Source of the DNA: a virus
IMG/VR virus record: IMGVR_UViG_3300005663_000106
Coordinates: 1-40,345 of that record
Length of the DNA stretch: 40,345 nt
Direction: 5' to 3' (one strand)
The notes below the pieces were generated by a model. That model searched no databases. It saw only the letters and a list, made by a program, of their open reading frames with translations, and was not told the DNA's origin. Shown here one piece after another: positions 1-40,345 of the stretch. Made by a program: the position numbers and the translations under genes. Each line of letters opens with the position of its first letter. Position 1 is the first letter of the stretch.

Positions 1-321
1 CAGGGAGAGGCGGTGGTCTGGGTCTGTTATCTGGACGGCGATGAACTGCCTAAACCCCGTCTTGATCGTCTCGATCTCCTTGAGCTTCTCGCCGACTCTA
101 AACCTTTCCGTGTCCAGCAGCCGACTCATTTGGTCAAGTGAGATTTTCGCGCGCTTAACCTCAAGGGTGGCGGAGTTAATCTCGGTCTTTGCCTCGCGTA
201 ACTTCTGCTCCGCCGTCCACCTGCCCTTTTGCTCGGCGAGGCGGAGTTCTGTTATGCGGACAAGCTCCTTCTTCAACTCGGCGATCTTCGCTTTCATCTT
301 CTTGATGGCGCTGGCTGTCAT
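1..321 (-). CDS. Coiled-coil protein, C-terminus beyond left edge
   Basis: The frame is open for 107 codons from ATG at 321 to the window edge, so only the N-terminal part is seen. The sequence alternates Lys/Arg and Glu with regularly spaced Leu, Ile and Ala (for example MTASAIKKMKAKIAELKKEL), which suggests one long coiled coil with no membrane segment or Cys. The start overlaps the stop of the upstream gene in an ATGA, so the two are translationally coupled. I do not recognise a family. It belongs to the string of small leftward genes at this end. Confidence 0.75.
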   Translation of the reverse strand, partial: MTASAIKKMKAKIAELKKELVRITELRLAEQKGRWTAEQKLREAKTEINSATLEVKRAKISLDQMSRLLDTERFRVGEKLKEIETIKTGFRQFIAVQITDPDHRLSL

Positions 322-515
322 TTCTCGTCCTCCCTGTTGTCAAGGCACGTCTCGATCCACTGGTAGCCACAGCAACGGCAGATACGGTGTTGGTGCTCGC
401 CGCTCTTGTGGAGCCGGCAATACGGGAAGAAATACTCGTGCCCCGCACAATACTTGAACACAACATCATTCCTCCCGCACTTCACGCATTTTGCATTCGG
501 TGTGAACTTCTTCAT
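318..515 (-). CDS. Small zinc-ribbon-like protein (65 aa)
   Basis: Starts at ATG 513-515 behind CAGGAGG. The 65 residues hold four Cys/His-rich clusters: CVKC near residues 10-13, a Cys and His around 23-26, a CRLH segment, then a CRCC cluster near 47-50. That arrangement fits a small zinc-binding protein, but the family is not recognised. It overlaps the coiled-coil gene downstream by an ATGA. Zinc ligands are inferred from spacing only. Confidence 0.75.
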   Translation of the reverse strand: MKKFTPNAKCVKCGRNDVVFKYCAGHEYFFPYCRLHKSGEHQHRICRCCGYQWIETCLDNREDEK

Positions 516-527
516 CTCAGCCTCCTG

Positions 528-740
528 TTACCATTCCGTTATCCCCCACACTGCCAGTCCCGTGTACACTGCGAACAACGCCGCTTGGGGATAGGCTGTC
601 TTCCGATAGGCGTACCAAGCGTTCAGCAGGTTTGTCCCCGCCCACAGGTAGAAGCAGAGTGCGTTCTGCTGAACGTTTAGCACGACTCCCACGAGTGCCA
701 CCGCCGCGACTACCCACATCGCTTTGTCAATCCGTGTCAT
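528..740 (-). CDS. Small integral membrane protein (70 aa)
   Basis: About two thirds of the protein is hydrophobic, with segments near residues 8-23, 27-42 and 50-67 that could form two or three membrane helices. The Trp, Tyr and Asn-rich middle (YLWAGTNLLNAWYAYRK) recalls short PnuC-like membrane proteins sometimes seen in phages, but that is only a resemblance. It overlaps the C-terminal coding end of the upstream gene by 14 bases. It would act in the host inner membrane; no function can be assigned. Confidence 0.7.
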   Translation of the reverse strand: MTRIDKAMWVVAAVALVGVVLNVQQNALCFYLWAGTNLLNAWYAYRKTAYPQAALFAVYTGLAVWGITEW

Positions 741-957
741 TGTGTTCCATTATGGAGCTATTTACCGACGCCAGGAAGATGATCTCCCACGTCCCCTCCT
801 TGAATTCCTTCCTTGTGAGAGTCAGCCCGCCTGTGGTGTCCAGCGACTTCAGCCAGATCATGTCGCTGGCGGTGTTGGTGCGATAGCGTGTGACTTCGTA
901 GACGTTGCCGAGCCGGTCCCGGACGCGGGATTTCAGGTGTAGGTCGTCGAACTTCAC
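727..957 (-). CDS. Hypothetical 76-aa protein
   Basis: I place the start at GTG 955-957 because GAGGAGG lies eight bases upstream and this GTG forms a GTGA overlap with the methyltransferase stop. A longer reading from GTG 981 would lack a ribosome site. The product has alternating charged and beta-type residues and reads like a small soluble domain (RVRDRLGNVYEVTRYRTN at its N-terminal side). No family recognised. It is probably co-translated with the methyltransferase before it. Confidence 0.65.
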   Translation of the reverse strand: MKFDDLHLKSRVRDRLGNVYEVTRYRTNTASDMIWLKSLDTTGGLTLTRKEFKEGTWEIIFLASVNSSIMEHNDTD

Positions 958-2006
958 TGCGGTATCCTCCTCGCTATCCACTCCACTACGGGTACGGCAG
1001 CGGCATTTCCGAGCATCCTGTACCTTGCAGAATCAGAGCAAATGTCCGTCCATCCGGAAGGAAATCCCTGAAGTCGCTCACATTCAAGGGGAGTCAGGCG
1101 GCGGACACCGACCATTGGTGTATTGTTTCCACCCGTTCCCATATATCCTGACAGCGTTGGCGATAAACCATTCTCGCTTATTCTACAAGCATCTTTCGGG
1201 TGAGCCTGCCAGACGAGGTTATGGTCATCCTCCTGCCTTCGACCGCCACCGCCGCCCGAGGTCAGGGGAGCGGTGATACCGATAAAAGGCTGTCCTGCCG
1301 CAAGGGTCGGCGATACCTTCCCCTCGCCCATTGATCCTGATTTCGCACCCGCTTTGTATCTGAAGGCGATCAAGTTTTCTCCCTCAAACCCACAGAGCGG
1401 GCGGTCAACACCTCCCGTAACTGCACCGGCAATGCGTTCCCCCGCTTTGCCGCTCTCCGGAGGATCCCCCTGCAGGCTTTCGGACTCAAATAGTATTTCG
1501 CCGGCACGTTCTCCTCCAAAATCTGCGATAAGGAAGATTCGACGACGACGTTGGGGTACTCCGAAGTACTGAGCGTTAAGTACTCTCCACGCGACGTCAC
1601 ACGCCCCGAGTTCCCGAAATGCAGCGATGACAGCGAGGAAATCTCGTCCAGCATTTGAGGAAAAAGCACCTGGGACGTTTTCCCAAATCGCAAAAGTCGG
1701 TTCGAGTTCACCCACGATTCGTATGGCCTCATAAAAAAGTCCGCTCCGTTTGCCGTTGAGTCCGGCTCTCTTCCCCGCAACCGACATATCCTGACAAGGT
1801 GAGCCAAAGGTTATGATGTCAACGGGATCAAGATTGTGTGCGCCGCAGTCGTGAATGTCCGACAGCAGAAGATCGCCTGGATAGTGATGCTTCAGCACCT
1901 TCTGACAGTTCGGATCGATCTCAACCCGCCAGGCGGCGGGAATGCCCGCCCGTTCAAAGGCGATCCCGAACCCTGAGATACCAGCGAATAGCTCGCCGTG
2001 AGTCAC
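954..2006 (-). CDS. dcm: DNA (cytosine-5) methyltransferase, Dcm type
   Basis: Transfers a methyl group from S-adenosylmethionine to C5 of cytosine in DNA. The conserved blocks occur in order: motif I LFAGISGFG (6-14), motif IV GSPCQDMS with catalytic Cys71, motif VI ENVPGAF near 110, motif VIII QRRRRIFLIA near 153, a target-recognition region rich in Gly, motif IX RLTPLECERLQGFP near 303, and motif X RMLGNAAAVPV near the C-terminus. The 350-residue length is normal. Start is GTG 2004-2006 behind GGGGAGG, overlapping the second methyltransferase by GTGA. No restriction endonuclease is nearby, so it looks like an orphan enzyme protecting phage DNA. Confidence 0.95.
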   Translation of the reverse strand: MTHGELFAGISGFGIAFERAGIPAAWRVEIDPNCQKVLKHHYPGDLLLSDIHDCGAHNLDPVDIITFGSPCQDMSVAGKRAGLNGKRSGLFYEAIRIVGELEPTFAIWENVPGAFSSNAGRDFLAVIAAFRELGACDVAWRVLNAQYFGVPQRRRRIFLIADFGGERAGEILFESESLQGDPPESGKAGERIAGAVTGGVDRPLCGFEGENLIAFRYKAGAKSGSMGEGKVSPTLAAGQPFIGITAPLTSGGGGGRRQEDDHNLVWQAHPKDACRISENGLSPTLSGYMGTGGNNTPMVGVRRLTPLECERLQGFPSGWTDICSDSARYRMLGNAAAVPVVEWIARRIPQ

Positions 2007-3028
2007 AGTCTCAGCCTCCCCTGGTCTGCGACCGGGCGGAGTCGGCGGTCGGCCATGTCGAGGTACTCCTGCTTGATATCCAGTCCCACAAAATCCCGTC
2101 CGAGGCGTAGTGCGACAAGTCCGGCGGTGCCGCTGCCGCAGAAGGGATCGAGGATCGTGGCGGGGACGGGATCGGCACTATGCTCGCAGGTCGGACGCCA
2201 GCCGAGGGTCTGGGTCTGCTTCTGATATTCATCGCCACGTTTACGAGCTGCCTGACGTGCCAGAGCCAGGCGGTTCGCTGCGGACCCGGCGCCATACGCA
2301 GAGGTGGTTTTGCCATCGTGTGGCGTTGATGAGTCCTCCGTCACTCTTGCCCACTGCGCTCCGCAAATTGGGCAGACTCCAGCCTCTGAAGTTGAGGACT
2401 TGATGCAGGGTTCGACGAGGCGGGGAGGAAATGTTGCAAAGTGGGCGTCAGGGAATGCGTGTGTCGGTATTTCCCAGACCGACCTCAGATTTCGACCGGA
2501 GGGATTATTCCCACATCTACCCAGATTTGTTGGTGGATGCCCCATAAATGCTTCAGAGGCACCGTCAGGAATGGTTTGACTTTGATGTGTGACTTTAGAA
2601 TGCTTATGCAGCTCCCTCACCGCGTCGCCATCTGAGTAGTAGCACTCACTCTTCGTCAGCATAAAGACATACTCGTGCGCTGTGGTCGGGCGCCATGAGC
2701 CACGCCGCAGCACCAGCCCGTCGTTGAGATCGCACTTCGGGCAGCCGGGGCAGGGTTGCCAGACAGCATCGTTGAGAAAGTTGCCGTCCTTATCGTGTCC
2801 TTGCTGTCCTGTCTCTTGCCGCCACGCCTCTTTGTCGCGGCCGCCTTGATTCCCTGCCTTCACTCGATGCTGCTCCCACCGCCAGCCGTCAGGCCAAGCT
2901 GTATCAGGGATTCCATAATTTCTCAACCCCCAATACGGCGGGCTGGTGACGCAGCAATGGACACTCTCCGCCTCCATCCCCTTCAGGACGGCCATCACAT
3001 CGCCGCAGTGCAGGGTGTAGTCACTCAC
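2003..3028 (-). CDS. DNA methyltransferase, N4-cytosine/N6-adenine class
   Basis: Amino-methyltransferase with catalytic motif IV TSPPYW at residues 28-33, close to the N-terminus, and the AdoMet-binding FCGSGTAG near 296, the permuted order of class beta enzymes. The TSPPY form is often seen in N4-cytosine enzymes, but the base cannot be fixed from sequence. A Cys cluster (CPGCPKC) in the middle may bind zinc. I use GTG 3026-3028, preceded by CGGAGG at six bases; the longer frame to 3142 has no ribosome site. It overlaps the m5C enzyme gene by GTGA, and both are likely co-translated. Confidence 0.92.
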   Translation of the reverse strand: MSDYTLHCGDVMAVLKGMEAESVHCCVTSPPYWGLRNYGIPDTAWPDGWRWEQHRVKAGNQGGRDKEAWRQETGQQGHDKDGNFLNDAVWQPCPGCPKCDLNDGLVLRRGSWRPTTAHEYVFMLTKSECYYSDGDAVRELHKHSKVTHQSQTIPDGASEAFMGHPPTNLGRCGNNPSGRNLRSVWEIPTHAFPDAHFATFPPRLVEPCIKSSTSEAGVCPICGAQWARVTEDSSTPHDGKTTSAYGAGSAANRLALARQAARKRGDEYQKQTQTLGWRPTCEHSADPVPATILDPFCGSGTAGLVALRLGRDFVGLDIKQEYLDMADRRLRPVADQGRLRL

Positions 3029-3242
3029 CGTCAACCTCCGGCGACAGGTGCTGTTCGAGCCTACTGTTCTGCTCTTCGAGGTAGAGGATGTATTCAAATA
3101 TGGTTCGGCGGGTTTTGGGTACTGTCCCCTCCAAGCCACCAAGCCAGTTCATCATATCACCTCGCGCCTCATCATCCCTCGCCATCAGCGGCCTGTCGTC
3201 TGGCAACTGTACGCGATCTTCGTACAGTTGGGCGGCGGTCAT
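3021..3242 (-). CDS. Hypothetical 73-aa protein
   Basis: Start ATG 3240-3242 makes an ATGA with the upstream stop and has GGAG upstream; a longer TTG start at 3287 is less likely. The product is charged, with Trp and Leu in a helix-like middle (MMNWLGGLEGTVPKTRRTIF) and a C-terminal stretch of Glu, Leu and Gln that may coil. No family recognised. Its end overlaps the amino-methyltransferase start. Confidence 0.65.
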   Translation of the reverse strand: MTAAQLYEDRVQLPDDRPLMARDDEARGDMMNWLGGLEGTVPKTRRTIFEYILYLEEQNSRLEQHLSPEVDGE

Positions 3243-3487
3243 TTGGATGGCTCCGACGGCATATCCGGTGACTTCTGGGGACTCCAATGCCTCATTCGAT
3301 TACTTTGTTCAAGTGCGTTCTTCACTATTTCGGGGTCGCCACCCTTGGATTTTGCTGTTTGAGCGTAGAAAAAGACAGCCCTCCACGCGAACTCATCTTG
3401 TCCCCGCAGAAGGAACACTGGCTCATCTTCAGGGATTAGACCATCAGGATCTTGAATCCTGTTGTAATCTTCTCTTGCGTGCTTCAT
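3239..3487 (-). CDS. Hypothetical 82-aa soluble protein
   Basis: Starts at ATG 3485-3487 with a clear AGGAG site. Contains a segment of aromatic residues followed by a basic patch (FAWRAVFFYAQTAKSKGG) and ends in a polar Ser/Pro/Lys tail. No Cys clusters or membrane helices. Not recognised. It is coupled to the next gene by ATGA. Confidence 0.65.
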   Translation of the reverse strand: MKHAREDYNRIQDPDGLIPEDEPVFLLRGQDEFAWRAVFFYAQTAKSKGGDPEIVKNALEQSNRMRHWSPQKSPDMPSEPSK

Positions 3488-3488
3488 T

Positions 3489-3698
3489 TTACTCCTCGTT
3501 GTTTAGTTTCATTTTCCGCAGGCAGTGCAGGCACTTCCCGCTGTTGGGTCCGGTGTAGGGGGTGAGGCGATCCTCGTGCCAGTAAACCGTCACGCACGAC
3601 TGTAGCCAAAGAGCGGGAATGCCACAGGCGTTATTCTCAAAACGGTGCGCCTTCGCAAACGTCACAACATTTACTGTCATCCACTGAACATCGTTCAT
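3489..3698 (-). CDS. Small Cys-containing protein (69 aa)
   Basis: The C-terminal third carries CLHC (around residues 55-58), and further Cys occur near 25 and 35, so a metal site is possible. The start at ATG 3696-3698 overlaps the upstream stop as ATGA and has a purine-rich GGGGGCGAG upstream. No recognised family. Confidence 0.6.
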   Translation of the reverse strand: MNDVQWMTVNVVTFAKAHRFENNACGIPALWLQSCVTVYWHEDRLTPYTGPNSGKCLHCLRKMKLNNEE

Positions 3699-4150
3699 CT
3701 CGCCCCCGGCTGTGCGTCGTGGACAACGCCGTCGAGGGACTTGCGCAAGTCCTCCTCTGACAACAGTTTCGGCAAATCTTCAACGCACGACACATTCAAC
3801 CTCCGTTGCCAATCTGCGATCTTTTCACGCACCACACCCTCCCTCTTCATTAAAATCTGATCCACTATTCCAAGAACACGCTTGCGGCTTCCCGCTGCCC
3901 CGCCAACGCTCCCCCCTGTGGTTCCTTCCGTGATAGTCCACCGGGTTTTAGGGTGATTCCAGGATCGACTCATAAACCACTTGCCGCCGATTGACATTTC
4001 AACCGGATAGCCGACCGACGTTTCCTGATGTGCCCCCTCACTGAAAGTCTCAACGCAAACCAGAAAAGGCTGACGACCGCCCACAATGCGAGGGAAGCCG
4101 GGCTTTGGTGTGTGTATGACAAAAGGATCTGCATCAATCTTGCTTGGCAT
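3695..4150 (-). CDS. Hypothetical 151-aa protein
   Basis: Two ATG codons lie in tandem (4151-4153 and 4148-4150) behind AGGAGG; the second gives the better spacing. The N-terminal half is beta-like with aromatic residues (a segment with MSIGGKWFMSRSW), and the C-terminal half is helical and charged (REKIADWQRRLN), so two domains are likely. A Gly-rich linker (TTGGSVGGAAGSRKR) separates them. Function unknown. Confidence 0.65.
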   Translation of the reverse strand: MPSKIDADPFVIHTPKPGFPRIVGGRQPFLVCVETFSEGAHQETSVGYPVEMSIGGKWFMSRSWNHPKTRWTITEGTTGGSVGGAAGSRKRVLGIVDQILMKREGVVREKIADWQRRLNVSCVEDLPKLLSEEDLRKSLDGVVHDAQPGAR

Positions 4151-4158
4151 CATCCCTC

Positions 4159-4341
4159 CTAAAACGGCGGATTATCGTAGTTGTCCTTGACACTTCTCTC
4201 CCGCTCCGTCAACTCTGGCTGGGTCTGTGCCAGCTTGTATTTAATCAATTCGCCGCAATCCCCACAGAACACCCAGATCTCCCCCCTGACGATTATAACC
4301 GTGAACCGCCTTACCCCGCAGTTGCATACTACTCCCGCCAT
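4159..4341 (-). CDS. Small zinc-ribbon-like protein (60 aa)
   Basis: Two Cys pairs are visible, CNC near the N-terminus and CGDC near residue 27, separated by a beta-type segment (RRFTVIIVRGEIWVF). This is the pattern of a rubredoxin-like or zinc-ribbon fold. Tandem ATG codons follow GGAGG, and the second is used here on spacing grounds. It overlaps the thioredoxin-like gene's stop. No partner is known. Confidence 0.65.
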   Translation of the reverse strand: MAGVVCNCGVRRFTVIIVRGEIWVFCGDCGELIKYKLAQTQPELTERERSVKDNYDNPPF

Positions 4342-4613
4342 CATCCCTCCAGCAGTTTCTTAATCGCCGCCTTACTCCGGCTGCCTCTCAGCGGCTCACC
4401 CTTCAGCCCGCCGTCAACGAACATCGCGAGCACGGGCGTTGAGCTTACATTGCAGCGGATGACAAGCCTGCGAACGTCCTTATCCCAGCTTGTGATCGAC
4501 AGCACGGTCAGCGTCACGCCGGGGTAGTCCTTCAGCACCCCCCGCACCCGCCTCTCAAGTGTCCCGCAGGCGGTGCAGTCAGGCGAGGTGAACAGGAAGA
4601 GAGAGCGGTTCAT
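4341..4613 (-). CDS. Thioredoxin/glutaredoxin-like protein
   Basis: A 90-residue thioredoxin fold. It has a beta strand (SLFLFTSPD), the redox motif CTAC at residues 13-16, a helix, then the strand and cis-proline signature STPV near 58-61, and a closing helix. The fold reduces disulfides or carries electrons, for instance to a ribonucleotide reductase, but no such enzyme is in view. The TAC centre differs from the usual GPC/PYC. Coupled by overlaps to both neighbours. Confidence 0.85.
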   Translation of the reverse strand: MNRSLFLFTSPDCTACGTLERRVRGVLKDYPGVTLTVLSITSWDKDVRRLVIRCNVSSTPVLAMFVDGGLKGEPLRGSRSKAAIKKLLEG

Positions 4614-4840
4614 TCCGGCGCCTTCCCTTCGACAACTATCGAAAGGTTGCGCTGGTCGAATCCCCTTATGTCCTCGCGCGGGATGTCCGGGTACAGATCC
4701 CCGATTGCGTCATTGAGGGCTTTGTCTACCCTCTTTTCCGCCACTATCGCCACACTCGTTGCTATGTGCGCCGCCAGGAGCCTTTCAACGATGTCGATGA
4801 AACGCTTCCGGTGGTGACGTTTGATCTTAACTTCGTACAT
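4610..4840 (-). CDS. Hypothetical 76-aa protein
   Basis: Starts at ATG 4838-4840 after AAGGAAGG. The N-terminus is strongly basic (KIKRHHRKRFIDIVERL), followed by a helical Ala/Val-rich stretch and an acidic tail, so nucleic-acid contact is possible but unproven. It is the first gene after the tRNA region, with only 27 bases between. Confidence 0.65.
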   Translation of the reverse strand: MYEVKIKRHHRKRFIDIVERLLAAHIATSVAIVAEKRVDKALNDAIGDLYPDIPREDIRGFDQRNLSIVVEGKAPE

Positions 4841-4867
4841 TGTCCTTCCTTTCAGTTAATCGATTTG

Positions 4868-5032
4868 AGCGGGAGGCAGGATTTGAACCTGCAAGTTCTG
4901 CCACGTCTGACATTGCTCCTGTGAAGAGGAATCGAACCTCGTCTCCGAGTTCGCAGTAGATCACACCACGCAATCTCGGCGTCTTTCCGTTAGACGATAA
5001 CTCAGGGCGTCTACCAATTCCGCCACTCCCGC
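4868..5032 (-). tRNA. tRNA-Leu-like gene interrupted by about 85-90 nt
   Basis: The outer parts make a convincing tRNA. A 7-bp acceptor stem pairs GCGGGAG (5032-5026) with CTCCCGC (4875-4869), the D-arm GCGGAATTGGTAGACGC is of leucine type, and a perfect 5-bp T-arm GCAGG-TTCAAAT-CCTGC sits next to the 3' acceptor strand. The total is 165 nt instead of about 85. Between the D-arm and the 3' half lies a second tRNA-like sequence. An anticodon cannot be assigned with confidence; CAG within GTCAGAC near 4907-4901 is one possibility. No CCA is encoded. It may be a split, permuted or decayed gene. Confidence 0.5.
4917..5006 (-). tRNA. Second tRNA-like sequence nested inside the first
   Basis: Ninety bases inside the outer tRNA show a 4-bp D-stem CGTC/GACG, a perfect 5-bp stem CCGAG/CTCGG in the anticodon-stem position, and a T-arm GAGG-TTCGATT-CCTC. 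The acceptor strands CCTGAGT and TCACAGG pair at only five of seven positions. The anticodon loop is 25 nt rather than 7, so an 18-nt expansion would have to be removed or the sequence is a remnant. Identity cannot be read. Low confidence that it makes a working tRNA. Confidence 0.35.
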
Positions 5033-5042
5033 AATGCCCACC

Positions 5043-5102
5043 CTACCACCCTTCGATCATTGCTCTCTGTTGTTCGGGATCTCGTTTCCCTAACCTTTCC
5101 AT
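5043..5102 (-). CDS. Possible 19-aa micro-ORF
   Basis: A short frame MERLGKRDPEQQRAMIEGW begins at ATG 5100-5102 with AAGGAGG about nine bases upstream, a strong ribosome site in an otherwise gene-free stretch. A second ATG at 5109 lies too near that site. The frame ends just before the tRNA-like gene. It may be a leader peptide or chance; only the ribosome site supports it. Confidence 0.3.
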   Translation of the reverse strand: MERLGKRDPEQQRAMIEGW

Positions 5103-5129
5103 TTGGCATCACCTCCTTCCTGTCGTTAA

Positions 5130-5240
5130 AAGCCCACTGGCGGGGTTCCCCAGCCCGCTCCACTCACCAACGCACTGACAGAGCGTTGAAGCGATGGTTC
5201 GCCAGCAACCAACCAGCCGCTGCCACGGCTCGGTGGGCTT
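5130..5240. ncRNA. Candidate folded RNA between ATPase gene and tRNA
   Basis: No credible gene lies between 5110 and 5246. The ends AAGCCCAC (5130-5137) and GTGGGCTT (5233-5240) are perfect inverted repeats that would close a multibranch fold. Inside are CTGGCGGGGTTCCCCAG, AACGC/GCGTT, GCGA-TGGT-TCGC and AGCCG/CGGCT hairpins. Read on the + strand, the closing stem can extend through G-U pairs, but strand is not settled. The position beside a tRNA fits a small RNA gene. This is inferred from pairing alone. Confidence 0.35.
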
Positions 5241-5246
5241 AGTCGT

Positions 5247-6455
5247 TCATAATACCAATTCGCCAGAGGGGTCGTCAGGACGGGGCGTAGTTGTGGTGTT
5301 CCCTGTCGGCTCCGACCCCTCCGGCTTCTTGGGCTTCGGTTGCTTGAAATATCCGCACGTCATCTTAAACTGCACATACGTCAGCTTCTTGACCTGCCGA
5401 CTGCCGTAAGTTACCTTTATCCAGTCCTTCACGTCCGTCTCCCAGTCCCACCCGTTGTCGTGGGCAATCCGCTGGAGGTAGTTGACGTGGGCGGTATGTA
5501 CCTTGCCGTCCTCGCTGGGCGGCGGGTCATCGCCGAATACCTCCTCGTGGAAGCCGCTAAGGTCGTCGTCCTGCTTGGCAGGTGGGCTGTGGAGTGCCTT
5601 GCGAGCGACGAGGAGGCGTTCAAACTCCTGCTGCTGTGTTGAGGTATACCGTCCCTTGCCCGCATTGTTCCACCACGTTTCGATTACAGCAATCTTCTCG
5701 AGTCCGTCGGCATTCTCTAGCTTCTCTACAAGCTCTTCAAACCCTCCGCCTGTCTTTGGCTTTTCGAAAGGTTCAGCACCATCAGAGAGCCACGCATTCA
5801 GAATGTCGGCAACGTCCTTCCCTGCCTTGTTAAATATCTGACCGTCAAGACCCCTACAGCGCGTCTTGCTGACGACGAAGTTGTGTTCCAAGTCGAGGTC
5901 AGCCACAACGTCGAACTCGTACTCCATCCCGTCTCTTTGAACCGGTGCCATTCCCACCTTGCGGGGGAACATCTTGCCTCTCTCGTTTTTCTCCAACACG
6001 TATTCCGTCTTGGTGCGCATTGCGGCGAAGATGTGCATACTGCTCCCAATCATAGCATCAATCATGGCATTATGAAGCGGGGTCACTTCACGCCAAGCTG
6101 CGAACTTGTTGCCCGAAGATCGCACAGCCGCCTTATCAACAAGCTCCAATGCACCGTCCTTACCCATCCAAGCGTGAGAGAGGCTGTCGATGATACAGAT
6201 GTCAAACCCTTCCCTTTCTGCATCCTTGATGGCATTGATATAATTCTGCGGGCTGAAAGTCTCCAACTCCAGGACGCTGAAGTCAAACTCATCGGAGTAC
6301 TTACTGGCACTCCCCCTCTCTGTGTCGATGAAGGCTATCTTGCCGCCCAGTGCTGTGGCTATCTTCAGGGCGGTGTAGGTTTTGCCTGACCCGCTTGGGC
6401 CGGACATGGCAACCCTCGCCCTCGACTTCTTCTTGGTCGCTTTCTCGAATGTCAT
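5247..6455 (-). CDS. P-loop ATPase, phage recombination type (AAA_24/RecA-like)
   Basis: 402 residues. The Walker A motif GPSGSGKT is at 19-26, Walker B is near 90-96 (ICIIDSLSHAW), and a conserved RTKTEY segment follows. The second half is a low-complexity, acidic linker and a C-terminal helical region. This family of phage RecA-fold ATPases is found beside Gp157 and single-strand annealing genes and is thought to help recombination-dependent replication. The neighbouring Gp157-family gene, joined by TAATG, supports that. No annealing protein is visible here, so the role is inferred. Confidence 0.8.
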   Translation of the reverse strand: MTFEKATKKKSRARVAMSGPSGSGKTYTALKIATALGGKIAFIDTERGSASKYSDEFDFSVLELETFSPQNYINAIKDAEREGFDICIIDSLSHAWMGKDGALELVDKAAVRSSGNKFAAWREVTPLHNAMIDAMIGSSMHIFAAMRTKTEYVLEKNERGKMFPRKVGMAPVQRDGMEYEFDVVADLDLEHNFVVSKTRCRGLDGQIFNKAGKDVADILNAWLSDGAEPFEKPKTGGGFEELVEKLENADGLEKIAVIETWWNNAGKGRYTSTQQQEFERLLVARKALHSPPAKQDDDLSGFHEEVFGDDPPPSEDGKVHTAHVNYLQRIAHDNGWDWETDVKDWIKVTYGSRQVKKLTYVQFKMTCGYFKQPKPKKPEGSEPTGNTTTTPRPDDPSGELVL

Positions 6456-6955
6456 TATCTTATCCTCAAGTGTGTTCCCCGCTCCACCTTCCAGCCCTCT
6501 CCCAATTTGCCGCTTTCGTGATCCTCAAGAGCCTTCTTCAGGTTAGGCTTAGGTGGCACTTGCTGTCGATAGGGTTCGGGGATGTCTTCGGGTTTGCCAA
6601 GCCAAACGACACTTGCCTTTGAATTGGACTGTATGGATGGCTTGAACAATCCGTCTGGTGTGGTGAACTTTTCAATATCCAGAAGCTCCATCGTTTCCTT
6701 GAGGAAGTCTTTCAACTCTCCGATACGACGGCTTCTGGCGTCTGCCTTGGACTTTAATCGCTGCGCCTCTTCCTTGAGGGAATTGGCCTCTCCGTTGAGA
6801 TTGCGAATGACCTTACAGATACTCTCGGCCTTGTCCTCAAAGGCGATATTCAACTCACCGAGTTCCGTCATCTGCTCATCTGTTATTACCCCGTCATTGG
6901 TCTCTACGTCAGAATGGAGCGATAACATTTCTTCTCTGATTTCGTACAACTTCAT
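6455..6955 (-). CDS. Siphovirus Gp157-family protein
   Basis: The 166-residue product matches the Gp157 pattern. It starts MKLYEIREE, continues with a block LGELNIAFEDKAESICKVI, then a long coiled coil of Lys, Glu and Leu, and a C-terminal beta part around FKPSIQSNSK. The true start is ATG 6953-6955 with GGAGG seven bases upstream; a longer frame to 7000 reads into the upstream gene. Members lie in phage recombination operons, as here next to the P-loop ATPase. The molecular role is not established. Confidence 0.85.
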   Translation of the reverse strand: MKLYEIREEMLSLHSDVETNDGVITDEQMTELGELNIAFEDKAESICKVIRNLNGEANSLKEEAQRLKSKADARSRRIGELKDFLKETMELLDIEKFTTPDGLFKPSIQSNSKASVVWLGKPEDIPEPYRQQVPPKPNLKKALEDHESGKLGEGWKVERGTHLRIR

Positions 6956-7107
6956 TACTCTTCCTCCCTTTCGTTCGGCGGTCTGCCGCATTTCTGGCAC
7001 TCCAGGCGCAAGTCAAAATCAGGAAAGCTGCACTCGCAGTAGTTCTCGTCCCTGTCCTCCCGCTCCCGCTCGTCGAGAGCCTCCTGCTCAAGGTCGTCGC
7101 TACGCAT
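6955..7107 (-). CDS. Small acidic zinc-ribbon-like protein (50 aa)
   Basis: ATG 7105-7107 starts a 50-codon frame that overlaps the alanine-rich gene before it and ends as TAATG on the Gp157 start. The product is very acidic (a run of Asp, Glu and Arg in residues 4-22), then has CEC near 24-26 and CQKC near 37-40, a four-Cys metal site. It fills exactly the space between its neighbours, which supports it as real. Function unknown. Confidence 0.7.
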   Translation of the reverse strand: MRSDDLEQEALDEREREDRDENYCECSFPDFDLRLECQKCGRPPNEREEE

Positions 7108-7621
7108 CGGCAGGCTCCTCGCTTGCGACCGGCACCTTCGGGATAAACTCCCTCACTATGTCAGCCATTTCCTTGAGAGACCCCGCCGACGCCGCCGCCC
7201 ACGCCGACTCCGCCGCCCCCGCCGACTCCGCCGCCGCCGCCGCCGCCGCCGACGCCGCCGCCCACGCCGCCGCCCACGCCGCCGCCCACGCCGCCCACGC
7301 CGCCACCGCCGACGCCGCCGCCCACGCCGCCACCCGTTCCTCTTCGGTAGCTTCACCCCTTGCGAAACGCTCAGCGGTTTCGATAGCCCTTAGCGGCCGA
7401 TCCTCACCCTCTGGCACGTACTTCAACGCCGTCCTCGCACAGCCGCAAGCGGCAAGGCGCATCTCTGGTGTGAAGGTCTTAAATACTCTGGTACAATACC
7501 ACAGCATCCATTCGGCGTTCTCGCACTCGTCCCACGCCTTCTGACGGCTGCGATACTTCGCTGCCCAATCGACAGCTTCAGAACAAGCACCAAGCTCGTC
7601 CAGGTGTTTACATATGCTCAT
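7100..7621 (-). CDS. Alanine-rich repeat protein, left copy
   Basis: 173 residues in two parts. Residues 1-95 form a Cys/Trp-containing domain (CSEAVDWA, ECENAEWMLWYC, ACGCARTAL) followed by EGEDRPLRAIETAERFARGEA. Residues 96-150 are nearly all Ala with spaced Trp (AWAA units), and the end is KEMADIVREFIPKVP. This resembles widespread proteins annotated as putative immunity proteins in bacteria and phages, with no proven role. A near-identical copy sits at 35534-36103 on the other strand. The Ala codons here are almost all GCG/GCC. Confidence 0.8.
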   Translation of the reverse strand: MSICKHLDELGACSEAVDWAAKYRSRQKAWDECENAEWMLWYCTRVFKTFTPEMRLAACGCARTALKYVPEGEDRPLRAIETAERFARGEATEEERVAAWAAASAVAAWAAWAAAWAAAWAAASAAAAAAAESAGAAESAWAAASAGSLKEMADIVREFIPKVPVASEEPADA

Positions 7622-7827
7622 TTCTTCTCCTGACTAAGTATCGCGTCCTCAAGCCCCGCGCTCATTAAGAACTCCACCGCCTCGTCCTGCCGGTCAACCT
7701 CGATGCAGACTATCTCAAAGTCCTCGATGCAGGCGGGGGATCTGCCCTCTGCGCGGAAAAGCACCGCGGTAAATCGAATGTCAAATCCCTTCAAAAGGAT
7801 GTTAGTCTTGACCGCTGTACCCCTCAC
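7618..7827 (-). CDS. Hypothetical 69-aa protein
   Basis: Starts at GTG 7825-7827, forming GTGA with the upstream stop, behind GGGGGTGAG. Beta-type sequence with Phe, Val and Cys (RFTAVLFRAEG, FEIVCIEVDRQDEA), perhaps a small alpha-beta fold. Ends with ATGA on the alanine-rich gene. Not recognised. Confidence 0.65.
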   Translation of the reverse strand: MRGTAVKTNILLKGFDIRFTAVLFRAEGRSPACIEDFEIVCIEVDRQDEAVEFLMSAGLEDAILSQEKK

Positions 7828-8015
7828 GACTCACCCCCGACAGGTTGCGAGGTCAGCCTGCGGAGAATGGCGAGGGCGTCGTTGACTCTGGTGTGGTCAA
7901 GGTTCCTCGTAGGAGCGTAGCGCCGCAGGTCGCTCAGCAACTTCACCAGCGCGGTGAAGTCCTCGTCGCTTATCAGCCGGTAGTGACCGAGTGGCTCAGG
8001 GGACGTTCCTGTCAT
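7824..8015 (-). CDS. Hypothetical 63-aa protein
   Basis: Begins at ATG 8013-8015 after CAGGAGG. Two amphipathic helices are likely (SDEDFTALVKLLSDLRRY and RVNDALAILRRLTS), so it could be a small helical binding protein. No family recognised. Confidence 0.65.
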   Translation of the reverse strand: MTGTSPEPLGHYRLISDEDFTALVKLLSDLRRYAPTRNLDHTRVNDALAILRRLTSQPVGGES

Positions 8016-8016
8016 T

Positions 8017-8385
8017 TCAGCCTCCTGCCTTGTCGATCTTGGTGAATTCCCAGCCGCCCGTCATAAGTTGAAGCTCCGATTGCGTAACCTTATAGGCGTT
8101 TCCGACCTCTATTAGAGGTCTGCGCGGCTGTCCATCTTTGAGCGAGATTAAACAACAGTTATCAGGGGCAACCTGAGCGAGGATGTATTCTTCTCCCTCG
8201 TCCGTATACCGATCCCCCAACCTGTGAACCGGCTCGGCGGGAGGTTCGGGTTCCTGCTGGAGTTTCTTGACTCCGTCGAGAGCCTCAAGGAGACGCTCTC
8301 GCCCCGAGTCGAAGTCACAGCGAGCCTGCCTTATGTGAGCAAGGGCAGCTTCGATCTTGTCCCCCACTGTCAGTAAATCTGCCAT
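8017..8385 (-). CDS. Hypothetical 122-aa protein, first gene after structured leader
   Basis: The N-terminal 45 residues are helical (an AALAHIRQARCDFDSGRERL segment) and the rest is beta-like (GDRYTDEGEEYILAQV, NAYKVTQSELQLM). Start is ATG 8383-8385 with GGAGG at 8395-8391. It is the first gene behind the promoter and interleaved-repeat leader at 8399-8517, so it is the most likely target or source of any control acting there. Not recognised. Confidence 0.65.
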   Translation of the reverse strand: MADLLTVGDKIEAALAHIRQARCDFDSGRERLLEALDGVKKLQQEPEPPAEPVHRLGDRYTDEGEEYILAQVAPDNCCLISLKDGQPRRPLIEVGNAYKVTQSELQLMTGGWEFTKIDKAGG

Positions 8386-8398
8386 TTCATCCTCCGTA

Positions 8399-8481
8399 TG
8401 AGACGAGAAATCCCCGCAAGGTGGTGCGAACCGACCGGTGCAGGGATTTCCGTCTCAATTTCGATTTGTGGCCGGTTCGCA
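8399..8481 (-). ncRNA. Structured 5' leader with two interleaved inverted repeats
   Basis: In the leftward RNA the order is B (8481-8470), A (8457-8439), B' (8436-8425), A' (8418-8399). B pairs B' over 12 bp and A pairs A' over 19 bp with one bulged base. The only imperfect pair in each stem is a G-U wobble when read leftward, but would be A-C if read rightward, which supports an RNA on the minus strand. The order B-A-B'-A' allows a pseudoknot or two alternative hairpins. It fills the leader from the predicted start site to just before the ribosome site of the 122-aa gene. Confidence 0.65.
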
Positions 8482-8488
8482 TACAGGA

Positions 8489-8517
8489 AATATATATGCT
8501 GGAGAGGCCAATGTCAA
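8489..8517 (-). promoter_or_regulatory. Sigma70-like promoter (TTGACA-17-TATATT)
   Basis: Leftward TTGACA (8517-8512) and TATATT (8494-8489) are separated by exactly 17 bases. The predicted start is near 8482, directly at the first base of the structured leader. It would drive the early-type genes from 8385 leftward. The same hexamer pair and spacing recur at 32460-32488 and 36519-36547. Confidence 0.8.
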
Positions 8518-8576
8518 GAGAAATCGTCAAGCGGTGAAAAATAAGTTGGCGGGGAGAGCGTAAGTGGCGAGGTGGG

Positions 8577-9002
8577 CTAACCTTCCAGCATCATCTGCCG
8601 TAGTCTTTTCGCGCGGCTTCCAACCTGAGCATACCAACGGGAGTTCAACATCTCTACCGCAGCGTCCTGAAAATCGTTCCTTTCAACAGCGGCGATGAAC
8701 TTCACGAACTTCAGGAACCTGGTCTTGCCGAGGTTGAACACCATATCCACGATCACGTTCTGGCGCGGCTCGCTCAGGAACCGGATGTTCTGAACGCAAT
8801 CCTCAGCGTCTTTGATGGCGTCGGTAACGTCCAGGAGGAACAGTTCCTCGATGATGTGCGAGGGAAGCCCCTTGTCGGTGAGGTTGTGGCCGACCCCGAT
8901 GGTGATCTTACCGGCGCTACAGACATACGGACGAGCCCTGTAGCCCTCGTGCCGGCGGATCATGTCGAGGAGTTCTCTGGGGAGCATTGGGTTTTCTGGC
9001 AT
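8577..9002 (-). CDS. Endolysin, GH24 (T4-type) lysozyme
   Basis: Cleaves the glycan strands of peptidoglycan for lysis. The E-x8-C-x5-T triad of the family is present as Glu19 (RRHEGYR), Cys28 and Thr34 (KITIGVGHN), followed by GLPSHIIEELF, the helical middle and the C-terminal RWYAQVGSRAKRLRQ. I start at ATG 9000-9002 because GGAGGAGAGG precedes it; a frame to 9053 adds 17 basic residues without a site. Length 141 is usual. No signal sequence is seen, so a holin is expected; the next genes are candidates. Confidence 0.93.
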   Translation of the reverse strand: MPENPMLPRELLDMIRRHEGYRARPYVCSAGKITIGVGHNLTDKGLPSHIIEELFLLDVTDAIKDAEDCVQNIRFLSEPRQNVIVDMVFNLGKTRFLKFVKFIAAVERNDFQDAAVEMLNSRWYAQVGSRAKRLRQMMLEG

Positions 9003-9127
9003 CAGTCCTCTCCTCCACTGTTCAAATCGCCGTTTTAAGCCCCGTAGCGGCATTATTGTTCCCGGCTACCCAATCCACGCACACGGCAGGGATCGTTCAG
9101 CCACGCTAAAAGCTGCCGCATCTGGCG

Positions 9128-9385
9128 TTATTTTAATGACTGTCCAGCTAACGCACGAGCCAAGCCCCGCAGAATGTCCGAAACAGAAGAGAACAGGGTT
9201 TCCTTAATCTTCATCTCCTGATCTCCTCCAATGATGGGCAGGTCATAGCCCAGTCCGATCCTCCGTAGCCACGTCCCCCATCTATAGGCTCGTTCGTACA
9301 GCTTTGCTCGCTTGGTGAAGGTGGCGATTAGCGCAACCAACCCAGCAGCACCAACCGGTATTAAAGCTCCCCAAATCCATTCCAT
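9128..9385 (-). CDS. Small one-helix membrane protein, holin candidate
   Basis: 85 residues with an N-terminal hydrophobic helix (WIWGALIPVGAAGLVALIATF), then a basic, amphipathic tail. Size, topology and position directly before the lysozyme gene fit a holin or a holin regulator, but single-helix membrane proteins are common and this is not proof. Start ATG 9383-9385 abuts the stop of the upstream gene. Confidence 0.6.
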   Translation of the reverse strand: MEWIWGALIPVGAAGLVALIATFTKRAKLYERAYRWGTWLRRIGLGYDLPIIGGDQEMKIKETLFSSVSDILRGLARALAGQSLK

Positions 9386-9786
9386 TATCGACCTCCTTCT
9401 GTATTTCGATTTGTGCTGTCAGGCAGTACGGGAAGAGGTATCTGCAACCTTCCCATCACCTTACCCAGCATAAAAATAATATCTTTCTGCTCTTCGGCAA
9501 GAGCGGTGAGCGCGGTATCTCTGCGTTGATCCGATACCCGCTGTTGCTCCGCCTGATCCCCCGTCCACACCTTAAAGGAGACGTCAAACTCGTCACCCAT
9601 CTCATTGAGTATTTCGGCCTGCTTCAATTCAAGCTGGATCCTGACGGTATCCTGTAGCTCGCTCTCGGTCACAAGATCCTGCGCCCAGGCAAAGTAAACG
9701 CCGACGAGAGACGCGATTACAACACAGAGTACCCCGGTCACAGCCTTGTAAGTCAGCACGACCTCCCCGTTGCCAACTCTAACCAT
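9385..9786 (-). CDS. Membrane-anchored protein with periplasmic coil
   Basis: 133 residues. After about 14 polar residues comes a hydrophobic segment (GVLCVVIASLVGVYFAWA, roughly 18-35), then Glu/Gln-rich helices likely to form a coiled coil outside the membrane. That is the layout of an inner-membrane spanin subunit, though no outer partner is clear. Start at ATG 9784-9786 follows GGAGGAG. Role in lysis is an inference from shape and location. Confidence 0.6.
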   Translation of the reverse strand: MVRVGNGEVVLTYKAVTGVLCVVIASLVGVYFAWAQDLVTESELQDTVRIQLELKQAEILNEMGDEFDVSFKVWTGDQAEQQRVSDQRRDTALTALAEEQKDIIFMLGKVMGRLQIPLPVLPDSTNRNTEGGR

Positions 9787-10336
9787 CTGACTCCTCCAAT
9801 CTGATTTCCAACCCCACTGCTACCTGCCAATCCAGCCGGTCATTGTACCGGTAAAATCTACCGGTGATCTTGGGACGTACCCGCTTCTCTGAGTCCCGCT
9901 CCTTCAGTTCGATAACTGCGTCAACGATAGAAATATCCCCGAAGTTGCTGGAATACCGGAGGTGTCCACCTGGCAGCGGGATCCCGAACTCCATCACGCC
10001 CCGGACCTGATCTACGTCATACTTCGACGTTGTGCTGCCGACACCCAGCAGGAAGAAGCTCAACCACTCTCTTCCGACCGTCACCTTCTGATTGTTGAGA
10101 TGCCGCGCCTGAGACCGCTTGGTCGATCCCTCAACGAACCACACATCCCGCTCCACTCCGCCGGTCAGGTGATAGTTTATGAAGGGCAGCCCGTTCTCCC
10201 GCTCAAACTCGACGTGAGCGGCGACCGGATGCCACTGGCTGTCGAAACCGATGAGGTAGTCGGTCGGCTCGTCCGGTAGATTAGGCGAGCGGAGTGACAG
10301 CGCGAAGGCAATGGATAGGGGGATGAGCCAGGTCAT
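9779..10336 (-). CDS. Predicted exported protein (185 aa)
   Basis: The first 15 residues (MTWLIPLSIAFALSL) are a short hydrophobic leader that may be a signal peptide or anchor, without a lipobox Cys. The rest is beta-rich with many aromatic and charged residues (for example GREWLSFFLLGVGSTTSKYD, GRFYRYNDRLDW). No family recognised. One of a run of exported or membrane proteins from 9128 to 13613. Confidence 0.6.
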   Translation of the reverse strand: MTWLIPLSIAFALSLRSPNLPDEPTDYLIGFDSQWHPVAAHVEFERENGLPFINYHLTGGVERDVWFVEGSTKRSQARHLNNQKVTVGREWLSFFLLGVGSTTSKYDVDQVRGVMEFGIPLPGGHLRYSSNFGDISIVDAVIELKERDSEKRVRPKITGRFYRYNDRLDWQVAVGLEIRLEESDG

Positions 10337-10536
10337 CCTCCGCTCTTCGCTCCGACGTGTTCGTACTCGACAATCGCTGGATGGGTGCAGCTTTGGACAA
10401 CTCCATCCATCTCTTCGCAGCCACCATCGACGTAATCCATCGCGGTCTTCTCTGCGAGTGCCTCATCGTCTACGGGACACTCCACCTCAACAAATCGCCT
10501 GCTTACTGAGGTGACTTCGATTGTGTGAATAGCCAT
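10333..10536 (-). CDS. Hypothetical 67-aa protein
   Basis: Begins MAIHTIEVTSVSRRFVEVEC, a beta-type N-terminus, and carries scattered Cys (20, 40 and 50). It overlaps the exported-protein gene by ATGA. The start ATG 10534-10536 has a weak AGGAG site. No signal peptide, so it is probably cytoplasmic despite its neighbours. Not recognised. Confidence 0.6.
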   Translation of the reverse strand: MAIHTIEVTSVSRRFVEVECPVDDEALAEKTAMDYVDGGCEEMDGVVQSCTHPAIVEYEHVGAKSGG

Positions 10537-10556
10537 TGTTTACTCCTGTTTAGGTT

Positions 10557-10769
10557 TTAATGTGAACGTGGGCGTCGGCAAAGCCATATTTTCATATCCT
10601 TCCAGTTTATATCCCCCTTGGTTTTCGTGCACTGAGGACACCACTTGTAGGATTCTGTAACCTCGCCCCCTGTATAGAAAACCCTCTTTGCCCAAGGATG
10701 CAGCCCCACCACACATCTCAGCCGCTTCAGCAACCGGACGTGCCAGGGGGGAATGATTTGGCAGTACAT
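10557..10769 (-). CDS. Small CxxC protein (70 aa)
   Basis: Has CPQC near residue 45 and basic ends (HVRLLKRLRC, LCRRPRSH); two or three further Cys could complete a metal site. It begins exactly at the stop base of the gene upstream. Length and Cys pattern fit the other small zinc-ribbon-like proteins in this window. Function unknown. Confidence 0.6.
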   Translation of the reverse strand: MYCQIIPPWHVRLLKRLRCVVGLHPWAKRVFYTGGEVTESYKWCPQCTKTKGDINWKDMKIWLCRRPRSH

Positions 10770-11191
10770 TACTGCTTTAGCCGCATTTCAAGCCTGTCGT
10801 ATTCAGTTTCCACAAGCTCGCGTCTATGTTGATACCAAATCCGTTGCTGGGTTTCCTTTCGCAGGCACCTTGAGCATATCCTGTCGCGGGTTGGGGGGGA
10901 TGCGTTGCAGTGAAGTCCCCTGTGGTCTACTAAGCACCTTCGAACGGCCATACCCGTGAACCCTGAGCTTCTCACCAATCCGTATGCCCAGTCGTGTTGC
11001 AGGATAGATAATAGACATAACTCATCGCCAAGATTGGCCGAATCCACCCCGACCACCTCCCAGCGAACCGAGTCTATGACAATTCCTCCCGGGATCGAGT
11101 AACTGTCAATGAAGTCGCCGGTGCGATTAAGGGCATCAGATACAGAGATCTGCCCCAACAGACAGAAGAGTAATGGTAAAGCCAAGTTCAT
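10769..11191 (-). CDS. Predicted exported Cys-rich protein (140 aa)
   Basis: The N-terminus MNLALPLLFCLLGQISVSDA looks like a cleavable signal peptide. The mature part is soluble with a C-terminal cluster CSRC and several single Cys that could form disulfides outside the cytoplasm, ending in an Arg/Glu-rich helix. Coupled to the 59-aa gene upstream by ATGA. Not recognised. Confidence 0.6.
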   Translation of the reverse strand: MNLALPLLFCLLGQISVSDALNRTGDFIDSYSIPGGIVIDSVRWEVVGVDSANLGDELCLLSILQHDWAYGLVRSSGFTGMAVRRCLVDHRGLHCNASPPTRDRICSRCLRKETQQRIWYQHRRELVETEYDRLEMRLKQ

Positions 11192-11367
11192 TTCCCCTCC
11201 AGCGAATCCAGTTCACGCAGCCTTCCCTCCCAGAGATCGAGCCTTGTCCTTGCCGCTACGATCTCGTTCAGGATGTTCTGCCGTGACCACTCTCTGACCT
11301 TTTCGGTGGACTCTGTCTCCTCAAGGCCGCCCGCCTGTGTCCGTCGGTAGCTCTTGTTTTCTGGCAT
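11188..11367 (-). CDS. Small helical protein (59 aa)
   Basis: ATG 11365-11367 behind AGGAG starts a 59-codon frame that ends as ATGA on the next gene. The product is charged and helical (QNILNEIVAARTRLDLWEGR) with no Cys or membrane segment. Its ribosome site and overlap with the following gene make it credible. No family recognised. Confidence 0.65.
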   Translation of the reverse strand: MPENKSYRRTQAGGLEETESTEKVREWSRQNILNEIVAARTRLDLWEGRLRELDSLEGK

Positions 11368-11472
11368 TTTAGTCTCCTAATTGACTTTATTGCAAATTCA
11401 CACCAATATGAAAACTGGCGTCATTGATTGAATTGTTGACTGCCGTTGTGACCCTTATTATCAACCCTTCAT

Positions 11473-13086
11473 TTATTCCTCGTAAGTTATCAAGACTACA
11501 ACTGCATTGCCATTTATACTTGAACTATTACCAGCAATACAGTAAATATACACATTAGTCGCATCAATAAAGAAATCAAACTCGTGGCTGGCTACACTTG
11601 TAAAGTTAGGTGGAATTCGATTACCAGTATCGTTAGAAACCAGAGCCTGAACCCCAACTATCTTGCTCTGATTCAATCCATGCGCTATTGTTGCTGAAGC
11701 TCCTACGGCAGGAGATGTGCCAGTAAGTTTCTTCATCTTAATTACAGGAGCATCGCTGCCAAGTTTTGTATAACCGTCGATAGTGGTCTCGCCGGTGTTG
11801 CTAACGGTAAACTTGGAGTTGGTATCAACCTGCAAGTCCATCAGGAGCTTTGCGCCAGACCCTGTGCCGGTCTCGGTCACGTTAAGAAAGATACCTCTGT
11901 AACCTGCAGTACCAGTTTGGTTGATTCTCTGTGAGAGGTTTAGAAAGTCAAAGTTGCCAGTGGAGAGAACGGATTGAACATTTTGAATGACCTCAAGCAA
12001 CATAGTTCCATTACCAGCACCACGAAAGTAGAGGCCATTACCACTACCACCATCCCCTCTTAGTGTAGCGGCTGCAGACCCCCAAGTAAATGCATCGGAA
12101 TTTTGACTCAGCCTAATCAGCCCATTCACGCTCAACTTTCGGGTAGCATGAGGAGTTACCCCAATCCCTATAGTGCCGGTGCTGGTATTTACGCTAAGAA
12201 CATCATCACCAACATACAGATTTCCTGGCACCCGTAGTCTGGTTATTAGAGGATCGGTGGAGTTTTCAATCACCACACCATCAGCAATCACGTCGAAGTC
12301 GACATCCACGTCGCCTCCGACAAGTACTCTGTCCAGTGTCAGAACTGTGGGCGAAGTCACTGTGACAATGACATATAGGCCATAGTCACCTGCAGTCGAT
12401 CCGCCGTAGATAAGAACTGCATCTCCCGCTGAGCAGGTTACGTCAAAGTTTTCGCCAGCCTTTGTTAAAGTAGCATCGCCGGCTGAGGTGGCATCGGTGA
12501 TTGTCTCGACGACGTTCCCGCCGAAGACGGAAGAGACTTCACCTGGAGTTGCAGCACCAGCTATTCTGATTCCTTCAACTCCATCCGCAATTAAGGAGAG
12601 GGATAAGGCGTTGGCAGCCCCCAGGCCAAGAGCAGTAGCATTTCCAAGCGGGTTAAGGGTTGGCACAACGTTTGTTGGAGTGAGCCGGCGAAGGCGTGGG
12701 CCATCAGCTTTGAACAGGTCAAGATAGTCTATTAAAATCCTGAACCTTCCGCTCCCCCCGACCGAGCCGATGATGCTACCGGAGGCGGAATAAAATCCTT
12801 TGGTAGGGTCACTCTCAAACGCCAACCCCGGAGCGCCTGCCGTTCCATCGTCGATCAGAAGTTGACCGCCAATGGCAACATTCTCATTCTGCGTGTCTAC
12901 GGTGAAAATATCCCCGCCGTCGGCGTTTTTCCTGACCAGAAACGCCTCAGTGTGGGTGGTGTCGATTATGACTGAGGCTTCAAGAATCCCGCCCGCGAAC
13001 GTACCTCGTGGCCAATGAGCCTGAAGGTCGGACGGGGCTGCGGCTATGATCCCCGCCACGATAAGAAATGTGAGTATTCTTTTCAT
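11473..13086 (-). CDS. Fibre-like beta-rich protein with signal peptide (537 aa)
   Basis: Begins MKRILTFLIVAGIIAAAPSD, a clear Sec-type signal with an LQA cleavage site, then about 500 beta-rich residues dominated by Gly, Thr, Ser, Val and Asp. Residues about 195-265 resemble the repeat domains of the nozzle-like protein. The end (VLITYEE) and a preceding IPPNF segment recall C-termini of some phage and bacterial surface fibres. The start is ATG 13084-13086, six bases after GGAGGAC; a frame to 13110 would include the ribosome site. A signal peptide on a fibre-like phage protein is odd. Confidence 0.75.
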   Translation of the reverse strand: MKRILTFLIVAGIIAAAPSDLQAHWPRGTFAGGILEASVIIDTTHTEAFLVRKNADGGDIFTVDTQNENVAIGGQLLIDDGTAGAPGLAFESDPTKGFYSASGSIIGSVGGSGRFRILIDYLDLFKADGPRLRRLTPTNVVPTLNPLGNATALGLGAANALSLSLIADGVEGIRIAGAATPGEVSSVFGGNVVETITDATSAGDATLTKAGENFDVTCSAGDAVLIYGGSTAGDYGLYVIVTVTSPTVLTLDRVLVGGDVDVDFDVIADGVVIENSTDPLITRLRVPGNLYVGDDVLSVNTSTGTIGIGVTPHATRKLSVNGLIRLSQNSDAFTWGSAAATLRGDGGSGNGLYFRGAGNGTMLLEVIQNVQSVLSTGNFDFLNLSQRINQTGTAGYRGIFLNVTETGTGSGAKLLMDLQVDTNSKFTVSNTGETTIDGYTKLGSDAPVIKMKKLTGTSPAVGASATIAHGLNQSKIVGVQALVSNDTGNRIPPNFTSVASHEFDFFIDATNVYIYCIAGNSSSINGNAVVVLITYEE

Positions 13087-13106
13087 CTTATTGTCCTCCA
13101 ATAGCT

Positions 13107-13613
13107 TCACTGAATCACCAGGTGGGGAATGCCGTGAGTTGTGTCCGTCCCCGCGTCAGTGTCGGCGTTGTCGATGTAGACCTCCACGCCGTGACAGGGG
13201 CCGAAGTCATCTGTAATAGGCCACGAGTAAGTCCAAGACGAATCGTAGTCTACCTGAGAACTCCCATAACGGGTCAGCAGAATACTGTCCTGTTGGCTGA
13301 TGACATACGATCCGTCAATCAACTGTACCTCCCTGATCCACACATTAAGGGAATCGCTGTCGCTATTTGCCACTGCGGCGTTGATCTTCATTACAAGGGC
13401 AATAGAACCCTCCAGCAGGGGTTTACTGTACTCTGCCGGGAACAGTATCTGCGTTGAGTCCTTGAGTCCGCTAACCCCACCTGTCTTGAGCGTGTCCTCT
13501 TCGGTTGACGAGGGGAAAACTTCTCTCACCGGCCACGTTGGGTACTGGGCATTGACGGCTGACCAACTCAGTAGACCTGCCAATACCGCTATGACGAAAA
13601 CCTTTCTTTTCAT
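13107..13613 (-). CDS. Predicted exported protein (168 aa)
   Basis: MKRKVFVIAVLAGLLSWSAV and a following NAQ give a textbook signal peptide. The mature region is beta-like, with two Trp-Tyr rich segments (SSWTYSWPITDD) and one Cys. It lies next to the fibre-like exported protein and may be its partner or anchor; that is inferred from position only. Start has GAGG upstream. No family recognised. Confidence 0.7.
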   Translation of the reverse strand: MKRKVFVIAVLAGLLSWSAVNAQYPTWPVREVFPSSTEEDTLKTGGVSGLKDSTQILFPAEYSKPLLEGSIALVMKINAAVANSDSDSLNVWIREVQLIDGSYVISQQDSILLTRYGSSQVDYDSSWTYSWPITDDFGPCHGVEVYIDNADTDAGTDTTHGIPHLVIQ

Positions 13614-13615
13614 TT

Positions 13616-16600
13616 CTACCTCTTTAAGTCTGAAATACGAATTTCAAGATCGGGGTGTTCTCTGTTCCATTCCCGCACTTCGACGTTGACCTGATTTACG
13701 TTGCCACGAGCGAGCAAATCCTTGAGCCATACTACCTGATCGCTTTTCATATCGGAGTACGAATACTTCTTTACAGGGAAACCGATAACCGATCCCACTG
13801 CCTTTTCCACACTTGCCCTGCCACGTAGATACTCAATCCCCGCACTAACTGAAATAGGTTCAGCTACCTTAACCGGCAACAGAGCCACTTCCTTCCCAAT
13901 CCTCTTGTAAACATCCAGCGTGGCATCCCCTTTCCTGCGATATTTCTGATGCGTTAAGTCCCACAATCCGCCCGCCAGTGGAGCCAACTTATAGCCGATC
14001 TTCTGGAAAGGATCGGCAAAAAACTCAGGCACTTCATGGTGACTCTTTGAGGGACGCCAGTAAGCCGGGCCGCCCTTGATCGTTCTCTCTTTGCCATTCC
14101 TGTCCATTACCGTATAGCTTGGCTCATCCCACCATCCCCTGACGTTCCACTTGAACCCCCACGGGTTCTGATACATAAACTTGCCTTCGCCGTCCATCTT
14201 TTTCGTAGCTATCCAGTTATACAGATTTGCGCCAGCGTAATAGCCTGCCACACCTGCCACATAGCGACGATACATACTCTCCATCGCGCCCAACTCTTCC
14301 GGCATCAGCCTAACCTTGCGCCGCAGTCTTTCCGGCATCAGCGACTTCACTGAGTTCTTGAAGGCGATGATATGCTCGCGCTGCCAAGTGGGCGAGATAA
14401 ATGTCATCTGGAATGCCTTGCGGCCTGTTGCGCTGAAGTAATACCTCGCCATTACGGTATTGGCCTCCAGTGCGGCGCGAAGATAATCCTCGCCACTGAA
14501 GAAGCTGTCCGCTGCCTGAACTACTTGGCGAGCTATCTGGTCTTCAGTCCAACCCTTCGCCTTGTAAATGGGACGCAACCGAGTGAATTCGTCAACCATA
14601 TACGACCATTTCATGCCCGGCTGAACGATTTCAAATAGCAACTTGGCATTGAGTCGAAGAGGAGCCATCACCGCATTCCCAAGCGCTGCGGCAATGCTTT
14701 TAACCCCGCCCCCTTTTACCGTAAAGAGTATTTCGCCGATGTCGTGCGGCGTTGTGGTGGCTTTGCTTATGACCTGCGCCTCCGCCCCCTGTGCATATAG
14801 ACGGCGAACAATGGGGCCGCCCTCCATAAGTAGCTTATTCCCCCGAATGATGCCGGAAAGGGGGACACGACCAAGCGCAAGTTGATTCTGAGCCAACGAT
14901 CCTATGTGGAAAAGGCTGAACAATTTCGCCGCTTTCAACGCAAACACAAACTGGGCGAGATTGCCATACGTAGGGCGTTTTACGTAGGCTTTGAGTTGGT
15001 GGAAGTACTCCTGCCGTATCCCTATCGGCCCCTGTATCCTATTCAGTATTCCGTTAGCATCCTTCCATACTATCGGCTTGTCGAGGAAGGGATGGTCGAA
15101 TCTTTCGTAGCCTTCCGTCAACTTCTGCTTCTCCAGCAAGTCCCATCGCTCGATCAACCCTGACTGCTGAGGCTTTCCGCGTGAAGTGCGCTTAATCATT
15201 ACGCCCTTAACGCCGGGGACACTATTCAGGCTCTTGTGCAATTCCCGTGTCTGATGTAGTCGTATCATAGATGACGTGAACTGACCGACGATCTCATAGG
15301 GATTATCGGTTGCAGGTTTAAGCCCGACCTTCTCTACCCCTGTTTTATAGTCGGGGATTTTCTTTCTCTTTGCCTGCGGAGCGGTACGTGAGAACTCACC
15401 ATAGTGCGGGCTATATGCCCTACCGGTTTCGGGGTCTTTCCACCATTGAAAGAAGTAATTCTTTTGTGTCATAGGGATGAGTTTGTGTTCCGCATTGATG
15501 GCTACTGCCTTATCGTTGAGCCTCTTCACCTCCACATAGATACTGCGCTCCTGTGCCGACAATCCCTTTACCCGCTTGGGATCTTGCAACGCGTAGATAA
15601 TCTCCATCCGTCTGTCGTGAGGCGTACCCTTTATGCGCTTCGCTCCCTTAATCTTCGTCTGCCAGGCGTAGAGCTCACCCTTTCGGATATTAATGTGATG
15701 CTTGGTGGGAACAGCAGAGACAGACTTTACAAATCCCTCTTCACCGGGACTCTTGAGTCCCTTCAGTTTAGGCGGTTCACGTAGTGCTGCGGCGATTTCG
15801 TCAACCTGCTTGCCAAGTTCGGCGACAACCTTCGGCTTCCCCTTCGGCAGATGTTCCGAGAGTATTACTTCGGGCAACTGGGAAATCTCGCTATCTGGTA
15901 TACCCTGTTTCTTTAGAGACTCCACAAGAGCACGAGTATTCGCCACTCCCTTCAATCCTCTTAAAGCAGCCGCAGTAATCCCTATACCAAAAACAAGATC
16001 AAGTGGATGCTTAAATATCTCCTGACGTGCCTCGTCGATCTCCTCATATGCCGCGAGCCGCTGCTCCGGCGTCCCGCCCAGCATTCTGTATGTTAGGTCG
16101 GGTCTCATTATGGCAGGTAGATAGGCGGTGCCTACCTTGCCCACTAATTCGGGATAAAACTTCAGCAACTCCCACGCCATCGTCAGCGGAGTTCTAACTG
16201 GATGCTCGAAGACCTGTTCGGGCAATGCCGTCGCCTCTATTGGCAGCCGTGCTAATGAGGTTGCAAAGTTCTGAGCAAACCGCAGGTAATCACCTATGCC
16301 ACCCTGTGCTTCCTGTGCCGGGAAGAGTTCCTCAGCCCCCCCGCGAAGACGTTCCAAGAACGATGGCTCGCGTTCCCCGAATGCCTGTTCCTGCGCCTGT
16401 CGCATCAACTCCTCAAACTCGGCTTCAGGTCGTGCCGCTGTTTTTAACTCATCAAAGGCCGTATCCGAGATGTCCTGAAAACCTTCACCCAAGTCCTTCT
16501 GTGTTCTGGCGAGGAAGTCAGACAGCAGGATGTCGGGATCATCGTCACCCGTGAGTTTCGGTATGACGATACTATCCCAAAACTGCATCCTGCGCTCATC

Positions 16601-16666
16601 CCGTTCCTCGAATGACAACGGCTGCCATCGAGGATCAGCGATCACATTTCCCCACGTTATCGCCAT
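13616..16666 (-). CDS. Large internal virion protein (1016 aa)
   Basis: The longest gene in the window. Mostly helical, with a hydrophobic middle (LFSLFHIGSLAQNQLALG near 590 and an Ala-rich stretch near 660) and a basic C-terminus. Position between the transglycosylase and the tail genes, together with the size, fits the large DNA-ejection proteins of podoviruses; parts resemble large polyvalent-protein domains. It contains no evident catalytic motif. It would be packed in the head and leave with the DNA. Assignment rests on synteny more than on sequence motifs. Confidence 0.7.
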   Translation of the reverse strand: MAITWGNVIADPRWQPLSFEERDERRMQFWDSIVIPKLTGDDDPDILLSDFLARTQKDLGEGFQDISDTAFDELKTAARPEAEFEELMRQAQEQAFGEREPSFLERLRGGAEELFPAQEAQGGIGDYLRFAQNFATSLARLPIEATALPEQVFEHPVRTPLTMAWELLKFYPELVGKVGTAYLPAIMRPDLTYRMLGGTPEQRLAAYEEIDEARQEIFKHPLDLVFGIGITAAALRGLKGVANTRALVESLKKQGIPDSEISQLPEVILSEHLPKGKPKVVAELGKQVDEIAAALREPPKLKGLKSPGEEGFVKSVSAVPTKHHINIRKGELYAWQTKIKGAKRIKGTPHDRRMEIIYALQDPKRVKGLSAQERSIYVEVKRLNDKAVAINAEHKLIPMTQKNYFFQWWKDPETGRAYSPHYGEFSRTAPQAKRKKIPDYKTGVEKVGLKPATDNPYEIVGQFTSSMIRLHQTRELHKSLNSVPGVKGVMIKRTSRGKPQQSGLIERWDLLEKQKLTEGYERFDHPFLDKPIVWKDANGILNRIQGPIGIRQEYFHQLKAYVKRPTYGNLAQFVFALKAAKLFSLFHIGSLAQNQLALGRVPLSGIIRGNKLLMEGGPIVRRLYAQGAEAQVISKATTTPHDIGEILFTVKGGGVKSIAAALGNAVMAPLRLNAKLLFEIVQPGMKWSYMVDEFTRLRPIYKAKGWTEDQIARQVVQAADSFFSGEDYLRAALEANTVMARYYFSATGRKAFQMTFISPTWQREHIIAFKNSVKSLMPERLRRKVRLMPEELGAMESMYRRYVAGVAGYYAGANLYNWIATKKMDGEGKFMYQNPWGFKWNVRGWWDEPSYTVMDRNGKERTIKGGPAYWRPSKSHHEVPEFFADPFQKIGYKLAPLAGGLWDLTHQKYRRKGDATLDVYKRIGKEVALLPVKVAEPISVSAGIEYLRGRASVEKAVGSVIGFPVKKYSYSDMKSDQVVWLKDLLARGNVNQVNVEVREWNREHPDLEIRISDLKR

Positions 16667-16678
16667 CTATTGCTCATA

Positions 16679-17131
16679 TTACTGTCGGGATTTCCTTCGA
16701 TTATATTTAGCCATTACATCATCTACGTAGACTTTGGTGGCGGGATGGACTTTCCCGGGGTGTTTTGCAAGGTATGCATCAAGCTTTGGCTCACCAACAT
16801 TGTAACCCGAGAGAGCCAACTCTATGCTTTTGTATTTCCTTATAAGCCGCTTCAATAATTCCGTTCCACCTTCAATACTTTCTGTCGGATTGTAACGATT
16901 TTTGACACCGAGACTTTTGGCGGTAGCCCTCATCAACTGCATTAAGCCTATCTCCCCGTCCTTGCCTTTTGCGTTGGTGTTAAATGAGGATTCTCTCTCG
17001 ACAACAGACAAAACAAGATCGGGATCAACGCCCTTTTGCCTTGCTGTATCCTCTATCATTGTTTCAAGGCTTGTCCTGCTCGGTGCCTTGCCGCTAAAAG
17101 GGCGCTCTTCTTTGCCCGCCACCCTCTTCAA
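16679..17131 (-). CDS. Virion lytic transglycosylase (SLT domain)
   Basis: Cuts peptidoglycan during DNA entry. The SLT signature is present: catalytic Glu47 in VVERESSFN, then GEIGLMQLM, a NPTESIEGGTELL helix and LSGYNVGEP. Length about 150. The start is uncertain: TTG 17129-17131 has no ribosome site and lies inside the preceding gene (38-base overlap), and GTG 17122-17120 is close to a purine run. Coupled translation or a frameshift product with the upstream protein cannot be excluded. Sits among the internal virion proteins, as in other podoviruses. Confidence 0.88.
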   Translation of the reverse strand: MKRVAGKEERPFSGKAPSRTSLETMIEDTARQKGVDPDLVLSVVERESSFNTNAKGKDGEIGLMQLMRATAKSLGVKNRYNPTESIEGGTELLKRLIRKYKSIELALSGYNVGEPKLDAYLAKHPGKVHPATKVYVDDVMAKYNRRKSRQ

Positions 17132-17966
17132 AGAATTGATCCAGTGTGTTTATACCTCCACCTCCCGCCGATGGATGTAGTTTTTCAAAAGCCTTATTAT
17201 AGTCACGGTGAGCTTGATGAAGTAGAGCGTAGAATGTTGTCCACCCCCCTGCCTTTTTCACCGCCTCCTCCCTTGCTTCAGGATCTTCAATAAGTAGAAT
17301 TTGCTCAAGCCTATCACGGGATGCCTTTAGGTTGCTAAACACTCCGCCTTTGCCGGTGAACTCACTGCGACTGTAAAGCCTTTTGACTCCATTGTCATCT
17401 GTCCATTCGATAACGCTGGGGACTTTAGCGACTTCCTTGTCGGCCTTCTCTGCCGCAGCTTTCGCCGTTGCCGCCACGTTAAACCGGTTCATTACACCCG
17501 CAATCTCCGCAATATCAAGCTGTTCAGGATCGCCGGCACCGGTTGCCGTCTGGTAGTCGTAAGGTGTTCCCGCCTCTTCAGCCTCGCCAATCTGCCCGTG
17601 CATTTGTTGCAACAGCGCCCCCACCTCATCGCCATATTTGGGAACAGAATCTTCAATCTGCTCCGTGACATATTTCCGCGCCTTTACGTATTTGGAAGCC
17701 TGTGACGCAGTGGCAGCCTTCGCCGTTGCCGCATCTGCCTTCTCTGTTGCGAGCAATTGACTGTACCGCCGACCCTCGTCACGCCGTCTAAGGAAGCGGG
17801 ACTCCTCAAACTCCCGCCCCTCAAGCCGGGTACGCCGCCTCTCAATCGCCGCTTGCATACGTTCCTGCTCACGCTCATCCTCCCATTCCTTTCGACGGTA
17901 GTATCCGCCGAGTCCCCGTCCCGCAGTCTCGGCAGCGACGTTCAATCCGTATAGCGATATTGGCAT
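17094..17966 (-). CDS. Internal virion protein, coiled-coil (290 aa)
   Basis: Arg/Glu-rich helices fill residues 20-110, followed by Ala/Lys helices and a Gly-rich end. No enzyme motif. Starts on the stop of the upstream gene (TAATG) and runs into the transglycosylase gene, so the three form a translational chain. By position it is an ejection or core protein. The last residues are Gly, Gln, Arg and Pro-rich and probably flexible. Confidence 0.65.
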   Translation of the reverse strand: MPISLYGLNVAAETAGRGLGGYYRRKEWEDEREQERMQAAIERRRTRLEGREFEESRFLRRRDEGRRYSQLLATEKADAATAKAATASQASKYVKARKYVTEQIEDSVPKYGDEVGALLQQMHGQIGEAEEAGTPYDYQTATGAGDPEQLDIAEIAGVMNRFNVAATAKAAAEKADKEVAKVPSVIEWTDDNGVKRLYSRSEFTGKGGVFSNLKASRDRLEQILLIEDPEAREEAVKKAGGWTTFYALLHQAHRDYNKAFEKLHPSAGGGGINTLDQFFEEGGGQRRAPF

Positions 17967-18544
17967 TACACCGGCCTGGATAAATTAGTCCTCGGTCTAT
18001 TCTGTGCGTATCTTGAGCTTGAGCCCGCAGTATTCCGTCCACCGCCAAACAGATAGGGCAGCAGTGAGGCCAGAGATCCCAGTCCACCGCCCGCCGCGCC
18101 AGTCTCCCTATAGTACCCTTCGATTTCGGTTCGATACCTGTCGAGTCTGGATCGTTCCCTCAACTCCGCCCAACGGGAGGTTCTGCCGGCCTTGTCGAGT
18201 TCAAGCTGGAGGGCAGCATCGGAAAAGTCCTGTGACGCAGATTTCTCAATGTCCAACTCCATCTGCGGCAACTGCCCGGAACGGTAGAAGCCGCGAGAGC
18301 CGGCACGGGAGCGGGTAGTCTCAAGCAATCCCTGCTTCTGTCCGCCGATTCTGCGCCTAACGGCATCCAGCATTCGCTTTTCCTGTTCCGGCGTCAGCCC
18401 GCCCGGCGCCTCCTCCGTGCTGGGGAATTGAGGAGCACCGGGACGCTTGCGAAAAAGTCCGGCGATGCCCGGAATTGCAGAGAGTGCCATAGCGAGCGCC
18501 GCCCAGGCGATTGCGTAAATTACTTCAGGCTGTTGTTCTACCAT
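17966..18544 (-). CDS. Internal virion protein with N-terminal membrane helix (192 aa)
   Basis: An N-terminal hydrophobic segment (VIYAIAWAALAMALSAIPGI) is followed by an Arg-rich helical body and a Gly-rich C-terminus (GGGLGSLASLLPYLFGGG). Small podovirus ejection proteins often carry such a membrane-active helix to build the entry channel. Assigned by position next to other core proteins and by this helix. No specific family named. Confidence 0.6.
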   Translation of the reverse strand: MVEQQPEVIYAIAWAALAMALSAIPGIAGLFRKRPGAPQFPSTEEAPGGLTPEQEKRMLDAVRRRIGGQKQGLLETTRSRAGSRGFYRSGQLPQMELDIEKSASQDFSDAALQLELDKAGRTSRWAELRERSRLDRYRTEIEGYYRETGAAGGGLGSLASLLPYLFGGGRNTAGSSSRYAQNRPRTNLSRPV

Positions 18545-18553
18545 TTTGCTATC

Positions 18554-19054
18554 CTACCAAGTTGCGGTTGTACCAGCTACCGTGCCGGTTACAACCCATA
18601 TTATTGTCCTTTGGGCGCCGACCCCATTATGAAGCCTGCATCCAACAGTTGTCACCCTTGAAACCACAACCGTATAATCATCCTCTATGCTGTCAGGAAT
18701 ACCGGCGATAAAGACATAGGCTCGCACGTTAGGTGTCCCGCTGTAAGTATTTGTAAATGTTACATCCACATCAGCACCGTTGGCAACATCGGTTTCTGTT
18801 CCCCGTTCCTGCTTGACGACCTCCCCCGTCGTCGCGCCGGTGGTCTTCCACGAGCCTGCATCCTCTTCGTTGGAGGTCAGGTCACGCTCGAAGACATACT
18901 CGTCATATTCGCTGCCGTTCGCAATCCATACCTTCTCCCCGTCGGCATAGTGCCTACCTTTGACAACGTCGGCGAAATCGGCACGGCGGGGGGAGATCGT
19001 CGGATGCTTGACCGCGGAGCGGATCTCCTGACGAGTTTTGCGGGTATCGGTCAT
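18554..19054 (-). CDS. Tail-associated beta-rich protein (166 aa)
   Basis: ATG 19052-19054 overlaps the preceding stop as ATGA, which fixes the start; the frame extends further upstream without a site. A basic N-terminus is followed by beta-type sequence rich in Thr, Val and Gly (NGADVDVTFTNTYSG, DDYTVVVSRVTTVG). It could be a small tail, fibre or head-tail decoration protein. Not recognised. Confidence 0.6.
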   Translation of the reverse strand: MTDTRKTRQEIRSAVKHPTISPRRADFADVVKGRHYADGEKVWIANGSEYDEYVFERDLTSNEEDAGSWKTTGATTGEVVKQERGTETDVANGADVDVTFTNTYSGTPNVRAYVFIAGIPDSIEDDYTVVVSRVTTVGCRLHNGVGAQRTIIWVVTGTVAGTTATW

Positions 19055-19566
19055 ATTCCGATGGCAACCCAGCGATAATCCCTGTCCCCCCATCCCAGTA
19101 TTCCGCTACCACCTTCCACAACATCAAAAGAGGCAGCGGTGACATTCCGAAGATAGTTAGTGCCCTTGCTCCTGAAGTCAGCATGGTCGGTGCCACCCTC
19201 CATATAAAGTACAATTAGCGGGATTTCGTCAAAGGCTACACCAGTAAAAGTAATCGTATCGGTTCCATTAAAAGAGATTGTGTCAGAACCTGTCTTGAAA
19301 CGTATCGTTCCGCGAGTGCCGTTACTGGCGGCCAAATCTATACGATCTCCGGCAATCGCAGTCATTAACTTACTGTTTACACCATCATGGTCGTGTCCGC
19401 CGGAGGTGTCAAAGAGTGTCTTGGCTTCGCCGATTCCTTCATCGGCGATATTATCGTCGTCAATGTCGTTGACCTGCGCCTCAACCTCGTCAAAGTTCTC
19501 GTTTACATCCGTTCCTGATGCAGGTGCATCCCGCTTAAACGAATGTGGTACTGCTAAGGAGCCCAT
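19051..19566 (-). CDS. Tail fibre-like structural protein (171 aa)
   Basis: The N-terminal half includes a helical repeat (EVEAQVNDIDDDNIADEG) and the motif GGHDHDGVNSK, which occurs in phage tail and baseplate proteins. The second half is beta-rich with repeated Thr and Asp-Thr pairs. It overlaps the start region of the next gene and the end of the nozzle-like gene. Probably attached to the tail. Exact role unknown. Confidence 0.6.
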   Translation of the reverse strand: MGSLAVPHSFKRDAPASGTDVNENFDEVEAQVNDIDDDNIADEGIGEAKTLFDTSGGHDHDGVNSKLMTAIAGDRIDLAASNGTRGTIRFKTGSDTISFNGTDTITFTGVAFDEIPLIVLYMEGGTDHADFRSKGTNYLRNVTAASFDVVEGGSGILGWGDRDYRWVAIGI

Positions 19567-22367
19567 TTTAACCCCGTATGTATTTTGTAGCCCAGCGAAA
19601 GAGCCGTAAGCTCAAACTTACTTGCTGTTCTTAACATAATTTCCAATTCTATAAACTTCCCCTCAGCATTTTCAGGGAAGTTTAGTTCGGATATGATTTC
19701 GTCTATGTCAGACCATATCATTGTATCGCTATCATAAATTATAAAATGATCGCCACTTGCGGGATTACTCGTCCAGGTTCCACTTATGGTAAGCGTGTCT
19801 GCGGTATTGGATGCTATCGTGGCGGTTTCGGTTGTATCGTCGGCGTGTTCTACCCATACAATATCACCGGCATAGGCATTGACTGTCCAACTTTCGCCAG
19901 AATCAGTAAGTGTATCATTTGTGCTACTGGTTGCATCACCAGTACGCCTTGCCCATTTATTGTTCCCCCAACTTGTATCTCCCTGACTTGGAGTTACCTG
20001 AAAACTACCGCCAGCACCCTCCCCGCCGTCCATTGTCCAGCTTATCGTAACCGTACCTGTTCCGAATATCCGTACCATTAGCTCCAGCAGCCACTTCAGC
20101 AGGCGGACAGAGTCGATGACCAGCATCGGCGTCCGCCACCTGATGCGGATGTTCTGCGTTGCATCGTCGAGGACAATTACGTAGTAGTCTGAAGAGGCGG
20201 GATTCTGCGTCCACGTCCCGCTTCTGGTAATCTCTGTTCCCGTGTTCGAGGTTATCGTGGCGGACTCAGGGGTTGCGCCATCGTAATAATGCACGTAGAT
20301 CGTGCCCGTAGCCCATTCATTTGTTGTCCAAGCTGCAGCACTATCGGTAAGCGTAGAAGCTCCGCCACTCGTCGCCTGACCGGAGTCGCCGTCCACCTCA
20401 TTCATCGACTCGGTGTTATCCTCAAGGGTTACGATATTGTGATAATCGCCCCTGTACAATTCGTTCTCATCATCCTGTCCCTGCCACACGCACCACGCCG
20501 TTGCGCCAAGATGCGGGATAAAGAACCACTGACCCGTGTCCAGCCTGTAGACCAAAGTCCCATTCGCCTGCGGATGCCCCCCACCGCCATCGTCGGCAAC
20601 CTTAGTGCTACTCTCCAGAATAGAACCATGATCACCGAGTGAGCCATCGTAAAGTCCACGCTCGTCGTCCAGCGTCAACGAAATCCAAGCCTCGTTCCGC
20701 GCCTCGTGGTAGACCACCCGGGTATCGGTAGCGATCTTCGACTGGACTACCTTGCTCCAGCGTCCGATGACGTTCGATCCCTTCTCGCTATGCGAGATGC
20801 GCGAAAGCCGCCTGCCGTCCCAAGCCCATATCCCTGCAAGGTTTACGAACACCAGCACCCCGTCGCAGTCCGTTAGGCACTCCTTGTCGAGCGTTCCGAC
20901 GGACAGCACCCGTGCCGTGAAGTTCCATTCGTAAGGATGCCCCTTGACGTTCATTACCGCCGTTGATAGCCGCTTGAAGATGTAGAGTTGCCCCTGGAAC
21001 TTGATGAGGGCGGTTATCCTGTCTCCGTCGTCGGGATCGATGTCAACGTAGTTGGCTATCGGGAAGTAATCGGGCTGATCCTCCATTGAGTAGTACAGGC
21101 GATTAGGTTCGTCGGGATCACCTGCAATGAACGCCCTGACATTACTCTCGCCGAACATAATACAGTACCGGCAGTTTTTCGGTACGGTATGATCTTCGGG
21201 CGCGGTGGCGTGATCGCCGTGATAGAGCGTATTCCCCGTAATGTCATTCGTGTTGTCGATGAAGCCTGCCGTTACCCAATAGTATTGACCTGCGATTATG
21301 TCATCGGCGGGACTGGTCGTAGCTTGCCCGTCAGACGCCACCACCGTCAATTCCGTGTCATTTACCGGTGCAACTGACACTTGGTATACTGTGGATTTCC
21401 CAATCATATAAAAGGCGTCGCCCACCGTTATACCATCACCATCGAAATCTGTGCCAATCCCAGTAACCAAACCAGTAGCTCCATTGAGAGCAACTGTGCC
21501 TGCCCCTTCCGCATCCGTATAGGAGATAACCCCCTTTGTTAGCGTTGCCGCCAGATGTCTGTCAGTTCCAGAGACACCATCGGCAGGCGCACGATATATC
21601 CTTATCTGATCGGCGAACTCATTCTCGTAGTCATAGTTATTGACGATTGACCATGTTAGGGGATTAACGTATACCCAGACCTTCTTGGTCGCTCCACTCG
21701 GATTGTACTCAAGTCTATTGGCGGTCGTCGAGGCGTTCCCCTCCAGTGAACGGGTGCTGTCGTAAAGGCTTACGGAATAGTTGACGGTTACATCCGCCAG
21801 GTTGCCCGCCGCGTTCTGCTCCACTGAAGCCAGTGCCTCCGTTGCATTGGAAAACTGCCGGTAGCCCCAACTGCCAACACTCGTGCCGTCGTACTTGATC
21901 GGACGGTTGTAGCCGTCGGTCAGGTAGAGGATATCCTTGTAGATCAGGTGGTCGAAGACGCGATTGGTGTATGAGTAGTGCAGGTTTCCCAATGCAGCAC
22001 CGTAGAGCAGGTTCGAGGGAATGAGATACCACGACGAGTACGCCACGCTGCCTGGACTCAACAGTGGAACCCACGCCCCGCCGGCGTAGTTCAGTATGTT
22101 ATCCCACGCCAGCGCCAGAAACTTCTTTGTCGTGCCGTCCTGTTGAACGTACCGGATGAGCGTATTCGGTCGATCCGCCATCTTGTAGTTCAGAGTAGAG
22201 TGCTTGGAGTTGCCCCTGACCTTTGACAGCATCCCACCGTGTGGACGGAGTGACTCCAGTATTCGTGCATAGACCGACAGTGCCGACCCGGACTTCACCA
22301 TAATGGGATTGTCGTCTTCTTTCAACCCCTTGAACTCGGTGATGCTATTTTCAAGCATCTGGGTCAT
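19554..22367 (-). CDS. Short-tail nozzle-like protein (937 aa), T7 gp12-like position
   Basis: Very large, beta-rich with aromatic residues and Asp/Gly turns, no catalytic motif. It follows the adaptor gene with an ATGA overlap, the order of adaptor then nozzle in podoviruses. Two copies of a domain occur at about 666-735 and 808-878, each with TLTDS near its start, SNT in the middle and SGTW before NPAS. They look like accessory domains on a core tail tube protein. The length is above the usual nozzle size, which the extra domains would explain. Confidence 0.7.
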   Translation of the reverse strand: MTQMLENSITEFKGLKEDDNPIMVKSGSALSVYARILESLRPHGGMLSKVRGNSKHSTLNYKMADRPNTLIRYVQQDGTTKKFLALAWDNILNYAGGAWVPLLSPGSVAYSSWYLIPSNLLYGAALGNLHYSYTNRVFDHLIYKDILYLTDGYNRPIKYDGTSVGSWGYRQFSNATEALASVEQNAAGNLADVTVNYSVSLYDSTRSLEGNASTTANRLEYNPSGATKKVWVYVNPLTWSIVNNYDYENEFADQIRIYRAPADGVSGTDRHLAATLTKGVISYTDAEGAGTVALNGATGLVTGIGTDFDGDGITVGDAFYMIGKSTVYQVSVAPVNDTELTVVASDGQATTSPADDIIAGQYYWVTAGFIDNTNDITGNTLYHGDHATAPEDHTVPKNCRYCIMFGESNVRAFIAGDPDEPNRLYYSMEDQPDYFPIANYVDIDPDDGDRITALIKFQGQLYIFKRLSTAVMNVKGHPYEWNFTARVLSVGTLDKECLTDCDGVLVFVNLAGIWAWDGRRLSRISHSEKGSNVIGRWSKVVQSKIATDTRVVYHEARNEAWISLTLDDERGLYDGSLGDHGSILESSTKVADDGGGGHPQANGTLVYRLDTGQWFFIPHLGATAWCVWQGQDDENELYRGDYHNIVTLEDNTESMNEVDGDSGQATSGGASTLTDSAAAWTTNEWATGTIYVHYYDGATPESATITSNTGTEITRSGTWTQNPASSDYYVIVLDDATQNIRIRWRTPMLVIDSVRLLKWLLELMVRIFGTGTVTISWTMDGGEGAGGSFQVTPSQGDTSWGNNKWARRTGDATSSTNDTLTDSGESWTVNAYAGDIVWVEHADDTTETATIASNTADTLTISGTWTSNPASGDHFIIYDSDTMIWSDIDEIISELNFPENAEGKFIELEIMLRTASKFELTALSLGYKIHTGLKWAP

Positions 22368-23056
22368 CGGCCACCCATCACGTCTCGCACTCCACCGACA
22401 GTCACGCCGGACAAGCCGTACCGATTGAAGTACTCTCGGTTGATGATGACAATTCCCCGCTCATACCGCCCGTCATACCTGTCGGAAAGCGGTAGATTGC
22501 GGGACTTCTTGGACGCAGCATCCCTTACCGTACCGTCCACAACAAGCCTGTGTAGGTAGAGGGGGAGTGTCATGTTGCCGCTCTCGGAGGGCTTCTTCAT
22601 ATAGATGAAGCGATAAGTCCTGCCGGAGACGGGGATGGGGTAGAGTTCAAACGTGGCTCGTCCGCCTGATCCCGAACCGGCAAGATCGAAGATGCTGTAT
22701 ATTCTTGTGCTGGTAGAGTCCTGCGCCAGTTCGTCTTCGTTACTCCGTATCTCCTGAAGCACGTCAGGGGTAACGAGTGTCCACGGAACACCAAACTTGC
22801 CGTCGCTCTCATAAACAAGAAACTGGATAGGTTCGATATTGGCAATCGACAGGTGAAGGTATCCCGCGCCACTCGTATATGTGGATTGCGTTCTGCCAAT
22901 CAATGGGTTCAGCGCATCCGGCACGACCCTCTCGGATACGTCCCGGATATTATCCACCAGCCAGTCATCGATCTCGTCGTTAGCCCAGAAGGCTGGAGTA
23001 CTCTCGCCGAGAATCCGCCGGACTCGTGTTCTGAGGTCATCTCTCGTAACAGTCAT
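22364..23056 (-). CDS. Head-tail adaptor protein (gp11-like)
   Basis: 230 residues; helical N-terminus (DDLRTRVRRILGE, FWANDEIDDWLVDNI) and a mixed C-terminal domain (VIINREYFNRYG). The N-terminal pattern, a DxLR motif with W-x-N-DEI, is common in phage adaptor proteins that join the portal to the tail. Position between capsid and nozzle genes agrees. Starts at ATG 23054-23056. No signal or membrane segment. Confidence 0.78.
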   Translation of the reverse strand: MTVTRDDLRTRVRRILGESTPAFWANDEIDDWLVDNIRDVSERVVPDALNPLIGRTQSTYTSGAGYLHLSIANIEPIQFLVYESDGKFGVPWTLVTPDVLQEIRSNEDELAQDSTSTRIYSIFDLAGSGSGGRATFELYPIPVSGRTYRFIYMKKPSESGNMTLPLYLHRLVVDGTVRDAASKKSRNLPLSDRYDGRYERGIVIINREYFNRYGLSGVTVGGVRDVMGGR

Positions 23057-23112
23057 CTACAGACCCCTTTAGACAGGGGGAGACCAGAGCCTCCCCCTGT
23101 CCGATAGAGTGT

Positions 23113-23613
23113 TTACGGCTTGAACAGGCAGTTATGCAAGTATGCAGGGGAACAGTCGAGTGAGCTGCCGTTATCGTCGGTGAAGGTCGTGGAATCACCC
23201 AACGTAAATGCAAAGACAAGATGTTCCTCACCTGCCGCCATCGTGTCGGCCTCACCGTCAGTGGAGTGCCCGATAAGGGGGTCTTTCAATGAGACCCCTG
23301 CATCGTCACGCACGGTTGCCATATAGCCGGATACCTGAATCCAGCCGTATGAGTTCTGCGCAATGCTGACGATGGCAACACCCGCAACGAGCGGACTGTC
23401 TACGCTTATGTCGTTGTGGACGTTGAAGAGGTCGAAGTTCGCCAAGTCAGCTTGGTAAACAACCTCACCCTGCAACAGGGCTGCCGTTACGTTCTTGATG
23501 TAGCGGTAAGCCTTTAGCCCATCGATACTAAACCTGAGTTCGCCGAGTACTTCGAGTTGGGTCGTACCCGTTACCGTCAACTGTCCTTCGTGTATTGCCT
23601 TTAGAAGTGCCAT
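23113..23613 (-). CDS. Capsid decoration-like protein, copy 2
   Basis: 166 residues, clearly paralogous to the next upstream gene: both start MALLKAIH, share TVTGTTQLE or close, a PLVAGVA segment in the middle, GYGW-type and DGEAD stretches, and end LHNCLFKP. Beta-rich, no signal. The location just after the major capsid gene suggests a head decoration or head fibre. Good AAGGAGG site before ATG. Confidence 0.7.
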   Translation of the reverse strand: MALLKAIHEGQLTVTGTTQLEVLGELRFSIDGLKAYRYIKNVTAALLQGEVVYQADLANFDLFNVHNDISVDSPLVAGVAIVSIAQNSYGWIQVSGYMATVRDDAGVSLKDPLIGHSTDGEADTMAAGEEHLVFAFTLGDSTTFTDDNGSSLDCSPAYLHNCLFKP

Positions 23614-23624
23614 TATTGCCCTCC

Positions 23625-24128
23625 TTAAGGCTTGAATAGACAGTTGTGCAGGAATCCGATGCAGCAGTCCAGCGTAGTCCCGTTATCGTCCTCGAAGGTT
23701 GTTGCAGCGCCGAGTGCCATCCCGAACACGATATGCTCATTGCCGGTGGTGTCGTCACCGTCGGCCTCGCCATCGGTAGTCGCGTGACCGACAAGGGCAT
23801 CCTTCAGGGCAATATCGTTCATCGATCGGATGGTAAGCATCTGCCCTGCTACCTGCACCCAGCCGTAGGAACCGGAGGGAATTGAGTAGAGCGCGACGCC
23901 CGCTACCAGCGGACAGTCATCGGACAGGTCTATCGAAACCTGGTACAAGCTGTATGAAGCCAAAGGTCCTTGGTAAACGCATTCACCTTGGAGAATGGCT
24001 TCAGTCGCATAGCAGTAACGATAGGCACTCAACCCGTCAAGGCTGAGTCGCAACGCCCCCAGCGTTTCAAGCTGGGTCGTACCCACGACGGAAAGCTCCT
24101 CGCCGTGAATCGCTTTAAGTAGTGCCAT
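23625..24128 (-). CDS. Capsid decoration-like protein, copy 1
   Basis: 167 residues; tandem twin of the preceding entry with the same start (MALLKAIHGEEL), a central DCPLVAGVALYS, and the same ending FLHNCLFKP. It differs by more Cys residues and a Thr/Asp insert. Strong AAAGGAGG site. Probably coats the same capsid; a duplicated gene may give two binding surfaces or hetero-oligomers. Sits 13 bases downstream of the capsid gene stop. Confidence 0.7.
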   Translation of the reverse strand: MALLKAIHGEELSVVGTTQLETLGALRLSLDGLSAYRYCYATEAILQGECVYQGPLASYSLYQVSIDLSDDCPLVAGVALYSIPSGSYGWVQVAGQMLTIRSMNDIALKDALVGHATTDGEADGDDTTGNEHIVFGMALGAATTFEDDNGTTLDCCIGFLHNCLFKP

Positions 24129-24140
24129 TGTGAACCTCCT

Positions 24141-25181
24141 TTAGCTTTCGGCTATGTTTTTGTAAGCGCCCTGAAGCCGCGGATTGTCACAATACAGGAT
24201 GCACTGATTGACCAGATACCGGCTCTTCGCCATCTGATTGTGAGGCTCGCGCCAGTCTGTCAGATGGAACCAGCCGTTTTCACGTCCCACGATCCCGAGG
24301 GTTCGCCGCTTGCCGATGCCCTTCTGGTTCACGAAGAAAATATGCTTCGCCGGGCAATAGCTGTCCCAGTAGATCTCAGCACCGTGATAGCGCAGACGGG
24401 TGAAGCCGATGTCGCCGATGTCTTCGCCTGTGTACCGCTGTTGATGCCGGATCGCGTCTTCGATGAAACCCCAGATCGTCTGGGTGGTGAGGATGTGAGT
24501 GGGCTGAGTGCCTGCGGCTGAACAGTTGTTCATGCCGCTACGCAACAGCTTCAGGATGTGGTTGGCATGGGTCGGATCGGTCGTGGTCGCAACCGAATAG
24601 GCGGTTGTGTTGTCAAAGCCGGGATCCCACCAGGGGTAACCGGTCGAGTCGATGCCCCACCAGGTGCGGTCGTCGTCGCACAGGTTACGTAATCCGTGCA
24701 GACCCTTCAACTGCATTCCCGTGCGCGAGGCGGCGGAATTGTAGATGCCGGTCGCCATCAGGTCGAGCATATCGGCAACCATTCCGTCCATATCTGCCGT
24801 CAGCTTGTTGACGACGTACTCTTTGCCGCGTGCAGCAAGCTCTTCGTCCCAGTTCCAGGAAAGTCCGACGTAGTAGTCGATCATTTCCTGAAGCGCGGCG
24901 TCGTACTTGCGATTGGGGTCGGCGTCCAGTATGTCGTAACCGGCAAACGATCCCCTCGCGGTTGCGCGAGTGTGCCGGAGAGTTCTGCGGACTTTCTTCC
25001 CGCCCATCAGAAGTTCACTCTTTGTCCGGGGGATCTGGCTGCCGGTCTCGGTCTCGGTACGACCGGACGAGAGAAAGAGACTCAAGCCCGGTGATACGTC
25101 ACCAATCTGATCGGCAACCTTGTCCGGAATGACGTGATCGTTCATGAAGCCGAGAAGGTCGGTTCCGAATTGATAAGCCAA
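24141..25181 (-). CDS. Major capsid protein
   Basis: 346 residues with an N-terminal region (MAYQFGTDLLGFMNDH), a basic alpha-helix (KKVRRTLRHTRATARGS), a long central helix around DMDGMVADMLDLMATGIYN, and beta-rich ends, matching HK97-like capsids of podovirus type by size and location after the scaffold. The only start with a ribosome site is TTG 25179-25181, six bases after AAAGGAG; the next in-frame Met is at residue 12. The site is buried in a 13-bp stem (25182-25241). A TTG start for a capsid gene is unusual. Confidence 0.85.
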   Translation of the reverse strand: MAYQFGTDLLGFMNDHVIPDKVADQIGDVSPGLSLFLSSGRTETETGSQIPRTKSELLMGGKKVRRTLRHTRATARGSFAGYDILDADPNRKYDAALQEMIDYYVGLSWNWDEELAARGKEYVVNKLTADMDGMVADMLDLMATGIYNSAASRTGMQLKGLHGLRNLCDDDRTWWGIDSTGYPWWDPGFDNTTAYSVATTTDPTHANHILKLLRSGMNNCSAAGTQPTHILTTQTIWGFIEDAIRHQQRYTGEDIGDIGFTRLRYHGAEIYWDSYCPAKHIFFVNQKGIGKRRTLGIVGRENGWFHLTDWREPHNQMAKSRYLVNQCILYCDNPRLQGAYKNIAES

Positions 25182-25241
25182 GTTATTCTCCTTTCAAGCC
25201 CCACCTCTCCCGTCTCCGTCAGTTACTCAAAGGAGAATAAC
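25182..25241 (-). promoter_or_regulatory. Hairpin masking the capsid ribosome site
   Basis: GTTATTCTCCTTT (25182-25194, + strand) and AAAGGAGAATAAC (25229-25241) are perfect inverted repeats of 13 bases with a 34-base loop. In the leftward mRNA the second arm contains the whole ribosome site and spacer of the capsid gene. The scaffold stop (25252) lies 10 bases upstream of the first arm, so ribosomes ending scaffold translation could open the stem and couple the two products. The stem is not followed by a U-run, so it is not a terminator. Confidence 0.65.
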
Positions 25242-25251
25242 GACTCAGAGG

Positions 25252-25971
25252 TCAGGAGGATTGGAGCTCTTCGTATTTTTTGAACTCTGCGGCGGTGTCG
25301 GCGCTGGAGTCGAATTTGAACCCCTTGCCGCCTTTGCCGCCAGCAGCACCTTTTGCCCCTTCGGTCACTACCACACGCTTTCTCGTGACGGGATCCACCG
25401 CGAACTTTTCGGGGTGAATGCCCTTGAACATTTCAAAGGCGTGCTCGACATTGCCGATCTTTCTCTTCTCGGCCATTTCAAGGATTTCGCCTTCGTTCTT
25501 CGCAAAATCTTCGTTCGCGCGAAGAGCGGCGAGTTGCTGATCGAGCCTAAAGTCGGCAATTTCCTCTTCGAGGGCTTTGAACTTCTCGTCATTTTCGCCG
25601 CCTTCAGCCGGTCTGTTACGACCGGCGTGGCCAACTATCAGATCAAATTCCCTTTTTGCCGCATCGGGGTCGGTCTGCATGGTCTTCAGCAGACCATCAA
25701 AGACCTTTACCCCGGCAAGGGCTTTGTCGAGTTCCTTCTCTTTCTCTGCGACTGCGGTGGTTTTGGTGGTGTAATCAGCCTGACGCATTTGACCGTCACG
25801 CATAGCGATTACCTCCGCCTCGGAGTATTCCTTGCCGTCAACCGTAAACTTGACGGGTTCGGGGTCTCCCCCTCCTCCGCCGGGATCCGGGTCAGGTGCT
25901 GGATCTCCACCACCGCCATCGCCTTCAGGTGCGCGTAGCAACCGGACGAGGCTATTGCTGTAAATGGACAT
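25252..25971 (-). CDS. Capsid scaffold protein
   Basis: 239 residues. The N-terminus has a Gly/Asp/Pro-rich acidic stretch (about 20-40), then FTVDGKEYSEAEV, a motif frequent in phage scaffolds, and a long charged coiled coil ending in a Gly/Lys-rich tail and EFKKYEELQSS. Scaffolds guide procapsid assembly through the C-terminus. The true start is ATG 25969-25971 directly behind AGGAGGTTCC; the frame to 25986 would include the site. Lies directly upstream of the capsid gene, as usual. Confidence 0.85.
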   Translation of the reverse strand: MSIYSNSLVRLLRAPEGDGGGGDPAPDPDPGGGGGDPEPVKFTVDGKEYSEAEVIAMRDGQMRQADYTTKTTAVAEKEKELDKALAGVKVFDGLLKTMQTDPDAAKREFDLIVGHAGRNRPAEGGENDEKFKALEEEIADFRLDQQLAALRANEDFAKNEGEILEMAEKRKIGNVEHAFEMFKGIHPEKFAVDPVTRKRVVVTEGAKGAAGGKGGKGFKFDSSADTAAEFKKYEELQSS

Positions 25972-26083
25972 GGAACCTCCTATCAATTCCTTTGTGTGCG
26001 GTTATTCCGAGGTGCTTTCGCTTGTCCCGAAGTCCGCTACGTGGGTTGTTCGACAGTAGGGTTAAAGGTTAGACTTCAACCGT

Positions 26084-26611
26084 TTATAACATTCGCAGTC
26101 CTATGCCACCGCCCTGAAGGGCGAGCGACTGGGCTGCTTTGATGTCGTTGGTTACACAGCGTCCGTTCACGAACGTCAAGGGGATTGTCCTCAACACTTT
26201 TCCCATTCCGTCGAGAACGGAGACTTTGATCTTTCCTTCGAGTGGCACTACCTGGCCGTCAGTGGTCTTCATAGTCTTCTTGATGGCAACGCGGGGTTTT
26301 CCCTTGTCAACATCCGGCCAGTTGTCGTAATCGATGTCAACCATTGCCCGAGCGGCGGACGGGGCGTTGGAGATATGGCCGTGAACGCCATCGACAAAGC
26401 TCCGTAGCTTGGCATTCTCCTGCGCCAGCGCCGCTATCTTCTCCTCATACTCCAGCCGCAAGCCGTCGATTGCACGGCCAGATTCGGACGTGCCCGCGGG
26501 CGGTTTCCACACGGTGGGTTCCGGCTGAGTAACCGGTTCGGCCTTTGTGGGTACGGTGTTCTCTGCCTTTTGAGGGGCCTTCTTTCCCGATCCCTTGATT
26601 CCTTTAGGCAT
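26084..26611 (-). CDS. Hypothetical virion-module protein (175 aa)
   Basis: A Lys/Pro/Glu-rich disordered N-terminus (first 45 residues), a short coiled coil (RLEYEEKIAALAQENAKL), then a compact C-terminal part with beta character. Lies between the small basic protein and the scaffold. Could be a minor capsid or assembly factor; no family recognised. Overlaps the gene upstream by 8 bases. Confidence 0.6.
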   Translation of the reverse strand: MPKGIKGSGKKAPQKAENTVPTKAEPVTQPEPTVWKPPAGTSESGRAIDGLRLEYEEKIAALAQENAKLRSFVDGVHGHISNAPSAARAMVDIDYDNWPDVDKGKPRVAIKKTMKTTDGQVVPLEGKIKVSVLDGMGKVLRTIPLTFVNGRCVTNDIKAAQSLALQGGGIGLRML

Positions 26612-26771
26612 TATTTCTCCGTTTTAACCTGCGCCTGATTGCGCCAACTTTCGCACTGTTGACCCGTTCGGGCAGACTTTTACCCTTCGCGGTGTGCCTC
26701 TCCATCCGCCTTGCGATCCGGGGATGACGGGATTGCATGAACCTTCGCTGGGCATTACTCCTGAGCGGCAT
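26604..26771 (-). CDS. Small basic conserved phage protein (55 aa)
   Basis: ATG 26769-26771 with GGAGG five bases upstream starts a 55-residue Arg/Lys-rich protein (a segment SNAQRRFMQSRHPRIARRM). The pattern of Ser/Lys-Ala-Gln-Arg, His-Pro and LPERV matches a small protein found in many phages next to the portal gene; its function is not known. It begins inside the end of the portal gene, and a longer frame to 26816 lacks a ribosome site. Confidence 0.75.
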   Translation of the reverse strand: MPLRSNAQRRFMQSRHPRIARRMERHTAKGKSLPERVNSAKVGAIRRRLKRRNNA

Positions 26772-28719
26772 TCTGTCCTCCGTTGCCCTGTTGAGCCTGC
26801 TGCATAGCGTTTGCAATCACCTGCTGGGCGATACCCCCCTCGATCTGCTGCGTCTGCTGCTGCTGCTGTGCCTGTATCTCCATCTGCTTCAACTCCAACT
26901 CCTGCTGGCGTCGCTCTTCACGCTTTTCCGTGAAAAGCTGCTGCAAACGCGGGTCTTCTGCATATTCCAGAACCAGATCACCGGGTACTCCGTACTGTTC
27001 GAGTTCGGCGACCGCGGTGAGGATCTGTATCATTTCCGACATACTGCGCCGTTTCGTACCCACCACGCGGAAACCCAGTCCTCTGGTATTTTCAGGATTG
27101 TAGGGAATAAACTGCTGCGACTCCCTTACCGATTCGTCTGGCACGTCAAACTCTTCCTCGTCGAACTGCTGTGCGATATAGGCGAGCATCTCGCGCGCCT
27201 GCTTGAAGCCGATACTGATCCGCTCTGCCTTCAGCAGTGTCCTGTTATCGGCCTTGACCTGAAGCAGGTTGATGGCAACGCCCGAGGTCACGCTGCCCGG
27301 CTTCTCTCCCCGCGCCACATCGACTTCGCCGCTAACATCCCTCATCACCGCCCTGTACCACGCGATCACCGGCAACAGATGATGCACAATGGGCGGGATA
27401 GGTGGCGAGAAAGACGCCTCGCTGGGCTTCACCTCGCATACCAGATCGAGGATAATCTGCTCGCCCGGTCGATTGGTAATGTCGTTTTTCTTGACCCCTG
27501 CCCTGCCGTGCCATATCGTTTTGGGGTTGACGACCAGATCGACGTTGTGCATAAGCTGCCGGACTATCCGGTTCAGCCCGTCCTGCAACGGGATCAGGTT
27601 CGAGACAACCGACATACTCCAGAGGTCGTCTGTCGGATAGCAGGGGATGTAGACGAAGGGAAACCTGCCAGTATTTTCGTAGAGCTTCTCAAACGGGTTG
27701 TGGCGATCCAGAAGGACGAGCAACTCGGGTTCGCCGCCGACCTTGCTGTCCGCGTCGCAGCCGACAGCGATGTTGATAAGCCTGCCAAACGGGTATACGG
27801 GTACGATCTCCTCCGGCCCCAGTATATCTTCGCCGTCCTCCTCGTCCACGCCGATCACTTCGCGCTCTATCCGCGTAGTGCCGTCCCGTACCCAGCACTC
27901 CAGTCGCAACACGCGCTTGGCCTTCTGGAAGGCTGAGGAGATGCCTCCTGCCGATGCCCGATAAACCGGCGTCGATTGATTGACCGGCGTGAACGAGAAA
28001 CCGATGGACGCATCTCCCCCTGTGCCGGGCGGGCCTTCGGGCGCCCCCTCCTTCGTTTCGATCTTCTCAAATTCCGCCTTCAACCCCTTTATCGCTTTGC
28101 CAAAGAACAGTTCCGTGCCGCTGATGGTGTCGAGCACCTGATCGATTATGTACATTGAGGCGTCAAAGCTGGGTGCGTCGGGGTCACGCACCACGCGCCG
28201 GTTGTCGATCCGGCTTACCTTGACATCGGAATACCCCTTCAGGATCGCTCCGCCGTCGAGCACGAGATCGTGAACTATATTGGGCTTGTCATCCTCAATC
28301 GCCGACTCCCGCCACGCGAGCTGTACTCGCTGCGAAAGTGCCTGCGTCGCCGGAATGTCATCCTCCTTCAGTGCCAGAATGTCCGTACTGGCAACAGACT
28401 CGGCGATCTTCGGCTTCATCGTCTCAATCGTGGCGTGGATCTCGTTTACGAAGACCTTCGACTTGAAGTCCGGGATCGCGTCAAGGTCAAGTTGCTTGCC
28501 GTTGTAATATCTGCGATACTCGTCGGACGCCTTGTGCCACGGCCTTATGCGTTCCGTTGCGTGTTCAAACAGGGCGTACACCGCCCTCGCAACCTCATTC
28601 GGCTTGCTGACCGGCGGCATTCTGCCGCTGGAGAGAACTTCCTCTTTTATGTTTTGGAGGGATGGCTGTTTGTCTTCAGCCGACTTCTTGCCTTTATTCG
28701 GCTTCCTGTAATTAGGCAT
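26755..28719 (-). CDS. Portal protein
   Basis: 654 residues. Portals form the dodecameric vertex through which DNA passes and on which the tail is built. Features: N-terminal helical wing (KPNEVARAVYALFEHATERIRPW, RRYYNGKQ), a central beta/alpha core, a conserved FVYIPCYP and WSMSVVSNLIPLQDGLNR stretch near 375-400, a long helical stem and a Gln-rich C-terminal tail (EIQAQQQQQTQQ). Start at ATG 28717-28719, overlapping the terminase stop as TAATG. Size and position fit the podovirus type. Confidence 0.88.
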   Translation of the reverse strand: MPNYRKPNKGKKSAEDKQPSLQNIKEEVLSSGRMPPVSKPNEVARAVYALFEHATERIRPWHKASDEYRRYYNGKQLDLDAIPDFKSKVFVNEIHATIETMKPKIAESVASTDILALKEDDIPATQALSQRVQLAWRESAIEDDKPNIVHDLVLDGGAILKGYSDVKVSRIDNRRVVRDPDAPSFDASMYIIDQVLDTISGTELFFGKAIKGLKAEFEKIETKEGAPEGPPGTGGDASIGFSFTPVNQSTPVYRASAGGISSAFQKAKRVLRLECWVRDGTTRIEREVIGVDEEDGEDILGPEEIVPVYPFGRLINIAVGCDADSKVGGEPELLVLLDRHNPFEKLYENTGRFPFVYIPCYPTDDLWSMSVVSNLIPLQDGLNRIVRQLMHNVDLVVNPKTIWHGRAGVKKNDITNRPGEQIILDLVCEVKPSEASFSPPIPPIVHHLLPVIAWYRAVMRDVSGEVDVARGEKPGSVTSGVAINLLQVKADNRTLLKAERISIGFKQAREMLAYIAQQFDEEEFDVPDESVRESQQFIPYNPENTRGLGFRVVGTKRRSMSEMIQILTAVAELEQYGVPGDLVLEYAEDPRLQQLFTEKREERRQQELELKQMEIQAQQQQQTQQIEGGIAQQVIANAMQQAQQGNGGQNAAQE

Positions 28720-30146
28720 TACGCCCATCTCCAGTCAGTCTGTGGTCGTGAGTCATCGCCTATGCCCGCAAAGGCTTCAAGGTCAAACTGTTCAATACTT
28801 TTCACCTTTTTCGTTTCCTGCGTCGGTTTGTAATATGCCTGAGTTGCCATCGCCCATTGCCTGAGCGCGTCAACCCTGTCGTCGTTCACTTTTACAACCT
28901 CGTCCGGTTGCGCCATGTGGCTTTCCTGTCCGGGCTTCAACTCCCGCCACCGATACTGTCCTATCTCCTCAACGATACCGGGACAGTTACGGTGAACGAA
29001 GAACCGCGGCGCGCCCATCACGCCCGGCTTGTAGGGATGCGGCTTCTTGGGGTCGATCCGCATCATCTGCTTAATCTTCTGAATCCCGACGTGCGGCTTA
29101 ACTCTTGTTCCCGCCATGATGTTCACTCCGCCGTCGCGGTAAACCTGCTGCAGGTTGCGACCGTCTACTGGATTCCTGTTCATCGCGTCGTGCGGCCCGA
29201 AGACCGGCAGTTGACTTCCGTCTTCGAGCGTCAGCCGGGTTGAAATCTGATTGATGTGCCACTCCGGCAACTGTTCTCTCGCCGCGTGTTCGTCATAGAC
29301 GTGCCAGTTGCCTTCGTAGTCCACGCCTATCCAGACGAACGCCGTCAGGTGATTGTAGCCGAGGTCGCACCCCACACCGGCCTTCATTTCCGCCGCCATC
29401 GGAATTGGATCGATCAAGTGGTATTTCGGATCCCATTCGTTGTAAACCTGCCCGGCGAAAGTGTCCCAACTGCCGTAGATGTACCGCTTTAGCCAGATGG
29501 GATCGTATGCGTCCATCAACTCTTCGACATATCCCGGTCGGCGGAACGGGTTGTCGAGCGTGGTGGCTTGTATCATGTCGTACTTAGTCTTGTCGGGATC
29601 GCCGTTTATCCACCGCTTCCATATCCAGTTATGACCGGCTGGATTGCCAGTGACCGCCCCCCACACGGGCGGGCCACCCGCCTTACGTCCCATCCTACCC
29701 AACAAGGTCAAGAACGCCGCCTCTGATACCTCTTCCGCCTGGTCGATGAAGAACCAGTTGATGTTCAGCGACAGCAACTTGGCGAGAGCCTCCTCGTCGT
29801 TCAGGGCGCGGAAGAATATCTCCGACCCGTTCTTAAACCGGAGGAAGTTTTCCTGCTGGTTAAAGCGTTCGACGTAGGGATGCCCCGCTATTGTACTCTC
29901 GGTGCATCCCATAATTTCAAAGAACTGCTTTCGGGTCGTATCCTTTAGCTCAGGATACGTTTTTCGGGCTATAAGCCCTTTGTTGCCGGGATAATCAAGG
30001 CTGTGCTTAAGCCCCCTGATACATCCCGCGTGGGTCTTACCGTTATTGAATCCGCCGAAATAGCCCGGGTACAGCGCGTCTGAAAAGACAAACTGTTCCT
30101 GTTGCGGTATTTTGGTGAGATCCCATTTTATCTTCTTGTAACCCAA
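28719..30146 (-). CDS. terL: Terminase large subunit
   Basis: ATPase and nuclease that packages DNA. Walker A-like GGFNNGKTH at 31-39, Walker B WFFIDQAEEV near 130, then a coupling motif region near 168 (GAVTGNPAG), and in the second half nuclease-type acidic residues in VGCDLGYNHLT near 256 and VNDDRVDAL near 428. Length 475 is typical. It precedes the portal gene, with the small-subunit-like gene further upstream, separated by two structural genes. Start ATG 30144-30146. Confidence 0.93.
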   Translation of the reverse strand: MGYKKIKWDLTKIPQQEQFVFSDALYPGYFGGFNNGKTHAGCIRGLKHSLDYPGNKGLIARKTYPELKDTTRKQFFEIMGCTESTIAGHPYVERFNQQENFLRFKNGSEIFFRALNDEEALAKLLSLNINWFFIDQAEEVSEAAFLTLLGRMGRKAGGPPVWGAVTGNPAGHNWIWKRWINGDPDKTKYDMIQATTLDNPFRRPGYVEELMDAYDPIWLKRYIYGSWDTFAGQVYNEWDPKYHLIDPIPMAAEMKAGVGCDLGYNHLTAFVWIGVDYEGNWHVYDEHAAREQLPEWHINQISTRLTLEDGSQLPVFGPHDAMNRNPVDGRNLQQVYRDGGVNIMAGTRVKPHVGIQKIKQMMRIDPKKPHPYKPGVMGAPRFFVHRNCPGIVEEIGQYRWRELKPGQESHMAQPDEVVKVNDDRVDALRQWAMATQAYYKPTQETKKVKSIEQFDLEAFAGIGDDSRPQTDWRWA

Positions 30147-30158
30147 GATTCGCTTCGG

Positions 30159-30923
30159 TTATGCCAGTGTTGCGCCAACGTCATACGGCGACCAGACGAC
30201 GTCCCATTTGACCTGACCGGTCTGACCGGCTACGGCGTCATTGTGGTGAATCTCCAGTACCCCCGCCGCCAGAATGATCCCGGTCGATGGCAACTGGACA
30301 TTCCCCGACTCTCCCGCCACGAGTGCGCTGCCCGGTGCGCCGGGCAAACTAAGAAGCGCCCCCTGCTCGTGTCCTGTCAGATCAAGCGCGATACATAGGT
30401 CAGTGGTAGTTCCCGTCGTTGGATTTACTTGGAGTTTGACCCTCGTCTGCTGTGCCGTCATAACGATGGTAACTTCGCCGATAATCGCGTGGAGCAGTAC
30501 CCGCCCGCCTGAGATTGTAAACAGTGACGCTGCGGTATTATTTGGTAGAAGCGTCGCGGCGGCTGCCGCTCTGGCCGCACCGGGTATCCCCATTATGGGA
30601 GCGAGCGTGGCCAGTGTAGCGGGCAGCGTGGTTCCGGTGTCAGTGAGGATGTCTGCCAACGTCACAGGCAGCGTTGTACCGGTATCGACGAGGATGCTGT
30701 CGGCCACTCCATCGACGACGATCAGTTCCGTTACGACCTGCTTAATGTAGGCAAGGAGCGAGTCGGTGGACGTTACCGCGCCGGCAGCCGCCGCATCCGC
30801 CTTTCTGCCGATGGTCTCGGTGAAATCGAGGTCTGTAGTGGTGTCGGCGGGGACGAGGTCGGTGTCTACCAGAACTTGGAAAACGCCGTCCCCCTGGGCC
30901 AACAGCTTGCGTGTCTTAGCCAT
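30159..30923 (-). CDS. Fibre-like virion protein with stalk repeats (254 aa)
   Basis: An N-terminal segment is followed by two copies of a VDTGTTLP-xTL type repeat near 80-105, a pattern of trimeric stalks, then an Ala-rich hinge and a beta-rich C-terminal domain that contains LFTISGGRV and DLCIALDLTGHEQG. This C-terminal domain also occurs in the next gene. Likely a virion surface protein. Unusual location between the two terminase genes. Not recognised beyond these features. Confidence 0.7.
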   Translation of the reverse strand: MAKTRKLLAQGDGVFQVLVDTDLVPADTTTDLDFTETIGRKADAAAAGAVTSTDSLLAYIKQVVTELIVVDGVADSILVDTGTTLPVTLADILTDTGTTLPATLATLAPIMGIPGAARAAAAATLLPNNTAASLFTISGGRVLLHAIIGEVTIVMTAQQTRVKLQVNPTTGTTTDLCIALDLTGHEQGALLSLPGAPGSALVAGESGNVQLPSTGIILAAGVLEIHHNDAVAGQTGQVKWDVVWSPYDVGATLA

Positions 30924-30926
30924 CGG

Positions 30927-31469
30927 TCATCCCGCTACTATCGTACCGCCACCAATGCTCTCATAGTGGATGTACCAGTCAATCACGCCCGTGTTGGTGT
31001 CTGCATAAGTCACCTTGATGTCGCCCGGGCTCATAATTATCCCCATATAAGAACCCTCATTCGTTGACGGCGTGGCTTCAGCAATGTCCAATGTGTCAAT
31101 TATCGCATCACTCACATCACCTGTAATGCGGTAAATTGCTCCCGTTACATCGGCGCTTATGTCAAGAGCCGTACAGAGATCAATGTCTGCTCCGCCATCA
31201 TCGGGATCATAAACGATCTGCATATTGCACGCCTGAGTTTCGATCACCGTAGTGACGTATCCGACAATCTCGAATACCCTGACCAGTCCGCCGGTAATGC
31301 TGAACAGATCCATTGAGGCCAACGGTGAAGTGTCGGTCGTACCCGCTATCCAGCGTGCCCCCATACCGAGTGTGTCGCACAAATACGCGGCAAGTGCCGC
31401 TTGGTCAGTTGTCGAAGTGGGGAGGGTTAAGAAAGGCCCATCCCCCTGTCCACCTAATTTTACAGCCAT
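30927..31469 (-). CDS. Virion protein paralogous to the neighbouring stalk protein (180 aa)
   Basis: Shares with the 254-aa protein the domain LFSITGGLV, VTTVIETQ, DLCTALDI and following turns, but lacks the stalk repeats. It begins KLGGQGDGPFLTLP, similar to the QGDG of the paralog. Good AAGGAG site. Perhaps a short head or tail fibre or a capping protein. Lies two genes upstream of the large terminase. Confidence 0.65.
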   Translation of the reverse strand: MAVKLGGQGDGPFLTLPTSTTDQAALAAYLCDTLGMGARWIAGTTDTSPLASMDLFSITGGLVRVFEIVGYVTTVIETQACNMQIVYDPDDGGADIDLCTALDISADVTGAIYRITGDVSDAIIDTLDIAEATPSTNEGSYMGIIMSPGDIKVTYADTNTGVIDWYIHYESIGGGTIVAG

Positions 31470-31555
31470 CTGTTTCTCCTTGCTTTACCTACCACCCTAC
31501 CGATTGCCATTTGCTTAAAACGCCATCGGTTCCGGCAATTAGAACCGAGGGCTAC

Positions 31556-32095
31556 CTATTCGGTATTCCCCTCCGGGAGACTTTCAACCTCCGCCATCTT
31601 CTCCAGTGTCTTCGGGTCTTTGGGCTCCTTAGTCGCGCTGAGCCTCTTCCTGTTTTTGATGAGGGGGGTACTTTTGCCCTTGTTATGCTCACTGACTACG
31701 AGTTCCATCAGCGGGCCGGTCAGGCTCAGGTTGGCGTCAAGGCTAAACCTGTCGCGCCGGGAGTATTTCTCGGGTCTCGTCCGCTCCAGCCGCCATGCGT
31801 CGGCCTGAAAGTTGTTGCCCGACTTCTTGCCAATTCCGACAAACAGGTCACGCTCGAACTCCGCCCTCGCCTTTCTGAACCCGTTGAAGGCATCGACGTA
31901 GAGCTGCCTATGGACGCTGATCTCCTCGCCATCCTCAAGCGCGTCGAATGCCGTCTCCCCCTTTTCCATCCAATAGCTGTATGACCGCCTACTCACTCCC
32001 ACGAGATCGCAGGCGGTATTTATGTAAAGCCCTTCACGGAGGTAGCCGGAGATCTTCTTTATCATCAGGGCTGTAAGTTTGCAATTTCCTGACAT
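31556..32095 (-). CDS. Terminase small subunit-like DNA-binding protein
   Basis: N-terminal helix-turn-helix (IKKISGYLREGLYINTACDLVGVSRRSYSYW) and a C-terminal part with AWRLERTRPEKYSRRD, the pattern of small terminases that recognise packaging sites. 179 residues is normal. Located upstream of the large subunit, with two structural genes between. Starts by TGATG overlap with the gene upstream. Medium certainty because other HTH proteins share the N-terminus. Confidence 0.78.
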   Translation of the reverse strand: MSGNCKLTALMIKKISGYLREGLYINTACDLVGVSRRSYSYWMEKGETAFDALEDGEEISVHRQLYVDAFNGFRKARAEFERDLFVGIGKKSGNNFQADAWRLERTRPEKYSRRDRFSLDANLSLTGPLMELVVSEHNKGKSTPLIKNRKRLSATKEPKDPKTLEKMAEVESLPEGNTE

Positions 32096-32409
32096 CAGCC
32101 CGTGTCCGATGCTCTGGTTTCGGCCTCACGTTCTTCCCTCTGCCTCAAATCCTGGTCAGAGGGGGTGAAGACGACGGCCTTCAGTTCTGCTTGGTGGGGT
32201 TCAACGGGTGTAGCGGTGAGGGGGGAGAACTCTTCGGCCAGTTCCGGGCGAGAGTCTGCCGTTTCGCTTAGATCTTGATCCATCAACCGTATTCTCTGCT
32301 GGCACTTAGACCTGTCCAGCAACAGAATGACGAGATTGGCCACGGAGACGGTGGCTATCACCACCAGGCTGGCAGCAATAGTGAACAGGAGATCTACGGA
32401 GACCTGCAT
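32095..32409 (-). CDS. Membrane-anchored protein (104 aa)
   Basis: First gene behind the late-type promoter. Residues about 7-30 are hydrophobic (LLFTIAASLVVIATVSVANLVILLL), the rest is polar and acidic, so a single membrane anchor with a cytoplasmic or periplasmic tail. Could be a lysis regulator, but no motif is decisive. Its stop overlaps the small terminase-like gene. Confidence 0.6.
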   Translation of the reverse strand: MQVSVDLLFTIAASLVVIATVSVANLVILLLDRSKCQQRIRLMDQDLSETADSRPELAEEFSPLTATPVEPHQAELKAVVFTPSDQDLRQREEREAETRASDTG

Positions 32410-32459
32410 CTTCGCCCCTCAGTCTGCCGATTTGTCAGTTTCACCTGCCATAATGGCGG

Positions 32460-32488
32460 AATATATGTAATTATCTGACAAAAGTCAA
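32460..32488 (-). promoter_or_regulatory. Sigma70-like promoter of the virion module (TTGACT-17-TATATT)
   Basis: Leftward TTGACT (32488-32483) and TATATT (32465-32460), 17 bases apart; predicted start near 32453. The palindrome TGAC-AAAA-GTCA (32476-32487) overlaps the -35 element, and GCCAT-A-ATGGC (32447-32457) straddles the predicted start, so operators are possible. It precedes the 104-aa gene and then the virion genes. Confidence 0.78.
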
Positions 32489-32518
32489 GTCCCCGGTCGA
32501 AAAACAAGGAAAATCAGG

Positions 32519-32708
32519 TCATGTCGTCACCAGCCACTGAAACAGCGTAGTGATACCCCAGCCCAGCGCCAGGCAACCGGCGGCGAACACCGCCAGTATG
32601 ATAACCGGTCAACACCGCGGACACGACGAAGCTCGGCGCACCCACGCCCCAGCGATAGTGATAAATGCCGTGACTAAGCCAATCGGGTAGATTATTTAGC
32701 TCGCCCAT
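32519..32708 (-). pseudogene. Frameshifted small membrane protein gene
   Basis: ATG 32706-32708 overlaps the upstream stop as TAATG and begins MGELNNLPDWLSHGIYHYRW, then GAPSFVVSAVLT. After that the original frame turns into Arg/Gly-rich sequence and ends at 32514. One base off, from about 32607, the sequence reads VIILAVFAAGCLALGWGITT and FQWLVTT to a stop at 32519. Joining the two gives a coherent 62-residue membrane protein with two likely helices. A single extra base near CCGG (32605-32608) would explain it: a decayed gene, an error, or a frameshift. Confidence 0.5.
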
Positions 32709-32962
32709 TACTGACCTCCTTTTCGTCTCTCGCTATTCCGGCGATTAAGAAGTGAACCGCCAAAAGCCCTATCCATGAATTCCTTATCCTGTTTGCTGTT
32801 AGACAGGTTGCCAACAAGCAACTCCAACCCCGACCCCTTCTCACCCAACGCCTGGATGCAGTCCGACGCCTCGCAATGCTCATCGCCCTCCACGTTATCC
32901 TTAAGCGTTTGGCGAGTGTCGTTACCCCCGGTCAGCGAACCCCCGCAATTATCACAGTTCAT
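32708..32962 (-). CDS. Small CxxC protein (84 aa)
   Basis: Starts MNCDNCGGSLTGG, a Cys pair as in a zinc ribbon, then an acidic helical region with two more Cys (HCEASDCI) that can complete the site. Ends in Arg/Lys. First gene downstream of the promoter at 33130-33158. Purine-rich ribosome site. Function unknown. Confidence 0.65.
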   Translation of the reverse strand: MNCDNCGGSLTGGNDTRQTLKDNVEGDEHCEASDCIQALGEKGSGLELLVGNLSNSKQDKEFMDRAFGGSLLNRRNSERRKGGQ

Positions 32963-33120
32963 CTTCCAATCCCCTTTCTGTTAAAAAACACAACCCCCCA
33001 ACTATCAAGAACTTACAAAAACACTACGCCCGTTATTTTACTGTTTTTTTATCTGACCAAACCCAAGTGACTGCTAACTAAAGAGTTAAGGAATAATCCT
33101 GATTTTTAGATTTAGACATA

Positions 33121-33158
33121 GGGTGAAGGTATATATCTCACCCGTAGTCGCGTGTCAG
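33121..33158 (-). promoter_or_regulatory. Promoter overlapped by an operator-like palindrome
   Basis: Leftward CTGACA (33158-33153) and TATATA (33135-33130) with a 17-base spacer form a fair sigma70-like promoter. GGGTGA and TCACCC (33121-33126 and 33138-33143) flank the -10 element with an 11-base gap, the shape of a repressor operator. The predicted start is near 33123. It would read the 84-aa gene and the frameshifted gene. Confidence 0.55.
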
Positions 33159-33340
33159 GTACTGGTACATTGAGGGGTACACCCCCTTAATCGCTGTGGG
33201 TCAGTAGACAGCAGCCGCCTTGCAGCCAGTTTCGCACAGCCACTGTCAAGGCCAAGCAGCCCCCACAGGGTGAGCCAGATCGCGTAATCGTACCATCGCA
33301 GTCGTCCGAGCTTGCAGTGTACTTTCTTCCTCTCGTCCAT
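33155..33340 (-). CDS. Small protein with membrane helix (61 aa)
   Basis: A basic N-terminus (MDERKKVHCKLGRLRW) precedes a hydrophobic segment (YAIWLTLWGLLGL) and a Cys-containing tail. ATG 33338-33340 is chosen, with AGGAGG about eight bases upstream; GTG 33343 directly before it is too near. Its end overlaps the -35 region of the promoter at 33121-33158. No family recognised. Confidence 0.5.
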   Translation of the reverse strand: MDERKKVHCKLGRLRWYDYAIWLTLWGLLGLDSGCAKLAARRLLSTDPQRLRGCTPQCTST

Positions 33341-33411
33341 CACTCTCCTCCTTTCCCTGCCTGAGTGGCAGGAGATTATAGTTTACATAACGTCCGATAT
33401 GCGCCGTCCTG

Positions 33412-33747
33412 TCATTGTGGCGTAGTGACCAGTGCATCGAACCAGGCGGCAAAGGCATCCTCAGCCGCTTCGTTCGTCTCCCTGGCTAACGCCTCAGCCT
33501 CTACAGTTTTGCCCCGGTTAAGCGCCTTGATTGCGACGTTAAACTCGTCCACTGCCTGAGAGAATAACGCCGACAGCCGACGCAGATTATCTTCGCCTTT
33601 CAAGTCCTTATCCCCCAATGCTTTACATTCTTGGCACGGTTTTCTTGGCACGGTTATTGACAACCCCCGCGCGTGCGCGCTATAAGAGGAACACATGTGC
33701 GCGCTATAATTAGCAGAAGGCTTACGGGGAGCCTTTTTTTTCGGCAC
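33412..33747 (-). CDS. Hypothetical 111-aa protein, start uncertain
   Basis: The C-terminal 65 residues look like real protein (DNLRRLSALFSQAVDEFNVA, then an Ala/Glu helix), after CQEC. The N-terminal part overlaps a regulatory region with tandem repeats, a rightward promoter and a terminator, and GTG 33745-33747 has no ribosome site. With one base fewer in the run of eight A, a start at ATG 33786 (MKLNRDYPGAE) would be in frame. The coordinates therefore have an unsure 5' end. Confidence 0.45.
   Translation of the reverse strand: MPKKKAPRKPSANYSAHMCSSYSAHARGLSITVPRKPCQECKALGDKDLKGEDNLRRLSALFSQAVDEFNVAIKALNRGKTVEAEALARETNEAAEDAFAAWFDALVTTPQ
33628..33655 (+). repeat. Tandem 14-bp repeat upstream of a rightward promoter
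   Basis: TTCTTGGCACGGTT is repeated twice without a gap (33628-33641 and 33642-33655), ending one base before TTGACA. A second pair, TGCGCGCTATAA, occurs at 33674-33685 and 33698-33709. Repeats so placed look like binding sites for a regulator. Confidence 0.6.
33657..33686 (+). promoter_or_regulatory. Rightward sigma70-like promoter (TTGACA-18-TATAAG)
   Basis: TTGACA at 33657-33662 and TATAAG at 33681-33686, 18 bases apart. The predicted start is near 33693, only about 24 bases before the terminator stem at 33717, so the natural transcript would be about 50 nt. A second TATAAT at 33705-33710 lacks a -35 element. Confidence 0.55.
33717..33741 (+). terminator. Intrinsic terminator, rightward
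   Basis: AAGGCT (33717-33722), loop TACGGGG, AGCCTT (33730-33735), then T through 33741: a 6-bp stem with a run of eight T, the form of a rho-independent terminator. It acts on RNA from the promoter at 33657. No rightward gene precedes it. Confidence 0.72.
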
Positions 33748-33881
33748 CGGGATAATCGCGATTTAGCTTCATTCCTCACTATTCCCCCCTTTACTGGCTA
33801 TGTTTACGGGACTTACCATCTGTCTACTCTTGCCTATTGCCCGTCTATGCGGGATCAGGGGGTTGTTAGTTTCGCTTACTT

Positions 33882-34232
33882 TCACCTTGTCCTCGCTGGT
33901 TTGTGCGTTTCCACCCTCCGGCTTTCGCCTGGGTGCTTCTTCAGGTTTACTGTCATCCTATCGATCCTGGCGCGTTGCTGTGTTCTCTGTGTGGATTCTT
34001 CAGCGTCCGGCTCCAGCAGGTCGCGGCGGCTATCGAATGCCCTCCAGAGGGTGAACTTCCGCCCGTCTATGCTTCCGGTACGATATACAGCGTAGTCGAT
34101 CCTGCGCTCGTCGCAGTGGTCCTTGACGCTTTGCAGGTCGGCTATGCTTAGGGCTTTACTCACTTGGATTGGGTAGGGCGGAAGATCGTCCAGGGTTATC
34201 TTTACTGCTGGGCTGGGCTTTGCTCTTGTCAC
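33882..34232 (-). CDS. Hypothetical 116-aa protein
   Basis: GTG 34230-34232 with AGAGGTGAG upstream. N-terminal part is mixed (AVKITLDDLPPYPIQV, ALSIADLQSVKDHCDERR), the rest is basic and polar, ending in Arg/Thr/Lys. It is divergent from the rightward promoter at 34271. Could be a small DNA-binding regulator, but no helix-turn-helix is evident. Not recognised. Confidence 0.5.
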   Translation of the reverse strand: MTRAKPSPAVKITLDDLPPYPIQVSKALSIADLQSVKDHCDERRIDYAVYRTGSIDGRKFTLWRAFDSRRDLLEPDAEESTQRTQQRARIDRMTVNLKKHPGESRRVETHKPARTR

Positions 34233-34270
34233 TACTCACCTCTTTTATTTTCCTGTATGTACAATTTCTC

Positions 34271-34299
34271 TTGCATTCGGGATATTCTGTGCTTATCTT
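34271..34299 (+). promoter_or_regulatory. Rightward sigma70-like promoter (TTGCAT-17-TATCTT)
   Basis: TTGCAT (34271-34276), 17 bases, TATCTT (34294-34299). The predicted start, about 34306-34307, is the first base of the structured leader that follows. It would drive the six-gene rightward operon. Confidence 0.62.
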
Positions 34300-34306
34300 A
34301 GCGGTT

Positions 34307-34400
34307 GAGACATCACACGACGGCGCAGGCTTTTTCACGTTTTGGAAGCCCATCCGGTTTTATTGGCTTGCGCCAGTGATGTCTCCCCGGTTGGGCTTTC
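34307..34400 (+). ncRNA. Structured leader of the rightward operon, interleaved repeats
   Basis: Stem A pairs GAGACATCAC (34307-34316) plus GGCGCAGGC (34322-34330) with GCTTGCGCC (34366-34374) plus GTGATGTCTC (34376-34385): 19 bp with one G-U. Stem C pairs 34344-34357 with 34387-34400: 14 positions, one mismatch, one G-U. The 5' arm of C lies in the loop of A, and its 3' arm follows A directly, so a pseudoknot or two alternative folds are possible. It ends six bases before CAGGGAG of the first gene. The layout copies that of the leftward leader at 8399-8481. Confidence 0.62.
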
Positions 34401-34419
34401 TTTATCCAGGGAGTTGACA

Positions 34420-34599
34420 ATGGAATCAGTACTTGACAGTTGGCAAGCCGGTCTCATCACTGACAGGGAATGCACTGACAGCCTTGAATGCCTGAAGGTG
34501 CGAGGTGCGATTGAAAGTGATCCCACCACAGGCAGGAAATACTTCCTGGGCTATGACTACGACGCCCAGGAATGGATCGACACAAGGCTAACCGTCTAA
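34420..34599 (+). CDS. Hypothetical 59-aa protein, first gene of the rightward operon
   Basis: Start ATG 34420-34422 behind CAGGGAG with a six-base spacer TTGACA. Contains Trp/Cys and charged residues (DSWQAGLITDRECTDSLECL, GRKYFLGYDYDAQEWID). Possibly a small regulator or anti-host factor, as early phage genes under such control often are; no family recognised. Confidence 0.7.
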   Translation: MESVLDSWQAGLITDRECTDSLECLKVRGAIESDPTTGRKYFLGYDYDAQEWIDTRLTV

Positions 34600-34629
34600 C
34601 CGCCTTCGGGCAAACACAGGGAGTTGACG

Positions 34630-34878
34630 ATGGAAATAACTGACATAGACAATCCGCCTAAGCGTCACAAATACAAGGTCAAGGCATTCATGGTAACCCG
34701 CCGAGAGGAAACGCCCGACGGGTGGAGGCTTGAGGGCGGATATTGCGGGGAATGTAAGCAGGACTTGTCAAGATATTACAATCTGATGAGAGACGGTTCG
34801 GGTCGACGGCGTTGGAGTAAGCTACACGAAATTGGCAGTAAGACAAACTACTACCACACCACCAAAACAGGGAGTTGA
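34630..34878 (+). CDS. Small CxxC protein (82 aa)
   Basis: Start ATG 34630-34632 with the same CAGGGAGTTGAC block upstream. A basic N-terminal region (PKRHKYKVKAFMVTRREE) precedes CGEC near 41 and a Trp/Arg-rich C-terminus. Its stop lies inside the ribosome block of the next gene, which couples them. Nucleic-acid binding is possible. Confidence 0.7.
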   Translation: MEITDIDNPPKRHKYKVKAFMVTRREETPDGWRLEGGYCGECKQDLSRYYNLMRDGSGRRRWSKLHEIGSKTNYYHTTKTGS

Positions 34879-34880
34879 CA

Positions 34881-35174
34881 ATGAAAAGCGATCTACAGGA
34901 AATCCTCAACGACGCGCTCGACGAACTCAAGGAGCGGATGAAGGACTACCCAGACGAGGACGCCGACGACGTTGTCTCTGAGATAGCCGACAGCAGCGTC
35001 CCGGTCTATTATTCCGACCTGCTTAAACTTGCCTCGGGCTGCAATGACCTCGCAACCGCCGAGCCTGAATGCGGCCCGGCTTTCGACGGCAAACCGACAC
35101 CGGTGAACATAATCGCGGCCAACGTATACGAGGCGGTAGACCAGCACCTCCGCAATTACCTCTCGGCCATTTGA
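34881..35174 (+). CDS. Hypothetical acidic 97-aa protein
   Basis: Start ATG 34881-34883 after CAGGGAGTTGACA. Acidic helices (LQEILNDALDELKERMKDYP), Asp-rich, two Cys (CNDLATAEPEC), and an amphipathic C-terminus (NVYEAVDQHLRNYLSAI). Acidic phage proteins often mimic DNA or bind host factors; this is not shown here. No family recognised. Confidence 0.7.
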   Translation: MKSDLQEILNDALDELKERMKDYPDEDADDVVSEIADSSVPVYYSDLLKLASGCNDLATAEPECGPAFDGKPTPVNIIAANVYEAVDQHLRNYLSAI

Positions 35175-35206
35175 TACCGCAGAAGAGGCAGAGTGTGAAG
35201 CCTAAC

Positions 35207-35302
35207 CTCCCCTCGTGGGAGTCGGCTGCGTCCAGCGACAGCGGATGAGAGCCCGCTCCGGTGAGCATCACACCGGGCAGCCACAAGGCCGGAAACACCG
35301 GC
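35207..35302 (+). ncRNA. Candidate three-way-junction RNA in the rightward operon
   Basis: Four stems sit end to end. CTCCC/GGGAG (35207-35221). P1 GGCTGC/GCAGCC (35224-35229, 35277-35282) encloses P2 AGCGG/CCGCT (35240-35244, 35253-35257) and P3 CCGGTG/CACCGG (35258-35263, 35271-35276), which abut without a linker. Then GCCGG/CCGGC (35288-35292, 35298-35302). P2, P3 and the return strand of P1 follow each other with no unpaired base, and a 10-base single strand (35230-35239) forms the rest of the junction. It ends eight bases before the CAGGGAG of the next gene. Confidence 0.45.
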
Positions 35303-35322
35303 AAGTAAACAGGGAGTACATC

Positions 35323-35499
35323 GTGAAACTATCGGAACACGAAAAAATGATCCAGCGAGCGATCAGAAAAGCCCTTAACTCAAGTCATCACATTTTTAGC
35401 TTTCGGAGGTTGGCTAAAACGCTCGCAGACACAGAGTCACTCAGGCAACGGGAAGAGGACATATTCTCCGCACTCACTCAAACGCTTAAATACAGATAA
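35323..35499 (+). CDS. Small basic helical protein (58 aa)
   Basis: Start GTG 35323-35325 after CAGGGAG and a six-base spacer, the same layout as its neighbours; the frame extends upstream through the folded RNA without a site. Helical and basic (EKMIQRAIRKALNSSHHIFS, FRRLAKTLADTESLRQREED). Possibly a nucleic-acid binder. Not recognised. Confidence 0.6.
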   Translation: MKLSEHEKMIQRAIRKALNSSHHIFSFRRLAKTLADTESLRQREEDIFSALTQTLKYR

Positions 35500-35533
35500 C
35501 CACCACGCCGCAAGGCATAACAGGGAGAGGAAA

Positions 35534-36103
35534 ATGAACATACGTAAACACTTGGACGAGCTTGGTGCTTGTTCTGAAGCTGTCGATTGGGCAACGAAGT
35601 ATCGCAGCCGTCAGAAGGCGTGGGACGAGTGCGAGAACGCCGAATGGATGCTGTGGTATTGTACCAGAGTATTTAAGACCTTCACACCAGAGATGCGCCT
35701 TGCCGCTTGCGGCTGTGCGAGGACGGCGTTGAAGTACGTGCCAGAGGGTGAGGATCGGCCGCTAAGGGCTATCGAAACCGCTGAGCGTTTCGCAAGGGGT
35801 GAAGCAACTGACGGGGAACGGGCTGCTGCTGCGTGGGATGCTGCTGCGGCTGCTACTGCGGCTGCTGCGGCGGATGCTGCGTGGGATGCTGCTGCGGCTG
35901 CTGCTGCGGCTGCTGCGGCGGATGCTGCGTGGGATGCTGCTGCGGCTGTTGCTGCGGCTGCTGCTGCGGCTGCTGCGGCGGATGCTGCGTGGGATGCTGC
36001 TGCGGCTGCTGCTGCGGCTGCTGCGGCGGATGCTGCTGCTAAGGAAATGGCCGACATCGTAAGGGAGCACATCCCGAAAGTGCCGCGAAGGAGAAAGCTA
36101 TGA
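35534..36103 (+). CDS. Alanine-rich repeat protein, right copy
   Basis: 189 residues. Residues 1-93 are almost identical to the left copy (7100-7621 on the other strand). Then come four units of AWDAAAAAAAAAAADA type (16, 16, 20 and 16 residues) instead of the AWAA repeats of the left copy, and the end KEMADIVREHIPKVP. At DNA level the first 270 or so bases differ at only about four positions, while the repeat uses GCT and GCG codons in a 48-base tandem unit. Start ATG 35534-35536 follows CAGGGAG. Confidence 0.8.
   Translation: MNIRKHLDELGACSEAVDWATKYRSRQKAWDECENAEWMLWYCTRVFKTFTPEMRLAACGCARTALKYVPEGEDRPLRAIETAERFARGEATDGERAAAAWDAAAAATAAAAADAAWDAAAAAAAAAAADAAWDAAAAVAAAAAAAAAADAAWDAAAAAAAAAAADAAAKEMADIVREHIPKVPRRRKL
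35831..36034 (+). repeat. 48-bp tandem repeat inside the alanine-rich gene
   Basis: Unit begins GCGTGGGATGCTGCTGCGGC and ends GCGGCGGATGCT; copies at 35831-35878, 35879-35926, 35927-35986 (60 bases, one 12-base gain) and 35987-36034. All keep the reading frame. The unit is prone to slippage in replication, so copy number may vary between relatives. Confidence 0.8.
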
Positions 36104-36330
36104 CCTCCCCAATGACCATCACCTTCGACCCCAGCGCAAAGCAGGGGCAGCGCATCACCAGCTACGCCGTTGAGTACATCGGCGATCAGGAGCGGCTTAA
36201 CGACGAGCCGATCCGGTTGTTCAACGTGGTGAGGGAGTTTTATGCGCCCTGGGGCTATCATTTTCCCGTCGGCGACACCATCGCCGAGGAAACGTGCAGG
36301 AGGGCAGGGATTCGGATGCCACCTGACTAA
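36100..36330 (+). CDS. Hypothetical 76-aa protein, last gene of the rightward operon
   Basis: Overlaps the alanine-rich gene by ATGA; AAGGAG upstream. Beta-type N-terminus (MTSPMTITFDPSAKQGQRIT), central VEYIGDQ, and aromatic WGYHFPVGDTI. No motif recognised. Followed by a 355-base gap that holds terminators and a leftward promoter. Confidence 0.6.
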   Translation: MTSPMTITFDPSAKQGQRITSYAVEYIGDQERLNDEPIRLFNVVREFYAPWGYHFPVGDTIAEETCRRAGIRMPPD

Positions 36331-36410
36331 CCACCCTCGCCGCTGGCTGGGGCGGGCGTCAACTCCCCGCTCGCTCTGGCTGGCGGCTTGATTATTTCAA
36401 AGAGCGATTG

Positions 36411-36451
36411 ACGGCTGTCTCGGCTCAGGCTGGGGCAGCCGTTCTCTGTTT
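36411..36451 (+). terminator. Intrinsic terminator of the rightward operon
   Basis: ACGGCTGTCTC (36411-36421) pairs with GGGGCAGCCGT (36432-36442) as an 11-bp stem with two U-G pairs valid only in rightward RNA, a 10-base loop, and TCTCTGTTT after it. It lies 80 bases past the last gene. Confidence 0.6.
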
Positions 36452-36518
36452 ACATTGGGATTCTGTTATCGGGAAAGCTACGGGCTTGGGTAGGTTATCC
36501 TCCGGGGAAGGTATTCCC

Positions 36519-36547
36519 AATATAATGTTTTATTCCCTAAAAGTCAA
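36519..36547 (-). promoter_or_regulatory. Leftward promoter with no sense gene (TTGACT-17-TATATT)
   Basis: TTGACT (36547-36542) and TATATT (36524-36519), spacer 17, matching the late promoter at 32460. Predicted start near 36512. Its RNA would run leftward into the 3' end of the rightward operon, so it is antisense to those genes. Confidence 0.6.
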
Positions 36548-36636
36548 TAGCCTAAATGTGCACAATTTGCTTCATTATGGAACACTATGTTGAATTTCTC
36601 TCAGCATTGTGCCAACTAACCGGCAGAAAGAAACTT

Positions 36637-36676
36637 AACTTGGGCTTAATTAAAGACCTACAAAACAACCCAAGTT
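36637..36676 (-). terminator. Possible terminator of the right-hand leftward operon
   Basis: AACTTGGG (36637-36644) and CCCAAGTT (36669-36676) pair over 8 bp with a 24-base loop; in leftward RNA a pyrimidine-rich AAGTTTCTTTCT follows. The long loop and the mixed tail make it weak. Confidence 0.4.
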
Positions 36677-36685
36677 GAAAGAGAG

Positions 36686-36901
36686 TTAAGCGTCAATGCT
36701 GGCAGGCGTTCGCGGGTCTGCCCTGTCCCACGCCTTGTCCTCTACTTTCCTGAGTTCATTCAATTCCTTCAATCTCTTATCCACTAAAGCCTTAGCCTCT
36801 TCGAGGTCTTTCTGCGCCTCTTTCAGCTTACGAACCGCGCAGTTGGATTTTGCCTCAGCGATCTCCGCCTCGTACTCGAGTTGACCCTCTCGCTTGCTCA
36901 T
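36686..36901 (-). CDS. Small coiled-coil protein (71 aa)
   Basis: Starts MSKREGQLEYEAEIAEAKSN and continues with Lys/Glu/Leu heptads to the end. ATGA overlap with the DHH gene, so the two are coupled. Probably a dimer; function unknown. Confidence 0.65.
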   Translation of the reverse strand: MSKREGQLEYEAEIAEAKSNCAVRKLKEAQKDLEEAKALVDKRLKELNELRKVEDKAWDRADPRTPASIDA

Positions 36902-37716
36902 TCCACATACCCCGCAGCTCTTGGATGCCCGCCGCCGCCGTGCGCTTTCGCCACTGCCGAGCAGTCGAAGTCACCACGAGCCCTCAGTTCATATTGAGTC
37001 TTCCTGTCCGCTCGCCTGAACCAGGTCACAGAAAAATTGGCATTGGGATACAGTTCCAAGAGCCGATGCCCAACTTCCGAATTGTGGACAGTGGCGTTCA
37101 CGACCGGGATCGTCTTAACGCCATCGAATCCCATTATGAGACCCCGGTCGATCATAACCTCTACCGATTGATTAACTGACCGCAGAATCGCCTCCCCAAT
37201 TAGCCGACCTGGCTCGACCAGCGTCCCCATCATGTTCTTGATACTCTCAAACGTCAGCGGAAAGGATCGGATAAAGGCGTTCACTGCTTTCGATCCCGCC
37301 AGCTCCCACTTCCAGAGATCTCGATCCTCAACGTAATCGATCAATTCCTTCATTTGATGGTGTTCGACATCGATCTTTTCCGCCAATAGAATGTAATCTG
37401 CGGCAAGTCTCGCTCCGCACTTGGTCATGTCAAAGGTGGCATACGAACAGCCATAAAGCTCGTCCTTTGCCGTCTTGTGGTGATCGAGAACCGTTAGGGA
37501 ATTGCTTTGTGCCTTCAGCTCATCGAGTACATCTCTGGAATACGAGAAGTCCACGATGAAAACGTCGCAATCTGCCGACCACGCCTCTACTGGAACTGGC
37601 TGTCCATAAGAGACCGGGATGCAGGTTGCGGTGTCCTTGAAATGCCAGCCGTTAATGAGATAAGCCGCCAACAGCCCGTCCCAACAGCCAGCGTGATAAA
37701 GAATGATTCCTCTCAT
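36898..37716 (-). CDS. DHH-family phosphoesterase (NrnB/oligoribonuclease-like)
   Basis: 272 residues. Metal-binding motifs: Asp13 in GCWDG near the start, Asp56 in VDFSY, then DHH at 78-80 (LDHHKTA) and the DHHA1-type GGGGHPRAAGY near 259-269. Such enzymes cut very short RNA or cyclic dinucleotides. In a phage it may recycle nanoRNA or remove a signalling nucleotide used by host defence; sequence cannot tell which. Start ATG 37714-37716 after AAGGAGGAG. Confidence 0.88.
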   Translation of the reverse strand: MRGIILYHAGCWDGLLAAYLINGWHFKDTATCIPVSYGQPVPVEAWSADCDVFIVDFSYSRDVLDELKAQSNSLTVLDHHKTAKDELYGCSYATFDMTKCGARLAADYILLAEKIDVEHHQMKELIDYVEDRDLWKWELAGSKAVNAFIRSFPLTFESIKNMMGTLVEPGRLIGEAILRSVNQSVEVMIDRGLIMGFDGVKTIPVVNATVHNSEVGHRLLELYPNANFSVTWFRRADRKTQYELRARGDFDCSAVAKAHGGGGHPRAAGYVE

Positions 37717-37784
37717 TTCTCCTCCTTGATTTTATCCCCCCAGTACACCGCCAGCGCCACAGCCGACCAGATATGTGACTTCAC
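37713..37784 (-). CDS. 23-aa micro-ORF bridging RusA and DHH genes
   Basis: GTG 37782-37784 forms GTGA with the RusA stop, with GGAG five bases upstream, and its stop forms ATGA with the DHH start. The product KSHIWSAVALAVYWGDKIKE has a short hydrophobic core. Linking both neighbours without gaps suggests it is translated, perhaps only to couple them. Confidence 0.45.
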   Translation of the reverse strand: MKSHIWSAVALAVYWGDKIKEEK

Positions 37785-38215
37785 GCCAACTCCTCCACGG
37801 TTACTACTGTTCCCGCCGTCTTATTCGGCGCAGCCCAGCGCTTACGCAGGCTCACCTCACACACTTGGCAGTCATCCCGCCAAGCAAGCCCCTTCAGCGC
37901 GTCCTTAACGATCTTCACGAGGTTGTCCACGTCTGGCACGAAGATATGGTGATTGGTGTCGTATTGCGGCTTTAAGCCGTGTTTAAGGCTATGTGACGCG
38001 GGATGCTCAAAGTAAAACTCGCAGGTCAATCGTACCGCCCCTATCATTATATTCCGGCTCGCGTTCGGCGGTCTCGCCCCCATTGCCCTTGCGGCACACA
38101 GCCTGACGAACTCCATATACGCCCGCTGCTTGTCGGGGATGTACCGGCGCCGAGTCTTCCCCCCGCCCATTCTGGCGAAGGGCACAGGTCTGCCGGGGAT
38201 GGTGAATGAGATCAT
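37781..38215 (-). CDS. rusA: RusA-like Holliday junction resolvase
   Basis: Cuts four-way DNA junctions. N-terminal IPGRPVPFARM and the active-site region PDVDNLVKIVKDALKGLAWRDD are present (Asp95, Asp97, Asp105, Asp114/115), the RusA pattern. Length 144 after choosing ATG 38213-38215, which overlaps the previous stop as ATGA and has GAGG upstream; the longer frame to 38248 is not needed. Fits a recombination-dependent replication or DNA-processing role before packaging. Confidence 0.93.
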   Translation of the reverse strand: MISFTIPGRPVPFARMGGGKTRRRYIPDKQRAYMEFVRLCAARAMGARPPNASRNIMIGAVRLTCEFYFEHPASHSLKHGLKPQYDTNHHIFVPDVDNLVKIVKDALKGLAWRDDCQVCEVSLRKRWAAPNKTAGTVVTVEELA

Positions 38216-38481
38216 TCTCCATCCTCTTGTGGTAAATCCTCTATCCAAACATATCCAACATCTCCAGCCTCCAATAAAAGATGGCGGAGATCTTCTACGT
38301 TTACCAGCATATCATCTATCCGTTCCTTGAGCTTCCCTGTAGATAATATGCCATTGCGATCACCACCAAAGATGTAAGCCGATTGAACTATCCCCCGAAT
38401 CCCCACAGGTACGGAGCGTCTTGGAATAATCGCCAAGCTAATTGGTTCTACCATCTCAACCTCCTTAATTTCGGGTGTCAT
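38212..38481 (-). CDS. Hypothetical 89-aa protein
   Basis: MTPEIKEVEMVEPISLAIIP then GRRSVP-like segment, a helix around RIDDMLVNVEDLRHLLL and an acidic end. ATGA overlap to RusA. No family recognised. Confidence 0.6.
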   Translation of the reverse strand: MTPEIKEVEMVEPISLAIIPRRSVPVGIRGIVQSAYIFGGDRNGILSTGKLKERIDDMLVNVEDLRHLLLEAGDVGYVWIEDLPQEDGE

Positions 38482-38630
38482 TCCCCGTCCTCCTCGTACA
38501 CGAGCGCGATCCCGGCAATCCCCCTATCGTCGAGCAGGCGGATGAACCGCGCCTTAACCCATCTACCGAGCCGCCACATCGCTAATCCCGCGCCGTAGAT
38601 GGCGAATGCGTAGACAATGTAGATCACCAT
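38478..38630 (-). CDS. Small membrane protein (50 aa)
   Basis: ATG 38628-38630 follows GGGAGG at six bases. The first 20 residues (MVIYIVYAFAIYGAGLAMWR) form one membrane helix, then a basic and acidic tail. Ends in ATGA on the next gene. Could be a superinfection or host-membrane factor; unproven. Confidence 0.6.
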   Translation of the reverse strand: MVIYIVYAFAIYGAGLAMWRLGRWVKARFIRLLDDRGIAGIALVYEEDGE

Positions 38631-38683
38631 TTCACCTCCCTGGCGTTAAACAATCGGTAGAACACTAAGAGAAATTCCATCAT
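38624..38683 (-). CDS. Possible 19-aa micro-ORF
   Basis: Tandem ATG at 38681-38683 and 38678-38680 behind AAAGGAG; product MMEFLLVFYRLFNAREVKW is hydrophobic and overlaps the start of the 50-aa membrane gene. Very short; may only serve coupling. Confidence 0.3.
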   Translation of the reverse strand: MMEFLLVFYRLFNAREVKW

Positions 38684-38769
38684 TCTGCTCCTTTCGCCTT
38701 AGCCACCAGCCACGCCGCCAGTCCGACGGCACAGCCTTCGGTGGGTTTACCTACCCTGTTCGCAATCAT
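38680..38769 (-). CDS. 29-aa micro-ORF
   Basis: ATG 38767-38769 overlaps the stop of the 141-aa gene (ATGA) with GGAGGGG just upstream. Product MIANRVGKPTEGCAVGLAAW and following LVAKAKGAE has an Ala-rich hydrophobic stretch. Its stop overlaps the next start. Plausible but short. Confidence 0.4.
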   Translation of the reverse strand: MIANRVGKPTEGCAVGLAAWLVAKAKGAE

Positions 38770-39191
38770 CCCCCCTCCTTCAGTTTGTCACTCAGCGCGA
38801 CAATGGCCAGCGCCCAAGCCTCGTGGCGGGTAGGAGCTTCAAATGATATAATAATTTCCGGTTCTCCGCCAATCTTGTAAGTAAGAGTATATTCATAGAA
38901 CCAACAGCCCGTAAATCCCGCGCGCCATCCTCCGTTGATCCCTAATTGCCCATCGTTTACAACTTTGTTCTTAGGAATCACCACCGCCTCGACACGCGCA
39001 AGGAAGCCGAGGAACTCAATGTCGTAGAAGTCGGGGATTGGCTCAAAGTAATCCCTTTCCCATTCTGGAGCTAAAGTTGGAGGAGATCCTGGCGGAAACC
39101 CGACCATCACGCCTTCTCGCAGGCAGATCGATCTCCATCCCCCCTCCTCCGCCAGCCTGCGGCGTAACTTAATCGTCTCTTCTGATGTCAT
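38766..39191 (-). CDS. Hypothetical 141-aa protein
   Basis: Mixed alpha-beta protein with many Trp/Tyr/Phe (RDYFEPIPDFYDIEFLGF, GCWFYEYTLTYKIGG), ending ALSDKLKEGG. The ending is shared with the next gene upstream (ALADKLKEGL). AAGGAGG before ATG. Not recognised. Confidence 0.65.
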   Translation of the reverse strand: MTSEETIKLRRRLAEEGGWRSICLREGVMVGFPPGSPPTLAPEWERDYFEPIPDFYDIEFLGFLARVEAVVIPKNKVVNDGQLGINGGWRAGFTGCWFYEYTLTYKIGGEPEIIISFEAPTRHEAWALAIVALSDKLKEGG

Positions 39192-39424
39192 AGTCCCTCC
39201 TTCAGTTTATCAGCCAGCGCTTGAGCTTTTTCCCGCCACGTCCGGGCTTTATCTATGTCACTGTGGGAGCACATATAAAGCGGCACTGTAAGTCCCTCGC
39301 CCAATATCTCCAGCAACTTGGGCGCCGCGTCGTGGAGCCGGCAGCGCTTGACCTCGGTCGTCATCCGTCGGCGGGTCGGCTGGATGCTCGTTGCACGGCA
39401 GCCGCAGTCGGTCTTGTCAGCCAT
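39188..39424 (-). CDS. Small Cys-containing phage protein (78 aa)
   Basis: Start ATG 39422-39424 with AAGGAG seven bases before, overlapping PurN. CGC near 7-9, then CRLHDAAPKLLEIL, a motif I associate with short phage proteins of unknown function, and a C-terminal helix. A longer frame exists upstream but has no ribosome site. Confidence 0.65.
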   Translation of the reverse strand: MADKTDCGCRATSIQPTRRRMTTEVKRCRLHDAAPKLLEILGEGLTVPLYMCSHSDIDKARTWREKAQALADKLKEGL

Positions 39425-39992
39425 CGGCCAACTCCTTCCCGATTCGTTGTAACACCGCAGAGTAAAAGACGTGCTCGACCGCCAACACCCTCGCCGCCAG
39501 AGTCTCCGGCGTGTCGTCACCCAGAACCGGGACGGCACACTGATCGATTATCTCGCCGTGATCGTACTGTTCGTCAACGTAGTGGACGGTCACGCCGGTC
39601 TCGGTCTCACCAGCGGCTATGACCGCCCGGTGTACGTTCAGCCCGTACATCCCCTTGCCACCGTACTTCGGCAGCAGGGAGGGGTGAATGTTCACGATGC
39701 GGCGGGGATAGGCGCGGATGATGTCAGGGCGCAACTTTCGGAGAAATCCAGCAAGGACTATCAGGTCAACATCTCTCTTTTGGATCTCCGCCTGAAGCCG
39801 CCCTCTGTCATTCTGTATTCTATCGAAAGCCAACGTATACAAGCCAAGTTCATGGGCGACCCTAAGCCCTTGCACTCCAACATTGTTCCCAACCACCAGC
39901 GCAATCCGAGCATCAAGCCGACCGACCTTTATCGCCTCGTGTATCGCCAGAAAGTTGCTGCCCGCGCCGGACAAAAATATTGCAAGGTTCAT
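39417..39992 (-). CDS. purN: Phosphoribosylglycinamide formyltransferase (PurN)
   Basis: Moves a formyl group from 10-formyl-tetrahydrofolate to GAR, the third step of purine synthesis. All key parts are present: LSGAGSN (7-13) for phosphate binding, Asn101 and His103 in NIHPSLLPKYGG, and Asp144 in YDHGEI. Full length at 191 residues with a GGAGG site. In a phage it would act as an auxiliary metabolic gene that boosts nucleotide supply during replication. It has short, overlapping neighbours on both sides, so it is part of the phage operon. Confidence 0.93.
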   Translation of the reverse strand: MNLAIFLSGAGSNFLAIHEAIKVGRLDARIALVVGNNVGVQGLRVAHELGLYTLAFDRIQNDRGRLQAEIQKRDVDLIVLAGFLRKLRPDIIRAYPRRIVNIHPSLLPKYGGKGMYGLNVHRAVIAAGETETGVTVHYVDEQYDHGEIIDQCAVPVLGDDTPETLAARVLAVEHVFYSAVLQRIGKELADG

Positions 39993-40279
39993 TTCGCCTC
40001 CGGTGTCCAGATTGTGGTGTCAACGGGAACCCCGACGTCGATGACGAGGGTGTCCTCATTGTCTGGGTGAACCACTATCGTCTGGTCGATAACCCCCGGC
40101 GGCAGGGGACTAACCCGCACGACGATAACTCTGTCCTCCAGCGCAGCAACCCGCAGAGCGAGGGCGTCGGAACGGCGGGTCTGGGCGGCGGAGTCATTGT
40201 CGCTCACGTAAGAACCAACCAGTCCAATAACACACGCCCCAATCACGAGGGTAGCGTAAATTACTATGAATGCTCTCAT
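39989..40279 (-). CDS. Membrane-anchored protein (96 aa)
   Basis: A hydrophobic N-terminus (AFIVIYATLVIGACVIGLVGSYV) is followed by a coiled coil (SDALALRVAALEDRVIVV) and a Pro/Val-rich beta tail. Probably sits in the inner membrane. A Cys inside the hydrophobic part is unlikely to be a lipobox. AAGGAG site; ATGA overlap with PurN. Confidence 0.6.
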   Translation of the reverse strand: MRAFIVIYATLVIGACVIGLVGSYVSDNDSAAQTRRSDALALRVAALEDRVIVVRVSPLPPGVIDQTIVVHPDNEDTLVIDVGVPVDTTIWTPEAK

Positions 40280-40345
40280 TTTGGCACTCCTTGTTTGTAT
40301 GTCCAGTTGCAGTCGATGATTAGCCCGTTGTCATCGATCCGCCGG
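40276..40345 (-). CDS. C-terminal end of a gene from beyond the right edge
   Basis: The frame enters from the right edge and encodes RRIDDNGLIIDCNWTYKQGV and PK before a TGA that overlaps the next start as ATGA. Only 22 residues are visible, so no identity can be given. Confidence 0.5.
   Translation of the reverse strand, partial: RRIDDNGLIIDCNWTYKQGVPK

Follow-up and report, generated by a model that had tools for sequence, protein, structure and literature searches.

The leader of the single rightward gene block in the studied virus genome contains two interleaved stems ahead of the ribosome-binding (Shine-Dalgarno, SD) site of its first gene, and the same layout, built from different sequences, was found in the leader of a leftward operon of this genome and in at least two unrelated phages. 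The sequence-only reading had proposed an RNA-level leader design that recurs without sequence likeness. This proposal is supported by three lines of evidence: the interleaving exceeds that of shuffled sequences, the non-Watson-Crick pairs are almost all G·U in the mRNA sense, and the layout is present in the loci L004/L005 and L052. The design is rare yet recurrent and is not particular to the phage of the window, since it was found in L004/L005 and L052 but not in 80 unselected phage leaders.

The window is the whole IMG/VR virus record IMGVR_UViG_3300005663_000106 (40,345 nt, GC content 54%). It encodes a terminase and a T7-like portal. Most genes are directed leftward, the only rightward block being 34420–36330, and the leader of this block (further referred to as R) is located between divergent genes, leftward at 34232 and rightward at 34420. 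The acidic product of R3 is weakly similar to the anti-restriction DNA mimic ocr (phrog_2568, E = 1.8e-5; PF08684, E = 4.8e-4, under the Pfam cut-off); given this match, a role in takeover is probable for the rightward operon. The leftward operon with the second leader (further referred to as L) leads to a Gp157-like protein and a Sak4-like ATPase. An archaeal host, suggested by one weak match to a methanogen virus, was ruled out because the σ70 promoters are strong. The ribosome-site context CAGGGAGTTGACAATG is nearly identical at 34407–34425, at 34617–34635 and before 34881 (+), where it precedes R1, R2 and R3, respectively. Coordinates of the features are collected in Table 1.

Table 1. Features of the rightward (R) and leftward (L) leaders and of the adjacent genes in the window
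Feature	Position	Strand	Remarks
L stem B, 3' arm	8400..8418	-	pairs with 8439-8456
SD GGAGG of L1	8391..8395	-	L1 ATG at 8385
L stem A, 3' arm	8425..8436	-	pairs with 8470-8481
L stem B, 5' arm	8439..8456	-	interleaved; 18 bp, one bulge
L stem A, 5' arm	8470..8481	-	at +1
Motif TTTCCTGTATG, copy in L	8480..8490	-	exact match, these two places only
Leftward promoter TTGACA-N17-TATATT	8489..8517	-	best promoter score in the window
ACGATTTCTCTTG, copy holding shared ACRATTTCTCTTG	8515..8527	-	exact match, two places only
Motif TTTCCTGTATG, copy in R	34249..34259	+	exact match, these two places only
ACAATTTCTCTTG, contains shared ACRATTTCTCTTG	34261..34273	+	exact match, two places only
Candidate σ70 promoter TTGCAT-N17-TATCTT, weak	34271..34299	+	7/12 consensus bases
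P1 5' arm GAGACATCAC	34307..34316	+	first base = predicted +1; 10/10 Watson-Crick pairs with 34376-34385
P2 5' arm GGCGCAGGCT	34322..34331	+	above the 5x1 internal loop; 8 Watson-Crick + 2 G·U pairs
P3 5' arm GGAAGCCCATCCGG	34344..34357	+	inside the P1/P2 hairpin loop; 12 Watson-Crick + 1 G·U + 1 U·U
P2 3' arm GGCTTGCGCC	34365..34374	+	pairs with 34322-34331
P1 3' arm GTGATGTCTC	34376..34385	+	found by repeat finder
P3 3' arm CCGGTTGGGCTTTC	34387..34400	+	1 nt past the P1 3' arm
Alternative anti-SD arm GGCUUUCU	34394..34401	+	pairs with 34408-34415 in the nested fold; overlaps the P3 3' arm
SD AGGGAG of R1	34408..34413	+	unpaired probability 0.09 (nested), 0.68 (stems locked)
R1, first rightward gene, 59 aa	34420..34599	+	no family matched
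R3, acidic, 97 aa	34881..35174	+	weak match to ocr

Stems and promoters of the two leaders

The first stem of R had been described as 19 bp long. A long stem is indeed present, but it is made up of P1 and P2, whose 20 pairs are interrupted by a 5x1 internal loop. The second stem of 13–14 bp was found to be interleaved as claimed, with one arm of P3 in the P1/P2 loop and the other behind P1. Dinucleotide shuffling of the 113-nt leader never gave interleaved stems as strong as those of R, first in 2000 and then in 4000 shuffles; 11 of the 4000 reached a lower threshold. The interleaved stems of L were likewise matched by none of 4000 dinucleotide shuffles, and hence the interleaving in both leaders is unlikely to have arisen by chance. 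Rfam covariance models at the gathering cut-off gave no match at either leader, and at relaxed thresholds the best matches were at chance level. DNA and protein searches of phages, IMG/VR and bacterial genomes yielded no close relatives, and no relative of the R leader turned up in these collections.

A promoter with the 17-bp spacing that meets the stem had also been reported. The promoter boxes are there, but they are weak: their score of 7.9 is equalled or exceeded at more than 160 positions of the window. A scan of the window for at least 9 of 12 consensus bases missed this promoter, and an equally good one occurs at the matching offset at approximately 2% of intergenic positions. Because of this weakness, transcription start at the first base of the stem (position ~34307) is only plausible.

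The claim of a second leader with the same design on the opposite strand held: the stems of L (8481–8400, minus strand) are preceded by the highest-scoring promoter in the window. The pattern of this promoter is expected 0.04 times in the window and was found three times. The predicted leftward start, 8482, is one base ahead of stem A (8481). Thus, a stem close to the 5'-end is predicted in L, and in R it hinges on the weak promoter.

As noted earlier, the stems of R and L are not alike; matches between the two leaders are short, and none connects corresponding stems. Still, the promoter regions of R and L have in common two exact motifs, TTTCCTGTATG and ACRATTTCTCTTG, that occur nowhere else in the window, a connection overlooked in the sequence-only reading. 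Both motifs are outside the stems and their order differs between R and L. Each operon also contains one member of a pair of paralogues, 35534–36103 (+) and 7100–7621 (−), with 95% identity over the first 97 residues; at the DNA level, 314 bp with 95.5% identity are followed by diverging alanine/tryptophan-rich tails. Judging by this similarity, the pair is a recent duplicate. From the shared promoter motifs and the paralogous genes we read the two operons as akin in gene content, and their regulation at the DNA level may be related too.

Recurrence of the design

In total, 261 sequences (2.99 Mb) were scanned, including 41 ATPase-bearing viral loci and 80 bacterial loci. Candidates were retained if both interleaved helices had a pairing score of at least 24, a σ70-like promoter was located 4–10 nt upstream of stem A, an SD/start followed stem B, and the region was outside long reading frames and had GC content below 62%. 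The full design was found only in R, L, L004 (with its near copy L005) and L052. Control promoter offsets gave back only some of these loci, with weak promoters. L004/L005 are distantly related through the terminase, and L052 was retrieved via an ATPase; the leaders of L004 and L052 did not match any sequenced phage. The L004 promoter is TTGACA-17-TATAAA, and its +1 is the first base of the stem ATGGACAAGGT/GCCTTGTCCAT; the L052 promoter, TTGACT-17-TAATTT, leads to GCGCTTAGATAAC/GTTATCTAGGCGC. The 3' arms of the two stems (A' and B') are separated by 1 nt in R and L004, 0 nt in L052 and 6 nt in L. Common to these leaders are the predicted 5'-end at or next to a stem, B' beginning 0–6 nt after A', and the start codon just outside.

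The scheme had been called phage-specific, and the occurrence of the same layout in at least two unrelated phages (L004/L005 and L052) speaks against this. A general scheme of early operons is not supported either. The 80 unselected phage leaders, chosen only for a perfect promoter and an SD 85–115 nt downstream, had no excess of the interleaved design, which rules out a general phage rule, and the design was absent from three phages with related capsid or terminase. L005 reads into a replisome-organizer-like protein (O-like relatives), and the operons downstream of the L052 and L003 leaders encode replication-initiation or DnaD-like proteins. No support was obtained for a rule tied to replisome-organizer genes, as in the phages inspected such genes are in packed operons (gaps of ~10–60 nt).

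Several candidates were rejected. The interleaved pair of BUCT555, a phage with related capsid (L269, 37840–37938), was reached by 123 of 1000 shuffles. The candidate at window positions 165–246 is inside a leftward coding frame. L059 was left uncounted because its stem A is mostly a local palindrome. A search of the whole L052 phage for a second such leader yielded only one marginal promoterless candidate (L273, 12817–12981). L003 contains, between exonuclease-like and DnaD-like genes, a near-perfect H-type pseudoknot at 6200–6266 (+), formed by GGTTCCGCCGGT/ACCGGCGGAACC with TGACCCCCATTCT/AGAATGGGGATCA just ahead of an ATG; it has no promoter and may be coding, and thus was considered as a topological parallel only.

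Short reading frames were observed in three of these leaders. The AUG at the predicted +1 of L opens a basic frame of 31 codons, MRTGHKSKLRRKSLHRSVRTTLRGFLVSYGG (8482–8387, minus strand), that stops one base ahead of the L1 start codon. L004 likewise has an AUG at +1 (MDKVIVLNHQQKKQG), and L052 has a short frame VPLSHLTFHH with an SD in its loop.

Non-Watson-Crick pairs in the helices of R, L, L004 and L052 are G·U in the mRNA sense with the exception of one U·U in R, with the caveat that the stem search tolerated G·U but not A·C. In the same four leaders the pairing energy of the sense strand is at least as good as that of the antisense strand; stem B of L003 is an exception to this preference. 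Since both the wobble pairs and the pairing energy fit the mRNA strand, the observations favour an element acting as RNA.

Possible mechanisms

We tentatively interpret R as a 5'-terminal H-type pseudoknot that would stabilise the transcript end and open the SD of R1, a mechanism which we infer from the predicted folds and consider plausible, although still short of likely. The rightward mRNA would start at ~34307, and its first nucleotides would pair into the long P1/P2 stem, whose loop would in turn form P3 with the stretch just behind the stem. With a single nucleotide between the end of P1 and the beginning of P3, the 5'-end of the RNA would be buried between two helices. No single-stranded end would then be available for RppH or RNase E/J, so the transcript would be stabilised. 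Simultaneously, P3 would occupy the strand to which the SD of R1 is otherwise paired, and the pseudoknot would thereby leave the SD open.

Rough pseudoknot energies, estimated by hand with a penalty of 9.6 kcal/mol, are −53.0 for R (nested fold, −42.8) and −50.1 for L (nested fold, −39.5). The main structural doubt about the R pseudoknot is the 7-nt linker 34358–34364, which would have to cross the 20-bp stem and is sterically tight if P1, P2 and P3 are all formed; for this reason, some P2 pairs may have to open. In L the unpaired probability of the SD is 0.78 in the nested fold and 0.41 with the stems locked. A freeing switch as in R is thus not seen in L, and this counts against SD gating.

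The best common reading of R and L is, on the modelled folds, protection of the 5'-end. RppH of B. subtilis requires two or more unpaired nucleotides at the 5'-end, and mRNAs are known to be stabilised by 5'-terminal stem-loops (PMC3997798). On the other hand, a plain 5' hairpin would already stabilise the transcript, so this reading does not demand the interleaving. In ompA-type stabilisers, as predicted for R, a stem is located at the 5'-end of the transcript with the SD outside; those are simple hairpins, whereas the loop of R would also pair with the segment that follows the stem.

The bound-regulator explanation, under which R is a ligand- or protein-controlled translational operator, seems rather unlikely. 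Under this view, the pseudoknot would be bound or stabilised by a protein of the phage or the host, which might itself be encoded in the operon, and R1 would thereby be repressed or activated, in the way that T4 gp32 acts on its own mRNA. The predicted pseudoknot is indeed upstream of the SD, as in the gene 32 operator of T4/RB69 (PMC535899), and P3 and the SD-masking hairpin of R are mutually exclusive, which is the form of a switch. However, the stems of R and L have no common sequence and the first genes of the two operons differ, making one shared regulator unlikely, and no RNA-binding protein was recognisable among the R1–R6 products. The resemblance to the gene 32 operator is also limited: that pseudoknot is ~28 nt long, is bound by the product of the gene and is separated from the start by more than 40 nt of less structured RNA that contains UUAAA repeats (PMC535899), whereas the predicted pseudoknot of R spans ~94 nt, has no known binder, begins at the predicted +1 and has just 7 nt (TTTATCC, 34401–34407) between P3 and the SD.

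Two more structured leaders were compared with R and L. The putL and putR sites of HK022 are similar in that structured RNA leads two early operons of one phage; they differ in sharing sequence, which the R and L stems do not, and in forming two separate stem-loops that bind RNA polymerase, whereas the stems of R and L interlock (PMC9378689). The put RNA suppresses pausing and termination of RNA polymerase (PMC9378689). R also resembles the SAM-II and preQ1 riboswitches in having interleaved stems near the SD, but its stems are far longer, have no Rfam match, and would free the SD rather than mask it. The riboswitches of these two classes are pseudoknots that mask the SD.

Chance would mean that nothing sets P1/P2 apart from other 5' hairpins and that P3 arose accidentally. 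We regard this as quite improbable: the weak promoter of R and the chance origin of weaker interleaved pairs, as in BUCT555, are consistent with it, but the shuffling results for R and for L, the two cases within one 40-kb genome and the strong promoters that L and L004 have at precisely the required distance are not.

Processing by RNase III appears distinctly improbable as well. By analogy with the leader of lambda N, whose stem is cut by this enzyme, the two-turn P1/P2 stem would be cleaved once transcribed, so that the leader is trimmed and the SD becomes exposed. In both cases a long stem is located in an early leader ahead of the first gene, and the lengths in R (20 pairs with the 5x1 internal loop) and in L (18 pairs in stem B) agree with such a site. 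The lambda stem is, though, neither interleaved nor at +1; the stems of L004 and L052 make about one turn (10–13 bp), too short for a typical site, and the interleaving is left unexplained.

Finally, interleaved inverted repeats acting in double-stranded DNA as an operator or origin are very improbable: R does divide divergent genes, two exact motifs are common to both promoter regions and the leaders of L003, L004 and L052 adjoin replication genes, but the wobble pairs favour the mRNA strand, the stem sequences vary between loci and the shared motifs are outside the stems.

Bacterial mRNA 5'-ends are protected by simple hairpins or ribosomes. If the proposed mechanism is true, a 5'-sealing pseudoknot that sets ribosome access would be an extra, sequence-free way for a phage to keep chosen messages alive and translatable while it takes over the cell. 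One may further suppose a sequence-independent class of phage leaders, defined by stem A at +1 and B' 0–1 nt after A', in which the 5'-end stacked in the pseudoknot is a structural cap for selected operons, having arisen in or spread among several unrelated phages; we consider this generalisation unlikely. RNA family searches by sequence miss such leaders because they share no sequence, and the suggested search rule is a promoter, a start at stem A, an interleaved stem B and an SD.

Other sites in the window

A strong promoter, TTGACT-17-TATATT, is present at 36519–36547 on the minus strand. It faces leftward, towards the end of the rightward operon; no gene lies that way, and it perhaps drives an antisense or small RNA. 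The Rfam tRNA model matched positions 4868–5032 (minus strand) with 35.4 bits, and ARAGORN found no tRNA there; the match has an insertion of ~100 nt in the anticodon region, and this insertion is itself tRNA-like. In the capsid leader (25182–25269, minus strand), the major capsid gene (TTG start at 25181) has its SD and spacer included in a perfect 13-bp stem with the arms GTTATTCTCCTTT (25241–25229) and AAAGGAGAATAAC (25194–25182). Translational control of the capsid gene by this stem is possible. A further stem, interleaved with this one, extends into the end of the upstream gene.
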